Shown in pieces: positions 1 through 64,000 of a stretch of 64,000 bases of DNA. Where the stretch lies: positions 1 through 64,000 of the forward strand of contig JAQQAL010000014.1 in assembly GCA_028532855.1 (NCBI GenBank). The letters are read 5' to 3'. The notes under the pieces were generated by a model. The model made no database searches. It saw nothing but the letters and a program-made list of their open reading frames with translations, and had not been told where the DNA came from. Origin of the DNA: Candidatus Thalassospirochaeta sargassi. Its GTDB lineage: Bacteria > Spirochaetota > Spirochaetia > UBA9216. Position numbers and translations under genes: made by a program. Numbering within the stretch: the first letter of the stretch is position 1; each line of letters begins with the position of its first letter.

Positions 1-1
1 C

Positions 2-91
2 TGGAAGAAGATAAAAGGTCATAAACTTATTCCGAAGATATTGGAGGGCGTATTCTGCAAGGATGGTGTATTCCTAGAGGATGTTGCATAG
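2..91 (+). pseudogene. C-terminal tail of an ORF entering from the left edge, possibly a transposase remnant
   Basis: Frame 2 reads WKKIKGHKLIPKILEGVFCKDGVFLEDVA* from the window edge; transposase identity is a weak impression only. Confidence 0.2.
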
Positions 92-366
92 GATGTTGAA
101 GGATTTGCTTTTTTCTGATCCACAACTATTGACAGTAACTCCTGCAAGTATGTTAATGGCCTATTTATAGCATTAGTGAAAATATTATTATTTGCCAACA
201 AGCTATTATTAAAAGGATATAATGCTCTTAACTTTATTAAAAAATGATTTATTATCTTTAAAACACTCTGTGGAATTAGTATCTTAGATCATAATCTTTT
301 TCAAATACATTATTCATATTAAACAAATTGTAATATTGTTGGTGCCAGTCTTTAAGGAGGAGAGTT

Positions 367-1494
367 ATTAACAAAAAGAATGTTGGTTTATTAACCTTTC
401 ATAAGGTTTCAAATTATGGTGCTTTTCTACAAGCATATGGTCTGCAGAAAAGCCTACAATCACTTGGTGTAGAATCAGAATTTATCGATTATCCATTGAA
501 TTTGATAAAGTCTAAGAAGAAAAGGTTCTCTTTTATTAATTCTCCATTTAAGAGTTTCAAAGTTTTGATTAAAGATTTTCTGAAAGGAAAGAATAAAAAG
601 GATAAGATTTTTAGAAATTATATAAATGAAAAGCTAAAGATTTCGGAAAAGACTTACTTAACCCATGGAGATTTGGAAGAAACATCAGATAAGTATGAGA
701 TATTTATTGTTGGTAGTGATCAGGTTTGGAATCCTCTTATAACTGATAGTGATACAGCGTATCTATTTAGTTTTCTTCCAGAAGAATCTAATATTTTTTC
801 GTATGCTGCAAGCATGGGCGTTGGTAAAGTTAATGAAAAATATGAACTTGCTATTAGAAAAAATATCTCAAGGTTTAAAGGTATTTCAGTTAGAGAGAAA
901 CAGACAAAAAACTATCTTGAAAATTTAGTTCCAAATGACATATTCATTCATCCTGATCCTAGTTTATTGTTATCTCAGGAAGAATGGGGTGATATATCTA
1001 TTGACCCAGAATACAATAATTATATTTTAATTTATTCATTGCGTCCCGGAGATGAAATTTATTCATTAGCAGCGGAGCTTTCTCTTAGTGCAGATCTTGA
1101 TATTGTTGAAATTGCAACAGGATTGAAGCGTCGGAAAAATATTAAATATACAAAGAATATAGGACCAGCAGAATTTATTGGATTGTTTAAAAATGCAAAT
1201 TATGTATTAACCAACTCATTTCATGGAACTATTTTTTCGGTTATCTTTAAGAAGCAATTTTTTGTTGAATTATGCAAAACTGGAAACACTTGGGTAAATA
1301 CAAGAATGACTGAATTTCTAGATAGTATTGGGTTGAGCTCAAGATATAAGAAAAATATGACACTTAGTGAAATTACAAAGAAAATTGATTATTATTCAAT
1401 TGAAAAGATTCTCGAAGAAAAAAAATCTGTTGGGATTAAGTATTTAACACGTATTTGTAACATTGATTCTGTTGAAATAAAAAGCTATGAGTGA
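367..1494 (+). CDS. polysaccharide pyruvyl transferase family protein
   Basis: The ORF track starts at TTG 496, but the open frame continues upstream with a typical N-terminus (INKKNVGLLTFHKVSNYGAFLQAYGLQKSL...). SD AAGGAGG at 354-360 sits before ATT at 367. C-terminal LTNSFHGTIFSVIF motif is typical of the family. Confidence 0.85.
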   Translation: MNKKNVGLLTFHKVSNYGAFLQAYGLQKSLQSLGVESEFIDYPLNLIKSKKKRFSFINSPFKSFKVLIKDFLKGKNKKDKIFRNYINEKLKISEKTYLTHGDLEETSDKYEIFIVGSDQVWNPLITDSDTAYLFSFLPEESNIFSYAASMGVGKVNEKYELAIRKNISRFKGISVREKQTKNYLENLVPNDIFIHPDPSLLLSQEEWGDISIDPEYNNYILIYSLRPGDEIYSLAAELSLSADLDIVEIATGLKRRKNIKYTKNIGPAEFIGLFKNANYVLTNSFHGTIFSVIFKKQFFVELCKTGNTWVNTRMTEFLDSIGLSSRYKKNMTLSEITKKIDYYSIEKILEEKKSVGIKYLTRICNIDSVEIKSYE

Positions 1495-3001
1495 AAATAG
1501 AACAAAAAAATTTATTGCAAATTCTGTTGTTACAGGTATGTATCAAGGTGTTGCTCTTTTATCAGGGTTTGTAGTACCGAGAATAATATTAGTTAGCTAT
1601 GGTTCTGAGGTTAATGGATTTATTTCTTCTATCACTCAATTTATTGGATATTTGCTATTAGTTGAAGCTGGGTTGTCTCAGGCAGCTATATACGCTTTAT
1701 ATAAGCCTTTAGCAGAAAAAGATCATAATAGAATTAACGGTATCGTTTCGGCTGCTAAAAAATTTTATTATCAGATCGGATTTATTTTCTTAATCTTACT
1801 ATTGTTCCTTTCATTTATCTATTCAGCCTTCATTAGTATTACTACTTTATCAAGAATTGAAGTTACTTTAATCACGATTGCGATAGGCATGAATAGTGCA
1901 TTAGAGTTTTTTACCTTAGCAAAATATCGCACTTTGCTCACAGCAGATCAAAGGACATTTGTTGTGTCCTGGGCCTCCATTGCATATAAAATTTGTTATG
2001 TTTTAATCATTTATTTATTATCATATCTTGGTTGGGATATCTTACCAATTATGGCAGTTGCTGTACTTGCAATTTTTGTAAGGTCAATCATTTTAAGTGA
2101 ATATACACGAAAGAAATATCGACTTATAAATTTTAATGTTAAACCTGACACATCTGCTCTCAACAAGAGGTGGGATGCCTTCTTTTTACAGATTTTAGGT
2201 GCAATACAAAGAGGGGCGCCTGCTATAATCCTTACTGTTATTGGGCAAAACTTAATTAACGTAAGTATTTTTTCAGTATACAATTTAGTTTTACAGGGGA
2301 TAAATTCAATTTTAGGAGTTTTTAATAGTGGTTTGGCTTCATCTTTTGGTAATGTAATTGCTAAAAGAGAAGATGATGTTCTCCAGAGAGCTTATTCTGA
2401 GTTTGAACTAGGTTATTATATTCTTATCACTATAGTTTATTCAGTTGCATGGATTTTAATAATGCCATTTATTAGAATTTATACTTCTGGTATATCTGAT
2501 GCAAATTATGATATTCCTCTATTTGGTTTTCTTGTTGTTCTGAATGGATTGTTTTATAACTTGAAAACGCCACAGGGTATGATGGTAATGGCTGCTGGTC
2601 TATATAAAGAAACTCGGATACAAAGTAGCATCCAAGCTATTATTATTGTAATTTTGGGAGGCTTTGGTGTTTATTACTGGGGGTTATATGGTTTGGTGAT
2701 TGGAATGTTAATTTCAAATATTTATAGAAGTATAGATCTACTTTTCTTTATTCCAAAATATGTTACAAAGATATCGCCATGGAAAACTTTTTTTCGGTGG
2801 GTTTATTTAGGACTTGGTTTTAGTATCATTGTGTATTTTGGGATGCATTTAGAAATAGCACCGAGTAATTATCTAATGTGGTTAGTATATGCTGCAGTTC
2901 TTTGTGTAGTGAGTTCTCTGGTTATTGCATTGCTATCACTTATATTTGAACGTAAAACTGTTTTATTTATTGTATATAGAATTAAAGCTCTATTTAGTTA
3001 A
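1487..3001 (+). CDS. polysaccharide flippase/oligosaccharide translocase (Wzx-like)
   Basis: 504 aa, multi-TM; overlaps the upstream stop; glycan gene context. Confidence 0.8.
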   Translation: MSENRTKKFIANSVVTGMYQGVALLSGFVVPRIILVSYGSEVNGFISSITQFIGYLLLVEAGLSQAAIYALYKPLAEKDHNRINGIVSAAKKFYYQIGFIFLILLLFLSFIYSAFISITTLSRIEVTLITIAIGMNSALEFFTLAKYRTLLTADQRTFVVSWASIAYKICYVLIIYLLSYLGWDILPIMAVAVLAIFVRSIILSEYTRKKYRLINFNVKPDTSALNKRWDAFFLQILGAIQRGAPAIILTVIGQNLINVSIFSVYNLVLQGINSILGVFNSGLASSFGNVIAKREDDVLQRAYSEFELGYYILITIVYSVAWILIMPFIRIYTSGISDANYDIPLFGFLVVLNGLFYNLKTPQGMMVMAAGLYKETRIQSSIQAIIIVILGGFGVYYWGLYGLVIGMLISNIYRSIDLLFFIPKYVTKISPWKTFFRWVYLGLGFSIIVYFGMHLEIAPSNYLMWLVYAAVLCVVSSLVIALLSLIFERKTVLFIVYRIKALFS

Positions 3002-3027
3002 CTAATTAATAGTGAGGTACTTATAAG

Positions 3028-4161
3028 TTGAAAACAATTGTAATTATTCCATTATGGTATCCAAATAGAGATAATCCAACAGCAGGTCTTTTTGTAAAAA
3101 ACCAAGCTGTTGCTCTTGCAAAATCTGGAATAAATGTTATTGTTCTGTTTAGAGAATGGGCTAAGAAAGACGATACTTGTTCATTGTACATTAAAGAAAA
3201 TACAAATCTAAAAGAAATTTACTTCCGTATACCATCTATTTTTAATAAGGTTGCTGGATATCCGGTATACTTTTTTAGAGTCTTTAAATTTGTAAAAGAA
3301 ATAATAAAGTGTTATGAGAATATTATTATACATGGTCATGTTATTTTCCCCGCTGGAATTTTTTCTACTTTCTTAGGTACGTTTTATAAAATACCAGTTG
3401 TGGTTACTGAACACTCATCAAAACTGTTGAGTAGACAAAATCTCCTTAGAAGGCAATTTGTAAAATATGTATGCAAAAGAGCTCGTAAGGTTATTGCTGT
3501 TGGACATGAACTAGCTGAACGAATTAACATTTTGTCGAATAGTGAGAATGTTGTGGTGGTTCCTAATCTAATAGATATTGATCGATTTACTATTGAAAAA
3601 AATGAAATGGAATCTTCAAAATTTAATTTAATGTTCATAGGGAATTTGATTAAGACAAAAGGTATTTGTGAACTTTTAGAAGCAATTAAGCAGTTAGTAC
3701 AGACCCAAAAGAAAACCTATATTTGTCTAACTATTGTAGGAAAAGGTCCGCTAGAAAGTTATCTAAAATCTTTTATTCAAGAAAATGAATTGTCAAAAAA
3801 TATTAAGTATCTTGGGCCACAAGATAATGAAAAAGTTGCAGCAGTATTACGCAATCAAGATTGTTACATTCATCCCTCATACAAAGAAACGTTTAGTGTC
3901 GTTTTAATAGAGGCACTGGCTTGTGGTGTGCCTATAATTGTAACGAATTGTGGAGAGCCAGTGCATTTTGTTTCAAAAGAAACAGGAATATTAATTGATA
4001 AACCAGAGCCTAAAATGATCGAGAGTGCAATATTGAAGATGATTGAAAATATGAAATCATATGACCCTGTAAAAATTAGAAAATTTGCAATTGAGAGGTT
4101 TTCTGAAGAAGTTGTATGTAATTCGCTCATTGAGATTTATAATGAAGTCAGTCAATATTAG
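3028..4161 (+). CDS. glycosyltransferase family 4
   Basis: GT4 signatures: FIGNLIKTKGICELLEAI and HPSYKETFSVVLIEALACGVPIIVTNCGEP; TTG start. Confidence 0.87.
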   Translation: MKTIVIIPLWYPNRDNPTAGLFVKNQAVALAKSGINVIVLFREWAKKDDTCSLYIKENTNLKEIYFRIPSIFNKVAGYPVYFFRVFKFVKEIIKCYENIIIHGHVIFPAGIFSTFLGTFYKIPVVVTEHSSKLLSRQNLLRRQFVKYVCKRARKVIAVGHELAERINILSNSENVVVVPNLIDIDRFTIEKNEMESSKFNLMFIGNLIKTKGICELLEAIKQLVQTQKKTYICLTIVGKGPLESYLKSFIQENELSKNIKYLGPQDNEKVAAVLRNQDCYIHPSYKETFSVVLIEALACGVPIIVTNCGEPVHFVSKETGILIDKPEPKMIESAILKMIENMKSYDPVKIRKFAIERFSEEVVCNSLIEIYNEVSQY

Positions 4162-4195
4162 AATGTTACAATAAATTGTTGTATGAAGGAATAAT

Positions 4196-5326
4196 ATGAA
4201 AATAGCACTTATTAGGTCTGCATCAATATATATGAATTTTGGTTCATATAATGTTCAAGAGATAGGGTTAGCAAAATCGTTAGAAAAAAATGGTCATCAG
4301 GTTGATTTTTACACTAGAGAAAAAGTAGATGAAGATAAAATTATTAGGATTACTGATAGTATAAGAGTTTATGCAATGACATGTATATCTTTACCGGGTC
4401 GGAATGGTTATTATCCTCAAATGTTTAAGTATCTAAATGATAATCAATATGATCTTATACAAGTATTAGAAGATTCGCAAATAATGACTGTTCTATTGTC
4501 AGTATATGCAAAAAGAAAAAATATTCCATTTATCCTATGGCAAGGAATGTACGAGAATTACCAGTCGTTTGTAAAAAAAAGTTTTCAATTTATTTTTGAC
4601 TTACTATTATTACCAATATTAAGAAGAAATACTGGTGCTGTAATCGGAAAAACCCCTAAAGCAATTCAATATATAGAATCTAAAGGATTTAGAAAAACTT
4701 TTATCGGTGGGGTTGGTTTGGATGTGGATTCGTTTAATCATAGAACTTTAGAAAGTGATATTCTTGATCGGATGAATATCCCGAAAACAAAAAAAATTTT
4801 GCTTTATATTGGAGTATTAGAGCAGCGTAGAAATCCCAAATTTTTATTAGAAATCATTGAGAAATTGGATGATAAGTTTGTATTAGTTATAGCGGGTGAT
4901 GGACCTGATTTTTTGGAACTTAATAATATTGTTGCAGATAGAGGGCTCAATGATTCTGTTAAACTGTTGGGACGTGTTAGCCAGGAAGACTTAATTCCAT
5001 TATATAAGAATTCAATGTTGTTTCTCCTGCCCACTGATTATGAAATATATGGGATGGTTATTTTAGAATGCATGTATTATGGTTTGCCTGTGATATCAAC
5101 ACCCTGTGCTGGTGCTGAGTATTTGATTGATACAGGTGAAGATGGTTTTGTTCTTGAAAAGAATGATAAAATGTGGGTCGATGTTATAAATAACATATCA
5201 AACGATAGTGATAGTCAAAAAAAAATATCGCATAACTTCAAAAATAAGTTTGATAAATTTACATGGGATTCTCTGGTTAATAATTATCTAAATGTATATG
5301 AATCAGAAATGGGATATAATAAATAG
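4196..5326 (+). CDS. glycosyltransferase family 4
   Basis: GT4 signatures: LLPTDYEIYGMVILECMYYGLPVISTPCAGAEYLI. Confidence 0.85.
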   Translation: MKIALIRSASIYMNFGSYNVQEIGLAKSLEKNGHQVDFYTREKVDEDKIIRITDSIRVYAMTCISLPGRNGYYPQMFKYLNDNQYDLIQVLEDSQIMTVLLSVYAKRKNIPFILWQGMYENYQSFVKKSFQFIFDLLLLPILRRNTGAVIGKTPKAIQYIESKGFRKTFIGGVGLDVDSFNHRTLESDILDRMNIPKTKKILLYIGVLEQRRNPKFLLEIIEKLDDKFVLVIAGDGPDFLELNNIVADRGLNDSVKLLGRVSQEDLIPLYKNSMLFLLPTDYEIYGMVILECMYYGLPVISTPCAGAEYLIDTGEDGFVLEKNDKMWVDVINNISNDSDSQKKISHNFKNKFDKFTWDSLVNNYLNVYESEMGYNK

Positions 5327-5374
5327 GTCAGTTCTAAGAATTCTAATAACTTTTAAAATACTAATGGAGTAGGT

Positions 5375-6439
5375 ATGAATATACAAAACCCAACTGATGC
5401 ATCAATTATAACAACATATAGATGCCCTATGCGATGCAAGATGTGCAATATATGGGAACATCCTACTGAAAAAAGCAAAGAAATAACAGCTAAAGAATTG
5501 GAAATTCTCCCTAAAATGAATTTTATCAATATCACTGGTGGTGAGCCGTTTATTCGTGATGATTTAGATGAGATAATTGAAGTTTTATATACAAAAGCGC
5601 CAAGAATAGTAATTTCTACAAGTGGATGGTTTGATGATGAGGTTATTAAGACAGCAGAGAAATTTCCCAATATAGGTATCAGGCTTTCAATTGAGGGATT
5701 AAGTCAAAGTAATGATGAATTGCGAGGTCGTGATGGTGGGTTTGACAAAGGTCTTAAGACTTTATTAGAATTAAAGCGAATGGGGCTTAAAGACATTGGC
5801 TTTGGTCAGACTATTAGTAATAAGAATTCACATGATATTTTACCGTTGTATGAATTGGCCAGGAATCTTGATATGGAGTTTGCAACTGCCGCTTTTCATA
5901 ATTCTTATTACTTCCATAAAGAAGATAATGTAATTACTAATAAAGATGAGGTTGAAGGTAATATTGAGGAACTAATTTATAGGCTCCTGAAAGAGAATAA
6001 GCCGAAAAGTTGGTTTAGAGCTTTCTTTAACCTTGGGTTAATTAACTATATCGAAGGCGGTAAACGGATGCTGCCGTGTGAGGCAGGATTGGTTAATTTC
6101 TTTGTTGAACCCTATGGTGATGTTTATCCATGTAACGGTTTAGAAGATAATTTATGGAAAAAATCTATGGGTAATATCAGGGATGTTGAAAGTTTTGATG
6201 ATATCTGGTTAAGTAAAGACGCTGAAAAAGTACGAGAGATGGTAAGAACATGCCCTAAGAATTGTTGGATGGTTGGTACAGCTTCTCCTGTAATGAAAAA
6301 GTATGTGAAGCATCCTGCTTCATGGGTAGTAAAAAACAAACTACGAGTATTAACTGGAAAAAAACCTTGTTTGGATATTAAGCAATATGATGTTGGGCAG
6401 GATTCCCGGCAGGGAGATGGACAATGGCCAAGAAAATAG
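5375..6439 (+). CDS. radical SAM protein with SPASM-like C-terminal cysteines
   Basis: CPMRCKMC (CxxxCxxC), ITGGEPFIRDD, and C-terminal LPCEAG...VYPCNGL...CPKNCW. Confidence 0.87.
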   Translation: MNIQNPTDASIITTYRCPMRCKMCNIWEHPTEKSKEITAKELEILPKMNFINITGGEPFIRDDLDEIIEVLYTKAPRIVISTSGWFDDEVIKTAEKFPNIGIRLSIEGLSQSNDELRGRDGGFDKGLKTLLELKRMGLKDIGFGQTISNKNSHDILPLYELARNLDMEFATAAFHNSYYFHKEDNVITNKDEVEGNIEELIYRLLKENKPKSWFRAFFNLGLINYIEGGKRMLPCEAGLVNFFVEPYGDVYPCNGLEDNLWKKSMGNIRDVESFDDIWLSKDAEKVREMVRTCPKNCWMVGTASPVMKKYVKHPASWVVKNKLRVLTGKKPCLDIKQYDVGQDSRQGDGQWPRK

Positions 6440-7548
6440 TTGTTCTTGGAACGAGGGGTATTCCTGATGTTCTTGGTGGTGTAGAGACCCATTGTGAAGA
6501 ACTTTATCCAAGACTTATTGGGCTTGGGTACGATGTAACTGTACTGGCAAGAAAACCTTATCTTAAATCAAAAAAAGAATTTTATTATAAAGGCATAAAG
6601 GTTATACCTTTGTTTTCTCCAAAGAATAAAGCCTTTGAAGCAATTACTCATTCCATGTTGGGTGTTATAAAAGCAAGGTTGATCGGATGTGATATTTTAC
6701 ATATTCATGCTGTAGGGCCTGCTCTTGTCGCACCATTTGCTCGTTTGCTTGGTTTAAAGGTTGTGATGACGAATCATGGCCCTGATTACGACAGGCAGAA
6801 ATGGGGCAGACTTGCTAAAATAATGCTTCGATTAGGAGAAAGGTTTGGAACAAAGAGTTCTAACGAGGTCATTGTTATATCTGAAGTAATTAATGATATT
6901 TTAAAAGGGAAATACAATCGAAATGATGCTAATCTTATTTACAATGGTATAAATATACCGGAAAAAGCCCAAAGTAAAGACTATCTTGATGAATTAGAGA
7001 TTAGTGAAGGCAACTATTTAATTGCAGTTGGTAGATTTGTTGAAGAAAAAGGGTTTCATGACTTAATTGATGCCTATATAAAAATAAAGAATCCGAAGTG
7101 TCGGCTGGTTCTTGTCGGTGATGCCGATCATGAGTCAGGTTATAGTTTGAAAATCAAAGAATTGGCTGAAAAGCATAATATTGTGTTAACTGGTTTTATT
7201 AAAGGCGAAAAGCTGAACCAGATTTTTTCACATGCGAAAGGTTTTGTCATGCCTTCCTATCATGAGGGTCTACCAATAGCCTTATTAGAGGCTATGAGTT
7301 ACAATTTAAATGTTGTTGTTAGTGATATACCAGCAAATCTTGAAGTTAATTTGAAGAAAGAAAAGTATTTTACGGTAGGCAATATTTCTGAGTTATCATA
7401 TAAAATTGGTGAAATGATGCTCAGTGAAGAGTTTTCCATTGGGTATGACTTAGAAAAATATAATTGGGATGAAATTGCTACACAGGTTGCGGAAGTATAC
7501 CAGAAAGTTTCCGGTCATATTCCAATAAAGATTGAACTCAACGAGTAA
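6424..7548 (+). CDS. glycosyltransferase family 4
   Basis: KKIVVLGTRGIPDVLGGVETHCEELYPRL and MPSYHEGLPIALLEAMSYNLNVVVSDIPANLEV; overlaps the radical SAM gene by 16 bp. Confidence 0.88.
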   Translation: MAKKIVVLGTRGIPDVLGGVETHCEELYPRLIGLGYDVTVLARKPYLKSKKEFYYKGIKVIPLFSPKNKAFEAITHSMLGVIKARLIGCDILHIHAVGPALVAPFARLLGLKVVMTNHGPDYDRQKWGRLAKIMLRLGERFGTKSSNEVIVISEVINDILKGKYNRNDANLIYNGINIPEKAQSKDYLDELEISEGNYLIAVGRFVEEKGFHDLIDAYIKIKNPKCRLVLVGDADHESGYSLKIKELAEKHNIVLTGFIKGEKLNQIFSHAKGFVMPSYHEGLPIALLEAMSYNLNVVVSDIPANLEVNLKKEKYFTVGNISELSYKIGEMMLSEEFSIGYDLEKYNWDEIATQVAEVYQKVSGHIPIKIELNE

Positions 7549-7731
7549 TTTACAGATAGTAGCGTTTAGTAGCGGATCGTTCAAGTTGAGCAAGAAACGT
7601 TTCTTTAAGTAGGGTTTAAATAAGAACTATAAATGAATGTAAATTATTTTCTCAAACATTAGAGTGACTCAAAACCAGGTTTCCTGACTTTATAATGATA
7701 TATGTTTGAATTTGTATTTAAGGAATAAAAT

Positions 7732-9036
7732 ATGCCAAAAAAAATATGTGTTGTAGGAACAGGCTATGTAGGACTCATAGCTGCTGTTGGTTTATCCGAT
7801 TTTGGAAATAATGTAGTTGGTGTTGATTTAGATAAGAAAAAGATTGATATGCTTGTGCAAGGCATCTCTCCAATTTATGAGCCGGGTGTTGAGGATTATC
7901 TTAATCGAAACCTTGAATCAGGACGTTTAACATTTACAACTGAGATTGCAAAAGCATTACAGGAGTCTAATGTAATATTTATTGCAGTGGGTACACCTGA
8001 AAAAGAAAATGAAGAAGCTGATTTAAGCTATGTAGAAGCTGTAGTAGATACAATTGCTGAGAACCTCAATGAATATAAGGTTATAGTTACAAAATCAACG
8101 GTTCCTGTCGGAACAAACCGCTGGATTAAAGAACTGCTTAAAAAGAAAACAGGCGGTAATAATTTTGATGTTGTATCTAATCCGGAGTTCTTACGTGAAG
8201 GGAAAGCTGCTCAGGATTTTTTTCACCCTGATCGTACTGTAATAGGTTATGAATCAGAGAAAGCAAAGGACATTATGTTCAGGGTTTATAGAACTTTGAA
8301 TGTTACATCAGTTCCATTTGTATGGTGTAGTTTGGAAACTGCAGAGCTTATAAAATATGCATCTAATGCTTTTCTTGCTACAAAAATTACGTTTATAAAT
8401 GAGATAGCAAATCTTTCAGAAGCTGTAGGAGCTGACATCCATCAGGTAGCAAAATCAATGGGCATGGATGGTCGTATAAGTTCAAAATTTCTTCACCCCG
8501 GACCAGGCTACGGGGGTAGCTGCTTTCCGAAGGATACTAAAGCTATTGTCAGTTTTGGAAAAAAGTTCGGTGTTAAAATGAAACTGATCGATTCAGTAAT
8601 TAAAACCAATGAACTTCAAAAAGAACGCATGGTTGAAAAGATAAAGAAACTATCAGGTACGCTAAAAGGTAAAACAATCACTGTATTGGGGCTTGCCTTT
8701 AAGCAGCAGACTGATGATGTTCGGGAAAGTCCTGCTATTACCATAATCGATAAGTTGCTTAAAGAAGGTGTTAATGTTCAAGCACATGACCCTAAAGCGA
8801 TGGATAATTTCTCAAAGCTTTTCCCTGATATAATGTATTGTCATACTGCATATGATGCCGCAAAAAATGCGGATGCATTGCTTATCGTCACAGAATGGAA
8901 TGAATATCGGGGGCTGGAATTAAGCAAATTAAAAACAATTATGAAAGGTGATATTCTACTTGATACACGTAATCTTTTGGATCCTGATGATGTAAAAGAA
9001 GCCGGCTTCATCTATGAAGGGGTTGGGCGTAAATAA
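7732..9036 (+). CDS. ugd: UDP-glucose 6-dehydrogenase / nucleotide-sugar dehydrogenase
   Basis: GTGYVGL N-terminus, SNPEFLREGKA, PGPGYGGSCFPKDTKAI catalytic Cys motif, LGLAFKQQTDDVRESPA. Confidence 0.95.
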   Translation: MPKKICVVGTGYVGLIAAVGLSDFGNNVVGVDLDKKKIDMLVQGISPIYEPGVEDYLNRNLESGRLTFTTEIAKALQESNVIFIAVGTPEKENEEADLSYVEAVVDTIAENLNEYKVIVTKSTVPVGTNRWIKELLKKKTGGNNFDVVSNPEFLREGKAAQDFFHPDRTVIGYESEKAKDIMFRVYRTLNVTSVPFVWCSLETAELIKYASNAFLATKITFINEIANLSEAVGADIHQVAKSMGMDGRISSKFLHPGPGYGGSCFPKDTKAIVSFGKKFGVKMKLIDSVIKTNELQKERMVEKIKKLSGTLKGKTITVLGLAFKQQTDDVRESPAITIIDKLLKEGVNVQAHDPKAMDNFSKLFPDIMYCHTAYDAAKNADALLIVTEWNEYRGLELSKLKTIMKGDILLDTRNLLDPDDVKEAGFIYEGVGRK

Positions 9037-9041
9037 CTTCT

Positions 9042-9329
9042 ATGATCGTAGACATCAACGAACAGCTAACAATTAAATGCCTCTATAAGCAGCCTGGTGC
9101 AAGCCAGACTAAACCCGTCCCCCTGGCTGATTTCAAGGCTGAAACAGACCTTGATGATATCTTCTTCCTTAAAACCCTTCGCTCAATTGAGCAGAAAGAG
9201 CTGGTTACAATTGGCTTTCTGCAGCGCGGCTTTATTGTTAAGGTTAAAAACTGGTATGAAAAGTATCCTGATGTTCAAGATTTTCATATCAAGCTTACAA
9301 AATCAGGTATAAAGGTCTGTAATAACTAA
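9042..9329 (+). CDS. small protein of unknown function
   Basis: 95 aa ORF, 5 bp after ugd and 12 bp before the next gene; SD-poor but fits the operon. Confidence 0.5.
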   Translation: MIVDINEQLTIKCLYKQPGASQTKPVPLADFKAETDLDDIFFLKTLRSIEQKELVTIGFLQRGFIVKVKNWYEKYPDVQDFHIKLTKSGIKVCNN

Positions 9330-9341
9330 CAGGATATTGAA

Positions 9342-10973
9342 ATGAAAAGAACGCTCCTACTGTTGCTGCTCGTTACAGCAATGCCCTTCTTGCTTTTTGC
9401 AGGAACTAACACATCTTTAAGCCTCGATTCCGGGGCTTACATATATCAGATATTAGACTATGCTGAACTTAAAGGTATAATACCTAAAATAAAGCAGGAA
9501 AAGCCCTATGTTAACTCTCTGGTATACAGTAATCTGCAGCTCATTCTTGAACAGGATGACAAGCTTACTGACAGCGAGCTTAAGATAATAAACAATTACC
9601 TTGATAACAATGAAATAGACGGCGGGTTTGCCTTTTCAGCTGTTGCTGAATCTGATAATAACCTTCTGCTCTCAGACCTGTCGCATCCCCACAGTATAAA
9701 CGGGCTCGGCCTTCAGGTTGAGGGTGATGTCTTTGATTTTCTCTCTCTTAATGTAGTATTCTCAATGCTTTTAGACCGTACAAACGAGGAAGCCTTTATT
9801 CCCTATAGTTTTTATAAAACCTGGGATCACCATCACATGGATCCTGAAACAAGGGTAGACAGCTCAACAGAAGAGTTTGCAATAAGCAATCGAAGCAGTG
9901 AAGAACTTGCGGCGGCTACTGAAGATGGTTCTGCATATGTGCGAATTGGGCGTTTTAACCGCAACTGGGGCCCAGGCGAGCATTCACTGCTTCTCTCCGA
10001 TACCGCGCGTCCCTTTATAGGTCTTGAAAGCGGTTTCCCATTAAGTGATCTGGCATACATCACTACTGTAACCGGTTCCCTCGGTTCAACGGTGGGGGCC
10101 GACACCTCCGAAGAGCAGAAGATGCTCTCAGCTCATCGATTAACAATCTACCCTGCAGACTGGCTCTCATTTGCTTTCTATGAGTCGGTAGTATTCGGCA
10201 AGAGGTTTGAGCTTGCATACATATCACCAATAAGCATATACATGGTCAGTCAGATGGGTACTGCAGGCGACCGTGACAACAGCACTATGGGGCTGGAGTT
10301 TGAGCTAAACCCGGTAAACTGGTTTAATGTCTATGGTGAGTTTTTCGTTGATGAGATAGAGCATGACAAGTTTGACCAGCTCTTTACCTATGTTAAAAAC
10401 ATCTTTGCTTATAAGGCAGGTGTAGAGGCCCCTGTTCCGGTTCTGCCCTTCGCTGTTGCCCGCTTTCAGTACACAAAGCTTGAGCCCTATGTATATACCC
10501 ATTATGCCGAAAGTCGTTACTATTTTGCGTACAATCAGGAAATAAACATCAATTACACAAACGACGGTGCCTGCATAGGCTACCCGCTGCAGCCCAACTC
10601 TGATCAGTTTCTTGTAAACTTTTCTTTCATTCCCGCCGCGGGCTTTGAGGTTGATGTAGATATTTCATATATCCGGCACGGGGATAATCCTGATGCGGAA
10701 GATGACGAATATCTTATAATGGGTGATATAGATGAAGACCTTGATTATTCCAATGTTGATGAATATCCCGAAAAAGACTTCTTAAACGACGGCATCTATG
10801 AGAAGATTCTAAGCTTTGCTGCCGATGTTTCTTATACTTTTAAGAAGGTTCCTGTCTCACTTAACCTCGGTTACGGGTTTGCGTGGTCAAGGAACTATAA
10901 CAACATTGAAGGTAATACAAACTTCAAGAATATAATAACCATCGGCGGCAGCTATAAGCAGCAGCTGTGGTAA
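9342..10973 (+). CDS. capsule assembly Wzi-like outer-membrane beta-barrel protein
   Basis: Signal peptide MKRTLLLLLLVTAMPFLLFA; repeated amphipathic beta-strand pattern; RFNRNWGPGEHSLLLSDTARPF. Confidence 0.65.
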   Translation: MKRTLLLLLLVTAMPFLLFAGTNTSLSLDSGAYIYQILDYAELKGIIPKIKQEKPYVNSLVYSNLQLILEQDDKLTDSELKIINNYLDNNEIDGGFAFSAVAESDNNLLLSDLSHPHSINGLGLQVEGDVFDFLSLNVVFSMLLDRTNEEAFIPYSFYKTWDHHHMDPETRVDSSTEEFAISNRSSEELAAATEDGSAYVRIGRFNRNWGPGEHSLLLSDTARPFIGLESGFPLSDLAYITTVTGSLGSTVGADTSEEQKMLSAHRLTIYPADWLSFAFYESVVFGKRFELAYISPISIYMVSQMGTAGDRDNSTMGLEFELNPVNWFNVYGEFFVDEIEHDKFDQLFTYVKNIFAYKAGVEAPVPVLPFAVARFQYTKLEPYVYTHYAESRYYFAYNQEININYTNDGACIGYPLQPNSDQFLVNFSFIPAAGFEVDVDISYIRHGDNPDAEDDEYLIMGDIDEDLDYSNVDEYPEKDFLNDGIYEKILSFAADVSYTFKKVPVSLNLGYGFAWSRNYNNIEGNTNFKNIITIGGSYKQQLW

Positions 10974-12452
10974 TTACTGTACAAGATTAATTACTGAAAT
11001 AACAACGGCTGAAATTGATGCTACTGCTGATATTAATGAGCTGTATTCATCCAGAACATATGTGAAATTGTTTGTTTCAGCTGTGATCGAATCTTCCTGT
11101 TCAATCTTTTCTTCAACACCCTTTCTTTTATTGTTTTTATCGGTAATTGATACAACCCCTCTGCTATTTTTAAATACATCAAATCCTCCCGCAAGATTAA
11201 TGTAATAATCATAACTCTTGTCAGGAACGTACGGGTATCTTCCTGGTTTTACAACCGCACCGTTAACTGTAACAAAAAGCTGTTTAAATGGAATAATCAG
11301 TCTGTCTTTCGAATGAAGTTCAATGTCATTTTCCAGTTTATACTCATATAAAATTTCAGCAATATTAATGCGGATGTTTTTATTTTCCTCTGCTGAATAA
11401 TAATAACTGTTTTCAAGGTCGGAAGATACGGTTAATAGTTCTTCGTTTTGCAGTAGCAGTGTTGAAAGCTTTGTTCCTGGGTTAAATTTTAACGCAATAG
11501 TGTTTGAAGAAGAAAGTTCCGTGTCGTCAAGTATATCCACAGCACCCTCTATGAAAAAAACCGGTATAAATATTTCTTTTGATCTTACAATCAGGTTGTC
11601 AAGATTGTTCAATTCAAAATTAAGGTTTTTTTCATAATTAAGATAGACCGACTCACTGCCAGATTCTGTACTGTTTGATATGGTTCTATGCAGAACCAGC
11701 TGGTCCGTGTAGGCCTCTTCTGTGAAATTATTTGCATAATATTCAACTAAATCTTCAAGAGTGTCTTCTTCTCTTAACTGATATTTTCCTCCCCGTTTAA
11801 CCTCACCGCTGATTGTTACCTGTCTGTCGAGTTGTGTAAACCTGATAACAGAACCCGGTTTAACAAAAGGGTTCTGCGTGAAATCACCGTCGTACCAGGC
11901 TTTATACAAATCGTAATTAGCACTACTGCCGTCCATGTGAGTAACATAAATATCTCTCTCTGACGTATAGGCTGTTTTGTTTTCCTCTAATATGTCTGCA
12001 AGCCGGGTAAGTCCCCAGGCCTTTACCATTCGGGCTTTATCAATTTCACCGGTAAGTAGAACCTCAAAAACTCCAGTGCTTATTATTGTTACATCAGGGT
12101 AGCTGTCGGGATAGGCTCTACTTATCTTGTTTCTTATGCGTTCCCGCAGCTCTGTAAAGGTGTTTTTCTCTCCACTGATGCCGCCGAAAAAGCCGAGATT
12201 AATGGAATAATCGCTTGTCACCATACAGTTGAACTGAACGGCTTCCCCTGCTTGAATATAGCTTACTTGATAGACATCTCCCGGTGTTACCGGATAGGCG
12301 CTGTTTGTCATTGCAAGTAACGCCCGTTGATCAATTTCCTTTACTTCAACTGCTTTATTCTCAACCTGTTTGGTATCGGTTTCCTGGGCTGTTAAAGGTA
12401 TGGTAATAAGGCTTATTATTGCTATTATAAGAAGATATCTTTTCATTTTCAT
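10974..12452 (-). CDS. SLBB-domain polysaccharide export protein
   Basis: Signal peptide MKMKRYLLIIAIISLITIPLTAQ; VTPGDVYQVSYIQAG, VTISGEVKRGGKYQLREEDTLEDLV, VTVNGAVVKPGRYPYVPDKSYDYYINLAGG. ORF track start (12698) trimmed to the signal peptide. Confidence 0.85.
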   Translation of the reverse strand: MKMKRYLLIIAIISLITIPLTAQETDTKQVENKAVEVKEIDQRALLAMTNSAYPVTPGDVYQVSYIQAGEAVQFNCMVTSDYSINLGFFGGISGEKNTFTELRERIRNKISRAYPDSYPDVTIISTGVFEVLLTGEIDKARMVKAWGLTRLADILEENKTAYTSERDIYVTHMDGSSANYDLYKAWYDGDFTQNPFVKPGSVIRFTQLDRQVTISGEVKRGGKYQLREEDTLEDLVEYYANNFTEEAYTDQLVLHRTISNSTESGSESVYLNYEKNLNFELNNLDNLIVRSKEIFIPVFFIEGAVDILDDTELSSSNTIALKFNPGTKLSTLLLQNEELLTVSSDLENSYYYSAEENKNIRINIAEILYEYKLENDIELHSKDRLIIPFKQLFVTVNGAVVKPGRYPYVPDKSYDYYINLAGGFDVFKNSRGVVSITDKNNKRKGVEEKIEQEDSITAETNNFTYVLDEYSSLISAVASISAVVISVINLVQ

Positions 12453-12488
12453 GATAGTAAGTATATATTTTCTGAGAATATAATCAAG

Positions 12489-12511
12489 TTTCTGAATGTA
12501 AAATTCAGAAA
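12489..12511. promoter_or_regulatory. perfect 9-bp inverted repeat between divergent genes (candidate operator)
   Basis: TTTCTGAAT-GTAAA-ATTCAGAAA. Confidence 0.45.
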
Positions 12512-12543
12512 TATAGGTTATTATTAAAAGTAGAGGATATGGT

Positions 12544-13701
12544 ATGAAAAGTTTTAGGCGACCGGTAAGTATTCTTGTTTTTTCTATTATCATGCTTCTT
12601 GCTCCGATACTCACTGTACTTGCCAATGCTGTAATTAACATTCTGCCGCTATGGGGGCCCGGGAATATTTTTTCCAGGATGCTCTGGTCGGATATCATTA
12701 TTCTGTTAGTTTATCCGATTGCTGCAGTATCGATTTATTCCGTTACAAAGGCGGGCTGGTGGGTGTTTATTGCTTCAGCGGCCGGAATCTTTGTATATAA
12801 TATTGCGGCATATGTAAACAATCCGATGATCTCAATTATTGGCGTGATCATGTTCAATCTGCTGCTGTTCTTTTCTGCGGGGTTCTTTTTCAGAAAACAT
12901 ACTATTGCGCCTTATTTCAACCCAAGGCTCAGGTGGTGGGAGCAGGCCTGCCGTTATGATATAGATTTGGGCGTCGCGCTTGAGTACAGTGATTCCTATG
13001 AACTCGGATATCTTGAAGATATCTCAATGGGCGGATGTTTTATCCGCATTTCAGAGAAGGTTGAGGTCGGTGTTATATACCCGCTGACCCTGTCGCTGGG
13101 AACTGAAATGTCCGTTTCGGTACGTGGCAGAATTATGCGGACAGTAACCGATGACTGTAGTCTTCCCGGATACGGTGTGATGTTTTCCAGCCTTACCGAA
13201 ACTGAAAAATCCGGGCTGTCAAAGATGATGGCCGGTTTGTATAAACTTGGGATCGGTGAAGCTCCAGGAGCCGGAGTTGGTTCCGAGCAGCGTGAATTTG
13301 ATAGATATTCGGTAAACATCAGTATCTCTTTCAGATACGAAGGCGAGATTCTTCCTGCGCGGCTGATTAATCTTTCAAGTACCGGCGCCTGCCTTGAGAC
13401 CATGATGGATATGGAAATGGGAGAGTTCTGCGGGTTTTACTGCACCCTTGGATATAATTCGGCTGATGTTGATGGTGTTATCAAGTGGAAAAAGAAGCTT
13501 GAGCATCATAAACACTACGGAATTGCATTCATCAATCAGTCAAAGAAGCAGAGAGCCGATATTTCACAGATACTGGGCACAATTAAAGCACTCGGAGGCA
13601 GAGAGCGTAGCAGGGATAAAGAGGAATATGAGAAGCTGATTGAGCGGACTCTTCCGTTAACACCCTACCGAATGTTTCACCGATCTGGTCAGGATCAGTA
13701 A
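12544..13701 (+). CDS. membrane protein with two PilZ-like domains
   Basis: N-terminal TM segments; first domain ...GYLEDISMGGCFIRI..., second REFDR...LINLSSTGACLE... (RxxxR and D/NxSxxG). Confidence 0.8.
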   Translation: MKSFRRPVSILVFSIIMLLAPILTVLANAVINILPLWGPGNIFSRMLWSDIIILLVYPIAAVSIYSVTKAGWWVFIASAAGIFVYNIAAYVNNPMISIIGVIMFNLLLFFSAGFFFRKHTIAPYFNPRLRWWEQACRYDIDLGVALEYSDSYELGYLEDISMGGCFIRISEKVEVGVIYPLTLSLGTEMSVSVRGRIMRTVTDDCSLPGYGVMFSSLTETEKSGLSKMMAGLYKLGIGEAPGAGVGSEQREFDRYSVNISISFRYEGEILPARLINLSSTGACLETMMDMEMGEFCGFYCTLGYNSADVDGVIKWKKKLEHHKHYGIAFINQSKKQRADISQILGTIKALGGRERSRDKEEYEKLIERTLPLTPYRMFHRSGQDQ

Positions 13702-14594
13702 AGCATCTTCTTGAGTATTCCGTCGTTTCGTCGCCATTTGGGGTTTACTTTAACCCGGAGATCAAGATGTACATTATATGGAAATATTCCGTTCAGTTCC
13801 TTCTGGGCTTCTGAGCGGATTTTTTTTATGTTTTCACCGCCGCGGCCAACAAGAATCCCCTTCTGGCTGTCGCGTTCCGCAACTAGGAAGGCTCTGACCC
13901 AGAGTTTTTTTATTTCCCCGGATTCTTTATACTTCATTTCCATGTCGGCAATCTCTACATAGATTGAATGCGGCAGTTCCTGTCTGGAAAGGTTGATAGC
14001 TTTTTCCCGGACAATTTCCATGACACGGAACTCCGGCTGCTGATCGGTGTAGTAGTCTTCCGGGTACATGGGGTCGCCTTCGGGCGCAATTTCAAACAGC
14101 CGTTTAAGAATAGTATCAAGCCCCTTTCCTGTTACCGCTGATACGGGGAAAACAGAGCCTGAATCCATAATTTCCGCAGCACCTTCCTTTATAAACTCGG
14201 CTGCAGCTGCTGGATTGCTTTCATGCAAGTCGGTTTTGTTCATTAAAATGAGGGTCTTACTGTAGTGGGGTTTAAGAAGTTCAAGTATTTCTCCCTCTTC
14301 TTTGCCCGGCGGCCGTGTTGTGTCTATCATATACAGGATAATATCTGATTCTTCGAGGGCCGAGCCTGCAAGATCTTTCAGGTAGACATTGAATTTCTTT
14401 TCCGAGTTGTGGTATCCCGGGGTATCAATGAAGATCAGCTGACCCTCATCTCTGGTTATTATGCCCCTGATCTTGTTTCTTGTGGTTTGAGGCACCGGTG
14501 AAACGATTGACACTTTCTCACCGCAGATTGTATTCAGGAATGTGGATTTTCCGGCTGACGGCCGTCCGATTATCGATATAAAAGCTGACTTCAT
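13695..14594 (-). CDS. era: GTPase Era
   Basis: GRPSAGKSTFLN, DTPGYH, NKTD, C-terminal KH region ILVGRGGENIKKIRSEAQKEL. Confidence 0.95.
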   Translation of the reverse strand: MKSAFISIIGRPSAGKSTFLNTICGEKVSIVSPVPQTTRNKIRGIITRDEGQLIFIDTPGYHNSEKKFNVYLKDLAGSALEESDIILYMIDTTRPPGKEEGEILELLKPHYSKTLILMNKTDLHESNPAAAAEFIKEGAAEIMDSGSVFPVSAVTGKGLDTILKRLFEIAPEGDPMYPEDYYTDQQPEFRVMEIVREKAINLSRQELPHSIYVEIADMEMKYKESGEIKKLWVRAFLVAERDSQKGILVGRGGENIKKIRSEAQKELNGIFPYNVHLDLRVKVNPKWRRNDGILKKMLY

Positions 14595-14671
14595 TTACTT
14601 ATTGTAGTAAATTATGTATATTTGACAATAGTAAAATCAATATGATTTGGAAATTCAGGAGATTTTAATCA

Positions 14672-15253
14672 ATGAGTGATAAAGAAAAAGAGAAAGGCAA
14701 AGATCCCGAACAGGAAGCTGCCGCAGAAAGAATGCTGAAAACAAGGACTATTCTACTTTCAGGTGAAGTTAATAAAGAGCTTGCCGAGAAGGTTGTGAAG
14801 CAGCTGCTGCTTCTGGAGGCGGATTCTGATGAGCCTATCAAGGTTTTTATTGATTCCCCGGGCGGAGATGTAGATGCCGGTTTTGCCATTTTTGATATGA
14901 TAAGATTCGTAAAACCGGAAGTATATACAGTGGGTATGGGTCTTGTAGCAAGTGCCGGTGCGCTTATTCTGCTTGCAGCCCCCAAAGAGAGACGAATTGG
15001 TTTACCCAATTCGCATTACCTTATTCATCAGCCTCTTTCCGGCATGCGCGGTGTCGCAACCGAGATAGAGATTCATGCGAAAGAGCTGGAAAAAACCAGG
15101 GTGAAGCTTAATAATCTTATTGCCGAAGAAACCGGACAGACCCTTGAGCGTGTTGAAAAAGACACCGACCGTGATTACTGGATGAACGCTGAAGAAGCAA
15201 CCGAATACGGTCTTCTTTCAAAGATAATTACCGGGAGAAGTGAACTGGCATAG
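14672..15253 (+). CDS. clpP: ClpP-family ATP-dependent protease proteolytic subunit
   Basis: IDSPGGDVDAGFAIFD, GLVASAGALILLAA (Ser), HYLIHQPLSG (His), DTDRDYWMNAEEA. Confidence 0.9.
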   Translation: MSDKEKEKGKDPEQEAAAERMLKTRTILLSGEVNKELAEKVVKQLLLLEADSDEPIKVFIDSPGGDVDAGFAIFDMIRFVKPEVYTVGMGLVASAGALILLAAPKERRIGLPNSHYLIHQPLSGMRGVATEIEIHAKELEKTRVKLNNLIAEETGQTLERVEKDTDRDYWMNAEEATEYGLLSKIITGRSELA

Positions 15254-15273
15254 GCTGTTCCGCTAAAGAAATG

Positions 15274-15316
15274 AAAGCCGCAAAGCAGGGCTGTTCCCGC
15301 TATGCGGCTTTTTTTA
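15274..15316 (+). terminator. rho-independent terminator after clpP
   Basis: AAAGCCGCA...TGCGGCTT followed by T-run. Confidence 0.8.
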
Positions 15317-15370
15317 TTCTTGATTATCAATTTTTAAAGCAGTAAAAAAAATTCCGGTTATATAAATAGT

Positions 15371-16354
15371 ATGAGACGGATACTGATTATAATAATTATT
15401 TCAGCGACTCTGGTCTCCGGATGCGGCAGCGGAGAAACCGACGGTCATTTGATAATTATGTCATGGAATGTTCAGAACCTGTTTGACGATGTTGACAACG
15501 GAACCGAATATCGTGAATTTGATCCGGGGCAGGGGGTGTGGAATTACGACAGGTTTCACCGGAAGGCCCTGGCGCTTGCCGACGTAATCACCGCGGCAGT
15601 TCCGGGTGGTCCTGATATTGTGATTCTGCAGGAGGTCGAGAATGAGAATGCCCTGACTCATCTTAATGAGTACTGCCTTAAGTCATCCGGCTATCAGCAC
15701 AGCATCTTTTTCCCTACTGAAAATTCAGCTGTGGGAACTGCCGTACTGAGCAGGTGCGTGATCAATTCAGCCAATTCACATGCTGTGAACGCCAGCGGGA
15801 TTGTAAAAGGTCGCAATATTTCGGTTGTTCAGCTCAGTCTCCCTGAAAGCGGCGAAGAGCTGAGCATATTTATCAATCACTGGAAATCGAAGCTCGGCGG
15901 GGCGGAGGAGACTGAGCCTTACCGCATTGCTGCTGCCGAACTTCTGGCTGGACTAATGGCTGAAGAGTCGGGTGATTCGGGTTTTGTACTTGCCGCCGGT
16001 GATTTCAATGAATCGCACAATGAATCCTTAAGAGTAGATGGCGCATACCCTACAGCATTGGCAGATGGATTCCTTTGTGCTGAGGGAGCTCCTGAATTAT
16101 ATAACCCCTGGACTGATGCAGGTGTGCCGGGCAGCTACTACTATGACGGAACTTGGCAAACAATAGACCAGTTTTTCCTGTCGTTTGATTTTTTTGAAGG
16201 CGGTGGCTGGGAGTATGATGGGTTTGAAACAGCAGTTCTGGGGTTTAACTCAACAGACGGAGGCTTTCCGCTGGGGTGGCAGTCGTCATCTGGAACCGGC
16301 TGCTCTGATCATTTCCCGATTCTGCTTAAACTGAAACTTTCAGAGCAGCTTTGA
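15371..16354 (+). CDS. endonuclease/exonuclease/phosphatase family lipoprotein
   Basis: Lipobox LVSGC; MSWNVQNLFDD, VILQEVEN, LAAGDFNE, CSDHFPILLKL. Confidence 0.85.
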   Translation: MRRILIIIIISATLVSGCGSGETDGHLIIMSWNVQNLFDDVDNGTEYREFDPGQGVWNYDRFHRKALALADVITAAVPGGPDIVILQEVENENALTHLNEYCLKSSGYQHSIFFPTENSAVGTAVLSRCVINSANSHAVNASGIVKGRNISVVQLSLPESGEELSIFINHWKSKLGGAEETEPYRIAAAELLAGLMAEESGDSGFVLAAGDFNESHNESLRVDGAYPTALADGFLCAEGAPELYNPWTDAGVPGSYYYDGTWQTIDQFFLSFDFFEGGGWEYDGFETAVLGFNSTDGGFPLGWQSSSGTGCSDHFPILLKLKLSEQL

Positions 16355-16360
16355 CAGCTA

Positions 16361-17023
16361 TTATTCCGCCTTTTCCGGTTCCATCTCATTAGCTACATTG
16401 ACCTGATAGAACAGGTGTTCAAGCTCAAGGCAGATGTTTATATTATGAATGGTGCAGGGTTGTTCTTCGTTGTCTATTTCACCACGGTTATTTATGCGCA
16501 GTTCAATGGTTGCAAAATTAAGAACGCCCCTGATGCCGGACTCTATCATCATATCCAGTGTGGCGGCGGCTTCACTGTCCGGGACGGCTATAATACCCAC
16601 CTTTGTACCGTTTTTCTCGACAAAGTCCTTCATTTCTTTAATATGGTAGATGGGTACTCCTGATGTTTTTGAGACATTCTCGGGGGAAACGTCGAAACCG
16701 GCAATTATCTTTATGCCCTCGTTGCGAAACTCCTCATACTGCATCAGCGCAGTTCCTATGCGCCCACAGCCGACAACTATTACCTCCTGGGGTTTGTCAC
16801 GGCCAAGAACAATATCGAGTTTCTCAATCAACATATCGATATCATACCCTCCCCGCTTATTCCCTGAAAGGCTCAGTACCGAAAAGTCTTTTCTGACCAG
16901 AGACGGGGCAACGCCTATAGCGTCGCCGAGGTTATTGGAGAAAACGCGTTCGAGTCCCAGCGCTTTCAGTTTGAACAGTAGTCTTTTGTATTTTGATAGT
17001 CTGAGTATTAGTTCTTTATTCAT
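16361..17023 (-). CDS. rex: redox-sensing transcriptional repressor Rex
   Basis: Rex winged helix (LGDAIGVAPSLVRKDFSVL...KRGGYDI) and Rossmann VVGCGRIGTALMQY. Start placed at MNKELIL; the ORF track start (17056) lies inside the operator. Confidence 0.93.
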   Translation of the reverse strand: MNKELILRLSKYKRLLFKLKALGLERVFSNNLGDAIGVAPSLVRKDFSVLSLSGNKRGGYDIDMLIEKLDIVLGRDKPQEVIVVGCGRIGTALMQYEEFRNEGIKIIAGFDVSPENVSKTSGVPIYHIKEMKDFVEKNGTKVGIIAVPDSEAAATLDMMIESGIRGVLNFATIELRINNRGEIDNEEQPCTIHNINICLELEHLFYQVNVANEMEPEKAE

Positions 17024-17044
17024 TTGCTTGTTTTTCTCCGTTTG

Positions 17045-17062
17045 TTGTGAATTCATTCACAA
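17045..17062. promoter_or_regulatory. Rex operator
   Basis: TTGTGAATTCATTCACAA, an exact TTGTGAA-N4-TTCACAA match upstream of rex and the divergent hydrogenase operon. Confidence 0.85.
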
Positions 17063-17240
17063 TATAACAGGTATTATATAGTTTTATTTTACTATAAGCA
17101 ATATTTTTTTTAAAAAATAACTATTAAAAGTCAACAATCTATTAGTATTTTATTTATATGTATTGACATTTTACATAATCTAATTATCCTGATTGTCAAA
17201 GGTAAAAAATCCAAATTCACAGAATAAAAAAGGAGGGCAT

Positions 17241-17729
17241 ATGGCTGTTGAAACGGCTCCTCAAATAGAGTTTTCAAATGAACTTGTTGCATTTATCGAG
17301 GACTGGAAGACTAAACCCGGTAATCTGATAATGGTTCTTCACAGGGTACAGGAAGAATTCGGATACATTCCCCGTGAAGCCGCAATTAAAGTTTCTGAAA
17401 TGCTCGATACTCCGCTTGCCAAAATATACGGAGTAATCACTTTCTACCACTTTTTCAAACTTGACAAACCCGGAAAGTATAACATCCAGGTATGTATGGG
17501 AACTGCTTGCTACCTCAAGGGCGGCGAAGATCTGATTACAGAACTTGAAACCCTTTTAGGCATTGCGGTTAACGAGGTAACTGATGATGGTATGTTTTCG
17601 ATTGAATCCGTACGCTGTGTAGGCTGCTGCGGTCTCGCTCCGGTTATGATTGTAGACGGCGAAGTTTACGGTAAGGTAACAAAGGACGAGCTCCCGGAAG
17701 TTATCGCGAAATACAAAGAAAAGGGATAG
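17241..17729 (+). CDS. hydC: NADH-dependent [FeFe] hydrogenase, NuoE-like [2Fe-2S] subunit
   Basis: YGVITFYHFFKL, CMGTACYLKGG, CVGCCGLAPV; SD AAGGAGG before ATG 17241. Confidence 0.92.
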   Translation: MAVETAPQIEFSNELVAFIEDWKTKPGNLIMVLHRVQEEFGYIPREAAIKVSEMLDTPLAKIYGVITFYHFFKLDKPGKYNIQVCMGTACYLKGGEDLITELETLLGIAVNEVTDDGMFSIESVRCVGCCGLAPVMIVDGEVYGKVTKDELPEVIAKYKEKG

Positions 17730-17730
17730 T

Positions 17731-18297
17731 ATGCACGCAGCCGTCTGCGATTTTATTCTTGACTGTCTTCAGAATTCGATAGAGGCGGGGGCTTCAGAGA
17801 TTGGTTTACTGATTGATGAGAATCCGGAATTGATTTCTGTGAGAATTAGAGACAATGGAATCGGAATGACGGATGAAGAGCTGAAACGTGCTGTTGATCC
17901 TTTTTATACTGATGGATTGAAGCATAGCGGACGAAAGGTCGGTTTAGGTTTGCCTTTCATGATACAGGCAGTACAGCTGGCTGAAGGCGACTGGTCGCTG
18001 GACTCTGAGAAGGGTCGGGGCACTGAGCTATGTTTTTCATTTAAATCGGAGCATGTTGATACACCGCCTATGGGTGATATCAGCGGAATGCTTCTTCAGG
18101 CTTTTATGTTCGATGGAAATTTTGAACTTGAGTTTGAGCGCAGGCTTAGAAAGGGAAAGGCGAACGACAGCTATATACTGAAAAGATCAGAAATTGTTGG
18201 AGTTCTTGGAGATTTGAATGATGCTGATTCGCTGATTATGGCGAGGCAGTTTTTAAAGTCCCAGGAAGAAGATGTATCTTCTAATGAAGATGTATAG
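17731..18297 (+). CDS. HATPase (GHKL) domain protein in hydrogenase operon
   Basis: LQNSIEAGAS (N box), RDNGIGMT (G1), GLGLPF (G2). Confidence 0.87.
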   Translation: MHAAVCDFILDCLQNSIEAGASEIGLLIDENPELISVRIRDNGIGMTDEELKRAVDPFYTDGLKHSGRKVGLGLPFMIQAVQLAEGDWSLDSEKGRGTELCFSFKSEHVDTPPMGDISGMLLQAFMFDGNFELEFERRLRKGKANDSYILKRSEIVGVLGDLNDADSLIMARQFLKSQEEDVSSNEDV

Positions 18298-18307
18298 AAG
18301 GAGACAG

Positions 18308-18703
18308 ATGATGGCTAAAATGACTCTCGAAGACCTTAGAACGCTCAGAGAAAGCAAGAAAGGTGAGCTTGATAAAAGAGATACTGAAGGCAAAGATATC
18401 CATATTATCATCGGAATGGGTACCTGCGGTATTGCCGCTGGAGCGAAAGATTCGCTTGACGCATTTCTTGATGAGATTGAAAAACATAAAATTGATAATG
18501 TAACGGTAAAGCAGACCGGCTGTATGGGCCTGTGCTATGTTGAACCCACTGTAGAAGTGAAGGTTCCGGGTATGCCTGATACCATCTATGGAAATGTAGA
18601 TGCAAAGACTGCGCGTGATATCGTTAGCGAGCATATTGTAAACGGTAAACTTGTTGATAAACACATCTTTGACCGTCCGGCTAAAGATATTGTTAAGGAA
18701 TAA
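18308..18703 (+). CDS. hndB: hydrogenase-associated thioredoxin-like [2Fe-2S] ferredoxin subunit (HndB-like)
   Basis: MGTCGIAAGAKD...VKQTGCMGLCYVEPTVEV. Confidence 0.85.
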   Translation: MMAKMTLEDLRTLRESKKGELDKRDTEGKDIHIIIGMGTCGIAAGAKDSLDAFLDEIEKHKIDNVTVKQTGCMGLCYVEPTVEVKVPGMPDTIYGNVDAKTARDIVSEHIVNGKLVDKHIFDRPAKDIVKE

Positions 18704-18714
18704 CGGAGGTTAGT

Positions 18715-20508
18715 ATGGCAGTGAAGAACTATATACTTGTTTGCGGCGGTACAGCCTGTGAATCAAGTAAAGCAACTGAGATCTTCAATTCCCTTAAAGA
18801 AGAAGCTGAGGCTCAGGGTGTTATTGATGATGTGCAGATAGTAAAAACAGGTTGTTTCGGTTTTTGTGAAAAAGGACCGATAGTAAAAATACTCCCTGAA
18901 GAGGCATTTTATGTGGAAGTTGTTCCAGAAGATGCCAAAGAAATCATTTCTGAATCAATTGTAAAAGGAAGAATGGTTGAACGTCTTCTTTATGTTGATG
19001 ATACACAGGAACAGAAAGATGAATTTGATGTAGAAGACATCAAGTTCTACCAGAAACAGGTCCGGATTGTCCTGCGGAACTGCGGTTTCATTGACCCTGA
19101 AAAAATTGACGAATACATTGCCCGTGAGGGTTATGCCGCACTTGAAAAAGTGCTTTTTGATATGAAGCCGGATGATGTTATCAATGAACTGAAGGAATCA
19201 GGTCTTAGGGGCCGCGGTGGTGCCGGCTTTCCTACCTGGATGAAATGGAACTTTACCAAGGGTGCTGATAACGACCAGAAATATATCGTATGTAATGCCG
19301 ATGAGGGCGACCCGGGTGCTTATATGGATCGTTCAACTCTCGAAGGTGACCCGCACTCAGTGCTTGAAGCAATGGCTATTGCCGGTTATGCGGTAGGTGC
19401 AGATACAGGTGTTATTTATATAAGGGCAGAATACCCGCTCGCAATTGAAAGGCTTGAAATTGCTATCAAACAGGCCCGCGACTACGGATTGCTTGGAAAG
19501 GACATTCTCGGAAGCGGATTTGATTTTGATTTCGAAATCCGTCTCGGTGCCGGCGCGTTTGTGTGCGGTGAAGAAACAGCACTCCTTCGTTCAATCGAAG
19601 GAAACAGAGGTATGCCAACTCCCAAACCGCCATTTCCGGCTGTAGAAGGACTCTGGGGTAAACCGACTGTAATCAATAATGTTGAAACATGGGCTAATAT
19701 CCCTATGATCATCCTCAAGGGCGGCGAATGGTTTCGAGGAATAGGTACTGAACGTTCTTCAGGAACCAAGGTTTTTGCTCTTACGGGGAAAATTAACAAT
19801 TCAGGTCTTGTTGAGGTTCCAATGGGAACAACCCTCCGCGAGATTGTTTACGATATCGGCGGTGGAATCAAAGACGACAAGGCCTTTAAGGCCGTTCAGA
19901 CCGGTGGTCCTTCAGGTGGTGTTCTGACAAAGGATTTTCTTGATACTCCAATTGATTTTGACCAGCTCACAGCTGTTGGTTCAATGATGGGATCAGGCGG
20001 TATGATTGTTATGGATGAAGACGACTGTATCGTAGACGTTGCAAAGTTCTACCAGGAATTCTGTGTTGAAGAGTCCTGCGGTAAATGTGCCCCCTGTCGA
20101 ATTGGAACAAGAAAGCTATATGACATTCTTAACAAGATTTCAAAGGGTAAGGGAACACACCAGGATCTCGAAAACATGAAGACTATAGGTACAGCGATGA
20201 AGAAGGCTGCGCTCTGCGGGCTTGGTCAGACTGCACCAAACCCGATTCTTTCATCATTGAAGTTTTTTGAAGATGAATACCTTGAGCATGTCGATGACAA
20301 GATTTGTAAAGCCGGTAAATGTAAGGATCTCGTAAGGTTTGAGATTGATGCAGATAAGTGTATAGGCTGTACCGTTTGTGCCAGAAAATGTCCGGTTGGC
20401 TGTATCAGCGGCGAGAGAAAACATCCGCATGTTATTGACCAGGACCAGTGTGTTAAGTGTGGTGAATGTTATGCTGCATGTAAATTCGGCGCAATTACCA
20501 AGAGCTAG
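18715..20508 (+). CDS. hydB: NADH-dependent [FeFe] hydrogenase, NuoF-like flavoprotein subunit
   Basis: N-terminal [2Fe-2S] cysteines; GLRGRGGAGFPTWMKW; NADEGDPGAYMDR; ESCGKCAPCRIG; two C-terminal [4Fe-4S] motifs. Confidence 0.95.
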   Translation: MAVKNYILVCGGTACESSKATEIFNSLKEEAEAQGVIDDVQIVKTGCFGFCEKGPIVKILPEEAFYVEVVPEDAKEIISESIVKGRMVERLLYVDDTQEQKDEFDVEDIKFYQKQVRIVLRNCGFIDPEKIDEYIAREGYAALEKVLFDMKPDDVINELKESGLRGRGGAGFPTWMKWNFTKGADNDQKYIVCNADEGDPGAYMDRSTLEGDPHSVLEAMAIAGYAVGADTGVIYIRAEYPLAIERLEIAIKQARDYGLLGKDILGSGFDFDFEIRLGAGAFVCGEETALLRSIEGNRGMPTPKPPFPAVEGLWGKPTVINNVETWANIPMIILKGGEWFRGIGTERSSGTKVFALTGKINNSGLVEVPMGTTLREIVYDIGGGIKDDKAFKAVQTGGPSGGVLTKDFLDTPIDFDQLTAVGSMMGSGGMIVMDEDDCIVDVAKFYQEFCVEESCGKCAPCRIGTRKLYDILNKISKGKGTHQDLENMKTIGTAMKKAALCGLGQTAPNPILSSLKFFEDEYLEHVDDKICKAGKCKDLVRFEIDADKCIGCTVCARKCPVGCISGERKHPHVIDQDQCVKCGECYAACKFGAITKS

Positions 20509-20523
20509 TAAGGAGTAAAAACA

Positions 20524-22275
20524 GTGAGTACTGTAGATATAAAGATCAACGGCAGACCATTAACTGTGGATGCCGGAACCTCAATTTTAAACGCTGCAAA
20601 GCTTGCCGGTGTCAAGATTCCGACACTTTGCTATCACTCTGACCTTGACCCATGGGCCGCTTGTGGTATCTGTGTTGTCAAGATTGAGGGTAACCCCAGA
20701 ATGGTTAGAGCATGTTCCACTCTTGTTTCTGAGGGGCAGAACTATATAACCAATGATGCGGAAATCTATTCGATTAGAAAAACTGTAATTGAGATGACTC
20801 TTGCAGACCACCCTCAGGAATGTCTTACATGCGGCAGAAACGGAACCTGTGAGCTCCAGAGACTGGCTGCGGAATACGGAATCAGAGAGATTCCATTTGA
20901 CCGGAATGTTAAACGGCTTCCCAAAGATACATCGACTCCGTCAATTGTTCTTGACCCGTCAAAATGTATCCAGTGTGGACGCTGTGCACAGGTTTGTCAG
21001 CAGCTTCAGGATGTGTGGGCACTTGAGTTTATCGGGCGCGGCGAAAATACAAGGCTTATGCCTGTTTCAGGTCTTCTCCTGAACGAAAGCCCCTGTATTA
21101 AGTGCGGACAGTGTTCGGCACACTGTCCCGTAGGCGCAATATATGAAAAAGACGAAACACAGCTGTTCTTCGATGCTCTAATTGATGAAAATAAACATGT
21201 CGCAGTACAGATGGCGCCTGCTGTCCGTGTTGCGCTCGGTGAATCCTTTGATATGGAACCGGGTGAGATTGTTACCGGAAAGATTTATGCGGCCCTTCGC
21301 CGCCTCGGTGTGGATGCTGTTTTCGATACTAACTTCTCTGCCGACCTTACAATTATGGAAGAAGGTTCAGAGTTTGTTGAACGTATAGTTAACGGGAAAG
21401 GTGAGCTTCCGCAGCTCACTTCATGCTGCCCCGCATGGACCGACTACATGGAAAAATACTACCCTGATATGATTCCTAATTTCTCAACTGCTAAATCACC
21501 GATGATGATGCAGGGTGCGGTCACAAAGACATACTATGCGGAAAATCAGAAAATAGATCCTAAGGATATATTTTCTGTAGCAATTATGCCATGTACAGCC
21601 AAGAAATTTGAGAAAGACAGAGATGAAAACATGCAGGCATCAGGTTATAGTGATGTAGACCTTGTTCTTACAACAAGGGAGCTTGCCCGTGTTATCAAGA
21701 TTGCCGGAATTGACTTTGCGAATCTTGAAGAAGAGGAAGCTGACAGTCCGATTGGAAAATACACCGGTGCGGGTACCATTTTCGGGGTTACCGGCGGTGT
21801 TATGGAAGCAGCTGTTCGTTCGGCTTACTACCTGATTACTAAAGAAGAGCTTGCTGATGTTAATGTTACAGCTGTCCGGGGTATGGACGGTGTTAAAGCC
21901 GGTGTTGTCGACATCAAGGGAACTAAGGTGAAAGTTGCTGTTGCTCACGGTATGGCGAACGTTAAGTCTGTTCTTGACGAAGTACGTGAAGCGAAAGAGA
22001 AGGGGCTCGAACCTCCTTATCACTTTATTGAGGTGATGGCGTGCCGCGGCGGTTGTATTGCCGGCGGTGGTCAGCCCTATGGAACTGAAGATGAGGTGCG
22101 TGCACAGAGAATAGCAGGTATTTACAAGGATGATGAGAAGAGCGAAATCAGATGTTCACACCAGAATCCTGAGATTACTCATATCTATGAGGATTACCTT
22201 GGTAAGCCTTTATCGGAAAAGTCTCACCACCTTCTTCATACTCATTACACACCAAGAAAGGTTTACCAGAAATAG
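20524..22275 (+). CDS. hydA: [FeFe] hydrogenase catalytic subunit
   Basis: H-cluster motifs TSCCPAW, MPCTAKKFE, MACRGGCIAGGGQP; N-terminal [2Fe-2S] and two [4Fe-4S] motifs; GTG start. Confidence 0.96.
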   Translation: MSTVDIKINGRPLTVDAGTSILNAAKLAGVKIPTLCYHSDLDPWAACGICVVKIEGNPRMVRACSTLVSEGQNYITNDAEIYSIRKTVIEMTLADHPQECLTCGRNGTCELQRLAAEYGIREIPFDRNVKRLPKDTSTPSIVLDPSKCIQCGRCAQVCQQLQDVWALEFIGRGENTRLMPVSGLLLNESPCIKCGQCSAHCPVGAIYEKDETQLFFDALIDENKHVAVQMAPAVRVALGESFDMEPGEIVTGKIYAALRRLGVDAVFDTNFSADLTIMEEGSEFVERIVNGKGELPQLTSCCPAWTDYMEKYYPDMIPNFSTAKSPMMMQGAVTKTYYAENQKIDPKDIFSVAIMPCTAKKFEKDRDENMQASGYSDVDLVLTTRELARVIKIAGIDFANLEEEEADSPIGKYTGAGTIFGVTGGVMEAAVRSAYYLITKEELADVNVTAVRGMDGVKAGVVDIKGTKVKVAVAHGMANVKSVLDEVREAKEKGLEPPYHFIEVMACRGGCIAGGGQPYGTEDEVRAQRIAGIYKDDEKSEIRCSHQNPEITHIYEDYLGKPLSEKSHHLLHTHYTPRKVYQK

Positions 22276-22317
22276 TAAACCCTGTATTTCAGCTCCGTGC
22301 TGTTAGATGAAATCTCA

Positions 22318-22352
22318 GCCGTATCGGATTCGCTCCGGTGCGGCTTTTTTTT
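22318..22352 (+). terminator. rho-independent terminator after hydA
   Basis: GCCGTATCGGA-TTCGC-TCCGGTGCGGC (GU-tolerant 11-bp stem) plus T8. Confidence 0.88.
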
Positions 22353-22361
22353 CTTTGTAGT

Positions 22362-24194
22362 TTATGCCGGCAGGGTCAGAATGAAAGTTGAACCCTTTCC
22401 CGGCTCGGATCTTAATGTGATTTTTCCGCCCATCTGTTCGATTATTGAACGTGATATAGTGAGACCCAGCCCCGTCCCCTTGCTGAAGGTGTCGGATTGG
22501 TAAAAGCGCTCGAAAATATGTTCCTGCTCTTCAGGCGGAATACCTATACCGGTATCTGAAACTGATATTACCATTTCATTATTATTTTTAGATGCTGACA
22601 GCGTAATACTTCCTTCAGAAGTATACTTGTATGCGTTGTTTATAAGATTTATTATCACCTGCTTAAGTCTTTCTCTGTCTGCATATACACAAGCACTTTC
22701 ACCCGGAATAATGATGTTCAAGTCAATATCAGGTTTATCATTTTCAAGGAAGAGGAATTTTATTTCATTAAAAATATCCCCAAGTATAAGCTGTTCGCTC
22801 TGAATATCCAAAGTACCGGCTTCAATTGAAGATATATCCAGGATGTCGTCAATAATCTTCAGCAGGAGCTTGCTGCTCTGGTTTATTATACTCTTGAATT
22901 TAACCTTTTCGTCATCTGACGGGTCACGTGTGAGAAGGTCTGAAAATCCTACGATGGCATTAAGTGGAGTGCGTATTTCATGACTCATATTCGCCAGAAA
23001 GAATGTTTTCAGTCGTTCAGACTCTTCTGCTTTTTCTTTTGCTTTTTGAAGCTCCTGTTCGAAAATCTTCCGCTCGGTAAGATCTCGAACCCAGCCGTAA
23101 AACCTTTTTTTATCAGGATCAGTCCCGTTTTCAAGGAATCCTTCGCCTTCAATCCATTTAGGTTCCATATTAAACGGTTGTATCTTGTATTCAAAACGGA
23201 AGAAGCCCTTTTGTTTCTTGTTATTGAGCAACTCTTCAATTCGATTTGTTCTACTGCTGCGAAACTCTGGTAAAACTGCCGATTCAATATCTTCATCCCT
23301 TATCAGGGTTCCGCGGGTTACGTTGTATATGTCATAGGTTTCATCGGACCATATCCATCTTTTATTTTCAAAATCCCGCTCCCAGTATCCAACTCCTGCA
23401 ATGCGCATTACATCGGCGAGCCTGTTTCTGGCGGTTTTTATCTCAATTTCGTTGAGTTTCCGTTCTGTAATATCTTCTACCAGAAGCAGGTCTGCATTTT
23501 TTCCATTGTACCTCTGCGCCTTCCTTACGATTGAAAGCCAGCTGTCGTGGCCGTCGGGATGGTGGTACTCAATTTCCCAATTGTCTGTTGTATTGCGAAG
23601 CTGTGCTGAGAGCAGCTCCTCCGCGCTGTCGCCGAAATAATCGTTGAAAAGCCTGCTGAGATTCATGCCCGGTTTCATCTCTGAATATACGCCGAGAATT
23701 TCCTTGCATTTTCCATTTATGTACTGAATCTCGTTGTCGACCGAGATTATTATTCCAATAAGTGATGTTCCCAGCAATGTGCTTGATACCAGATTTGTCT
23801 GCATAGGGCTTAACGGCTTTTTCTCCCTCGACTCTTCTTTGAGGCTTGCAATGCAATAGAAGTATTTAAGTTCTCCCTGTTCGTCGAAAATTCCCTCATT
23901 ATGCCATGTTTCAAGTATGATCGATCCGTCTGTGAGAACTGAGGGGTAGATATTCTCAAATATCCGGTTGTCAGGGCTGATGCTTCTGAATTTGGTTTTC
24001 AGTACAGGGGCGTACTCCACAGCGATGACATTTTCGAGCGACATAGACAAAATTTCTTCCCGTTTGAACCCCATATATTCGGCATAGGCTTCATTGGTCC
24101 AAATAAAAACAAAATCCGGACTGAGAAAAAAAACGGGATCGCTTGTCTGGTTGAGGATTAGTAACAGGTCATTGCAGTCTGGACTCATCTTCAT
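22362..24194 (-). CDS. multi-PAS sensor histidine kinase
   Basis: PAS-like repeats; HisKA ANMSHEIRTPLNAIVGFSDLL; HATPase SDTGIGIPPEEQEHIFERFYQ; no receiver domain. Confidence 0.93.
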   Translation of the reverse strand: MKMSPDCNDLLLILNQTSDPVFFLSPDFVFIWTNEAYAEYMGFKREEILSMSLENVIAVEYAPVLKTKFRSISPDNRIFENIYPSVLTDGSIILETWHNEGIFDEQGELKYFYCIASLKEESREKKPLSPMQTNLVSSTLLGTSLIGIIISVDNEIQYINGKCKEILGVYSEMKPGMNLSRLFNDYFGDSAEELLSAQLRNTTDNWEIEYHHPDGHDSWLSIVRKAQRYNGKNADLLLVEDITERKLNEIEIKTARNRLADVMRIAGVGYWERDFENKRWIWSDETYDIYNVTRGTLIRDEDIESAVLPEFRSSRTNRIEELLNNKKQKGFFRFEYKIQPFNMEPKWIEGEGFLENGTDPDKKRFYGWVRDLTERKIFEQELQKAKEKAEESERLKTFFLANMSHEIRTPLNAIVGFSDLLTRDPSDDEKVKFKSIINQSSKLLLKIIDDILDISSIEAGTLDIQSEQLILGDIFNEIKFLFLENDKPDIDLNIIIPGESACVYADRERLKQVIINLINNAYKYTSEGSITLSASKNNNEMVISVSDTGIGIPPEEQEHIFERFYQSDTFSKGTGLGLTISRSIIEQMGGKITLRSEPGKGSTFILTLPA

Positions 24195-24232
24195 TCCTTA
24201 TAAGTATAAAATCCATATGAAATTAATACAAA

Positions 24233-24937
24233 TTAAATAAAATCAATTCTTTTATTAATTATGGCTGTGCGAATTCCCTGATATGAAACCTCATCAACCT
24301 CATAAAGGCTTGTGCGGCCGGCAATATCGTCTGGATAGTGGGCATCGGAATTCATAATAAGCGGTTTGTCAGCTGTGTCTATGGGGCATGGGATGCTGGT
24401 TGTCTCAAGTGCTGTATATTTCATGTCAGGCAGGAAACCGAGCTGAGACGGAATACTGAATAAGGGCTTATCAATATGCGCTGGAATAAACATGCCGGCA
24501 AGTCCCGCCACAGCCTCATAAATCTCATCGAGGTTCATTTCTACTGCCGTAACCAGATGTTTGTCCACCTCGCCAAGTATATTGTCCTCTGCATCAACAT
24601 ATACCTGATCTCCGAATTTTTCCGGATTGTTGGGAATGTCCGGGAGGGCGGCATAGATTATTTCGCCAAAGGTTTCAGCAGCGTCAATCGTTTCAAATAA
24701 ACAGACAATATGAGCCTCTTCGGAGCTTGTCACCTCAAGACCGTAAATCGGAAGAATATTATACTGCCTGCAGCATTCTGCGAATGCTCTGCAGTTAAGC
24801 GCTGAATTATGATCGGTTAAGGCTGCCGCCTGAAGTCCTTTTTCAAAAGCCTGTCGGGCTATCAGCGAGGGAGACATTTCGAGGCTGCCGCAGGGGCTGA
24901 GGCAGGAATGAATATGTAGATCCGCTTTACAAATCAA
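24233..24937 (-). CDS. PHP domain phosphoesterase-like protein
   Basis: ADLHIHSCLSPCGSLEMSP, ALTDHN, SDAHYPDDI. Confidence 0.88.
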   Translation of the reverse strand: MICKADLHIHSCLSPCGSLEMSPSLIARQAFEKGLQAAALTDHNSALNCRAFAECCRQYNILPIYGLEVTSSEEAHIVCLFETIDAAETFGEIIYAALPDIPNNPEKFGDQVYVDAEDNILGEVDKHLVTAVEMNLDEIYEAVAGLAGMFIPAHIDKPLFSIPSQLGFLPDMKYTALETTSIPCPIDTADKPLIMNSDAHYPDDIAGRTSLYEVDEVSYQGIRTAIINKRIDFI

Positions 24938-25262
24938 GTGCTTTTGCTACCGCAACAGAGGCTTCAAATTGGTTAAGCCCAGTCTGAAGAATTGCGATGC
25001 ATTCTTTTTCAGCTGCAGGAAGCATGTCTTCCGGCGCCTTTCGGTTATTACAGAGAATTATGGCATTGATGCCTGCCAGAGAAGCTACGGCAATTGTGTT
25101 TTTATGCGCCTGAATTGTGATGAGAACTGAATCATCCGGGGCGTTGCCCATCACATCACTCAGCAAATCAGAGGTGTATGCTGATGTTATCACACTTTCC
25201 GGGCATTTCGTCAGCAGCTCGAATCCGAGTTTTTCGTTCAATTCAAAAATTTTCATGATCAC
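24927..25262 (-). CDS. DRTGG-domain-like protein
   Basis: DVMGNAPDDSVLITIQAHKNTIAVASLAGINAIILCNNRKAP. Confidence 0.7.
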   Translation of the reverse strand: MIMKIFELNEKLGFELLTKCPESVITSAYTSDLLSDVMGNAPDDSVLITIQAHKNTIAVASLAGINAIILCNNRKAPEDMLPAAEKECIAILQTGLNQFEASVAVAKALDL

Positions 25263-25265
25263 ATC

Positions 25266-26201
25266 CTATATCTTTTCTGCCGAATTGTCGACCGGAAGGT
25301 TTATTGTAACTTTAATCTCGGTGCCGGCGGTTGAGGATTGAATCTGGAAATCATCCGATACCCTTTTTACATTGGGCAGCCCCATTCCTGCGCCGAAACC
25401 CATTGAGCGTATCCAGTCTGTAGCGGTAGAGAAACCCTCACTGAGTGCTTTCTCAATATCCTCAATCCCCGGCCCTCTGTCACGTGCAAGCACTTCAACA
25501 TAGTGATCTGATATGCGGCAGACAATCTCTCCGCCGAGGGAATGTACGACCTGGTTTATTTCCAGCTCATAGATAGCGGTAGCCACGGCACGAATCACCT
25601 TTCTATCTACCTTATGCTCCTGAAGCAGGGTTTTTACCTCGCTTGACGCCTTCCCTGCGTTTTTGAAGTCGTTTTGAACAACAGCATAGCGCCTGATAAC
25701 ATTGCCTATCTCGGTATGATGTCCGTATCTGGCTATTTCCTCCAGCCTGCCGATTTCACGGTTCATCACCTTTACCATATGCATGATAATATCGCGGCCT
25801 GTGAGCATGCCCACAAGTTCTTTGTTCTCGTTGAGTACAGGGAAGCGGTTGTAGCTGTAATTTTCAAAGTAATCTATTGCAAAGCTTACCGGCATCTGTT
25901 CTTCAAGGATTACCGGATTTCGTGACATATGCTTTTCAACTGAATCATCCATAAGACCGTCTTCAAGGGCATTTAACAGATCTTCGACGCTGATAATCCC
26001 AATCAATCTGCGCTGCCTGACCACTGGCATTCCGCTTATACCGCCGTCCTTCATCATCTTCTTGACATCGCGCATTGTGATATCCGGAGTAACGCTGATT
26101 ACATTTGTCGACATAATTTCGGAAATCTTATGCCCCTGAATGAGTTCAAGAACAACCAGCGGAGTTTGATTTTCGTATACAGGAATCAGTTTTTTGATCA
26201 T
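25266..26201 (-). CDS. CBS-domain pair fused to RsbW-like HATPase
   Basis: Two CBS repeats (MSTNVISVTPDITMRDVKKMM; MSRNPVILEEQMPVSFAIDYF), then HATPase ARDRGPGIEDIEKAL...GFGAGMGLPNVKRV. Confidence 0.87.
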   Translation of the reverse strand: MIKKLIPVYENQTPLVVLELIQGHKISEIMSTNVISVTPDITMRDVKKMMKDGGISGMPVVRQRRLIGIISVEDLLNALEDGLMDDSVEKHMSRNPVILEEQMPVSFAIDYFENYSYNRFPVLNENKELVGMLTGRDIIMHMVKVMNREIGRLEEIARYGHHTEIGNVIRRYAVVQNDFKNAGKASSEVKTLLQEHKVDRKVIRAVATAIYELEINQVVHSLGGEIVCRISDHYVEVLARDRGPGIEDIEKALSEGFSTATDWIRSMGFGAGMGLPNVKRVSDDFQIQSSTAGTEIKVTINLPVDNSAEKI

Positions 26202-26545
26202 TAACTCCGTTTTAAAAGGCTGTGAACAGCAGCGCATGATTCAAACATCGATTCTTTAGTTGATAAAAGTGCCAGATCAAACTCTTCAGCAAGCCTTATC
26301 ATCCCCGGCTGAGGTTTTTTACCGTTTACAAGCAGAACGCCCAGGGCATCTACAATATGAGCTGTTCTGATGGTCTGTTCTGTATTCAGAGCAGTAATTA
26401 CCAGCATATTTTCTTCTTCAGCAACAAGCACCTCGCTCATAAGATCACTCGCGGCAATATGTTCAATCCCCGCAATTGCGAAGCTTCGATTTATAATGTG
26501 TTCGGTGCATGAAAGTTCACCGGAAATAGTTTTGATTGTTGTCAT
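26201..26545 (-). CDS. DRTGG-domain-like protein
   Basis: AASDLMSEVLVAEEENMLVITALNTEQTIRTAHIVDALGVLLVNGKKP; overlaps the CBS-HATPase start. Confidence 0.7.
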   Translation of the reverse strand: MTTIKTISGELSCTEHIINRSFAIAGIEHIAASDLMSEVLVAEEENMLVITALNTEQTIRTAHIVDALGVLLVNGKKPQPGMIRLAEEFDLALLSTKESMFESCAAVHSLLKRS

Positions 26546-26772
26546 ATGCTTATTTTCCTATATTTGCAGGTCTCGGTCAAGCTCCTTCGTTTATTCTGAT
26601 TTTGAGAATTAATATACATGTTTATGCAGATTGATTGATGGGGCGTTATTTTAATGACTGTTATGTGCTTATAGTTGAAAAATGTTTAAATCTATAATTC
26701 AAATCAATTAATTTAGATCACGAACATGATTTTAGATTTGACAAGTTTGTCTTTTTCCGTGATGATTAAGGT

Positions 26773-27777
26773 ATGGAAACAGACAAACCTAAAAAGCCTT
26801 TGATACAGAAACAGAAGGTAATGAATCAGGTGCTTTACGCGCTTATCCCCATTGCCGTCTTTTCTGTTTATCTATTCGGATGGCGTTCGCTTTCAATCCT
26901 TATTGTTGTCAACATCGCCGGATTTTTAAGCGAATATATTTTTGCACGCATCTATAAAAAGCAGGTGAGCACAGCCGTATTTGTTACGAACTTTCTGTTC
27001 GCCCTGTCGCTGCCGCCGGCAATACCGTACTGGATTGCGGTAGTCGGTATAGTATTCGGCGTCGTCTTCGGCAAGATGGTCTTCGGCGGGTTCGGACGAA
27101 ATGTCTTCAACCCTGCTATTTCGGGCCGCGCCTTCATTTACATCAGTTTCGGAGGACCGCTTACAGCCGGTTTTGTACAGCCTGCGGCAGCAGGCGGCGG
27201 ATTCCCCGGCGGCTTCGCGCAGTGGCTTGCCGGAGCGGATGCTGTGTCGCGGGCTACGCCGATTCTGGAGCTTAATTCCGGCGGCGGGATACCGCTGCTT
27301 AACCTGATAACAGGCCTGACTGCCGGTTCGCTCGGCGAAACCTGCGCTATCCTGATAATCGCAGGCGGGATCTTCCTGATGATAAAGAAAGCCGCAAACT
27401 GGCGTATTGTAGTCTCAGGGATCCTGGGCTTTCTTGTTATGCAGGGTGCTCTGTTCTTCGCAGGTGTCGAGATGGCTGTGAATCCCGTTTACGGGCTTTT
27501 TTCAGGCAGTCTGCTGTATGGAATCATGTTCATGGCAACCGACCCCATATCATCGTCACAGACCACTGACGGAGGTCGATGGATATATGGAGCAGTAATT
27601 GGTGTACTTATTTCGCTGATACGTGTATTTTCAATCTGGGTAGAAGGGGTCACCTTCGCAATCCTTCTGGCCAATATGTTTGCGCCTCTGCTTGATCACA
27701 TGCTCAAAGAGCGGAAGAAAAGGCTGAAGGCCAAATCCGCCGCAAGCGGAACGGCTGCAGCAGGGGGTGAGGCATGA
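26773..27777 (+). CDS. nqrB: Na+-NQR/RNF membrane subunit, NqrB/RnfD family
   Basis: FGRNVFNPAISGRAFIYISFGGP; flavinylation-like segment DAVSRATP; multi-TM. Confidence 0.88.
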   Translation: METDKPKKPLIQKQKVMNQVLYALIPIAVFSVYLFGWRSLSILIVVNIAGFLSEYIFARIYKKQVSTAVFVTNFLFALSLPPAIPYWIAVVGIVFGVVFGKMVFGGFGRNVFNPAISGRAFIYISFGGPLTAGFVQPAAAGGGFPGGFAQWLAGADAVSRATPILELNSGGGIPLLNLITGLTAGSLGETCAILIIAGGIFLMIKKAANWRIVVSGILGFLVMQGALFFAGVEMAVNPVYGLFSGSLLYGIMFMATDPISSSQTTDGGRWIYGAVIGVLISLIRVFSIWVEGVTFAILLANMFAPLLDHMLKERKKRLKAKSAASGTAAAGGEA

Positions 27778-28400
27778 AACAGGTCTCCTTTTTCTCTGAA
27801 CGAATTAAACCGGTCATTATAATGGCCGTAATAACAATAATCTGTATTTCGCTTGTGTCAGGGATTCATCTTTCAACACAGGAGCTGGTTATTGCTAATG
27901 AAGGTCTTGTGCTGAAGAAGGCTGTATTGTATGCAGCAGGTGTTGAGATCCCCTCCGGCAACGCCGAGGTTAACGAGCTCTACGAAGAACGAGTCGAGGA
28001 GCAAATGGATGAGTCGGGCGATGTCTACATTGTATATGGTGAGGGAGGTTCGACCGGCGGTGAGATTGAAGCCTATGCTTTTATAGCTCCGGGCCCCGGG
28101 CTTTGGGGCGAGATTGAGATGCTGGCTGCATTTATGCCTGATCTAAAAACATTCGCAGGGATTGATTTTATCAAGCAGAATGAAACACCCGGTCTCGGCG
28201 CCCGAATTACCGAAGCCTGGTTCAAGGAGCAGCTGCGCGGTAAACAGCCGCCGCTGGTCATGAATCCGGAGGGCACTGAATCATCCGCATCAACCGAGAT
28301 AGATGCTATTACCGGAGCATCGCGCACCTCGGATTTTGTACTTAGTATCTTTAATGAGGCCGGCCTTCGAGCCGCTGAGCTTGAAAAGGAGGGCATGTGA
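27774..28400 (+). CDS. nqrC: Na+-NQR/RNF FMN-binding subunit, NqrC/RnfG family
   Basis: N-terminal TM; GLWGEIEML, TPGLGARITEAWF, flavinylation motif DAITGASRTS. Confidence 0.9.
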   Translation: MKQVSFFSERIKPVIIMAVITIICISLVSGIHLSTQELVIANEGLVLKKAVLYAAGVEIPSGNAEVNELYEERVEEQMDESGDVYIVYGEGGSTGGEIEAYAFIAPGPGLWGEIEMLAAFMPDLKTFAGIDFIKQNETPGLGARITEAWFKEQLRGKQPPLVMNPEGTESSASTEIDAITGASRTSDFVLSIFNEAGLRAAELEKEGM

Positions 28401-28993
28401 TGGCTTCCAAAGCAGTAAAAACCTTAATTACCCCCTTGGGTAAGGAAAACCCCGTTTTTGTGCAGATTCTCGGAATCTGCTCGACGCTGGCAGTTACAAA
28501 TAAACTAGAGAATACGATTGTGATGGTTCTGGGTGTTATATTTACAACCACTCTTTCATCATTCACGTTTTCGATTTTGAGGAAGGTCATTCCTGCAAGA
28601 ATCAGGATGATGGTCGAAACACTTATAATTGCGACCTATGTAATTATCGTCGACATTGTTCTAAAGGCATACATGCCTGAGATCTGGCAGCAGCTAGGAC
28701 CATACGTCGGTTTGATAATAACAAATTGTATTGTAATGGGACGAATGGAAGCCTTCGCCGCAAGCAATCCGCCGGGTTTAAGTCTGATAGACGGACTGGC
28801 GTCCGGAATAGGCTATGGTTATGTTCTGCTGATAATCGCGTTCTTCCGTGAGCTGCTCGGTTCGGGGACTATTCTGGGATTCTCAGTTTTTGGAGACTGG
28901 TGGACGAACTGGTCTATTATGGTAATGGCCCCTGGTGCTTTTTTCGTCCTGGCGATATTCATCTGGGTTGTTAAAGGGAGGATGGAAGAATGA
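28397..28993 (+). CDS. nqrD: Na+-NQR subunit D family
   Basis: NPVFVQILGICSTLAVTNKLENT, GPYVGLIITNCIVMGRMEAFA. Confidence 0.9.
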   Translation: MMASKAVKTLITPLGKENPVFVQILGICSTLAVTNKLENTIVMVLGVIFTTTLSSFTFSILRKVIPARIRMMVETLIIATYVIIVDIVLKAYMPEIWQQLGPYVGLIITNCIVMGRMEAFAASNPPGLSLIDGLASGIGYGYVLLIIAFFRELLGSGTILGFSVFGDWWTNWSIMVMAPGAFFVLAIFIWVVKGRMEE

Positions 28994-29583
28994 ATGGCGA
29001 ACTCTTACCTGCAGCAGTATTTTTCGGCTCAATTTTTACCGGAAATATCCTGCTCTCAAATTATCTTGGAATGTGCTCATTCCTCTCTGTTTCAAAGGAA
29101 ATTAAGACCTCAACCGGCCTCGGCGCGGCTGTAATTTTCGTAATGGCTGTTACAAGCCTTCTCAACTGGATTGTCTACCACTATCTGCTCATACCTCTCG
29201 GGCTTGAGTACCTCAGGTTCATTGTCTTCATTGTTGTCATAGCAGCCTTTGTGCAATTGGTTGAAATGATAATTGAGCGTGTATCCGAAGGTCTCTACGC
29301 TGCTCTTGGCATCTTCCTGCCGCTGATAACGGTTAACTGTGCAATTCTTGGTGTGAGTCTATTTATGGTTATCCGCGATTATTCGCTGGTAAATTCATTT
29401 TTCTTCGGACTCGGCAGCGGGATAGGCTGGTTTCTGGCAATCATCGCAATGGCTGGTATAAGAAAGAAGATCAGCGGAGCAAAGATTCCAAAAGGGCTTG
29501 AAGGTCCCGGAATCACACTTATTATTGCAGGCATGATGGCACTGGCCTTCATGGGATTCTCCGGCATGATCAATATCACCTAG
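28990..29583 (+). CDS. nqrE: Na+-NQR subunit E family
   Basis: GNILLSNYLGMCSFLSVSK, LPLITVNCAILGVSLFMV. Confidence 0.9.
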   Translation: MNGELLPAAVFFGSIFTGNILLSNYLGMCSFLSVSKEIKTSTGLGAAVIFVMAVTSLLNWIVYHYLLIPLGLEYLRFIVFIVVIAAFVQLVEMIIERVSEGLYAALGIFLPLITVNCAILGVSLFMVIRDYSLVNSFFFGLGSGIGWFLAIIAMAGIRKKISGAKIPKGLEGPGITLIIAGMMALAFMGFSGMINIT

Positions 29584-29592
29584 GAGGCTTCG

Positions 29593-30702
29593 GTGTTTTC
29601 AATTTCAGCATTATTAATAAGCATCGGGGCAATAACGGCCCTGACAGTTGTACTGGCTATCATACTGGTTGTCGCCGACGCCTTTATTGCCGACTACGGG
29701 GAATGTAAAGTGACTGTAAACGGCAAGAAGGAACTCACGATCAAGGGGGGAAGAACCCTTCTCTCATCCCTGATGGAAGAGGAGATTTTCATTCCTTCCG
29801 CCTGCGGCGGACGCGGTTCATGCGGTCTCTGCAAGGTGAAAGTCGACAGCGGTGCGGGGCAGTATCTGCCTACCGAGCTGCCATGGATAAGCCCCGAAGA
29901 GAAGGCTGAGAATGTTAGACTGTCCTGTCAGGTTAAGGTTAAGCAGGACATGTCTATCCGTATTCCTGAAGAGCTCTTCAGCGTTAAGCAGTACAAAACA
30001 AAAGTAGATAGTATCCGCGATCTGACACATGACATAAAAGAGGTGAGGTTCAGGCTTCCTGACTCTCAGACCATCGATTACAAAGCCGGGCAGTTTGTAC
30101 AGATACTTACCCCTGAGTATAAACTCAGTGATGAGCAGGTTTTCAGAGCTTACTCGATGTCTTCTGTCCCTTCTGAAAAGAATATTATTGAGCTTGAAAT
30201 CAGACTTGTTCCCGAGGGAATCTGCACTACCTGGGTTCATCAGTATCTTAAAGAGGGTGATGAGGTTACAATTAACGGACCATACGGCGACTTTTTTCTG
30301 CGCGATACCGATCGTGACATTATCTGTATTGCAGGTGGTTCGGGTAACGCACCGATAAAATCTATTCTGCTTGATATGGCTGAAAAGGGTAATAATCGTA
30401 AAGTCAGCTACTTCTACGGTGCGCAGGCAATAAAGGATCTGGTTCTTCCGGATGAAATGGCTGCAATCTCTGAAAGACTGCCCAATTACAGGTATATACC
30501 CGTGCTCTCGAATCCTGATCCGGATGACGAATGGGATGGTGAAACCGGATGGGTCACCGATGCTGTTGCCCGCCATATGGACGGGGGAGACAATGTTGAG
30601 GCATATCTCTGCGGAAGTCCGGGAATGATAGATGCCTGTATCAAGGTTCTGACTGAACAGGGTGTTCCTGAAGAGCTGATTTTCTATGATAAGTTCGCCT
30701 GA
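29593..30702 (+). CDS. nqrF: Na+-NQR subunit F (2Fe-2S/FAD NADH oxidoreductase)
   Basis: N-terminal TM; CGGRGSCGLCKV; RAYSMSS FAD motif; GGSGNAPIKSI and LCGSPGM NAD-binding region; GTG start. Confidence 0.92.
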   Translation: MFSISALLISIGAITALTVVLAIILVVADAFIADYGECKVTVNGKKELTIKGGRTLLSSLMEEEIFIPSACGGRGSCGLCKVKVDSGAGQYLPTELPWISPEEKAENVRLSCQVKVKQDMSIRIPEELFSVKQYKTKVDSIRDLTHDIKEVRFRLPDSQTIDYKAGQFVQILTPEYKLSDEQVFRAYSMSSVPSEKNIIELEIRLVPEGICTTWVHQYLKEGDEVTINGPYGDFFLRDTDRDIICIAGGSGNAPIKSILLDMAEKGNNRKVSYFYGAQAIKDLVLPDEMAAISERLPNYRYIPVLSNPDPDDEWDGETGWVTDAVARHMDGGDNVEAYLCGSPGMIDACIKVLTEQGVPEELIFYDKFA

Positions 30703-30730
30703 TCGGCGGGTATTTAGCGGAGGTCGATAA

Positions 30731-31201
30731 ATGAAAGAAAATCCTGCAATGAATAAAGTTTATGAGAATATGAAACCCGGAGTCCTGTCGCTGCATGGCT
30801 TCCTCGGTGATGATAAGCGTGATATTGAGCTGATAATAGATCATGACGCAGCAGAACTTGAGAGCCTGGGCGTCACGGCCGTCGAGATTGCTGCCGGACT
30901 TGAAAAGCTCCGCGACAAGGCCCTTGAGGGCTTGGGTGATTACATCAGTCTCGAGGGCGGTTTCAGTGTGAAGGCAAATTCTATCCGCGGTAAACTGCCG
31001 TGTCCCTTCGGGCATAAGGGGCTTTACCGGAAAAATGTTGTAAGTCTGAGCGGTCCCGGCATTGATTCTGTACTGATGTTTACAGATCTTGGAATACATC
31101 TTGTGCGTGAGCACGGTTTTTTTCAGGGAAAGGGAAGTCCATTCAGGCTTGAGCCCGCAGAAATTGCCGGTATATTAAAAAAACTCTCGGGTGACGTATA
31201 A
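30731..31201 (+). CDS. hypothetical protein linked to the nqr-like operon
   Basis: 156 aa ORF 28 bp after nqrF with GGAGG upstream; no family recognised. Confidence 0.65.
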   Translation: MKENPAMNKVYENMKPGVLSLHGFLGDDKRDIELIIDHDAAELESLGVTAVEIAAGLEKLRDKALEGLGDYISLEGGFSVKANSIRGKLPCPFGHKGLYRKNVVSLSGPGIDSVLMFTDLGIHLVREHGFFQGKGSPFRLEPAEIAGILKKLSGDV

Positions 31202-31320
31202 TAATTGTTGCGCGTTTCGCAGCCTGAGAGGTCTTCCTGTAACAGGGTGGAGTTTGCACAAAAGTTAAGAATAATTTTTTTATTCTTGAATTCCCTGCAT
31301 GGATTTCTTAAATTATCAGA

Positions 31321-32127
31321 ATGAAACATCCTGCTCAGAGGGTTCTCGATGAAAATTACAGCCTTTATCATAAGGCTGAATATATTGATCCTGATCCGCT
31401 GTTGTTCCCGAGACGATATTCGAATCCGCTTGATGTGGAAGCAGCAGCCTTTATTGCCGCAGCCTTTGCATTGGGCAGGGTAAACCTGATCATAACCTTT
31501 CTTGAACGTATCTTCGGCGCCCTTGGTCCGGATGGGCCTCATAAAGGACTGACGGATAGGACTGATTTGGAATTGGCGGAATTATTTGCGGATTTCAAGT
31601 ACAGGTTTTATTCATCTTATGATATTATTCATTTTATGCAGGGTCTCAGACGGCTTTACCTGGATTACGGCAGTATTGAAGCCTGCTTTGTAAACGGCCG
31701 CAGAGCTGCAGGTACCAAAGGGCTGCCTGAGCATCCCTCGCTTGCGGGGCTGGCCGCGGTTGCCGATGCAGTCAACCGTGAGGGCAGCAACCGGAATGTT
31801 GTGTCAAATCCCAGGGGTGGAAGTGCCTGCAAACGGCTTTTTCTGTTTCTTCGCTGGGTCGTCCGCTGTGACGAAATCGACCCGGGAATCTGGACGCTCC
31901 CGTTGTCGGAGCTTATTATACCGCTAGATACCCATGTTATGCGGGTGAGCCGTTACCTTGGGCTGACTGATCGAAAGTCAGCAGATTTTAAAACCGCTAT
32001 GGAAATTACGGAGAATCTTAAATTAATTGACAAAGAGGATCCAGTAAGATATGATTTTAGTATGTCGAGAATCGGAATACATCCTGATCTGGATTATTCC
32101 GATTTGGGCAAACATAAGGAGATGTAA
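31321..32127 (+). CDS. TIGR02757-like (DUF2400) family protein
   Basis: [31 protein letters not shown]...[16 protein letters not shown]...[28 protein letters not shown]. Confidence 0.8.
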
Positions 32128-32504
32128 TGGCTGCAAATAAAGAAGTTTACAAATGTAATCATTGCGGAATTATCGCTGAAGTAGTTCATGCAGGTGGCGG
32201 CGAGATGATTTGCTGCGGAGAACCTATGGAGCTGCTTGAAGAAAAAACGGCTGACTCGTCGACGGAAAAACATGTACCGGTTATCGAGAAAATTGATGGC
32301 GGTTACAGTGTTACAGTAGGCAGTACTCTGCATCCAATGCTTGATGAGCACTACATTGAATGGATTGAACTCAGCTATGGAAAGAAGGTCTGCAGAAAGC
32401 AGCTGGCCCCTGGAGATGATCCTAAGGCAAAGTTCCTGGTAGGTCATCATGATGGCGTATCAGCCCGTGAATATTGTAATGTCCACGGATTGTGGAAAGC
32501 TTAA
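32127..32504 (+). CDS. dfx: desulfoferrodoxin / superoxide reductase
   Basis: [13 protein letters not shown]...[43 protein letters not shown]. Confidence 0.95.
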
Positions 32505-32522
32505 CAAACAAGGAGGAAAATT

Positions 32523-32684
32523 ATGCAGAAATATGTATGTGATGTATGCGGTTATGTATATGATCCGGCAGAAGGTGATCCGGATAACGGAGTAGCTGCA
32601 GGAACGGCATTTGCTGATGTTCCCGCAGACTGGGTATGCCCGCTTTGCGGAGCATCCAAGGATGATTTCTCACCCGAGGAATAA
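32523..32684 (+). CDS. rubredoxin
   Basis: Translated by eye: [62 protein letters not shown] at 32510-32516. Too short for the ORF track. Confidence 0.96.
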
Positions 32685-32686
32685 AC

Positions 32687-33592
32687 CTATTTGTATCGGA
32701 TCACTGCCTTTACTGCGCTGTGGTCCGATAATCTTTGATTTAGTACCCTGTAGTCGATGAACTCAAGTTCCTCAGATATCAGAATCCAGTCGAGTCTTCT
32801 TCCTGCACCGTGAGTGCTTAGGCCTTTTTCAGTAGGTTTCCATGCTTTCAGATTCAATTCCTCTGTCATTTTGTTTACTGCTGAACCACTGCTCCACCCG
32901 CAGTTAAAGTCGCCGCAGACTACTATCGGACAGTCAAGATCATTAAGAAAATCAATTACCGCCGCAGCCTGCAGTCTTCGCATTTGAGGGAGAAGGGGGG
33001 CCAGATGGAGAGATACAAGACAGATATGTTCATCACTTTCTTCAGATATTCTAAATAAGCCGGCGGTGAAGCCCTTAGGCAGGATAAACGGTCGCGCCTT
33101 AAAGGTATAGGATCCTGCACTTGAGTATGAAAGGTTGCTTAAAAGAGCGGTGCCGTAGCTCATTGCAAAGGTTTCGACATTCTTGGTCCAGATGCCGTGG
33201 GGCATTCCTGAATTCTCTGCAAGGCGTTCAATTAAATCAAGTCCGCCATTCCAGAAACTCGGACCGTCAACCTCCTGGAAAGCGGCTATATCAATCTGCT
33301 CATTAATTATGACCTTGTCAATTGAATCGGTGTTGGTTGTTATGCCCGCCCTGCTCTGTATAAGCTGGTGCAGACTCGCACCCCTTCCATGGCCGATGTT
33401 CAGGGTTAATACTGAAAAAGCCCCCTCTTCATGGTGGGGTTTATGTTCGGGGATGTTCTGCTCGAAATAGTATGACACAGGCACAGTATCAATCTTTCCT
33501 GACACCAGGTAAGGCATCACAAGAATAGCCGATGTTATTATTATTCCAATTATCAGCAATGGAATAAGTATCATTTTTCTCCTGTCTGACAT
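32687..33592 (-). CDS. endonuclease/exonuclease/phosphatase family protein, membrane-anchored
   Basis: N-terminal TM; LTLNIGHGRG, AAFQEVDG, VCGDFNCGW, SDHSAVKAVI. Confidence 0.85.
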   Translation of the reverse strand: MSDRRKMILIPLLIIGIIITSAILVMPYLVSGKIDTVPVSYYFEQNIPEHKPHHEEGAFSVLTLNIGHGRGASLHQLIQSRAGITTNTDSIDKVIINEQIDIAAFQEVDGPSFWNGGLDLIERLAENSGMPHGIWTKNVETFAMSYGTALLSNLSYSSAGSYTFKARPFILPKGFTAGLFRISEESDEHICLVSLHLAPLLPQMRRLQAAAVIDFLNDLDCPIVVCGDFNCGWSSGSAVNKMTEELNLKAWKPTEKGLSTHGAGRRLDWILISEELEFIDYRVLNQRLSDHSAVKAVIRYK

Positions 33593-33662
33593 ATATCTAT
33601 TAATAATCTAATACTATCAAGGACTAATAGCAATTACGAAAGTAATAAAATATAGTAAGTCC

Positions 33663-34583
33663 ATGAAGAAAAGTACCGCTGTAATGTTTTGTATTGGCTC
33701 AATGGTCTGCTGGTCTATCGGTCCGATACTTATTCGCTACGTGAAGGATTATTTCTCTGTTTCATTTCAGAATTTTTTCAGGTTTGCTGTATCTATTGTT
33801 ATACTGTGGTTGTTTTCGCTGATAACAGCAGGGAAGGGTGAAATCAGAAAAACAGTTTCGTCAACCGATAGGATCCTGCCTAAACTTCTGCTGATTGCTG
33901 TCTGCAATTTTTCTCATCAGTTTTTTCTCATTAAGGGTGTCTATCTGATTCTACCGGGTCTTGTTACAATAATTGAAGAATCAACAATTCTATTTGCTGC
34001 AGCGCTATCCTTTGTTTTTATTCCGGATGAAAGGCAGCTGGTCCGGCAGCCGGTATTTATTACCGGTCTTGTTCTTGCTTTTTTCGGTGTTGTTATGACA
34101 TCGTGCCCTGAGGTGAACTCTTTTCTTTCTATGGGAGTCCGGACGTCGGTGCATGGTATCTGGTATATTCTCATCAGCTCATTTTCATGGGCTCTTTTCA
34201 GTCTGCTTATCCGTCTCTGGCTGCCCTCACTCCCTGCAGCGGTAACATCGAGTCTTGTGTTTTCCCTGGTTATACCTTTTTTCATTCTCAGTATGTTTCT
34301 GGAAGGCGGGGCAACGGCCGTCGCAGCCGGAACACCGGCTTTCGCATGGGGTATTCTTGCCGTATCGGGAATTATCGGAATAGGTCTTGGATATTCATTT
34401 TATTATCAGGCCTTAAGGGTTCTTGGGGTCACGCTGACATCGAGCCTTGGGCTGCTGATCCCTCTGGCTACAATGCTGCTTTCTTTCCTGGTTTTTGGAG
34501 AACGGCTCGCTCCCGTGCAGATTATAGGAGCCGCGGCCCTTCTTTGCGGCTGTTTCCTGATTGTACGCAAATCTGTTACTTAG
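33663..34583 (+). CDS. DMT-superfamily (EamA) transporter
   Basis: Ten predicted TM segments; GLGYSFYYQALRVLGVTLTSSLGLLIPLATMLLSFLVFGERL. Confidence 0.85.
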   Translation: MKKSTAVMFCIGSMVCWSIGPILIRYVKDYFSVSFQNFFRFAVSIVILWLFSLITAGKGEIRKTVSSTDRILPKLLLIAVCNFSHQFFLIKGVYLILPGLVTIIEESTILFAAALSFVFIPDERQLVRQPVFITGLVLAFFGVVMTSCPEVNSFLSMGVRTSVHGIWYILISSFSWALFSLLIRLWLPSLPAAVTSSLVFSLVIPFFILSMFLEGGATAVAAGTPAFAWGILAVSGIIGIGLGYSFYYQALRVLGVTLTSSLGLLIPLATMLLSFLVFGERLAPVQIIGAAALLCGCFLIVRKSVT

Positions 34584-35427
34584 TTATTTTCACCGCTCCT
34601 GATACTGTACTCATCTCGATTAATGCGCCGCCGCTTCCTATAGTGCCCCTGATTGAATTTCTCCTGGTTTCGGTTACGGCAACCGGGATATCTGATGAGA
34701 CAGAACCGCTGACTGAATGCAGATCAACTTCCGCGTTTAGCCCGGAGGGAACATCAAGCAGGAGCCTTCCTGAAACCGAGCTTATTTTTACTGAAGTTGA
34801 GGATGATGCCTCTTTCAATTCGCCTTCAATTCTGCCGGATGTAGTTGATGCCTTTATATTTGTTCCTGAACTTACAAACGACAATGAACCGCTCACGCTT
34901 GAAATATCCAGGTCTCCGGCTGAATCCGTGCTTACGGCTCCTGAGGTAGAAGAAAGCTTCTGTTTCACTGTGCCGCTGAGGCCCTGAATTTTTATCCCGC
35001 CGCTTACCGACCCAGCTTCGATATTGTCAATGTCAGCAGGTACTTTCAGAAAGAAGTCAACAGAACCGAAATTACCGGCGGTTCTCGGGTAGACTGCCTT
35101 AATTGTCAGCTCAGACCCTTCCTTGTCGATTTTTACGTCAGGATGCCGGCCCGGTCCACGTTTGATGTAATCTAGCTGAACGGTATCGCCGCTCCAGGAC
35201 TCGACCTCTATTCTTCCGGAGACATTGCCGATTTCTAAAGCAGTTATTGCCGTGTTGGAATTATAGGTGCCCGATTCTTCTCCTTCTCCGGCATGCTCCT
35301 GGTCTGTATATGATGAGGCTTTATAGAAAGGCTCATCAATGAAAAGGCTGTAGAAGGCGAAGGCTGCTATTGCCAGAACGATTAAAAAGCCTAATATATT
35401 GGCCAGATCAAGTGCCGAACGTTTCAT
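34576..35427 (-). CDS. DUF4097-like beta-strand-repeat protein with N-terminal TM
   Basis: Repeated VSGR/VSGxI strands (GNVSGRIEVES, GSVSGGIKIQG, SSVSGSLSFVS, STVSGAVKITK). Confidence 0.75.
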   Translation of the reverse strand: MKRSALDLANILGFLIVLAIAAFAFYSLFIDEPFYKASSYTDQEHAGEGEESGTYNSNTAITALEIGNVSGRIEVESWSGDTVQLDYIKRGPGRHPDVKIDKEGSELTIKAVYPRTAGNFGSVDFFLKVPADIDNIEAGSVSGGIKIQGLSGTVKQKLSSTSGAVSTDSAGDLDISSVSGSLSFVSSGTNIKASTTSGRIEGELKEASSSTSVKISSVSGRLLLDVPSGLNAEVDLHSVSGSVSSDIPVAVTETRRNSIRGTIGSGGALIEMSTVSGAVKITK

Positions 35428-35428
35428 A

Positions 35429-35713
35429 TCAGTCCCGGATCTCCCTGTCGTCCATCGCTTCAAGCTCTCGCTCAATCATTCTCTCTTCGAAGAGGCTTCC
35501 CTTGAATGTGTAAACAGACAGAAAGTGTGATACAATACCTATTCCCCAGCCCAATGCCGGCCAGAGCCACCACTGATATCCATTGTAGGTTATGTTGTTA
35601 ACAACTGCGAGAAAAGCTATTACGATCAAGTAGGTTACGAGGTGACGCAAAAAATCTATCTTTGCTTTAGCCCTTTTCCTTGCTATTCTGTATTTTTCTT
35701 CTCTTTCATCCAT
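35429..35713 (-). CDS. 2TM-domain protein
   Basis: HLVTYLIVIAFLAVVN...WWLWPALGWGIGIVSHFL. Confidence 0.75.
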   Translation of the reverse strand: MDEREEKYRIARKRAKAKIDFLRHLVTYLIVIAFLAVVNNITYNGYQWWLWPALGWGIGIVSHFLSVYTFKGSLFEERMIERELEAMDDREIRD

Positions 35714-35788
35714 AGAGTTCCTCCATATCTGTATTCAATATAACACGGCAGTATTCTCAAAGTGTTACTTTTTATATAGAATTCAATT

Positions 35789-36412
35789 ATGGCACAAGAT
35801 GAAAAGATATTAGAGTATATGCGAAGTTTTATAAAATCCAATATTGAGACTGCTGATCAGATAGCGGACTCAAACGACCGGAGAAATGATGTTCAGCCGT
35901 CGGTTGAACCTGAGACCGGCCGCTTCCTTGAGTTCATGATAAGGCTGACGGATGCTAAAAGGGTTCTGGAGCTCGGCACAAGCAACGGTTATTCGGGATT
36001 GTGGATGTTGAAGGCTCTTGAATCGACCGGGGGGAACCTTGTAACAATAGATTCAAAAGAGAGGCTGCATCTTGAGGCCGTGGACAACTTCCGTGAAGCC
36101 GGGTTCGGGAACGTTGATGCAATTTACGGTGATGCAGCGGAGCAGGTTGCAAATCTGGAGCCCGGATTTGATCTGATCTTTCAGGACTGCGGAAAGTACC
36201 TCTACCCCGAACTCTTTGAAGCAACAGTTTCGCTCCTGCGTCGAGGCGGGGTGATAATTGCTGACGATACCCTTTTTTCTGTAAACAACAGTGTTCGCTC
36301 AAATCTGGGCCGATATACTGATCAATACAATCATCTGGCTTTTAATAGTAGTAAACTACTAACATCAATTCTTCCTGTCGGACATGGAATAACGATGAGT
36401 TTTAAACTATAA
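35789..36412 (+). CDS. O-methyltransferase (class I SAM)
   Basis: VLELGTSNGYSGLWML, DLIFQDCGKYLYPELFE, GGVIIADDTLF. Confidence 0.85.
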   Translation: MAQDEKILEYMRSFIKSNIETADQIADSNDRRNDVQPSVEPETGRFLEFMIRLTDAKRVLELGTSNGYSGLWMLKALESTGGNLVTIDSKERLHLEAVDNFREAGFGNVDAIYGDAAEQVANLEPGFDLIFQDCGKYLYPELFEATVSLLRRGGVIIADDTLFSVNNSVRSNLGRYTDQYNHLAFNSSKLLTSILPVGHGITMSFKL

Positions 36413-36419
36413 TCTGATT

Positions 36420-37214
36420 ATGAAACATTTAAGAGATAAAAAAGCATTTATATGTGACATGGACGGAGTTATTTACCACGGGAACATACTGCTGCCCGGT
36501 GTTAAAGATTTTGTGAAATGGCTCAGAAAAGAAGAAAAGAAATTCCTGTTTCTGACTAACGCCAGTCAGCGGTCTCCTCTTGAGCTGCAGCAGAAGCTTT
36601 CCCGTCTGGGTGTTGAGGTTGAAAAAGAACACTTTTATACAAGTGCCCTCGCAACTGCCGGATTCCTCGCTCAGCAGCAGCCCGGAGGTTCAGTATTCGT
36701 CATAGGAGAGGCTGGACTAATAAATGCCCTCTATGATGCAGGCATGACAATGAACGATGTAAATCCCGACTACGTAGTTGTGGGGGAATCAAAAACATAC
36801 AATATGGATATGCTTGAGCATGCAATAAACCTTGTTATCGGCGGAGCCAAGCTTATAGGTACAAACCCCGACTTGACAGGGCCTATTGAAAATGGAATAT
36901 CACCTGCTACAGGTGCTCTAATGGCTCCAATAGAGCTTTCCACCGGCAATAAGGCTTACTACGTCGGTAAACCTAATCCGCTGATGATGAGACAGGCAAT
37001 GAAGCGTCTTGAATCAAAAAGGGAAGATACTGTTATTGTAGGCGACCGTATGGATACTGATATTATTTCGGGGATTGAATCAGCGATTGCAACAGTACTT
37101 GTTCTCAGCGGTGTCACCGATGAGAAAGAGATGAGACGGTTCGCCTACAGGCCAAACTATATCCTTAAAGGTGTCGGAGAGATCCCGACGTTTACCGGAG
37201 AACAGGCTAAATAA
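36420..37214 (+). CDS. HAD-IIA family hydrolase (NagD-like)
   Basis: FICDMDGVIYHGN, FLTNASQRSP, GKPNPLMMRQA, VIVGDRMDTDI. Confidence 0.92.
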   Translation: MKHLRDKKAFICDMDGVIYHGNILLPGVKDFVKWLRKEEKKFLFLTNASQRSPLELQQKLSRLGVEVEKEHFYTSALATAGFLAQQQPGGSVFVIGEAGLINALYDAGMTMNDVNPDYVVVGESKTYNMDMLEHAINLVIGGAKLIGTNPDLTGPIENGISPATGALMAPIELSTGNKAYYVGKPNPLMMRQAMKRLESKREDTVIVGDRMDTDIISGIESAIATVLVLSGVTDEKEMRRFAYRPNYILKGVGEIPTFTGEQAK

Positions 37215-37217
37215 ACC

Positions 37218-38015
37218 GTGATGCTTAATTATAAAGAATACGTATCAAAGTCCCGTACGTCTGACGGTAAACAACCGACCGTCTTCTTCCTTCACGGGCT
37301 GCTGGGCAGTGCAGACAACTGGGGTTCCACCTGCCGCGAGCTGAGCGAGGCGGGCCTCCGGTGCATTGCCGTTGATCAGCGCAACCACGGAAGCTCTCCG
37401 CACAGTTCTGAGATGAGTTATCCACTAATGGCCGATGATCTTATCACAGTTGCTGATAGCCTGGGTCTGGATACCTTCAGCATTGTCGGCCATTCAATGG
37501 GCGGTAAAACGGCAATGGAAGCAGCTCTTCGCCATCCGAATCGCATAGCTTCGATTGTAGTTGCCGACATTGCACCGGTTCAATATAAACCGGCCTATGT
37601 CGACTACATAAATGCCCTTAAAAAGGTTGAGCTTGAGGGAGTGACAAGGAGATCTGACGCCGGCGCGCAGCTCGAACAGCTTGTCCCCGACCGCAGTCTG
37701 CGGATGTTCTTCCTGACGAACCTTCGAAAAAACGAAAAGGGCGAGTTTCGGTGGAGAATTAATATAGATGGAATAACCTCTAATTATGCTAACATCTGGA
37801 GTGCAATTGGGGGAGGGCGGAGCTTCAGTGGTCCTGTTCTGTTTATGAAGGGAGAGAATTCTGATTTTATCCTGGATAAACACCTTGATATGATGAGAGA
37901 ACTTTTCCCTGCCTTCAGGCTTCAGGTTATCGAAAACTCGGGGCACTGGGTTCATACCGAACAGCCCGCGATCTTCCGAACCGGTTTAAGAGATTTTTTT
38001 ACTTCTTCTTTTTAG
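37218..38015 (+). CDS. alpha/beta hydrolase
   Basis: FFLHGLLGSADNW, VDQRNHGSSPH, IVGHSMGGKTAMEAAL. Confidence 0.92.
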   Translation: MMLNYKEYVSKSRTSDGKQPTVFFLHGLLGSADNWGSTCRELSEAGLRCIAVDQRNHGSSPHSSEMSYPLMADDLITVADSLGLDTFSIVGHSMGGKTAMEAALRHPNRIASIVVADIAPVQYKPAYVDYINALKKVELEGVTRRSDAGAQLEQLVPDRSLRMFFLTNLRKNEKGEFRWRINIDGITSNYANIWSAIGGGRSFSGPVLFMKGENSDFILDKHLDMMRELFPAFRLQVIENSGHWVHTEQPAIFRTGLRDFFTSSF

Positions 38016-38682
38016 GTTTCAGGATGTAGCTGAGTCCTGCGGATATCAGTCTCCTGATTTCAAATAATTCAAAGGTACCTGGCAGGTGTCCAAGGTTGAT
38101 GCAGCATACCCTGCCTTCACCCCTTTTTCTGGTCCAGACAACTGGAACTTCCTTACCGTTAATATCGGCAGTCATCTGTATCTTGACTTTTTCCTTGAAG
38201 TCGTGAATATAAATCTCATCGCGAATCTTAAAAACGGGAAAATCAGAGAACATTTTCGAAGCATCAGTTCTAGGTTTCATCCTGAAGTTCTGGACTCCTG
38301 AAGATTCGATGAACCTTCCGCCGGTAATGGAAAAAAATGCCTCGCTTGAAGCATAGGAGGCCGTCGCTGAGTGTAGGGTCATCAATCCGCCGCCTCGTTT
38401 TACATACTTTTTAAGGGCTTTTTCGGCTTTCTCAGTGAGTTTAACCTCTTTTTTACCATGATAAAGAATAACTGCATCGTAGGCAGCCAGTAGTCCGGCG
38501 GTTTTTTCATTCAACTCACCTGCATAATGAAGATCTATATAGCGTATTTCTTTCAGAAATTTTCTAAGCAGTAATCTTGCTTTTAGAGGGGGATTGATTA
38601 GTCCGCTTGAAATAAGAAGTACATCATTCAAAATTTTATCTTCCTTTACCTCTAAACAGGTTTTTGCGCCCGATAATAACAT
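37999..38682 (-). CDS. ThuA-like domain protein
   Basis: YDAVILYHGKKE...GGGLMTLHSATASY...VVWTRKRGEGRVCCINLGHLPGTFE. Confidence 0.75.
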   Translation of the reverse strand: MLLSGAKTCLEVKEDKILNDVLLISSGLINPPLKARLLLRKFLKEIRYIDLHYAGELNEKTAGLLAAYDAVILYHGKKEVKLTEKAEKALKKYVKRGGGLMTLHSATASYASSEAFFSITGGRFIESSGVQNFRMKPRTDASKMFSDFPVFKIRDEIYIHDFKEKVKIQMTADINGKEVPVVWTRKRGEGRVCCINLGHLPGTFELFEIRRLISAGLSYILKPKKKK

Positions 38683-38853
38683 GTATCCAACCGGCGGTAA
38701 ATTGTTTAATGCTCTGTTCCGGAATTTTTAACATTTCTCTTCTACCCTGGTGTAGTGTTGCCCACCAATATTGCTGTATCCGGCTGATTATCATTCATGA
38801 CTAAATTACTTATCCTGTTTGCAATTTGCCTATGTACAGTAAAAGGAGAAGCG

Positions 38854-38985
38854 ATGGCTGCAAATTGCGCTAATAAAGAAAAAAATATGAAATATTGTAA
38901 TTGCACCTTTCCCCGCGGAAAGAAGGGTTTCTGCTGTGAGTGTATTTCCTGCCACAGAGCGCGGGCTGGATATTTTCGGAAGTAA
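38854..38985 (+). CDS. small Cys-rich protein (DUF6485-like)
   Basis: MAANCANKEKNMKYCNCTFPRGKKGFCCECISCHRARAGYFRK; AAAGGAGAAGCG before ATG 38854; ORF track start trimmed. Confidence 0.65.
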   Translation: MAANCANKEKNMKYCNCTFPRGKKGFCCECISCHRARAGYFRK

Positions 38986-39086
38986 ATTACGTTTAACTAA
39001 AATAATTATTGCCTGCTAATATTACAGGTGTTATATTCTGTATTAAGTATATTTAATAAGTTCAATATAGAACTGTAGGAAATGAA

Positions 39087-40649
39087 ATGAAAAAAACAAT
39101 AATTATTTCTATTTTTTTGGTGTCGGCTGTTTTCCCCTCATTTGCTGAAGAGCAGGATTTTAATTTTATCGTTCCGGAACACGAACAAAAGGACTGGGAG
39201 CAGATCAGTCTTGAGGTTCTTGTCCACGAAATTGAAGAAGATGCCAGTGCGCTTGGATTGCAGGATTTTAAAGTCCTGGCCGAGGATAGCAGTATCTCGA
39301 TCATATATCGTGATCTGCTTTTTCCGCCTGATTCTCCTGAGATAACCGACGAGACCCTGAACAAGATTCAACGGCTGGCTCTTGTTATCGAACGGTTTGC
39401 GAACAAGATTATCCTTGTTGAGGGTCATTCTGCAAAGGTAGCAGGAGCAGCTGATGATGGGACTGAATTGTCTTTGAACAGGGCTCGTGCGGTCACTGGT
39501 GAACTGGCGGCAACCGGAATCTTTTCAGAAGACAGAATGCGGGCCTATGGTTTTGGTGAATATCAGCCTGTTGCGGGGAATGAAACCGAAGAAGGCCGGA
39601 TTCAAAACCGTCGTGTCGAAATCTCAATTACCGATCACTTTGCTGATGACGCCGATTACAAGATTTCTGACCCTGCAGTCTGGTGGCGGACTTTGAGCGA
39701 TATTGAACAGCCGGGTTATATGGTTTTTTTGTTTGACAATGAAAAAACCTCAGCCGGTGAATTAACAACAATCCTGCTTGAAAACGGATTTTCCTATGCC
39801 AGAGCATATGATACCGAAGAAGGGGTAGCCCTTGTTTATCCTGATGTCACCTATGATGAGGAGAATACATATCCGGATGATTGGAGCCTTCAATCACTTG
39901 ATTTTCTATTGGAAAAACTTCCTGTCGATGATACCACCCAGGTTCGTATAGGAGGCCGGGGCGGCGAGTTTACCGGCGAAGAAGCCGCTGAAGCACGCTA
40001 TAATACCGGTTTATATATCGCTTCGTCGCAGACCCTGCTCCCTGAGAGCACCCTGATAGGGGATGAACCATGGGCATATGATATATGCAGCGATGGTCGG
40101 GGAGGTGACGAAACGGTCGATTTTATTGATGCTATGGATTTCAGCATTGTTGAAACCAATCCGATTGCAAGATACCGGGAATTTTCCAATATGGGAATCG
40201 GAGCTGGATTCGGTCTCCGATTCGGCATCCCGTCTGCAGCGAATACGGCATGGGAGCCTCTGCGCTTGGTCCTTGGTTTGAACGGATTATATCATATCGG
40301 AGATAACACCTCTTCCGTAGAAAGCCTATGGGAGGGTGAATGGCGTTTTGAAGCCGGTTACCGGATAGATCTTACTGATATTATTGCCTTTACTCCCTTT
40401 CTTGGGTACGGGGGTACGGTTCATGTTCTGACCGACACGACTCAGTCCGGTGTCATTCGCAGCGGCGAGGTTTTTTACAGTCAGACAGCCTCTTTTAAAA
40501 CCGATTTCGAAATAATGCCGGAGAAATGGGTGCTTGACGACGGTACCGGAATAGGAATATTTATCCAGCCCTGGTACAGGATTTTCTTTGACCAGGACTA
40601 TCTTGGACATTCGGTGAATGCAGCGGCCGGCATCCGGTTTGATTTCTAG
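39087..40649 (+). CDS. OmpA-family outer-membrane protein
   Basis: Signal peptide; VEGHSAKVAG...LSLNRARAVTGELAATGIFSEDRMRAYGFGEYQPV...GRIQNRRVEI; C-terminal barrel ending in F. Confidence 0.85.
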   Translation: MKKTIIISIFLVSAVFPSFAEEQDFNFIVPEHEQKDWEQISLEVLVHEIEEDASALGLQDFKVLAEDSSISIIYRDLLFPPDSPEITDETLNKIQRLALVIERFANKIILVEGHSAKVAGAADDGTELSLNRARAVTGELAATGIFSEDRMRAYGFGEYQPVAGNETEEGRIQNRRVEISITDHFADDADYKISDPAVWWRTLSDIEQPGYMVFLFDNEKTSAGELTTILLENGFSYARAYDTEEGVALVYPDVTYDEENTYPDDWSLQSLDFLLEKLPVDDTTQVRIGGRGGEFTGEEAAEARYNTGLYIASSQTLLPESTLIGDEPWAYDICSDGRGGDETVDFIDAMDFSIVETNPIARYREFSNMGIGAGFGLRFGIPSAANTAWEPLRLVLGLNGLYHIGDNTSSVESLWEGEWRFEAGYRIDLTDIIAFTPFLGYGGTVHVLTDTTQSGVIRSGEVFYSQTASFKTDFEIMPEKWVLDDGTGIGIFIQPWYRIFFDQDYLGHSVNAAAGIRFDF

Positions 40650-40670
40650 GAATATTTAAAGGATTTTATT

Positions 40671-42107
40671 ATGAAAAATAAATTAGTTTTTACAACAATA
40701 ATATTAATTGCAGTTATTTCCATATACGGATGTTCAGATATGCTAACTGAGGATCCAAACAGACCCCCCTCGATTTCTCTTGGTGAAGATGTATTTGTTC
40801 TTTATCCGGGTGTTGAGCAGGAGCTTGATATCAGCGAATCATTTGATGTCGATGAACAGAGTTTATCATACAGCTGGAGTGTTTTTGATGCTCCCGATGA
40901 TGCTGTTTACACCCTGAGTGGGGAAGATCAGCCGGTCGCGACATTTTCAGCTGAAACAGTCGGTGACTATTACCTGACAGCCAATGTATCTGATGAATAT
41001 GATGAAGATGATGTTTCTGTTCTATTTATTACAGTCACGCATGATGCTCCTGTAGCAGTCGGCGGTTCAGGCGCTGATCTGTACCCGGGTATATCATATA
41101 CCCTCAGCGGCAGCGCAAGCGATGATGATCCGGACGGTGCTTCTTCATTAACATATCTATGGACTGTTACACCGCCAGACCCCTCTGCGGAATATACACT
41201 CACAGGTGAAACCAGTCTGACTCCGACTTTTGTGACAGGCTTTATTGCCGACGGCGATACAGATTACAGCACCGTACCTGATTATCTCGGCAGTTACACT
41301 CTGACACTGACTGTGATCGACGAATGGGGTCTGACTGATACTGATGATGTAGTTATCGAGGTTTCTAATGATAACCCCGCTGCTGATATTGCCACGTTTG
41401 CATCACCGGCTGCCGGTGGCACGGTAAACCTTGATGGTTCCGCTTCTGAGGATACGGATAATGCCAGGCGTCAGACGGAGGATTTGAGATATGTCTGGTC
41501 CGTGACTGATTCACCAGTCGGCTCTACCTGGGAATGGAATACAGAGGGAGACGGTACGGATTCATCATTTGATACCGCGAATATTGACAATGTTGATTTC
41601 ACTCCGACTGATGCAGGAGTCTATACGCTTCGTTTAACCGTCTACGATGAATACGGAGCCTCCGGGTCTCAATCTGTGATTTTTGGAACTACGGGAAATA
41701 CCGCGCCGTCTCTCTGGGTTGCAGGCGGTATTGTCTCCAGTTCGGATACGAGACAGGGTGACGGTACAGGCGGAAACGGGTATTCTGATGATGATACCTC
41801 AGGCTCGGATGATGATAATGATGGGTTCACTATAGATGCTTCGCTTGCGATTAATAATGCCGAAAATGACACCCTTGAATATTCATGGCTATTTGATGAT
41901 TTTGCCGGAACTATTGAACTGATGGTAGAGGGGGCTACTCAGACATTGAGTCCGGGGCAGGCAATCTCTACCGGCGAAGATAGTATTCTTACAATCGCAC
42001 CGACCCTATCATCTTATCCTGATGATGCGGATGATTTTACGATTACGATTACAGTAACCGATGGAATTGAAACTGATTCACTGGAAATCTATTTTGATTT
42101 ATTTTGA
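40671..42107 (+). CDS. PKD-like repeat lipoprotein
   Basis: Lipobox VISIYGCS; repeated PKD-like YSWSVFD..., YLWTVTPP..., YVWSVTD... Confidence 0.75.
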   Translation: MKNKLVFTTIILIAVISIYGCSDMLTEDPNRPPSISLGEDVFVLYPGVEQELDISESFDVDEQSLSYSWSVFDAPDDAVYTLSGEDQPVATFSAETVGDYYLTANVSDEYDEDDVSVLFITVTHDAPVAVGGSGADLYPGISYTLSGSASDDDPDGASSLTYLWTVTPPDPSAEYTLTGETSLTPTFVTGFIADGDTDYSTVPDYLGSYTLTLTVIDEWGLTDTDDVVIEVSNDNPAADIATFASPAAGGTVNLDGSASEDTDNARRQTEDLRYVWSVTDSPVGSTWEWNTEGDGTDSSFDTANIDNVDFTPTDAGVYTLRLTVYDEYGASGSQSVIFGTTGNTAPSLWVAGGIVSSSDTRQGDGTGGNGYSDDDTSGSDDDNDGFTIDASLAINNAENDTLEYSWLFDDFAGTIELMVEGATQTLSPGQAISTGEDSILTIAPTLSSYPDDADDFTITITVTDGIETDSLEIYFDLF

Positions 42108-42135
42108 TAATCTGACTATATTGTCTGATTAAAGC

Positions 42136-42168
42136 AAAGGCCGTCGTTCATCGACGGTCTTTTTTTAT
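42136..42168 (+). terminator. rho-independent terminator
   Basis: AAAGGCCGTCG-TTCAT-CGACGGTCTTT plus T-run. Confidence 0.85.
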
Positions 42169-42195
42169 CAAAAAAATACTTACATTGATCAATAA

Positions 42196-42247
42196 CGGTC
42201 AAAAAAGCTTTACAAACAATCATAAAACAGCTAATATCAATCATAAA
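42196..42247 (+). promoter_or_regulatory. 21-bp-phased direct repeats upstream of the DeoR-family gene
   Basis: CAATCATAAA at 42217 and 42238, degenerate CGGTCAAAAA at 42196. Confidence 0.5.
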
Positions 42248-42256
42248 GGAGCAATA

Positions 42257-43054
42257 ATGCCTGGGAGTTTGATACCCGCGGGGCGTCGGAATGGTATGCT
42301 GGCGGAGATTAAGGAAAAAGGTTTTGCCGGCGTTGATGAACTTGCGGAAAAATTTGATGTTTCGGTTATTACGGTCAGACGCGATCTTGATCAGCTTGAA
42401 TTGGAAGGTCATATTGAGCGAACCCACGGCGGGGCAATCTATACCCGTCATATTTCATCGGAATCTACCTATAAAGAAAAGAATGTACGCAATCACGGAG
42501 TAAAGGCTGCAATCGGCAGGCGAGCCGCGGAACTTGCCTCCTCCGGGGATACAATTTTTGTAAACAGCGGTTCCACCACCTTTCAGATTATTGTCTCACT
42601 TCTGGAGATCCCTGATATCAGAATAATTACGAATAATATATCGGCTGCGCTTGAGGTGGATATTCCCTCCGGCTCTGAGATGATACTGATAGGCGGTCAG
42701 TACCGCGCAAACTCAGGCTGTACAATCGGCAGTTTCGCAGCCGAAATGATAGGCAGGCTGAATGTTTCAAGGACCTTTATCGGTGCAGACGGCATCAGCC
42801 TTAAAAGCGGAATTACATCCCCTGTAGCCGAAGAGGCTGCAGTTACACGGCTTATGATTGAGCGTACAGCCGGGCCCGTTGTGATTGCTGCCGACAGCAG
42901 CAAGGTCGGTAGCGTCTCTACCTTTTTTACCGCAGCACTTGATCAGACTGATTTTCTGGTTACCGACGGAAATTTTGATGAAACCTTCAGACCCGACTTC
43001 GAAGAAGCGGGAATAGAAATAATTAAAGCGGAAGATAATTCCACAGGAGATTAA
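42257..43054 (+). CDS. DeoR/GlpR-family transcriptional regulator
   Basis: RRNGMLAEIKEKGFAGVDELAEKFDVSVITVRRDLDQLE...THGGA; AAAGGAG before ATG 42257. Confidence 0.92.
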   Translation: MPGSLIPAGRRNGMLAEIKEKGFAGVDELAEKFDVSVITVRRDLDQLELEGHIERTHGGAIYTRHISSESTYKEKNVRNHGVKAAIGRRAAELASSGDTIFVNSGSTTFQIIVSLLEIPDIRIITNNISAALEVDIPSGSEMILIGGQYRANSGCTIGSFAAEMIGRLNVSRTFIGADGISLKSGITSPVAEEAAVTRLMIERTAGPVVIAADSSKVGSVSTFFTAALDQTDFLVTDGNFDETFRPDFEEAGIEIIKAEDNSTGD

Positions 43055-43055
43055 T

Positions 43056-44183
43056 ATGGCGTATCAGGACCAGTATAAAGAATGCGAATGGATCGATTTT
43101 GATATTCTTGAGAGTTTCATGAAGGACTGCCTTGTGAAAAGCGGTGTTCCGGAGAGCGATGCCGAGATTGTCTCGGATGTGCTGATTGAATCAGACAAGA
43201 GGGGGATCGATTCTCACGGCATAGGCAGGCTTAAACCTATCTACATTGACCGGATAGACTGGGGTATTCTGAATCCCGAAACTAAAATTGACGTTGTTAA
43301 GGAAACTGCTACAACCGCGGTTATAGACGGAAACAACGGAATGGGTCATGTTGTTGGAAAGCAGGCTATGCAGACTGCCATTGACAAGGCTAAAGAATAC
43401 GGAATGGGAATGGTTGCCGTAAGGAACTCAACACATTATGGAATTGCCGGCTATTATTCTCTGATGGCCTGTGAGAACGGAATGATAGGTATTACCGGAA
43501 CGAATGCCCGTCCGTCAATTGCGCCGACCTTCGGGGTTGAAAACATGCTGGGAACCAACCCTTTGACAATCGGTTTTCCGACCGATGAAGACTTTCCCTT
43601 TGTCCTCGACTGCGCGACCTCAGTCACTCAGCGCGGCAAGATTGAAATGTACAGCAGAACTGGTAAAGATCTCATTCCCGGTTGGGTAATAGGCCGGGAC
43701 GGTAAAACCAGAACCGACACCGATCAGGTTCTGGTAGATCTTACCAAGGGTAAGGCAGCTCTTGCCCCTGTAGGAGGACTCGGAGAGGATACCGGCGGTT
43801 ATAAAGGCTTCGGCTATGCAACTGTTGTAGAGGTGCTTTCGGCCGCGCTGCAGGGAGGTTCATTCCTCAAGGATCTGAATGGTTTTGATGAAGACGGCAA
43901 TCGGATACCTTACCCGCTTGGGCATTTTTTTATAGCTATCAATATAGATGCTTTTCTAGGGATTGACCTTTTCAAGAAAATCGCAGGTTCAATAATGAGA
44001 GATTTGAGAAGCTCGGAAGTTGCACCGGGCGAAGAAAGAATTTATACTGCCGGTGAAAAAGAATATATAGCATGGAATTATCGTAAAGATCACGGCTGTC
44101 CTGTACCCGCTGTGCTGCAGAATCAGATGGTGGAGTTGAGAGACCGATGGGATCTTGATTACTCCTTCCCCTGGGATAAATAA
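43056..44183 (+). CDS. Ldh/malate-lactate dehydrogenase family (type 2) oxidoreductase
   Basis: [52 protein letters not shown]. Confidence 0.92.
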
Positions 44184-44194
44184 AGGAACATAAA

Positions 44195-45478
44195 ATGGAT
44201 GAACTGAAAGAAAAAGCACTTAAATACCACTCTGCCGGCGGTAAACCCGGAAAGATCGAGATTAATGCAACCAAGCCATGCGTAACAGCTGAGGATCTGT
44301 CATTGGCATATACCCCGGGTGTTGCAAAGCCGGTACTGGAAATTGCTGAGAAGCCTGATGACGCATACAAGTATACAAGCAAGGGCAACCTTGTGGCCGT
44401 TGTCTCCAACGGAAGTGCAATTCTCGGCCTCGGAAACCGCGGGGCTCTTGCCTCCAAACCGGTAATGGAGGGTAAGGGTGTGCTGTTTAAGAGATTTGCC
44501 GACATTGATGTTTTCGATATTGAACTCGATACCGCTGATCCCGCTAAAATTATCGATATTGTAAAAACTATGGAGCCTACATTTGGCGGCGTGAACCTGG
44601 AAGATATAAAGGCTCCAGAATGCTTTGAAATTGAGCAGAAACTGATTGAACTATGCGACATCCCTGTTTTTCATGATGATCAGCATGGTACTGCAATTAT
44701 CTGTACTGCAGGAATAATCAATGCCTGCGAGGTCACAGGTAAGAAACTGGAAGAAATAAAGATTGTGGTTAACGGTGCCGGTGCTGCCGGAATCAGCTGT
44801 GCAAGAATGTTTGTAGCCGCCGGTGTTAAGAAAAAAAATCTGATGATGTGCGATAGCCGGGGTGTTATCTACAATGGACGTGATGAGAAGATGAATCCTC
44901 AGAAGGCTGAGTTTGCATGTGATACTGATGCCAGAACACTTGCCGATGCAATGAAGGGGGCTGATGTTTTTACCGGGGTTTCTGCCGCCGACTGTGTAAG
45001 TCAGGAGATGCTGCTTTCGATGGCTGATGATCCTGTCGTTTTTGCAATGGCGAATCCGAACCCCGAGATCGGTTACGAGCTTGCGGTTAAGACCCGCGAA
45101 GACCTGATTATGGCAACCGGCCGAAGCGACTATCCGAACCAGATTAATAATGTTCTAGGTTTTCCGTTTATCTTCCGGGGAGCAATGGATGTAAAGTCGA
45201 AAAAAATCTCTGAAGGCATGAAAATGGCTGCGGCCAAAGCGCTTGCCGATCTGGCGAAACAGCCTGTTCCCGATGAAGTACGCGCTGCCTACGGCCGTGA
45301 TTTCAGCTTCGGCAGGGAATACATTGTTCCAAAACCCTTCGACCCACGGGTAATTGAATGGGAGGCTGTGGCGGTTGCCAGGGCCGCCTGCGACGAAGGC
45401 CTTGCTGCAGAACCCATCAAAGATTGGGACGCCTACCGTGCTCAGCTAAGGGCACGTATGGAACGCTACTGGAAATAA
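44195..45478 (+). CDS. malic enzyme (no C-terminal phosphotransacetylase domain)
   Basis: [58 protein letters not shown]. Confidence 0.95.
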
Positions 45479-45483
45479 TCTGT

Positions 45484-45519
45484 CTCCCGGTTGGTATTTA
45501 TCAACCGGGGAGTTTTTAA
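45484..45519 (+). terminator. terminator after malic enzyme (possibly bidirectional)
   Basis: CTCCCGGTTG...CAACCGGGGAG followed by TTTTT. Confidence 0.8.
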
Positions 45520-46103
45520 CTAATCAGCAGCTCGATCTGTCGATCCAGGGTTTTTATCAGCCCGGTATAATCAGACGGATTCTTCCTGTTGCCGTAGTAT
45601 AAGAGCAGGCCGGTAATCTGAAAACGAATTGAATTCATTTTTGTTTCAGCTTCATTCTGAGTTAGGCTTCCCTCACTCACAAGTTGATCAAGACCCGGCT
45701 GACAGGCGGGCTCAATTGATGCATAGATTACATCAGCTATGTCGCTTCGATGTCCAACCTCACCGATCCTTTCAAGAAAGAACAGTTCGAAAATTCCCGG
45801 ATACTGTACAAAGTAATTTATCCAGGCGGTAACACCCCTCCTGATTTTATCAGCACCGTTTTCAGTCGATTCTACAGCGGGGGTTATCAATGCTTCAAGC
45901 TCCGCCTGAAAGTCTCTGACGCATTCAAAGATAAGGCTTGTAAGATCTTCAAAGTAGTTATATAGCGTTGCATATGAGTAGCCTGCCTTATCGGCTATAT
46001 TCCGTGCGCTTGCTACCTTCAGTCCTTCCCCCCGCAGTATTTCTTTTGCCGCGTCGATGAAATATTGTGTCATTCGCTGCTTCTGCAGCTCGCTTGCACT
46101 CAT
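45516..46103 (-). CDS. TetR-family regulator
   Basis: N-terminal HTH: KEILRGEGLKVASARNIADKAGYSYATLYNYFEDLTSLIFEC. Confidence 0.88.
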   Translation of the reverse strand: MSASELQKQRMTQYFIDAAKEILRGEGLKVASARNIADKAGYSYATLYNYFEDLTSLIFECVRDFQAELEALITPAVESTENGADKIRRGVTAWINYFVQYPGIFELFFLERIGEVGHRSDIADVIYASIEPACQPGLDQLVSEGSLTQNEAETKMNSIRFQITGLLLYYGNRKNPSDYTGLIKTLDRQIELLIS

Positions 46104-46137
46104 TTTTGTCTCCTTTATTTTGTACTGTCACACGAAT

Positions 46138-46169
46138 AACATGGTTAATATAATTAACATTGTTAATAT
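46138..46169. promoter_or_regulatory. clustered TTAAC/GTTAA operator half-sites
   Basis: Inverted repeats GTTAATATAATTAAC (46144-46158) and ATTAACATTGTTAAT (46153-46167); direct repeat AACATkGTTAATAT. Confidence 0.6.
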
Positions 46170-46282
46170 TGTCAATGCTTATTCGGAAACTGTGATATCC
46201 TGTATGCGGAGATTTACCTTGACTATGGCTGCTTAAAAATGTTATTTTTGTCCAAATCTATTAATAAGAGGATGGTTTGTTG

Positions 46283-46660
46283 ATGAACGTATTTACGGGG
46301 AAATTACCCATAATGCAGTTGTTCGGCGGCGGCGCAAGCGGCGGCGGTTCAATGACTACAACTTTTATCACATTTGGTCTTGTTATTGCGATCTTTTATT
46401 TCCTTATAATCAGACCGCAGAACAAGAAACAGAAACAGACAAAGAACATGCTTGCAGCCTTAAAGAAGGGTGACAAGGTTCAGTCTATCGGCGGTATTCG
46501 CGGAGTCGTACAGAACGTAAGCGATGACACAGTAGTGGTTAAGGTTGACGATAACACCAAGATGGAGTTCGCAAAGAGCGCTATCGGTGAAGTTCTTGAA
46601 GTCAGTGCTGAACCCAAAAAAGTCGAAAAAGAGACTTCTGAAGAAAGCAAAACAGAGTAA
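46283..46660 (+). CDS. yajC: preprotein translocase subunit YajC
   Basis: FLIIRPQNKKQKQTKNMLAALKKGDKVQSIGGIRG; upstream of secDF. Confidence 0.93.
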   Translation: MNVFTGKLPIMQLFGGGASGGGSMTTTFITFGLVIAIFYFLIIRPQNKKQKQTKNMLAALKKGDKVQSIGGIRGVVQNVSDDTVVVKVDDNTKMEFAKSAIGEVLEVSAEPKKVEKETSEESKTE

Positions 46661-46710
46661 CCTGTCGATTTTATTTCGATAACAAAATTATCCATATTCG
46701 GAGATATCCA

Positions 46711-48438
46711 ATGAGCAAACGTGGCAGATTGTTAATCGTTCTCATTGTTGTGATTGTCTGCGGAGTTTTTTTATGGCCTACCTATAATTGGTATTTTAAT
46801 GTACCTCAGGATATGAAAGACCTCTCAGCCGCATCAAGAGAACAAATAAGAGAATATTCAGTAACTATGGCGGAAAATGATCTGGAAGAACTCCAGGCTC
46901 TCGTTGTTAGTAATCCTGAAGAAGAAATTTCTGCAAAATATGATTTTTTAACAGACTATGCTGAAGAGCAGTACAAGATTGAGGACAAAGACGCACCCTC
47001 ACAGTGGAGTGTCAAGGACGTTCTTGCCGTCTTTAACAATAGAGATAAGGCACTTAAGACAATCGAAGAGTACTACGCAGATCTTCTCCTTGGCTACAAG
47101 GACGATCGCGATAACGTATTACAGCTAGGTCTGGACCTTTCCGGCGGTATGAGCATCCTTCTTGAGGCTGACATGGAAAGCCTTGAAGAACGTTTAGAGC
47201 ATACTCCGACTGCAGACGAACAGTCTGCTGCTGTTAGTCAGGCAATCGAAATTCTTAATAACAGAATCGATAAGTTCGGTGTAACCGAACCCCAGATTAG
47301 AAAGCAGGGCGATACGGAAATTGCAATAGAGATTCCCGGTGCTGCAGACCCGGACAGGGTTAACTCTTTCCTTAACGGTAAGGGCAGCCTTAATTTCCAT
47401 ATTGTAAATGATGAAGGTACCAATGCCTGGAACAGCTACAAGGCATCCACTTCCGGCAAACTTCTTGACGAAGATGGACATCCGCTTGATGATGAGGTTC
47501 TTGAAGCAGGCCTTGTTGTCCGTGGCTTTTATTCCAAGGATTCCTACGGTGTAGATCAGTATCAGAGAGATTTGGTTATTTATGAAGAGCCTGGCCTTGA
47601 CGGCTTACATATTGTTAATGCCCAGGTTGGTTCGGATGCTGTAACAGGTCGTCCGGTTATTAACTTCACTCTCGATAAGGAAGGCGGCGAGATTTTTTAT
47701 CAGCTGACTTCTTCAAATGTAGGAAATACGCTTGCAATCGTGCTTGACGATAAGATTAAGGCGGGTGCGAGAATATCAGAAGCAATCCGCGAATCTGTAC
47801 GTATGTCCGGTTTTGAAAGAAGTGAAGCAAACGACCTCGCGCTGGTTCTTAGAACAGCTGCAATGCCGGTAGACCTCAATATTGTCAACCAGCAGTCAGT
47901 CGGTGCATCACTTGGTGAAGATTCGATTCAAGAAGGCTTAAGAGCCATCTCCATCGGTTTCCTCCTCGTTATCGTGTTCATGCTTATTTACTATAAGGGT
48001 GCCGGCCTGGTTGCTGATATAGCCCTTGCATTGAACCTTTTCTTCATAATCGCGATTCTTTCGGTTTTCAACCTTACCCTGACACTGACCAGTATTGCCG
48101 GTCTTATCCTGACTGTCGGTATGGCAGTTGATGCCAATGTAATTATCTTTGAGAGAATCAAAGAAGAGTACAGGCTTGGCAAGTCGGTTGAAGCATCGGT
48201 TAAAGCCGGATTCGGCAAGGCATTCTGGACTGTTATGGATGCCAACCTGACAACTCTTATTGCGGCCCTCTTCCTTTCACAGATTGGAACCGGCCCCGTT
48301 CAGGGCTTTGCTTACACGCTGGCTGTCGGTATCGTATCTTCAATGTTCACAGCTCTTTTTGTTTCAAGATTGCTGTTCGACTTTAGTATTCAGCAGCTTC
48401 ATGTGAAGAAGCTGAGTATCGGTTGGAGGATTAAATAA
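46711..48438 (+). CDS. secD: protein translocase subunit SecD
   Basis: LGLDLSGGMSILLEA, NRIDKFGVTEPQIRKQG, GMAVDANVIIFERIKEE. Confidence 0.95.
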   Translation: MSKRGRLLIVLIVVIVCGVFLWPTYNWYFNVPQDMKDLSAASREQIREYSVTMAENDLEELQALVVSNPEEEISAKYDFLTDYAEEQYKIEDKDAPSQWSVKDVLAVFNNRDKALKTIEEYYADLLLGYKDDRDNVLQLGLDLSGGMSILLEADMESLEERLEHTPTADEQSAAVSQAIEILNNRIDKFGVTEPQIRKQGDTEIAIEIPGAADPDRVNSFLNGKGSLNFHIVNDEGTNAWNSYKASTSGKLLDEDGHPLDDEVLEAGLVVRGFYSKDSYGVDQYQRDLVIYEEPGLDGLHIVNAQVGSDAVTGRPVINFTLDKEGGEIFYQLTSSNVGNTLAIVLDDKIKAGARISEAIRESVRMSGFERSEANDLALVLRTAAMPVDLNIVNQQSVGASLGEDSIQEGLRAISIGFLLVIVFMLIYYKGAGLVADIALALNLFFIIAILSVFNLTLTLTSIAGLILTVGMAVDANVIIFERIKEEYRLGKSVEASVKAGFGKAFWTVMDANLTTLIAALFLSQIGTGPVQGFAYTLAVGIVSSMFTALFVSRLLFDFSIQQLHVKKLSIGWRIK

Positions 48439-49772
48439 TGAAGAGAGTTATTAATTTTACTAAAATCAGATTTGTCATGTTCGCTATATCGGCAGTTCTT
48501 ATTATTGGCGGACTTGCCGGAACTTTCAGCCTTGGTGGACTTAACCTCGGAATTGATTTTCAGTCCGGTTTAAGCCAGAGGGTTCAGATCGCTCCTGTTG
48601 CCATGGAGGTTTCATACCTCGGTGAGGAAGAGGCTCGATTCAATATACTCGACGAAGAAGTAAGTATAGATGTTTTTACCAATGACGGTAAGACCGAGTC
48701 CTACAATTACCCTCTTGCTGATTATGATACAGCCGCTGAATTAAGTCAGGCTATGATGGAAGTACCGTCCCTGACGGTCAATCTTGTTGAGTCAGATGCC
48801 CCCGCTTCCGCTATCCTATCGCTTGCCTTCCTTGTTGACCTCAGTGAAGGTTCGGCAGTTGTTAACTACTCGAATGCAGGTTCGGGAAACAGCATTGAAA
48901 TTGATGAAATCAGAAATGTTCTTTCAAACCTAGGCGATCCGCAGATTCAGGTTGTAGGCAGCGAGGATGCTCAGGAATTTCTTATCAGACTTGAAGATGA
49001 TGGAACTGATGAATTCAGTGAAACTGCATCTTCACAGGTATTTAATCAGCTTGAAGCCAAGTACGGTACCGGTACCGTAATTATAAAACAGTCTGATTAT
49101 GTCGGTCCGAGATTTTCAACAGACCTCGGTCAGTCGGTAATTCTTCTTGTAGGCCTTGCGCTTGCACTCATTCTTGTGTACATCTGGGTAAGGTTCGAGC
49201 TTGCATATGCTGTATCGGCAATCATAGCTCTTGCGCACGACGTTGCGCTTCTGATTGCGTTCATCGGGCTTACCCGTATGGAAGTCAGTACTGCGATTGT
49301 TGCTGCGGTTCTTACAATAATCGGTTACTCGTTGAATGACACAATTGTTGTTTTCGACCGTATCCGTGAAAACCGTCAGCTGATGCGTGATGCCGATCTC
49401 AAGACAATTGTTAATACCAGTATTACTCAGTCGCTCAGCAGAACGCTCATTACCTCGGTAACGACACTGCTTGCTGTTGCTGCGATCTATGTTTTTGCGA
49501 CAGGTCAGATCCAGGACTTTGCTCTCGCAATGATAGTCGGTGTTGTCATCGGTACATATTCTTCAATTTTTATTGCTTCTCCTGTACTTCTCGGGTGGAT
49601 TACCTCAAGAAGAAGCAGAAAACTTGCGAAAGATAATCTCAAGTACGGAAGCCAGACTTCTGGAAAGAAGGCTGAGCCTAAAGATGATGAACAGAAAGAG
49701 GATACAACAGCCAAGGTTGTTGAGATTCCTACAGTTGAAAGAAAGAAGAAGGGCAAACGTAAAAAGAAATAA
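48438..49772 (+). CDS. secF: protein translocase subunit SecF
   Basis: LGIDFQSG, GYSLNDTIVVFDRIRENR, C-terminal Lys-rich tail. Confidence 0.95.
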   Translation: MKRVINFTKIRFVMFAISAVLIIGGLAGTFSLGGLNLGIDFQSGLSQRVQIAPVAMEVSYLGEEEARFNILDEEVSIDVFTNDGKTESYNYPLADYDTAAELSQAMMEVPSLTVNLVESDAPASAILSLAFLVDLSEGSAVVNYSNAGSGNSIEIDEIRNVLSNLGDPQIQVVGSEDAQEFLIRLEDDGTDEFSETASSQVFNQLEAKYGTGTVIIKQSDYVGPRFSTDLGQSVILLVGLALALILVYIWVRFELAYAVSAIIALAHDVALLIAFIGLTRMEVSTAIVAAVLTIIGYSLNDTIVVFDRIRENRQLMRDADLKTIVNTSITQSLSRTLITSVTTLLAVAAIYVFATGQIQDFALAMIVGVVIGTYSSIFIASPVLLGWITSRRSRKLAKDNLKYGSQTSGKKAEPKDDEQKEDTTAKVVEIPTVERKKKGKRKKK

Positions 49773-49803
49773 TTACAATCGGATTACCCGAGTATTGATT
49801 ATT

Positions 49804-49841
49804 CAGCCCCCCGGGATTTGTTCCCGAGGGGCTATTTTTTT
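49804..49841 (+). terminator. rho-independent terminator after secF
   Basis: AGCCCCCCGGGA-TTTG-TTCCCGAGGGGCT plus T-run. Confidence 0.85.
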
Positions 49842-50054
49842 ACCAGGATTATTACGGCATTCTCAGTAATCTCCAGCTCAGTCTTATATTTTCCCCGTTA
49901 TATTCACAGGAGGTTTTACTGTAGAAACATATATGTGTCCGGCCATTTATATAGTGCCATTTGGTAATGATATATGTTACATAGTGAGGGCTTGTTGCTT
50001 TCCCATTGGCATTTTCATCTATTGTCTGATACTATAACAGATACAGGAGACTTT

Positions 50055-50297
50055 GTGATTAAGATAAACAATGCTGAATCTCAGCCTAATAACCCGCTGC
50101 ACGGAATAACGTTAAAGATGATGCTTGAACAGCTTCAGGAACACTACGGCTGGGCAAAAATGGGGCTTTATGTCGATATAAACTGTTTCACATATGATCC
50201 GTCAATTAAATCCAGCCTGAATTTCCTGAGGAGAAATGAGTGGGCGCGAAAGAAGGTTGAACGCCTTTATCTGGATTATCTGGGTGAGAGGGATTGA
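50055..50297 (+). CDS. VF530/DUF2132-family protein
   Basis: [65 protein letters not shown] start with AGGAGA upstream. Confidence 0.88.
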
Positions 50298-50312
50298 ACT
50301 AATAGGAGCAGG

Positions 50313-50347
50313 AAAAAAAGGCACCTTCTGTTTTCCGCAGGCGCCTC
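50313..50347 (-). terminator. terminator for the 50372 lipoprotein gene
   Basis: Minus strand AGGCGCCT...AGGTGCCT plus T-run. Confidence 0.65.
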
Positions 50348-50371
50348 TGTTCTTTGTATTTATGTATTTTC

Positions 50372-51106
50372 CTACTTGAAAGTAATTGAATATTCAATCG
50401 GCTGGTCAAGCATAAGCACCCTGATAAGCGGGGTTTCAAAAGTTACAGAATTTCCATTTGCAGTTCCACCGGTCTGGCTGATAAGTGTTCCATCTATGTT
50501 GATTACAGTTGTAATCATAGAGTTGCTTATCAATTCGCCGCCACCTTCACCAAGCGCATATTCCATCATCTCCAGGTACTCTGCTTCTGATATGCCCTGA
50601 TTTTCAAGCGGTCCGAATGTCATGAACAGCGGCTCTTCAACTATCGGGAATAGGGGAGCAATGTCCTGAAAGTTGTCGATGTCTATGTATATGCTGATTT
50701 CCTTTTCTCCGCCGTTATCGCTGAAACTGATAATCCTTTTATTGAGGGAGATCTCAGTTTCAGCAATTAGCTGTTCAATGTCGTCAAAGCTTATTTCGGC
50801 AGTAATACGACCATCACCGATGTTTTCAATTGAATCAACCGTGATTCCGGGATTTACTTCCATCCCCTTTTTAATGTCTTCAACGTTAAAAAGCGGTCCA
50901 TCGGAGGTTTCTCCGGTAAGTTCGGCAAGGCTTTCAAGGTAAAATAAAAGTGATTCATCAAGAACTACATCGGTAGATGCTGTTCCGGAACCCTTTAAGG
51001 ACAGATTTATCTCATTTTTTACTGCGCAGGATGAAAATGTAACTGCGGCTATCAGTATTAAACCCATGAGGGCGTAACGAAGTGCTCGTATATTCTTAGT
51101 TTTCAT
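50372..51106 (-). CDS. hypothetical lipoprotein
   Basis: Signal peptide and lipobox VTFSSCAV; family unclear. Confidence 0.7.
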   Translation of the reverse strand: MKTKNIRALRYALMGLILIAAVTFSSCAVKNEINLSLKGSGTASTDVVLDESLLFYLESLAELTGETSDGPLFNVEDIKKGMEVNPGITVDSIENIGDGRITAEISFDDIEQLIAETEISLNKRIISFSDNGGEKEISIYIDIDNFQDIAPLFPIVEEPLFMTFGPLENQGISEAEYLEMMEYALGEGGGELISNSMITTVINIDGTLISQTGGTANGNSVTFETPLIRVLMLDQPIEYSITFK

Positions 51107-51225
51107 GGGCTTAAAGGTAGTACTTTTATGTTAAAAATTCAATATAAAACGCCGTCGATAAGTTCTCTTTACAAAGCAGCTGAAAACTACATATAATCAC
51201 AGCATAATTTTATTTGGAGGTTTTA

Positions 51226-52221
51226 ATGGCTGTAAACATCAAGGGACGTTCATTCCTGACCCTGAAGGATTTCTCAAGTGATGAAATCAATTATATGCTT
51301 GATCTTTCTATTGATCTAAAAAGAAAGAAGAGGGCAGGAATTAGAGGTGATCTGCTTGAGCGAAAGAACATCTGCCTGATTTTTGAGAAGGCCTCCACAC
51401 GAACCCGATGTGCATTTGAGACTGCGGCTTTTGATGAGGGCGGAAATGTTACATTTCTCACTAATTCTCAGATGGGTAAGAAGGAATCTATCGAAGATAC
51501 AGCGAAGGTGCTTGGCCGTTTTTATGATGGAATCGAGTTTCGGGGGTTTAAGCAGGCTACTGTTGATGCACTGGCAGAGTATTCAGGCGTTCCAGTTTGG
51601 AATGGTCTGACTGATCTGTATCACCCGACTCAGGTCCTGGCTGATTTTCTAACTATAAAAGAGAATACTTCCAAACCATTAAGTCAGTGTAAGCTAGTAT
51701 ATGCAGGTGATGCGCGTAATAATGTCGCTAACTCGCTGATGATAGGCGCAGCCAAGGTCGGAATGGATTTTACGGCTGTTGCGCCGCAGGAACTATATCC
51801 TGAAGATTCGCTTGTGGCCGAAATGCGTGAGATTGCAAGTGAAAGCGGGTCAGTAATCGAGATAACTACTGATATTGAAGAAGGGCTTAAAGGCGCTGAT
51901 GCTGTCTACACCGATGTATGGGTGTCCATGGGTGAAGAGGATATGTTTGAAGAACGCATCAAACTCCTTGAACCCTACCGTGTAGATATGAAAATGATGA
52001 AGGCGTCGGGTAATCCGGAAGTTATTTTTCTGCACTGTCTGCCGTCTTTTCATGATATAGAAACCGAAATCGGCCGGGACGTGAAGGAGAAATACGGTCT
52101 TGATGAGATGGAAGTAAGCGATGAGGTATTCAGAGCCCCCTTTTCTAAGGTCTTCGATGAGGCAGAAAACAGGATGCATACCATTAAAGCTGTTATGGTA
52201 GGAACCATTGGGAACCTTTAA
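51226..52221 (+). CDS. argF: ornithine carbamoyltransferase
   Basis: [51 protein letters not shown] before ATG 51226. Confidence 0.95.
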
Positions 52222-52243
52222 CGCTGCAGATAATATTACAACG

Positions 52244-52280
52244 CCGGGGGTGTCCAATAAGTATTGGGTATCCCCTTTTA
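52244..52280 (+). terminator. terminator after argF
   Basis: GGGGTGTCCAA-TAAGTA-TTGGGTATCCCC followed by TTTT. Confidence 0.6.
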
Positions 52281-52392
52281 AAATTTGATAAGAGATACGG
52301 GATTTGCTGCGAAATTTTATTGGACTCTATCCTTTGTCAAAAAATGTGCACAGGGATGTGAGTATGATGCTATAGTAAATAATGAAAAGCTT

Positions 52393-52475
52393 GATAAATA
52401 GGCTTACGCCTGTTAGGGTAACGATACGTTTGTAAGCGTCTGTTCAGCAGATGCTGAGAGTCAAGCCAGGTGTTG
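52393..52475 (+). ncRNA. candidate structured 5' leader of the BMP transporter operon
   Basis: Possible outer stem GGCTT(52401-52405)/AAGCC(52463-52467); hairpin GCGTCTG-TTCAG-CAGATGC; alternative stem GCTTAC/GTAAGC; no known riboswitch class recognised. Confidence 0.35.
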
Positions 52476-52530
52476 TTTATTTGTTTATGGGATGTTTAAT
52501 CGTGAGATTGAAACAAAAAAGGAGAAAATT

Positions 52531-53610
52531 ATGAAGAGTACTAAATCACTCTTGGTTGCTGCAGTAATCCTGCTGTTTATCGCTCCGGTTCTTATTGTTA
52601 CAGGATGTCAGAAAAAAGCTGAAACTCCAACGGAACCAGCTGTTGTAAAAGAGGAAGCGACGGTTGCCCCCTTTGCACTGGCTGTAGTTGTTCCGGGTGT
52701 TACCGCCGGTAGCCCCCTGTATGAACAGCTTGTTGAAGGTGCTCAGCAGGTAATCGATCAGTATCCTCAAGCCTCAATGAAGGTTGTCGAGCTCGGTTTT
52801 AACCAGTCTGAGTGGGGAGAAAAGATGACCTCCGTAGTTGCCACCGGCAGATATGATGCGGTACTAACCTCTAATCCCTCGATGCCATTCGTCTGCATGG
52901 AACTTGCTTCGCAGTTTCCGGAACAGAAATTCTTATTCGTAGACGGTTTCATTGAAGGGCATCCGCAGATGGCATCCTTTCTTTATAATCAGGTTGAACA
53001 ATCCTATATGCTCGGCCATCTTGCAGGATTGATTTCAACAAGTGATATGCCCGGTGCAAATGCTGATCTCAAGATTGGTATCATAGTTGCCCAGGAGTAT
53101 CCAGCTCTGAATAAGATGATTGTTCCCGGTTTTGAGCAGGGTGCACAGGCTGTCAATTCCGGTATCACCCTTGACTATCGCGTGCTCGGGAACTGGTATG
53201 ATGCTAATAAGGCGGGAGAACTTGCAAAAAGCATGATTGATGCGGGTGTTGATGTCATTGGTGTAATTTGCGGCGGGGCTGCCACAGGTGTTTTTGAAGT
53301 ATGCGCCGATAGAAATAAGTATGTCATGTACTGGGATGATAATTCCTATGCGAAGGCCCCCGGAGTTATTGCTGGATGCGGAGCTCTTCACCAGAAAATG
53401 CTCGTAGCCGAGGTTGTAGATGACGCTATAAACGGAAAGGTGGAGTACGGAACTGGTGTTAAGCTCAATGCGCGGGATGGATACATCGAATTTGTAGATA
53501 CAGATCCGAATTATCTAAATACCATTCCTGAATCCATTCAGGCTGAACAGAAGAAGGTTGTCGATTCAATTATGTCAGGAACTTTGGTTCTTGAAGTACC
53601 GGAACTGTAA
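52531..53610 (+). CDS. BMP-family ABC transporter substrate-binding lipoprotein
   Basis: Lipobox VLIVTGCQ; EQKFLFVDGFIEG, YNQVEQSYMLGHLAGL, VDVIGVICGGAATGVFEV; AAAAGGAG before ATG 52531. Confidence 0.9.
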   Translation: MKSTKSLLVAAVILLFIAPVLIVTGCQKKAETPTEPAVVKEEATVAPFALAVVVPGVTAGSPLYEQLVEGAQQVIDQYPQASMKVVELGFNQSEWGEKMTSVVATGRYDAVLTSNPSMPFVCMELASQFPEQKFLFVDGFIEGHPQMASFLYNQVEQSYMLGHLAGLISTSDMPGANADLKIGIIVAQEYPALNKMIVPGFEQGAQAVNSGITLDYRVLGNWYDANKAGELAKSMIDAGVDVIGVICGGAATGVFEVCADRNKYVMYWDDNSYAKAPGVIAGCGALHQKMLVAEVVDDAINGKVEYGTGVKLNARDGYIEFVDTDPNYLNTIPESIQAEQKKVVDSIMSGTLVLEVPEL

Positions 53611-53623
53611 AGCGGTTTTCAAC

Positions 53624-53664
53624 CCCGTCCCATGATCGCCTTTATGGGGCGATCTGTCGACGGG
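53624..53664 (+). other. strong intercistronic hairpin
   Basis: CCCGTC...GATCGCC-loop-GGCGATC...GACGGG; no clean T-run. Confidence 0.7.
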
Positions 53665-53683
53665 CATCATTTTATCCAGGAAG

Positions 53684-55225
53684 GTGAATGTGGAATCCTA
53701 TCTCAGCATGAAAAACATAAGCAAGACATTTGGTGTAACGGGACTTAAGGCAAACGACAATGTGACGCTTGATGTTCGAAGGGGTGAGATTCATGCTCTT
53801 GTCGGGGAAAACGGGGCGGGCAAGACAACACTGATGAATATTCTTTACGGTATTATGCAGCCGGATTCCGGAACAATCTCCCTGAACGGTAAGGAATTAA
53901 AGATATTAAATCCCATTGCTGCTAACAAAGCCGGGATAGGAATGGTTCATCAGCACTCCAGGCTGGTTAATGAATTCACCGTTGCTCAGAATGTAGTTCT
54001 GGGTGCTGAACCTAAAAAGGCTGCGATCTTTTTCGATAACAGAAAGGCTGAAGCTGAAGTTGCCGCTGTTATAGAAAAAAACCGCTTTCATATATCGCCC
54101 GAAATGAAAATCTCTGAAATAAGTGTCGGGCAAATGCAGCAGGTAGAGATAATAAAGATGCTTTACCGAAAGGCTGAACTTCTTATTCTTGATGAACCGA
54201 CCTCTATACTTACCGAGCAGGAGATTCAGAGGCTGTTTGATACCCTGCGTGAGCTGATTAAGCGGGGGAAGACTGTCATTTTAATAACGCATAAATTATC
54301 AGAGGTTAAAGATATCTCGGACCGGATAACTGTGATGAGGAAGGGGCGGATCGTCTCGGTAAAGGATACAGCAGATGTGGATGAGCGGGAAATATCGAAG
54401 ATGATGGTTGGAAAATCAGTTATCTTTGATTTTGCCAAGGGCGAAGAGGGTTGTAGAGAAACTGTGTTGAGTCTTGAAAAAGTCTCAATTCGAAAGAAGC
54501 GACAGGGCCATCCTATCCTGGATAATATTTCTTTTAATGCTTCTTCATGTGAAATTGTAGGGATTACCGGTGTGGCCGGGAACGGTCTTACAGAACTTGA
54601 GGATGTTATTGCCGGGCTTCAGAAGATAAGCAGCGGGAGTATTTACCATAACGACGAGGATATTACTAATATTTCTCCTAAAGCCCTGCGGGAACGCGGG
54701 CTTGCCTATGTTCCTACCGACAGGCTGAAGCGGGGATCGAGTCTTGATACATCAGTGAAGGAGAATCTGATTCTTACAAGCCATCATGATTTTATGAAAA
54801 GATGCGGCGTCTTTGATGATAATAAGATATCAGAGCACAGCAGGAGGCTTATTTCCGAGTATAAGATTGACGGCCATTCCGATGTTCCGATAGGAACCCT
54901 TTCGGGTGGGAATATCCAAAAGGTTATTCTTGCCCGCGAACTTGATAATGTGAAGGATTTTGTTCTTTTTTCCGAACCTACCTGGGGGCTGGATGTAGCA
55001 AGCAGTGAATTCATTTATGAAAAAATGCTTGAAATGAGGGCCCGTGGAGTTGCCGTTGTCCTTATCTCGTCCAATATCGATGAAATACTCACCCTTGCCG
55101 ATACAATATTTGTTATGTACCGGGGTAGGCTTGTTGCAGGCAGAGCCTCCGGGCCTGATTTGACACGCGAGGTTATCGGTGAATATATGCTTGGACTTAA
55201 AGATGATTTCAGGGGGGAAGAGTGA
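53684..55225 (+). CDS. ABC transporter ATPase (two ABC domains)
   Basis: Walker A GENGAGKTT, LILDEPTS, second half GVAGNGLTELE, LSGGNIQKVILAREL; GTG start. Confidence 0.94.
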   Translation: MNVESYLSMKNISKTFGVTGLKANDNVTLDVRRGEIHALVGENGAGKTTLMNILYGIMQPDSGTISLNGKELKILNPIAANKAGIGMVHQHSRLVNEFTVAQNVVLGAEPKKAAIFFDNRKAEAEVAAVIEKNRFHISPEMKISEISVGQMQQVEIIKMLYRKAELLILDEPTSILTEQEIQRLFDTLRELIKRGKTVILITHKLSEVKDISDRITVMRKGRIVSVKDTADVDEREISKMMVGKSVIFDFAKGEEGCRETVLSLEKVSIRKKRQGHPILDNISFNASSCEIVGITGVAGNGLTELEDVIAGLQKISSGSIYHNDEDITNISPKALRERGLAYVPTDRLKRGSSLDTSVKENLILTSHHDFMKRCGVFDDNKISEHSRRLISEYKIDGHSDVPIGTLSGGNIQKVILARELDNVKDFVLFSEPTWGLDVASSEFIYEKMLEMRARGVAVVLISSNIDEILTLADTIFVMYRGRLVAGRASGPDLTREVIGEYMLGLKDDFRGEE

Positions 55226-56265
55226 AAGTGAACCGCAGCGATATGTTTGTCACTGCAATAGCCCTGCTGATAACCCTGAGCGCAGCCTTTATGGTTATGC
55301 TTGTGATGATATTTATCATGAGTGAGACTCCGGGTGAGACACTTTTCTATTTTTTCGCAGGCCCCCTGACAAATAAGTATTATCTGGGAAATATGTTCAA
55401 TTCAGCTATACCTCTGATTCTTACCGGTCTGGGAATAGCCTTTGCGTTCCGCTCTTCGATGTTCAACCTCGGCGGAGAAGGGCAGGTGTACGCCGGAGGA
55501 TTTGCGGCTACTGCCGTCTGTCTTGCAATGCCTGCGGCAGGAGCCTTCTTCGGGATAACAGTCAGCCTTCTCGCCGCGGTTGTCACCGGTGCGGTTATTG
55601 CCGGATTATCAGGTTTTTTCAAAATGAAGTGGCGGACTGATGAGCTTATCTCCTCTTTTCTGATCTCCAATGCTCTGATTTATATAGTAGATAATTTTAT
55701 TACAGGACCCTTTGATGACCCGGGAAATAATCTATTGACTACAAGCAAGGTTGCGGAGCAGTTCTGGTTTAATAAGATCTTTCCACCGTCTAATCTTGAT
55801 ATAAGTATAGTCTTTGTTGTTATAATTGCTATTCTTGCTTTTTTCTATCTGTTCAAAACCCACCAGGGTTATGAGATGAGGATGTGCGGAGTAAATCCGG
55901 AGTTTGCACGCTATGGAGGAATTAACGTGGGGAAGTACATAATGCTGCCTATGTTATGGAGCGGAGCTCTCCATGGTCTTGCCGGCGCCGTGTATGTTCT
56001 GGGAACAAGTCATGCCTGCTTTAAGGGCTTTTCCGGCGGAATGGGATGGAATGGAATTGCGGTAGCTTTAATAGCCCGTAATAACCCTATAGCGGTAATT
56101 CCAGCCGCCCTGTTTTTTGCATATATTGAGGCCGGAGCTGAATCAGCAATGATTAATGCCGATATAACCATTGAGATTGCGTCTATTGTGCAGTCTGTTG
56201 TGTTCTTTCTTATAACAGCCCAGGCAATCTACAACTTTCTTAAATACAGGAGGAAAGCGGTATGA
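55222..56265 (+). CDS. ABC transporter permease
   Basis: Multi-TM; FNLGGEGQVYAGGF; 4-bp overlaps with neighbours. Confidence 0.92.
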   Translation: MKVNRSDMFVTAIALLITLSAAFMVMLVMIFIMSETPGETLFYFFAGPLTNKYYLGNMFNSAIPLILTGLGIAFAFRSSMFNLGGEGQVYAGGFAATAVCLAMPAAGAFFGITVSLLAAVVTGAVIAGLSGFFKMKWRTDELISSFLISNALIYIVDNFITGPFDDPGNNLLTTSKVAEQFWFNKIFPPSNLDISIVFVVIIAILAFFYLFKTHQGYEMRMCGVNPEFARYGGINVGKYIMLPMLWSGALHGLAGAVYVLGTSHACFKGFSGGMGWNGIAVALIARNNPIAVIPAALFFAYIEAGAESAMINADITIEIASIVQSVVFFLITAQAIYNFLKYRRKAV

Positions 56266-57164
56266 GCAGCGAAGGATTCTCAATCCCTATAATTCATAAT
56301 TCCATCAGCATAATGACGCCCTTTCTTCTTGCGGCAATAGGAGGGCTTATGACTGAGCTCTCCGGTATGTTGAATATCGCTCTTGAGGGTCTGATTCTTA
56401 TAGGAGCTTTTTTCAGCGTCATTTTTGCAGCGGCAACAGGGAGTCTTTTGCTTGGAATTCTTCTGGGCATACTTATGACAATTCTGGTTTCCTGGGTGTT
56501 CGGTGCAATCACCATCTATTTGAAGGCGAATGTTTTTATAACAGGGCTTGCAACCAATCTGCTTGCGAGCGGCTTAACAGCGGTTCTGTCCTTTCATATC
56601 TTTGGAACAAAGGGTGTTCTGATGTTTGAAGAACTCCCGCCTCTGCCGTCTTTGAATGTTCCCCCTCTGCATAAAATCCCCGTCCTGGGTGATATCTTTT
56701 TCGGTCATAACGTTTTTGTTTACATGAGCTGGATTATTGTTGTTATTGCCTGGTTCGCAATATACAGAACCCCATTCGGCTTCAGGCTCAGGGGGACCGG
56801 GAGTAATCCAAAAGCGATGATTGCAATCGGGCTTAATCCGCAGAACTATCAGATGCTTGGCATTCTTATCTCAGGTTTTACCTGCGGTCTTGCTGGAGCT
56901 GTGCTTACATTAAATCTTGGTGCCTATGTTCCGCATATCTCATCGGGCAGAGGCTGGATTGCTCTGGTTGTAATATACCTGGGTGGAAAGACTCCATTCG
57001 GTATATTAGGCGCAGCCTTCGTATTCGGATTGGCAGAGAGTTTTTCAAATTACGCCCAGGGGTTTATCGATATACCAGCTGATTTCATCCTGGCTTTTCC
57101 ATATATCATTACCGCAGCGGCAATGGTTATCATGTCGATAGTTCAGAACAGAAACGAGGATTAA
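56262..57164 (+). CDS. ABC transporter permease
   Basis: Multi-TM; GLMTELSGMLNIALEGLILIGAF, FRLRGTGSNPKAMIAIGLN. Confidence 0.92.
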   Translation: MSSEGFSIPIIHNSISIMTPFLLAAIGGLMTELSGMLNIALEGLILIGAFFSVIFAAATGSLLLGILLGILMTILVSWVFGAITIYLKANVFITGLATNLLASGLTAVLSFHIFGTKGVLMFEELPPLPSLNVPPLHKIPVLGDIFFGHNVFVYMSWIIVVIAWFAIYRTPFGFRLRGTGSNPKAMIAIGLNPQNYQMLGILISGFTCGLAGAVLTLNLGAYVPHISSGRGWIALVVIYLGGKTPFGILGAAFVFGLAESFSNYAQGFIDIPADFILAFPYIITAAAMVIMSIVQNRNED

Positions 57165-57212
57165 AGAGCGGTCGATTTGCCTTGTTTTCTGGATTAACTT
57201 GACGTATAATAA

Positions 57213-57233
57213 ACCTAACGTAATACGTAAGGT
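57213..57233. promoter_or_regulatory. MerR-type palindromic operator
   Basis: ACCTAACGTAATACGTAAGGT, near-perfect dyad next to TTGACGTATAAT. Confidence 0.65.
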
Positions 57234-57245
57234 TGGTGGCGTGTG

Positions 57246-57701
57246 ATGTATAGAATCGGTGATCTTGCAAGGGAGGCGGATGTGACTGTCAGGACTATCC
57301 GCTACTACGAGGAGCTGGGGCTGATTGATGCCCCTGCTCGGGAAGATCGTGAACAGCGCAGATATACTGATAAGGATCTGATTTATCTCAAGCGGATTAT
57401 TCAGCTGAAGAGCTACGGTCTGACCCTGATAGAGATAAAAGAGATAATCGAGTTGGGTAAATCGGATCCTTCCGGTGAGAAGCGGAGAATGAGGCTTCTG
57501 AAACATTACAGAGAAAAGATCAGTGATGCTATAAGCAGGCGGGAAAAACTTGATGCATATGTTGATGATCTTCAGTGGCATATCGAACAGCTTGAAAATG
57601 TCGATGATTTTCAGGGCTGCCCCGGACCTGCCTGTGCGGATTGCAGATTTTTAGAAAAATGCCGATTTGCGGTTACAATGGAGACTGAGGAGGAGATATG
57701 A
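57246..57701 (+). CDS. MerR-family regulator with C-terminal cysteine motif
   Basis: YRIGDLAREADVTVRTIRYYEELGLIDAP...; C-terminus GCPGPACADCRFLEKCRF. Confidence 0.93.
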   Translation: MYRIGDLAREADVTVRTIRYYEELGLIDAPAREDREQRRYTDKDLIYLKRIIQLKSYGLTLIEIKEIIELGKSDPSGEKRRMRLLKHYREKISDAISRREKLDAYVDDLQWHIEQLENVDDFQGCPGPACADCRFLEKCRFAVTMETEEEI

Positions 57702-58723
57702 AATCAGCGGTACTTATGGATGCCCGAAGTATTGAGATTATGGAATCGGAGATCCCGGAATGCGGAGATTGCGAGGTTCTTGTAAGGGTGAAGTACTGCG
57801 GCATCTGCACCCTGGAGCAGAGGCTGTGGGCGGGTGACATGAAAATCTATTATCCCCTCGTTCCCGGGCATGAGGTGTCCGGTGTTGTGGAGAAGGTTGG
57901 TAAGGGTGTTAAATCAGCCTTGAAGGCCGGAGACCGTGTTGCACTGGATATGGTTTATCGCTGTCATCAGTGTTACTACTGCCGCACCGGGCAGTCCAAT
58001 CTATGTGAAAATCAATTCACCCGGGGTGTAACCCCCCTCGGTGGTTTTTCAGACTATGTTGTTGTCGCTCCCGAAAGGGTTTTTACTATTGCCGATAATC
58101 TGTCGCTTGAAGAAGCAGCATTCGCTGAACCAGTAGCCTGCTGCCTGAGATCTCTCAAGAAGCTGAATCTGACTATTGCTGAGGATATTTTAATTGTCGG
58201 TGCGGGACCGATGGGGCTGATGCACCTTCAAGTTGCCCTGGCCATGGGGGTCAGGGTTTTCATAAGCGATGTAGATGATTCCAGACTTGCAACGGCTGCA
58301 GAGCTTGGTGCAGATTTCACAATTAATCCAGTATCAGTCGACGCAGTTGAAGCTGTCAGGGCTGAAACAGCGGGGAGAGGAGTTGACGCATGCGTTGTAA
58401 CAAGTCCGGCAATACCCGCCCTTGAAGCCGCATTTAAATCGATAAGAAAGAACGGCCGCATCAATATTTATACGGCATACATGCAGGAAAAACCCCATAT
58501 GCCGATAGATATGAACAGACTGCATAGAAGCGAGGTCCTTGTAACCGGAACCGAAGGCCGCACTGAGTTTGATTTTCAGCAGGCTGTAAGGCTTCTTGAT
58601 TTTGGAAGGGTTAATGTTAAGCCGCTTATAACACGGATTGCCGGTTTCTCTGATATTGAAGACGGCATCAAGGCGGCGATGAGTACAGAAACGCAGCGGG
58701 TGCTGCTTGGAACTGAAAAATGA
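57698..58723 (+). CDS. zinc-dependent medium-chain alcohol/polyol dehydrogenase
   Basis: KYCGICTLEQRLW, PGHEVSGVVEKVG, CHQCYYCRTGQSNLCEN, VGAGPMGLMHLQ. Confidence 0.93.
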   Translation: MKSAVLMDARSIEIMESEIPECGDCEVLVRVKYCGICTLEQRLWAGDMKIYYPLVPGHEVSGVVEKVGKGVKSALKAGDRVALDMVYRCHQCYYCRTGQSNLCENQFTRGVTPLGGFSDYVVVAPERVFTIADNLSLEEAAFAEPVACCLRSLKKLNLTIAEDILIVGAGPMGLMHLQVALAMGVRVFISDVDDSRLATAAELGADFTINPVSVDAVEAVRAETAGRGVDACVVTSPAIPALEAAFKSIRKNGRINIYTAYMQEKPHMPIDMNRLHRSEVLVTGTEGRTEFDFQQAVRLLDFGRVNVKPLITRIAGFSDIEDGIKAAMSTETQRVLLGTEK

Positions 58724-60189
58724 TACTTGCGTTTGATATAGGTACTACAGTACTTAAGGGAGCCCTGCTGTCGGAAGACGGTGAGTTTCTGAGTTTATCT
58801 TCCAGGAACATGTCTCTTCGCGATACGCTTGAAAGCGGTTTCTATGAGTCGGATTCCGGTGAATGGATAGAGTCTTTCTGTTCGGTCTCGGCCGAGCTTC
58901 TGTCGAATTTTGATAAGAACCGGTTACGGGCTGTCGTAATAAGCGGAAACGGCCCGACCCTTGTTCCGGTAGCAAAAGACGGAACCTTTCTCGAACCCGT
59001 TATGTCCTGGATTGACCGGCGCGGCACGAAACAGTCGGAGAAGATTGGACAGGTGCAGGATTTCGTCATTGACCCGACATTTTACCTCCCCAAGGCAATG
59101 TGGATTGCGGATAATCTGCCTGAGGTTTATGAAAAAACCGGTTTTTTTCTCTCCTGTCCGGAATCAATGGCGTTCTGGCTGACCGGTACAGCCGTTACGA
59201 TACTTCCGGGGCTGAAGTTTGAAAAATATTTCTGGAGTGATAAACTTCTATCTGATCTAGGGCTGGATAAAAATAAGTTTCCTGATTTCGTAAAACCCGG
59301 GCATGTTACAGGCTCTATTAGCAAAAGCGCGGCGGCAGCCTCCGGACTGCCTGAAGGGATTCCTGTTGTATCGGCGGGGCCTGACTTTGTCGTCACCCTC
59401 CTGGGCACTGCTGCCGTATATCCAGGGCGCGCATGCGACAGATCCGGGACCTCCGAGGGAATCAACCTCTGTACAGAAACCTATGTTGAAGATCCAAGGC
59501 TCATGGGTTACGGACATGTTGTAGAGCCGCTCTACAATGTTTCAGGAATTATATCAACTTCGGGCAAGGCTCTCGAATGGATCAAAGCCCAGCTGACTCC
59601 CTCCGGAACAGATGTCAGTGCTGATTATTCCGTATTTATTGACGCCGCGGCATCTTCGCCCTCCGGGGCTGATGGCCTGCTGTTTCTCCCATATCTTGCA
59701 GGTGAACGCGCGCCGCATTGGGATCCCTCGGCCAGGGGCGCATTTCTCGGTTTGGGGCTGCATCACGACCGTTGTGATATGATCCGCGCTGTACTTGAAT
59801 CTACAGGTTATGCAATGCGCGATGTAATTGAGGTTATGACTGAAAATGGAGGCCGGGTCGACGAAATGCGGATAACCGGGGGACCCTCTAAATCGGGGTT
59901 GTGGAACCAGATTAAGGCTGACATTACAGGTAGAAGACTGCTTGTTCCGGAATCAACTGAATCCGAGTTGCTGGGCAATCTTGTCATAGCTCTCAGAGCC
60001 CTGGGTGACACAGATGAGCTTGCGGCTTCAGCGGACAGAATTGTGCGCATCAAGGATGTATATGAACCTGATGCCGGGCGTCATGCGATATATTCTGAAT
60101 ATTTTGAACTTTATCGTGAGTCCTACAGATTATTGAAACCATTATTCGGTCCGCTTGCGGCCGCCAGAGAAAGAACGGAGGAAGAATGA
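58720..60189 (+). CDS. FGGY-family carbohydrate kinase
   Basis: AFDIGTTVLKGALL, SAGPDFVVTLLGTAAV, DGLLFLPYLAGERAPHWDPSARGAFLGL, ITGGPSKSGLWNQIKADITG. Confidence 0.94.
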   Translation: MILAFDIGTTVLKGALLSEDGEFLSLSSRNMSLRDTLESGFYESDSGEWIESFCSVSAELLSNFDKNRLRAVVISGNGPTLVPVAKDGTFLEPVMSWIDRRGTKQSEKIGQVQDFVIDPTFYLPKAMWIADNLPEVYEKTGFFLSCPESMAFWLTGTAVTILPGLKFEKYFWSDKLLSDLGLDKNKFPDFVKPGHVTGSISKSAAAASGLPEGIPVVSAGPDFVVTLLGTAAVYPGRACDRSGTSEGINLCTETYVEDPRLMGYGHVVEPLYNVSGIISTSGKALEWIKAQLTPSGTDVSADYSVFIDAAASSPSGADGLLFLPYLAGERAPHWDPSARGAFLGLGLHHDRCDMIRAVLESTGYAMRDVIEVMTENGGRVDEMRITGGPSKSGLWNQIKADITGRRLLVPESTESELLGNLVIALRALGDTDELAASADRIVRIKDVYEPDAGRHAIYSEYFELYRESYRLLKPLFGPLAAARERTEEE

Positions 60190-60989
60190 ACACCGGAAAG
60201 ACTATCAGAATAAACAACATCTTCAGTAAGGACGATGGCAAAACCGTTATTGTCGCAATTGACCACGGAGGAATAGCCGGGCCGATGAAGGGCATCAACG
60301 AGCCTGCCAAGCTTATACAGGCATGTGTTGACGGGGGTGCAGATACTGTCTTGACAACAAGGGGGTTCATAAGAGCTGCGGAAGGATCATTTGATCGAAG
60401 TCTAGGAATAATTCTCAGGCTGACAGGCGGGTTCACTGTATTCGGCGGCAAGTTTGAAGAAGAAGTGATAACATCGGTTAAAACTGCGTTAAAGACAGGT
60501 TCAGCCGGTGTCGCCGTAACTGTCAAATTCGGCCATGAACGTGAGGGGCATTTTACGCAGCAGGCGTCCCTTATCGCAGACAGCTGTGAAGACTGGGGCC
60601 TGCCGCTGATGATTGAGGCTATGGCACGGGGTAACGGTTTCGACGGAAAACCCCTGAAGTCTACTGATTCAGCGGGAATAAAGCTTGCGTCCCGGGCTGC
60701 TGCTGAAATTGGCGCTGATATGGTAAAAACCTATTATACCGGCAACCCTGATTCATTTGCCGAGGTAGTGGAGGGCTGTATGGTGCCTGTTGTTATCCTC
60801 GGCGGTGCAAAAACGGACTCAATTCGCGATGTTTTCAGCGATGTTTACTATTCAATACAGGCCGGAGGATCTGGCATTGCCATAGGCCGCAATATCTGGC
60901 AGCATGAGAATACGCAGGCGATGGTGGAGGCTATGTGCGGGATTGTACATGAAGGCTGGAGTGTAGATCAGGCCATGGCTCATATTTAA
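60186..60989 (+). CDS. class I aldolase, LsrF/DhnA (DeoC/FbaB superfamily)-like
   Basis: VAIDHGGIAGPMKGI, GLPLMIEAMARG, GADMVKTYYTGNPDSFAEVV, VVILGGAKT, GGSGIAIGRNIWQHENTQAMV. Confidence 0.88.
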   Translation: MNTGKTIRINNIFSKDDGKTVIVAIDHGGIAGPMKGINEPAKLIQACVDGGADTVLTTRGFIRAAEGSFDRSLGIILRLTGGFTVFGGKFEEEVITSVKTALKTGSAGVAVTVKFGHEREGHFTQQASLIADSCEDWGLPLMIEAMARGNGFDGKPLKSTDSAGIKLASRAAAEIGADMVKTYYTGNPDSFAEVVEGCMVPVVILGGAKTDSIRDVFSDVYYSIQAGGSGIAIGRNIWQHENTQAMVEAMCGIVHEGWSVDQAMAHI

Positions 60990-61062
60990 GGATTACTCAT
61001 ATGCTCCGTACGGCCCTCGACTTCATCATTGCTGATGGTTGAATCGCGTTGAGTAAAAAGTC

Positions 61063-62763
61063 TTAAAGCACCCGACGGAGGTTTTCCTCCCGTGATACAA
61101 GTTTCTTTTCTTCCATTTTATTCAACAGCGGAATAATGTATTTTCGGGATAACCCAGTGCGCTGCTTTGCATGGGCTATATCGAAGGTGTCACCTTTTTT
61201 AAGCCCCTTCAGCATTCTTTCGCAGAGTGAGCTGAAGATTTTTTCCGTCAGAAAGAGTGTTTCGGTCAGCGGAATAATCAGCCCGGCACGAGTGAGCACC
61301 CTGAGCTCCTTATGAGCTCCTGGAATTCTCTTTTTACTGAGATCAAAACCGGTGTCTCCCGCCTGCTCCATTTCCTTAAGAATTTGAGAGGCTGTCCTGG
61401 AGAGTTCAATGTCATTCTTTTCTGAGGTTGATAGTAGCCCGTTCTGTTCTGTAATTTCACCCGAGCCTGTAAGCCCTTCAATGAGTTGTACCACTGCGCC
61501 GGCGGAGAGTTTAAGCCTGCCGACAAGCTCTTCCCTCCTGATACCGCCGGCAGATGATGCCTCCGCTTTTATATCATTTTCAAGCTGAAGTCTTTTTTCT
61601 TTCTGGAAAATCCATTTATTGCCGTCGTTGAACAAACCGTGCACAGCAAGGTTAAGTGAAGTTGAATCAGTATCAGCTGCAGTCGCAACAGCTCTCCTTG
61701 CGTTCTTATCCAGCGTTCCCTTCCATATGATTTTTCCACTACCGGTAATAAGGCTGCCGCCCTTCCTGATTATTACTATCGGCTGTCCAAGACGAAGGGG
61801 GATTGCGCTGCTTAGGGTTACACGCGCACGTGCGGTTGTTCTGCCGGCGACTGTAAGGAAGTGTATTACGCCGATTGAATGTGCTGTGCCGGCAGCAAAT
61901 TCAGCCTCTGAATGGTTTCGGACTGAGGATTCAGCTTGATTAAGCTCAATGATAAATTCCGTTTCTGCTGTGAAGCCGGAGTCGGGCAGGGTTAGACAGC
62001 AGCCTCGTCCAACCTCCTCTATGTCCGCACCGGCAATATTAACCGCCAGACGGCAGGCCGGAACAGCCTCATCTGTTTCATCTTCATAGGTTTGAAGACC
62101 GCGCACTCTGATGGGTTTTTTGTTCGGGAGAAGCAGCAGGCTGTCGTTTTTTTTGATCCCTCCCTCGCGCAGGCTTCCTGTTACGACAAGCCCGGCTCCC
62201 TGAATGCTGAATGCTCTGTCTATATACATCAGCGGCTTTCCCGGGATCATGTCTTCTTTTCCGGCGAGTTTTCGGTATATCAATTTTTTCAGTTCAGGGA
62301 TATTATCACCTGCAGCAGCAGACACACCGATGGCGGGATACTTCCTGCCTGTAATTTCTAATAATCTCAGCCTGCAGTCTTCAATAACATCCGCAGTTCG
62401 TTTTGGTTCAACAATATCTGTTTTGGTAACAACTATTAACAGCTCATTAATTCCCATCGCCATCAATACGCGCATATGGTTTCCAGTCTGGAACATCCAT
62501 CCGTCGTCTGCTGCAACTACAAGCAGGGCAAGGTCAATTCCCCAGGCCCCTGCCGTCATGTTACGTATAAATCTTTCGTGTCCAGGCACATCTACAACAC
62601 CAATTTTGCTACCCTGTTCATCATTGAAATGTGCAAATCCAAGATCAATTGTGAGTCCGCGCTGCTTTTCTTCTGGAAGCCTGTCGGTGTCTATACCGGT
62701 GAGAGCTTTTATAAGCTGGGTCTTGCCGTGATCTACATGCCCGGCAGTACCGATTATATGCAT
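61063..62763 (-). CDS. selB: selenocysteine-specific elongation factor SelB
   Basis: IGTAGHVDHGKTQLIKALTGIDTDRLPEEKQRGLTIDLGFAHF; C-terminal winged-helix region. Confidence 0.96.
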   Translation of the reverse strand: MHIIGTAGHVDHGKTQLIKALTGIDTDRLPEEKQRGLTIDLGFAHFNDEQGSKIGVVDVPGHERFIRNMTAGAWGIDLALLVVAADDGWMFQTGNHMRVLMAMGINELLIVVTKTDIVEPKRTADVIEDCRLRLLEITGRKYPAIGVSAAAGDNIPELKKLIYRKLAGKEDMIPGKPLMYIDRAFSIQGAGLVVTGSLREGGIKKNDSLLLLPNKKPIRVRGLQTYEDETDEAVPACRLAVNIAGADIEEVGRGCCLTLPDSGFTAETEFIIELNQAESSVRNHSEAEFAAGTAHSIGVIHFLTVAGRTTARARVTLSSAIPLRLGQPIVIIRKGGSLITGSGKIIWKGTLDKNARRAVATAADTDSTSLNLAVHGLFNDGNKWIFQKEKRLQLENDIKAEASSAGGIRREELVGRLKLSAGAVVQLIEGLTGSGEITEQNGLLSTSEKNDIELSRTASQILKEMEQAGDTGFDLSKKRIPGAHKELRVLTRAGLIIPLTETLFLTEKIFSSLCERMLKGLKKGDTFDIAHAKQRTGLSRKYIIPLLNKMEEKKLVSREENLRRVL

Positions 62764-63999
62764 CTACAGTTTTTCTTCGAGTGCTTTCAGTACCGATTTA
62801 ACGTACTTTTGATCATCATCGGTAAATACCGCTGGATTAAGTACAGCACTATCTCCGTTTATCTTTCCTATGATGGGGATTTCTGCATTACGCAATTCGT
62901 CTATAATTGCCTGAGGCTTCATTTTTTCCGAAACAATCTCAATCGACCAGCTCTCAAAGAACTGGTCGGGGGTGCTTCCACCACCAAGGCATATTCTGTC
63001 GCTTATCAGTTTATATTTCTCTGTTGATAATCCTCTTTTGAGTTTTTTACATTTATCTTTTACGACATCGCCGCTGTCGATAAACTCTGCATGCCTTGAC
63101 CAGGCATTCGGACTGTTGAGCCTTAGAAGCAGGCTTGTCTCCAGGAGTGAGTAGATAGTTTTTCCCGGCCGCATAGTTCTGATAAGAGGGTTCTGATCAA
63201 CCGCTTTTATCAATTCGGTTTTACCGGCAAGAATACCCGCCTGCGGGCCGCCGAGAATTTTATCCCCGCTGAATGTTACAATATCTGCACCGTCGCCCAG
63301 AAGACTTTTAACTTTATCCTCACCGGCTATGTTTTCATTCAGGACGCCGGAACCCTGATCTACAGCTATTAGAACATGATCAGGAATAATTTCAGACAGT
63401 TCCCGCACCGTAGGTTCAGAGGTGAAGCCTCTTACTGCAAAATTCGAGCGATGAACCTTCAGTATTAATGCCGTATTTTCGGTTATTGCATCAAGATAGT
63501 CATCAAGGGTTGTTATGTTTGTTGTCCCAACCTCTACCAGTTCGGCACCGGATAGCCGCAGAATCTCGGGAATTCTGAAGCCTCCACCTATCTGGACCTG
63601 CTCGCCTCTTGATACAATGACCTGTTTACCGGCAGCGAAGGTGCTGAGCATTAGATAGACGGCGGCAGCGTTATTATTTACCACGGCGCTTGATTCCGCT
63701 CCAGTCAGCGTATTCAGAAAGAAGGGGACCAGACCGTTTCTTTTGCCTCTTTTTCCGGTTTTAAGCGAGAGTTCAAGGCTGGAGTAACCGGTATTTACCG
63801 CTTCACAGGAATTCCAGACCTCTTTTTCTATTGGTGAGCGCCCCATATTAGTATGGAGAATGACACCGGAAGCGTTTATCAGCGGTCTGATACGCCGGTT
63901 GTAAAGCCTGGCGCAGAGTTTTTCAATATTCATGTAGAGAGCATCCTCATCAAAACTGCCTCCATCCAGTATAAGAGACCTTGAATGCTCTATTGCTGA
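62764..63999 (-). CDS. selA: L-seryl-tRNA(Sec) selenium transferase SelA (partial, runs off the right edge)
   Basis: RPLINASGVILHTNMGRSP, FSGDKILGGPQAGIL. The frame stays open past the annotated ATG at 63933 to the window end (SAIEHSRSLILDGGSFDEDALYMNIEKL). Confidence 0.93.
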   Translation of the reverse strand, partial: SAIEHSRSLILDGGSFDEDALYMNIEKLCARLYNRRIRPLINASGVILHTNMGRSPIEKEVWNSCEAVNTGYSSLELSLKTGKRGKRNGLVPFFLNTLTGAESSAVVNNNAAAVYLMLSTFAAGKQVIVSRGEQVQIGGGFRIPEILRLSGAELVEVGTTNITTLDDYLDAITENTALILKVHRSNFAVRGFTSEPTVRELSEIIPDHVLIAVDQGSGVLNENIAGEDKVKSLLGDGADIVTFSGDKILGGPQAGILAGKTELIKAVDQNPLIRTMRPGKTIYSLLETSLLLRLNSPNAWSRHAEFIDSGDVVKDKCKKLKRGLSTEKYKLISDRICLGGGSTPDQFFESWSIEIVSEKMKPQAIIDELRNAEIPIIGKINGDSAVLNPAVFTDDDQKYVKSVLKALEEKL

Positions 64000-64000
64000 G

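Follow-up and report, generated by a model that had tools for sequence, protein, structure and literature searches.

The eight genes at positions 52,531 to 60,989 of the window, the 64-kb stretch of Candidatus Thalassospirochaeta sargassi DNA analysed here, probably form a riboflavin uptake-and-use system, in which phosphorylation by an FGGY kinase would be combined with cleavage of the side chain. An earlier note on this DNA had outlined the uptake of a compound that bears a polyol, its oxidation and phosphorylation, and C-C cleavage by a class I aldolase, an outline that stands and that has no exact described precedent.

Organization of the gene cluster

All eight ORFs were confirmed, each on the forward strand, and they match the families Bmp (PF02608), ABC_tran, BPD_transp_2 (two genes), MerR_1, ADH_N/ADH_zinc_N, FGGY_N/FGGY_C and DeoC/LacD. 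The transporter genes, arranged in the A, B, C, D order of RfuABCD, encode an RfuA-type riboflavin-binding lipoprotein of the BMP/PnrA superfamily (52531..53610; lipobox VTGC, with the SD sequence AGGAG ahead of the ATG at 52531), an RfuB-type double ATPase subunit with two ABC_tran domains (53684..55225; GTG start), and RfuC- and RfuD-type permeases, each with a BPD_transp_2 domain (55222..56265, GTG start, and 56262..57164). They are followed by genes for a MerR-family regulator with a Cys-rich C-terminus (57243..57701; PF13411, E=1e-18; GTG start), a Zn-dependent medium-chain dehydrogenase (57698..58723), an FGGY kinase (58720..60189) and a DhnA-type class I aldolase (60186..60989; PF01791, E=4e-39). 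The coupling by 4-bp overlaps noticed earlier is exact at five junctions (55222-55225, 56262-56265, 57698-57701, 58720-58723 and 60186-60189) but does not extend to the binding protein and ATPase genes, which have 73 bp between them; the second permease gene and merR lie 78 bp apart, with no overlap. The same gene set, arranged in three or more gene orders, was found in over 30 loci of four phyla (Spirochaetota, Bipolaricaulota, Atribacterota and Coprothermobacterota), and this recurrence argues that the set is more than a chance grouping.

Transporter and upstream region

The earlier note had reasoned that BMP systems usually serve nucleosides and had expected import of a nucleoside or sugar, but three lines of evidence place the binding protein with RfuA instead. 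In a phmmer search its best solved relative was TpN38(b)/RfuA (4iil), with 255 bits vs 62 for PnrA; its AlphaFold model (pLDDT 89) had as top Foldseek match the same structure, RfuA with riboflavin, with a TM of 0.94 and an rmsd of 1.6 Å; and in the tree it fell within a 45-row clade that includes T. pallidum RfuA (100% SH-aLRT), with 10 other BMPs, and the nucleoside-type PnrA proteins, outside. FMN riboswitches stand directly upstream of members of this clade in other genomes, and some of the riboswitch-headed members (L075, L076) are nested inside the transporters of catabolic clusters. Judged by sequence and structural model, the transporter very likely imports riboflavin. Such a ligand is unrelated to the sugars that the earlier note had considered, but its polyol logic holds, riboflavin carrying a ribityl (polyol) chain.

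Within the window itself no FMN or other riboswitch was found at Rfam thresholds, and the matches obtained at E<=10 were all of chance level. A structured leader upstream of rfuA (52377..52492, forward strand; fold z=-2.5) was considered as a riboswitch and rejected, having no Rfam match and being collinear with the 3' end of preA in genome G004 (alignment z=4.0); it is probably a degenerate remnant of a preA-like gene, from its 3' end. Ahead of merR, the palindrome ACCTAACGT-AAT-ACGTAAGGT at 57213..57233, its sole exact match in the window, is a candidate MerR operator. Similar palindromes were located upstream of merR or of the dehydrogenase gene in L048 (no mismatches), L049 (one), L112 (two) and L065 (three), and weaker ones of this kind in L066, L108, L116 and L117; merR in the relatives either occupies the same position or diverges from the dehydrogenase gene. 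An unscored TATAAT is present at 57205-57210, immediately upstream of the palindrome.

FGGY kinase as a candidate riboflavin kinase

FMN is essential, and spirochaetes show a gap at the step that forms it. The flavokinase domain PF01687 was detected in four of 118 spirochaete genomes (10 of 14 controls were positive), a count to be read with the detection of FAD_syn in only 80 of the 118, which indicates that divergent domains can be missed; the GxPTAN motif, present in E. coli and in all 10 RibF proteins of clostridial fin loci, was retained in none of 44 spirochaete FAD synthetases. An FGGY family would fit this gap, in which FAD synthetases of the T. pallidum type have no kinase motif. The window kinase, which has both FGGY_N and FGGY_C domains and the catalytic Asp (D222), belongs to a spirochaete-wide clade, recovered with 59 and then with 70 rows, with clade-specific residues F223, C239, R241, E246, G247 and N249. 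In 41 of 61 genomes no more than 8 kb separates a gene of this clade from rfuA, and in 31 of these no more than 2 kb; in G028 and G109 an FMN riboswitch precedes rfuABCD with the FGGY gene as the last gene, overlapping the one before it. Apart from fin loci, a flavokinase occurs in three genomes, G002, G039 and G094, and none of these has a member of the clade. Two others, G072 and G080, have neither flavokinase nor FGGY clade, which counts against the assignment.

The genome that contains the window, rated 100% complete, encodes one RfuA-type protein and one kinase of the FGGY clade, and in it we found no lumazine synthase, flavokinase PF01687 or FMN riboswitch; the cluster is thus its only visible route to FMN, and it is predicted to be a riboflavin auxotroph. 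The clade is separate from the six E. coli kinases XylB, AraB, GlpK, FucK, RhaB and LsrK, and its links are with riboflavin transport and FMN riboswitches, so that the sugar or polyol kinase proposed at first gives way to a different assignment: the FGGY enzyme is likely to be the missing riboflavin kinase, acting on the 5'-OH of the ribityl chain. We found no paper that names a T. pallidum RibF or joins FGGY to riboflavin kinase. An enzyme of this type might also account for the FMN-riboswitch 'carbohydrate kinase' of C. ljungdahlii, reported without an obvious role (PMC4418817).

Dehydrogenase, aldolase and proposed pathway

The nearest curated models of the dehydrogenase are threonine and polyol/inosose dehydrogenases. 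Almost all complete loci have its gene paired with that of the aldolase, and together with the kinase gene the two travel with the transporter across the four phyla and three gene orders. In the aldolase, the lysine of MVKTYY, suggested earlier as the Schiff-base residue, is K181. It is conserved without exception in 15 orthologues, as are D26, E144 and the phosphate-binding GRNIW, and in the alignment with LsrF it corresponds to the lysine that is replaced by alanine in mutant structure 4p2v. The protein is therefore of the DhnA type, class I, with a Schiff-base lysine, as the LsrF/DhnA label had implied, but it is not LsrF, since it forms its own clade, distinct from both LsrF and the clostridial fin aldolases.

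We propose that RfuABCD would bring in riboflavin and that the FGGY kinase, in place of the flavokinase missing from most spirochaetes, would form FMN by phosphorylating the ribityl chain at its 5'-OH, or alternatively would take 4'-keto-riboflavin as its substrate. The Zn dehydrogenase, MerR permitting, most likely oxidises the C4'-OH of FMN or riboflavin, which would turn the chain into a ketose-1-phosphate; the aldolase, forming a Schiff base at C4', most likely acts in the retro-aldol direction between C2' and C3'. The products would be DHAP (C3'-C5'), which would enter glycolysis, and 10-formylmethylflavin, which other enzymes could reduce to hydroxyethylflavin or oxidise further, so that use of the side chain would yield energy without oxygen. 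That the cluster cleaves the side chain of riboflavin is the reading we favour, with reasonable rather than strong confidence. Gut anaerobes have long been observed to convert riboflavin to hydroxyethylflavin and related products, and the operon offers an explicit oxygen-free chemistry for this conversion.

More tentatively, a wider scheme may be drawn, in which most Spirochaetia, T. pallidum among them, rely on the FGGY enzyme as their riboflavin kinase, and in which anaerobes phosphorylate riboflavin, oxidise it at C4' and split it by a retro-aldol reaction into DHAP and formylmethylflavin. The latter would then be reduced to hydroxyethylflavin, or oxidised to N10-carboxymethylflavin with subsequent action of Grd. 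N10-carboxymethylflavin is an N-aryl glycine, which a Grd-type enzyme could split into lumichrome and acetyl phosphate; such a reaction would explain the Grd genes of clostridial and some spirochaete loci. The window genome has no GRDB.

Alternative explanations

In relatives, the operon runs on into genes for xanthine dehydrogenase, SsnA, PreA, AFOR, hydantoinase, carbamoyltransferase and glycine reductase, typical of purine fermentation; the flavin reading leaves these nearby purine-type ring genes unexplained, and they count against it. They could mean catabolism of a purine, pterin or nucleoside, with an RfuA-like importer for another heterocycle that has a polyol or sugar chain attached, the ring genes degrading the base and the kinase, dehydrogenase and aldolase degrading the chain. 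In G003, G007, G041, G105 and others, genes resembling those for XDH, SsnA and PreA immediately precede the transporter, XDH/SsnA-like genes adjoin the cluster in Coprothermobacterota, G003 has HyuAB-, carbamoyltransferase- and Grd-like genes as well, and G062 has a second RfuA-like protein beside PreA/XDH-type genes. However, these XDH, SsnA and PreA proteins share only 21-39% identity with those of other purine sets of canonical appearance, which belong to the same genomes or to related ones (L177 of G041, L181 of G000), the operon has no nucleosidase or phosphorylase, and both the RfuA clade and the FMN riboswitches point to flavins. In addition, neither the window nor the compact Sphaerochaeta/Treponema versions contain the ring genes; the genome's own XDH, SsnA and PreA copies are distant, and we did not count such genes towards the window's pathway. 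An MFS gene found 3' of the aldolase gene in relatives has no orthologue in the window genome either (best 22-25% identity). We consider a purine-type substrate unlikely.

Ordinary catabolism of a sugar, a polyol or AI-2, with a riboflavin-type transporter that merely happens to be adjacent, is less probable still. Other spirochaetes do have a sugar-type ABC transporter accompanied by another trio, of FGGY kinase, DhnA aldolase and polyol-type dehydrogenase, and because of this the trio alone is no proof of a flavin substrate; yet the association with RfuABCD persists through many families and under three gene orders, and the kinase is linked to FMN riboswitches and lies outside the sugar-kinase clades. 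The AI-2 (Lsr) pathway in particular was rejected, with no LsrB or LsrG and with the aldolase and kinase outside the LsrF and LsrK branches.

Flavin repair or salvage would run the aldolase in reverse, condensing DHAP with formylmethylflavin, a known photoproduct, after which the dehydrogenase would reduce the ketone and FMN would be rebuilt. Although such a condensation is favourable and a predicted auxotroph would profit from rescue of damaged flavin, genomes that encode lumazine synthase have the cluster as well (e.g. G003, G016, G041, G054 and G115) and the clostridial parallel is induced by excess riboflavin in a degrading strain (PMC12934955), making salvage the most improbable of the three.

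Comparison with known systems

The transporter resembles T. pallidum RfuABCD (TP0298 and the genes after it; structure 4iil) in clade, fold and order of the four genes; in the window, however, the operon runs on into merR, dehydrogenase, kinase and aldolase genes. An FMN riboswitch is common upstream of RfuABCD but does not define it, the T. pallidum-type genome G079 also having none. The layout of an ABC importer, an FGGY kinase and a DhnA-type enzyme with a Schiff-base lysine is shared with the Lsr autoinducer-2 system, which differs in having LsrG and an LsrB-type binding protein. With bifunctional RibF, or flavokinase (PF01687), the kinase would share the reaction, riboflavin plus ATP to FMN, in an unrelated fold. 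In aerobic riboflavin catabolism (RcaE of Microbacterium/Devosia) the ribityl side chain is removed too, but by a monooxygenase that depends on oxygen, as described in PMC12934955, whereas the chemistry proposed here is oxygen-free.

There is also a parallel with Clostridia. The same text, a 2026 preprint on the clostridial genes, describes the fin genes of C. scindens as riboflavin-induced, proposes that they serve anaerobic riboflavin breakdown and reports a variant in F. fissicatena, a hydroxyethylflavin producer; no such side-chain-cleavage mechanism is given in the portion available (PMC12934955). A retro-aldol cut at C2'-C3' would explain the hydroxyethylflavin of F. fissicatena. In clostridial loci we found a related aldolase and dehydrogenase together with RibF, ALDH and Grd, matching the C. 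scindens fin neighbourhood, a likeness of gene content rather than of the C. scindens genes themselves. Genome G003 carries a fin-type locus as well as a window-type cluster, and the two systems may have different roles. The window and the fin neighbourhood have in common a DhnA-like class I aldolase, a Zn-type dehydrogenase and a flavin-linked kinase, but this kinase is RibF in the latter, accompanied by ALDH and Grd, whereas the window has an FGGY kinase and the RfuABCD importer and no RibF, ALDH or Grd. The aldolases fall into separate clades and were rejected as orthologues; as far as the sequences tell, the parallel is convergent or ancient.

The locus and its transporter

The eight ORFs at 52531-60989 and their families were confirmed as first described, and the 4-bp overlaps claimed in the earlier note proved exact at five junctions. 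The window opens contig C14 of a 3.8 Mb draft genome, rated 100% complete, whose closest named relatives are Spirochaeta/Spirochaetales MAGs. In sequence comparison, the top solved relative of the binding protein was 4iil (T. pallidum TpN38(b), 255 bits), compared with only 62 bits for the nucleoside protein PnrA. An AlphaFold model built from 13 homologues (pLDDT 89) likewise matched 4iil, 'RfuA (TP0298) bound to riboflavin', as its first PDB hit (TMt 0.94, 1.6 Å), followed by PnrA-inosine (2.8 Å). In a tree of 55 BMP proteins, one clade (100% SH-aLRT) united the window protein, all cluster-linked BMPs, seven proteins under FMN-riboswitch control and T. pallidum RfuA; ten other BMPs fell outside it, among them two from the window genome and the PnrA-type protein encoded by G079, a T. 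pallidum-type genome. Residues specific to the RfuA clade include S61, P62, Y64, Q188, Y190, N221 and A225. In many genomes an FMN riboswitch (RF00050) lies immediately upstream of RfuA-clade genes, as already noted for an RfuA-type gene of Spirochaeta smaragdinae in a paper that also states riboflavin binding by RfuA (PMC4418817). That the cluster encodes an ordinary riboflavin transporter is well supported.

The FGGY kinase

The window kinase has an ordinary FGGY fold, closest to xylulose kinases, and its substrate therefore cannot be read from the fold alone. In genomes G028 and G109 an FMN riboswitch is followed by rfuABCD and then by an FGGY gene that overlaps the last permease gene and shares 47-49% identity with the window kinase. 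Counting best matches only, an FGGY gene lies within 8 kb of rfuA on the same contig in 41 of 61 genomes (within 2 kb in 31 of these), and in G079, with an RfuA matching the sequence of 4iil, an FGGY gene lies three genes upstream of rfuA. In trees of 80 and 112 proteins, the rfuA-linked FGGYs formed a single clade (100% and 99%), separate from E. coli XylB, AraB, GlpK, FucK, RhaB and LsrK, with clade-specific positions flanking the active site: F223 (just after catalytic D222), C239, R241, E246, G247 and N249.

The flavokinase domain PF01687 was detected in 4 of 118 spirochaete genomes and in 10 of 14 control genomes, and FAD_syn in 80 spirochaete genomes. None of the 44 spirochaete FAD synthetase ORFs examined had the flavokinase motif GxPTAN (a few genomes being sampled twice); this motif is kept by E. 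coli RibF and by ten RibF proteins of clostridial loci resembling fin, the riboflavin-induced gene neighbourhood of Clostridium scindens. In G002, G039 and G094, which have a flavokinase outside a fin locus, the only FGGYs are XylB- or GlpK-type. This distribution of flavokinase versus FGGY clade is a pattern of non-orthologous replacement, and the FGGY enzyme is therefore probably the spirochaete riboflavin kinase; genome context strongly suggests a probable new riboflavin-kinase family. Among open-access papers, we found none assigning this role to an FGGY enzyme. Two spirochaete genomes, G072 (completeness 96%) and G080 (only 68%), yielded no flavokinase domain and no FGGY-clade kinase. At locus L303 (G085 C327), the gene behind the FMN riboswitch encodes an ABC-type ATPase of another kind, and the gene next to it, in divergent orientation, is for an FGGY-clade kinase; another type of flavin transporter may use the same kinase there.

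In the window genome, lumazine synthase, flavokinase and FMN riboswitch were not found, and there is one RfuA-type protein and one high-scoring FGGY-clade kinase (1107 bits; runner-up 223); within the families searched, the cluster is therefore its sole visible FMN route.

Enzymes and proposed side-chain cleavage

Dehydrogenase, kinase and aldolase genes are grouped together and adjoin the transporter in most loci, with transporter and enzymes in different loci in G105, G115 and G016; the cluster occurs in Spirochaetota, Bipolaricaulota, Atribacterota and Coprothermobacterota. Its three arrangements are Rfu-enzymes, enzymes-Rfu (Sphaerochaeta, Treponema, G062 and G014) and divergent (loci L108, L110, L124, L125 and L150). 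A palindrome at 57213-57233, 5' of merR, is conserved in relatives and, where merR is divergent, lies within the shared intergenic region, suggesting from sequence that the enzyme genes are under MerR control. The Schiff-base lysine earlier proposed for the aldolase is indeed kept, corresponding to the LsrF lysine changed to Ala in 4p2v, as is the phosphate loop.

To our knowledge, a nucleosidase is unable to release the ribityl chain. By established enzymology, oxidation at C4' would make the chain a 2-ketose, counting from C5', and, with phosphate on C5', class I aldol cleavage would fall between C3' and C2', with DHAP and N10-CH2-CHO (10-formylmethylflavin) as the expected products. The latter could be reduced to hydroxyethylflavin, reported in PMC12934955 as the F. 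fissicatena product. Alternatively, ALDH, or AFOR in some spirochaetes, would form N10-carboxymethylflavin, which glycine reductase (Grd) would split into lumichrome and acetyl phosphate. A new anaerobic route of side-chain cleavage is plausible, and we consider it probable.

Upstream genes and flanks

In several relatives the operon extends upstream into Fd-AFOR-XdhB-XdhC-XDH-SsnA-PreA, and in G003 additionally into HyuAB, a carbamoyltransferase and a complete Grd set. Specifically, the very long G003 array (L068 and L049, C10:128001-168000) runs on one strand through HyuA, HyuB, octopine-DH-like, carbamoyltransferase, GrdB (seemingly split at a Sec codon), GrdE, GrdA, thioredoxin, GrdCD-like, Fd, AFOR, XdhB, XdhC, XDH, SsnA, PreA, RfuABCD, MerR, DH, FGGY, aldolase and MFS genes, followed on the other strand by selB/selA. 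This upstream inventory resembles purine fermentation and does not fit the flavin reading; the cluster-linked XDH, SsnA and PreA are strongly different from other such sets in the same genomes, and may act either on the flavin's uracil-like ring or on purines. GRDB was found in 8 of 118 spirochaete genomes, and five of these also carry the cluster; in G003, G007 and G041 some 15 kb separate it from the transporter. It was not found in the window genome. A second, unrelated FGGY-aldolase-dehydrogenase trio accompanies a sugar-type (SBP_bac_1) ABC transporter at L172-L178, and lies near purine-type genes in G041, G048, G089 and G016.

The leader at 52377-52492, upstream of rfuA, folds well and is not a known riboswitch; it aligned to the 3' end of G004 preA (z=4.0) and is read as a gene scar. 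By sequence it looks like the decayed end of a preA gene, and the preA-type module was therefore probably lost in the window lineage. An ornithine-carbamoyltransferase-type gene (51214-52221) lies close upstream of rfuA; a copy with 84% identity also precedes rfuA in G002, and identity to the carbamoyltransferase of the G003 array is only ~31%. Immediately downstream of the cluster, on the opposite strand, are SelB and SelA genes (61063-63933). The selA/selB genes also adjoin the cluster in L048, L049, L051, L054, L062, L098, L101, L105 and L126, with a tRNA-Sec gene nearby in L054 and L062, an arrangement in keeping with the Sec-containing Grd proteins that some relatives have.

Comparison with clostridial fin loci

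RibF was in the same locus in 10 of the 14 Bacillota loci from the aldolase scan. For example, L128 contains genes for a SorC regulator, aldolase, dehydrogenase, an amino-acid-permease-like protein, RibF, ALDH, GrdB and GrdE. An iron-containing alcohol dehydrogenase gene is also present in clostridial fin-type loci L131, L132, L136 and L158, its product being a candidate reducer of formylmethylflavin to hydroxyethylflavin, and G003 has a second locus, L179, of fin type. The fin neighbourhood of C. scindens has the same gene content as L128-type loci; according to PMC12934955, its genes are induced at high riboflavin, and lumichrome is produced. Fin-type and window-type aldolases form separate clades, and we therefore treat the two systems as having the same chemistry, arrived at separately or long diverged.
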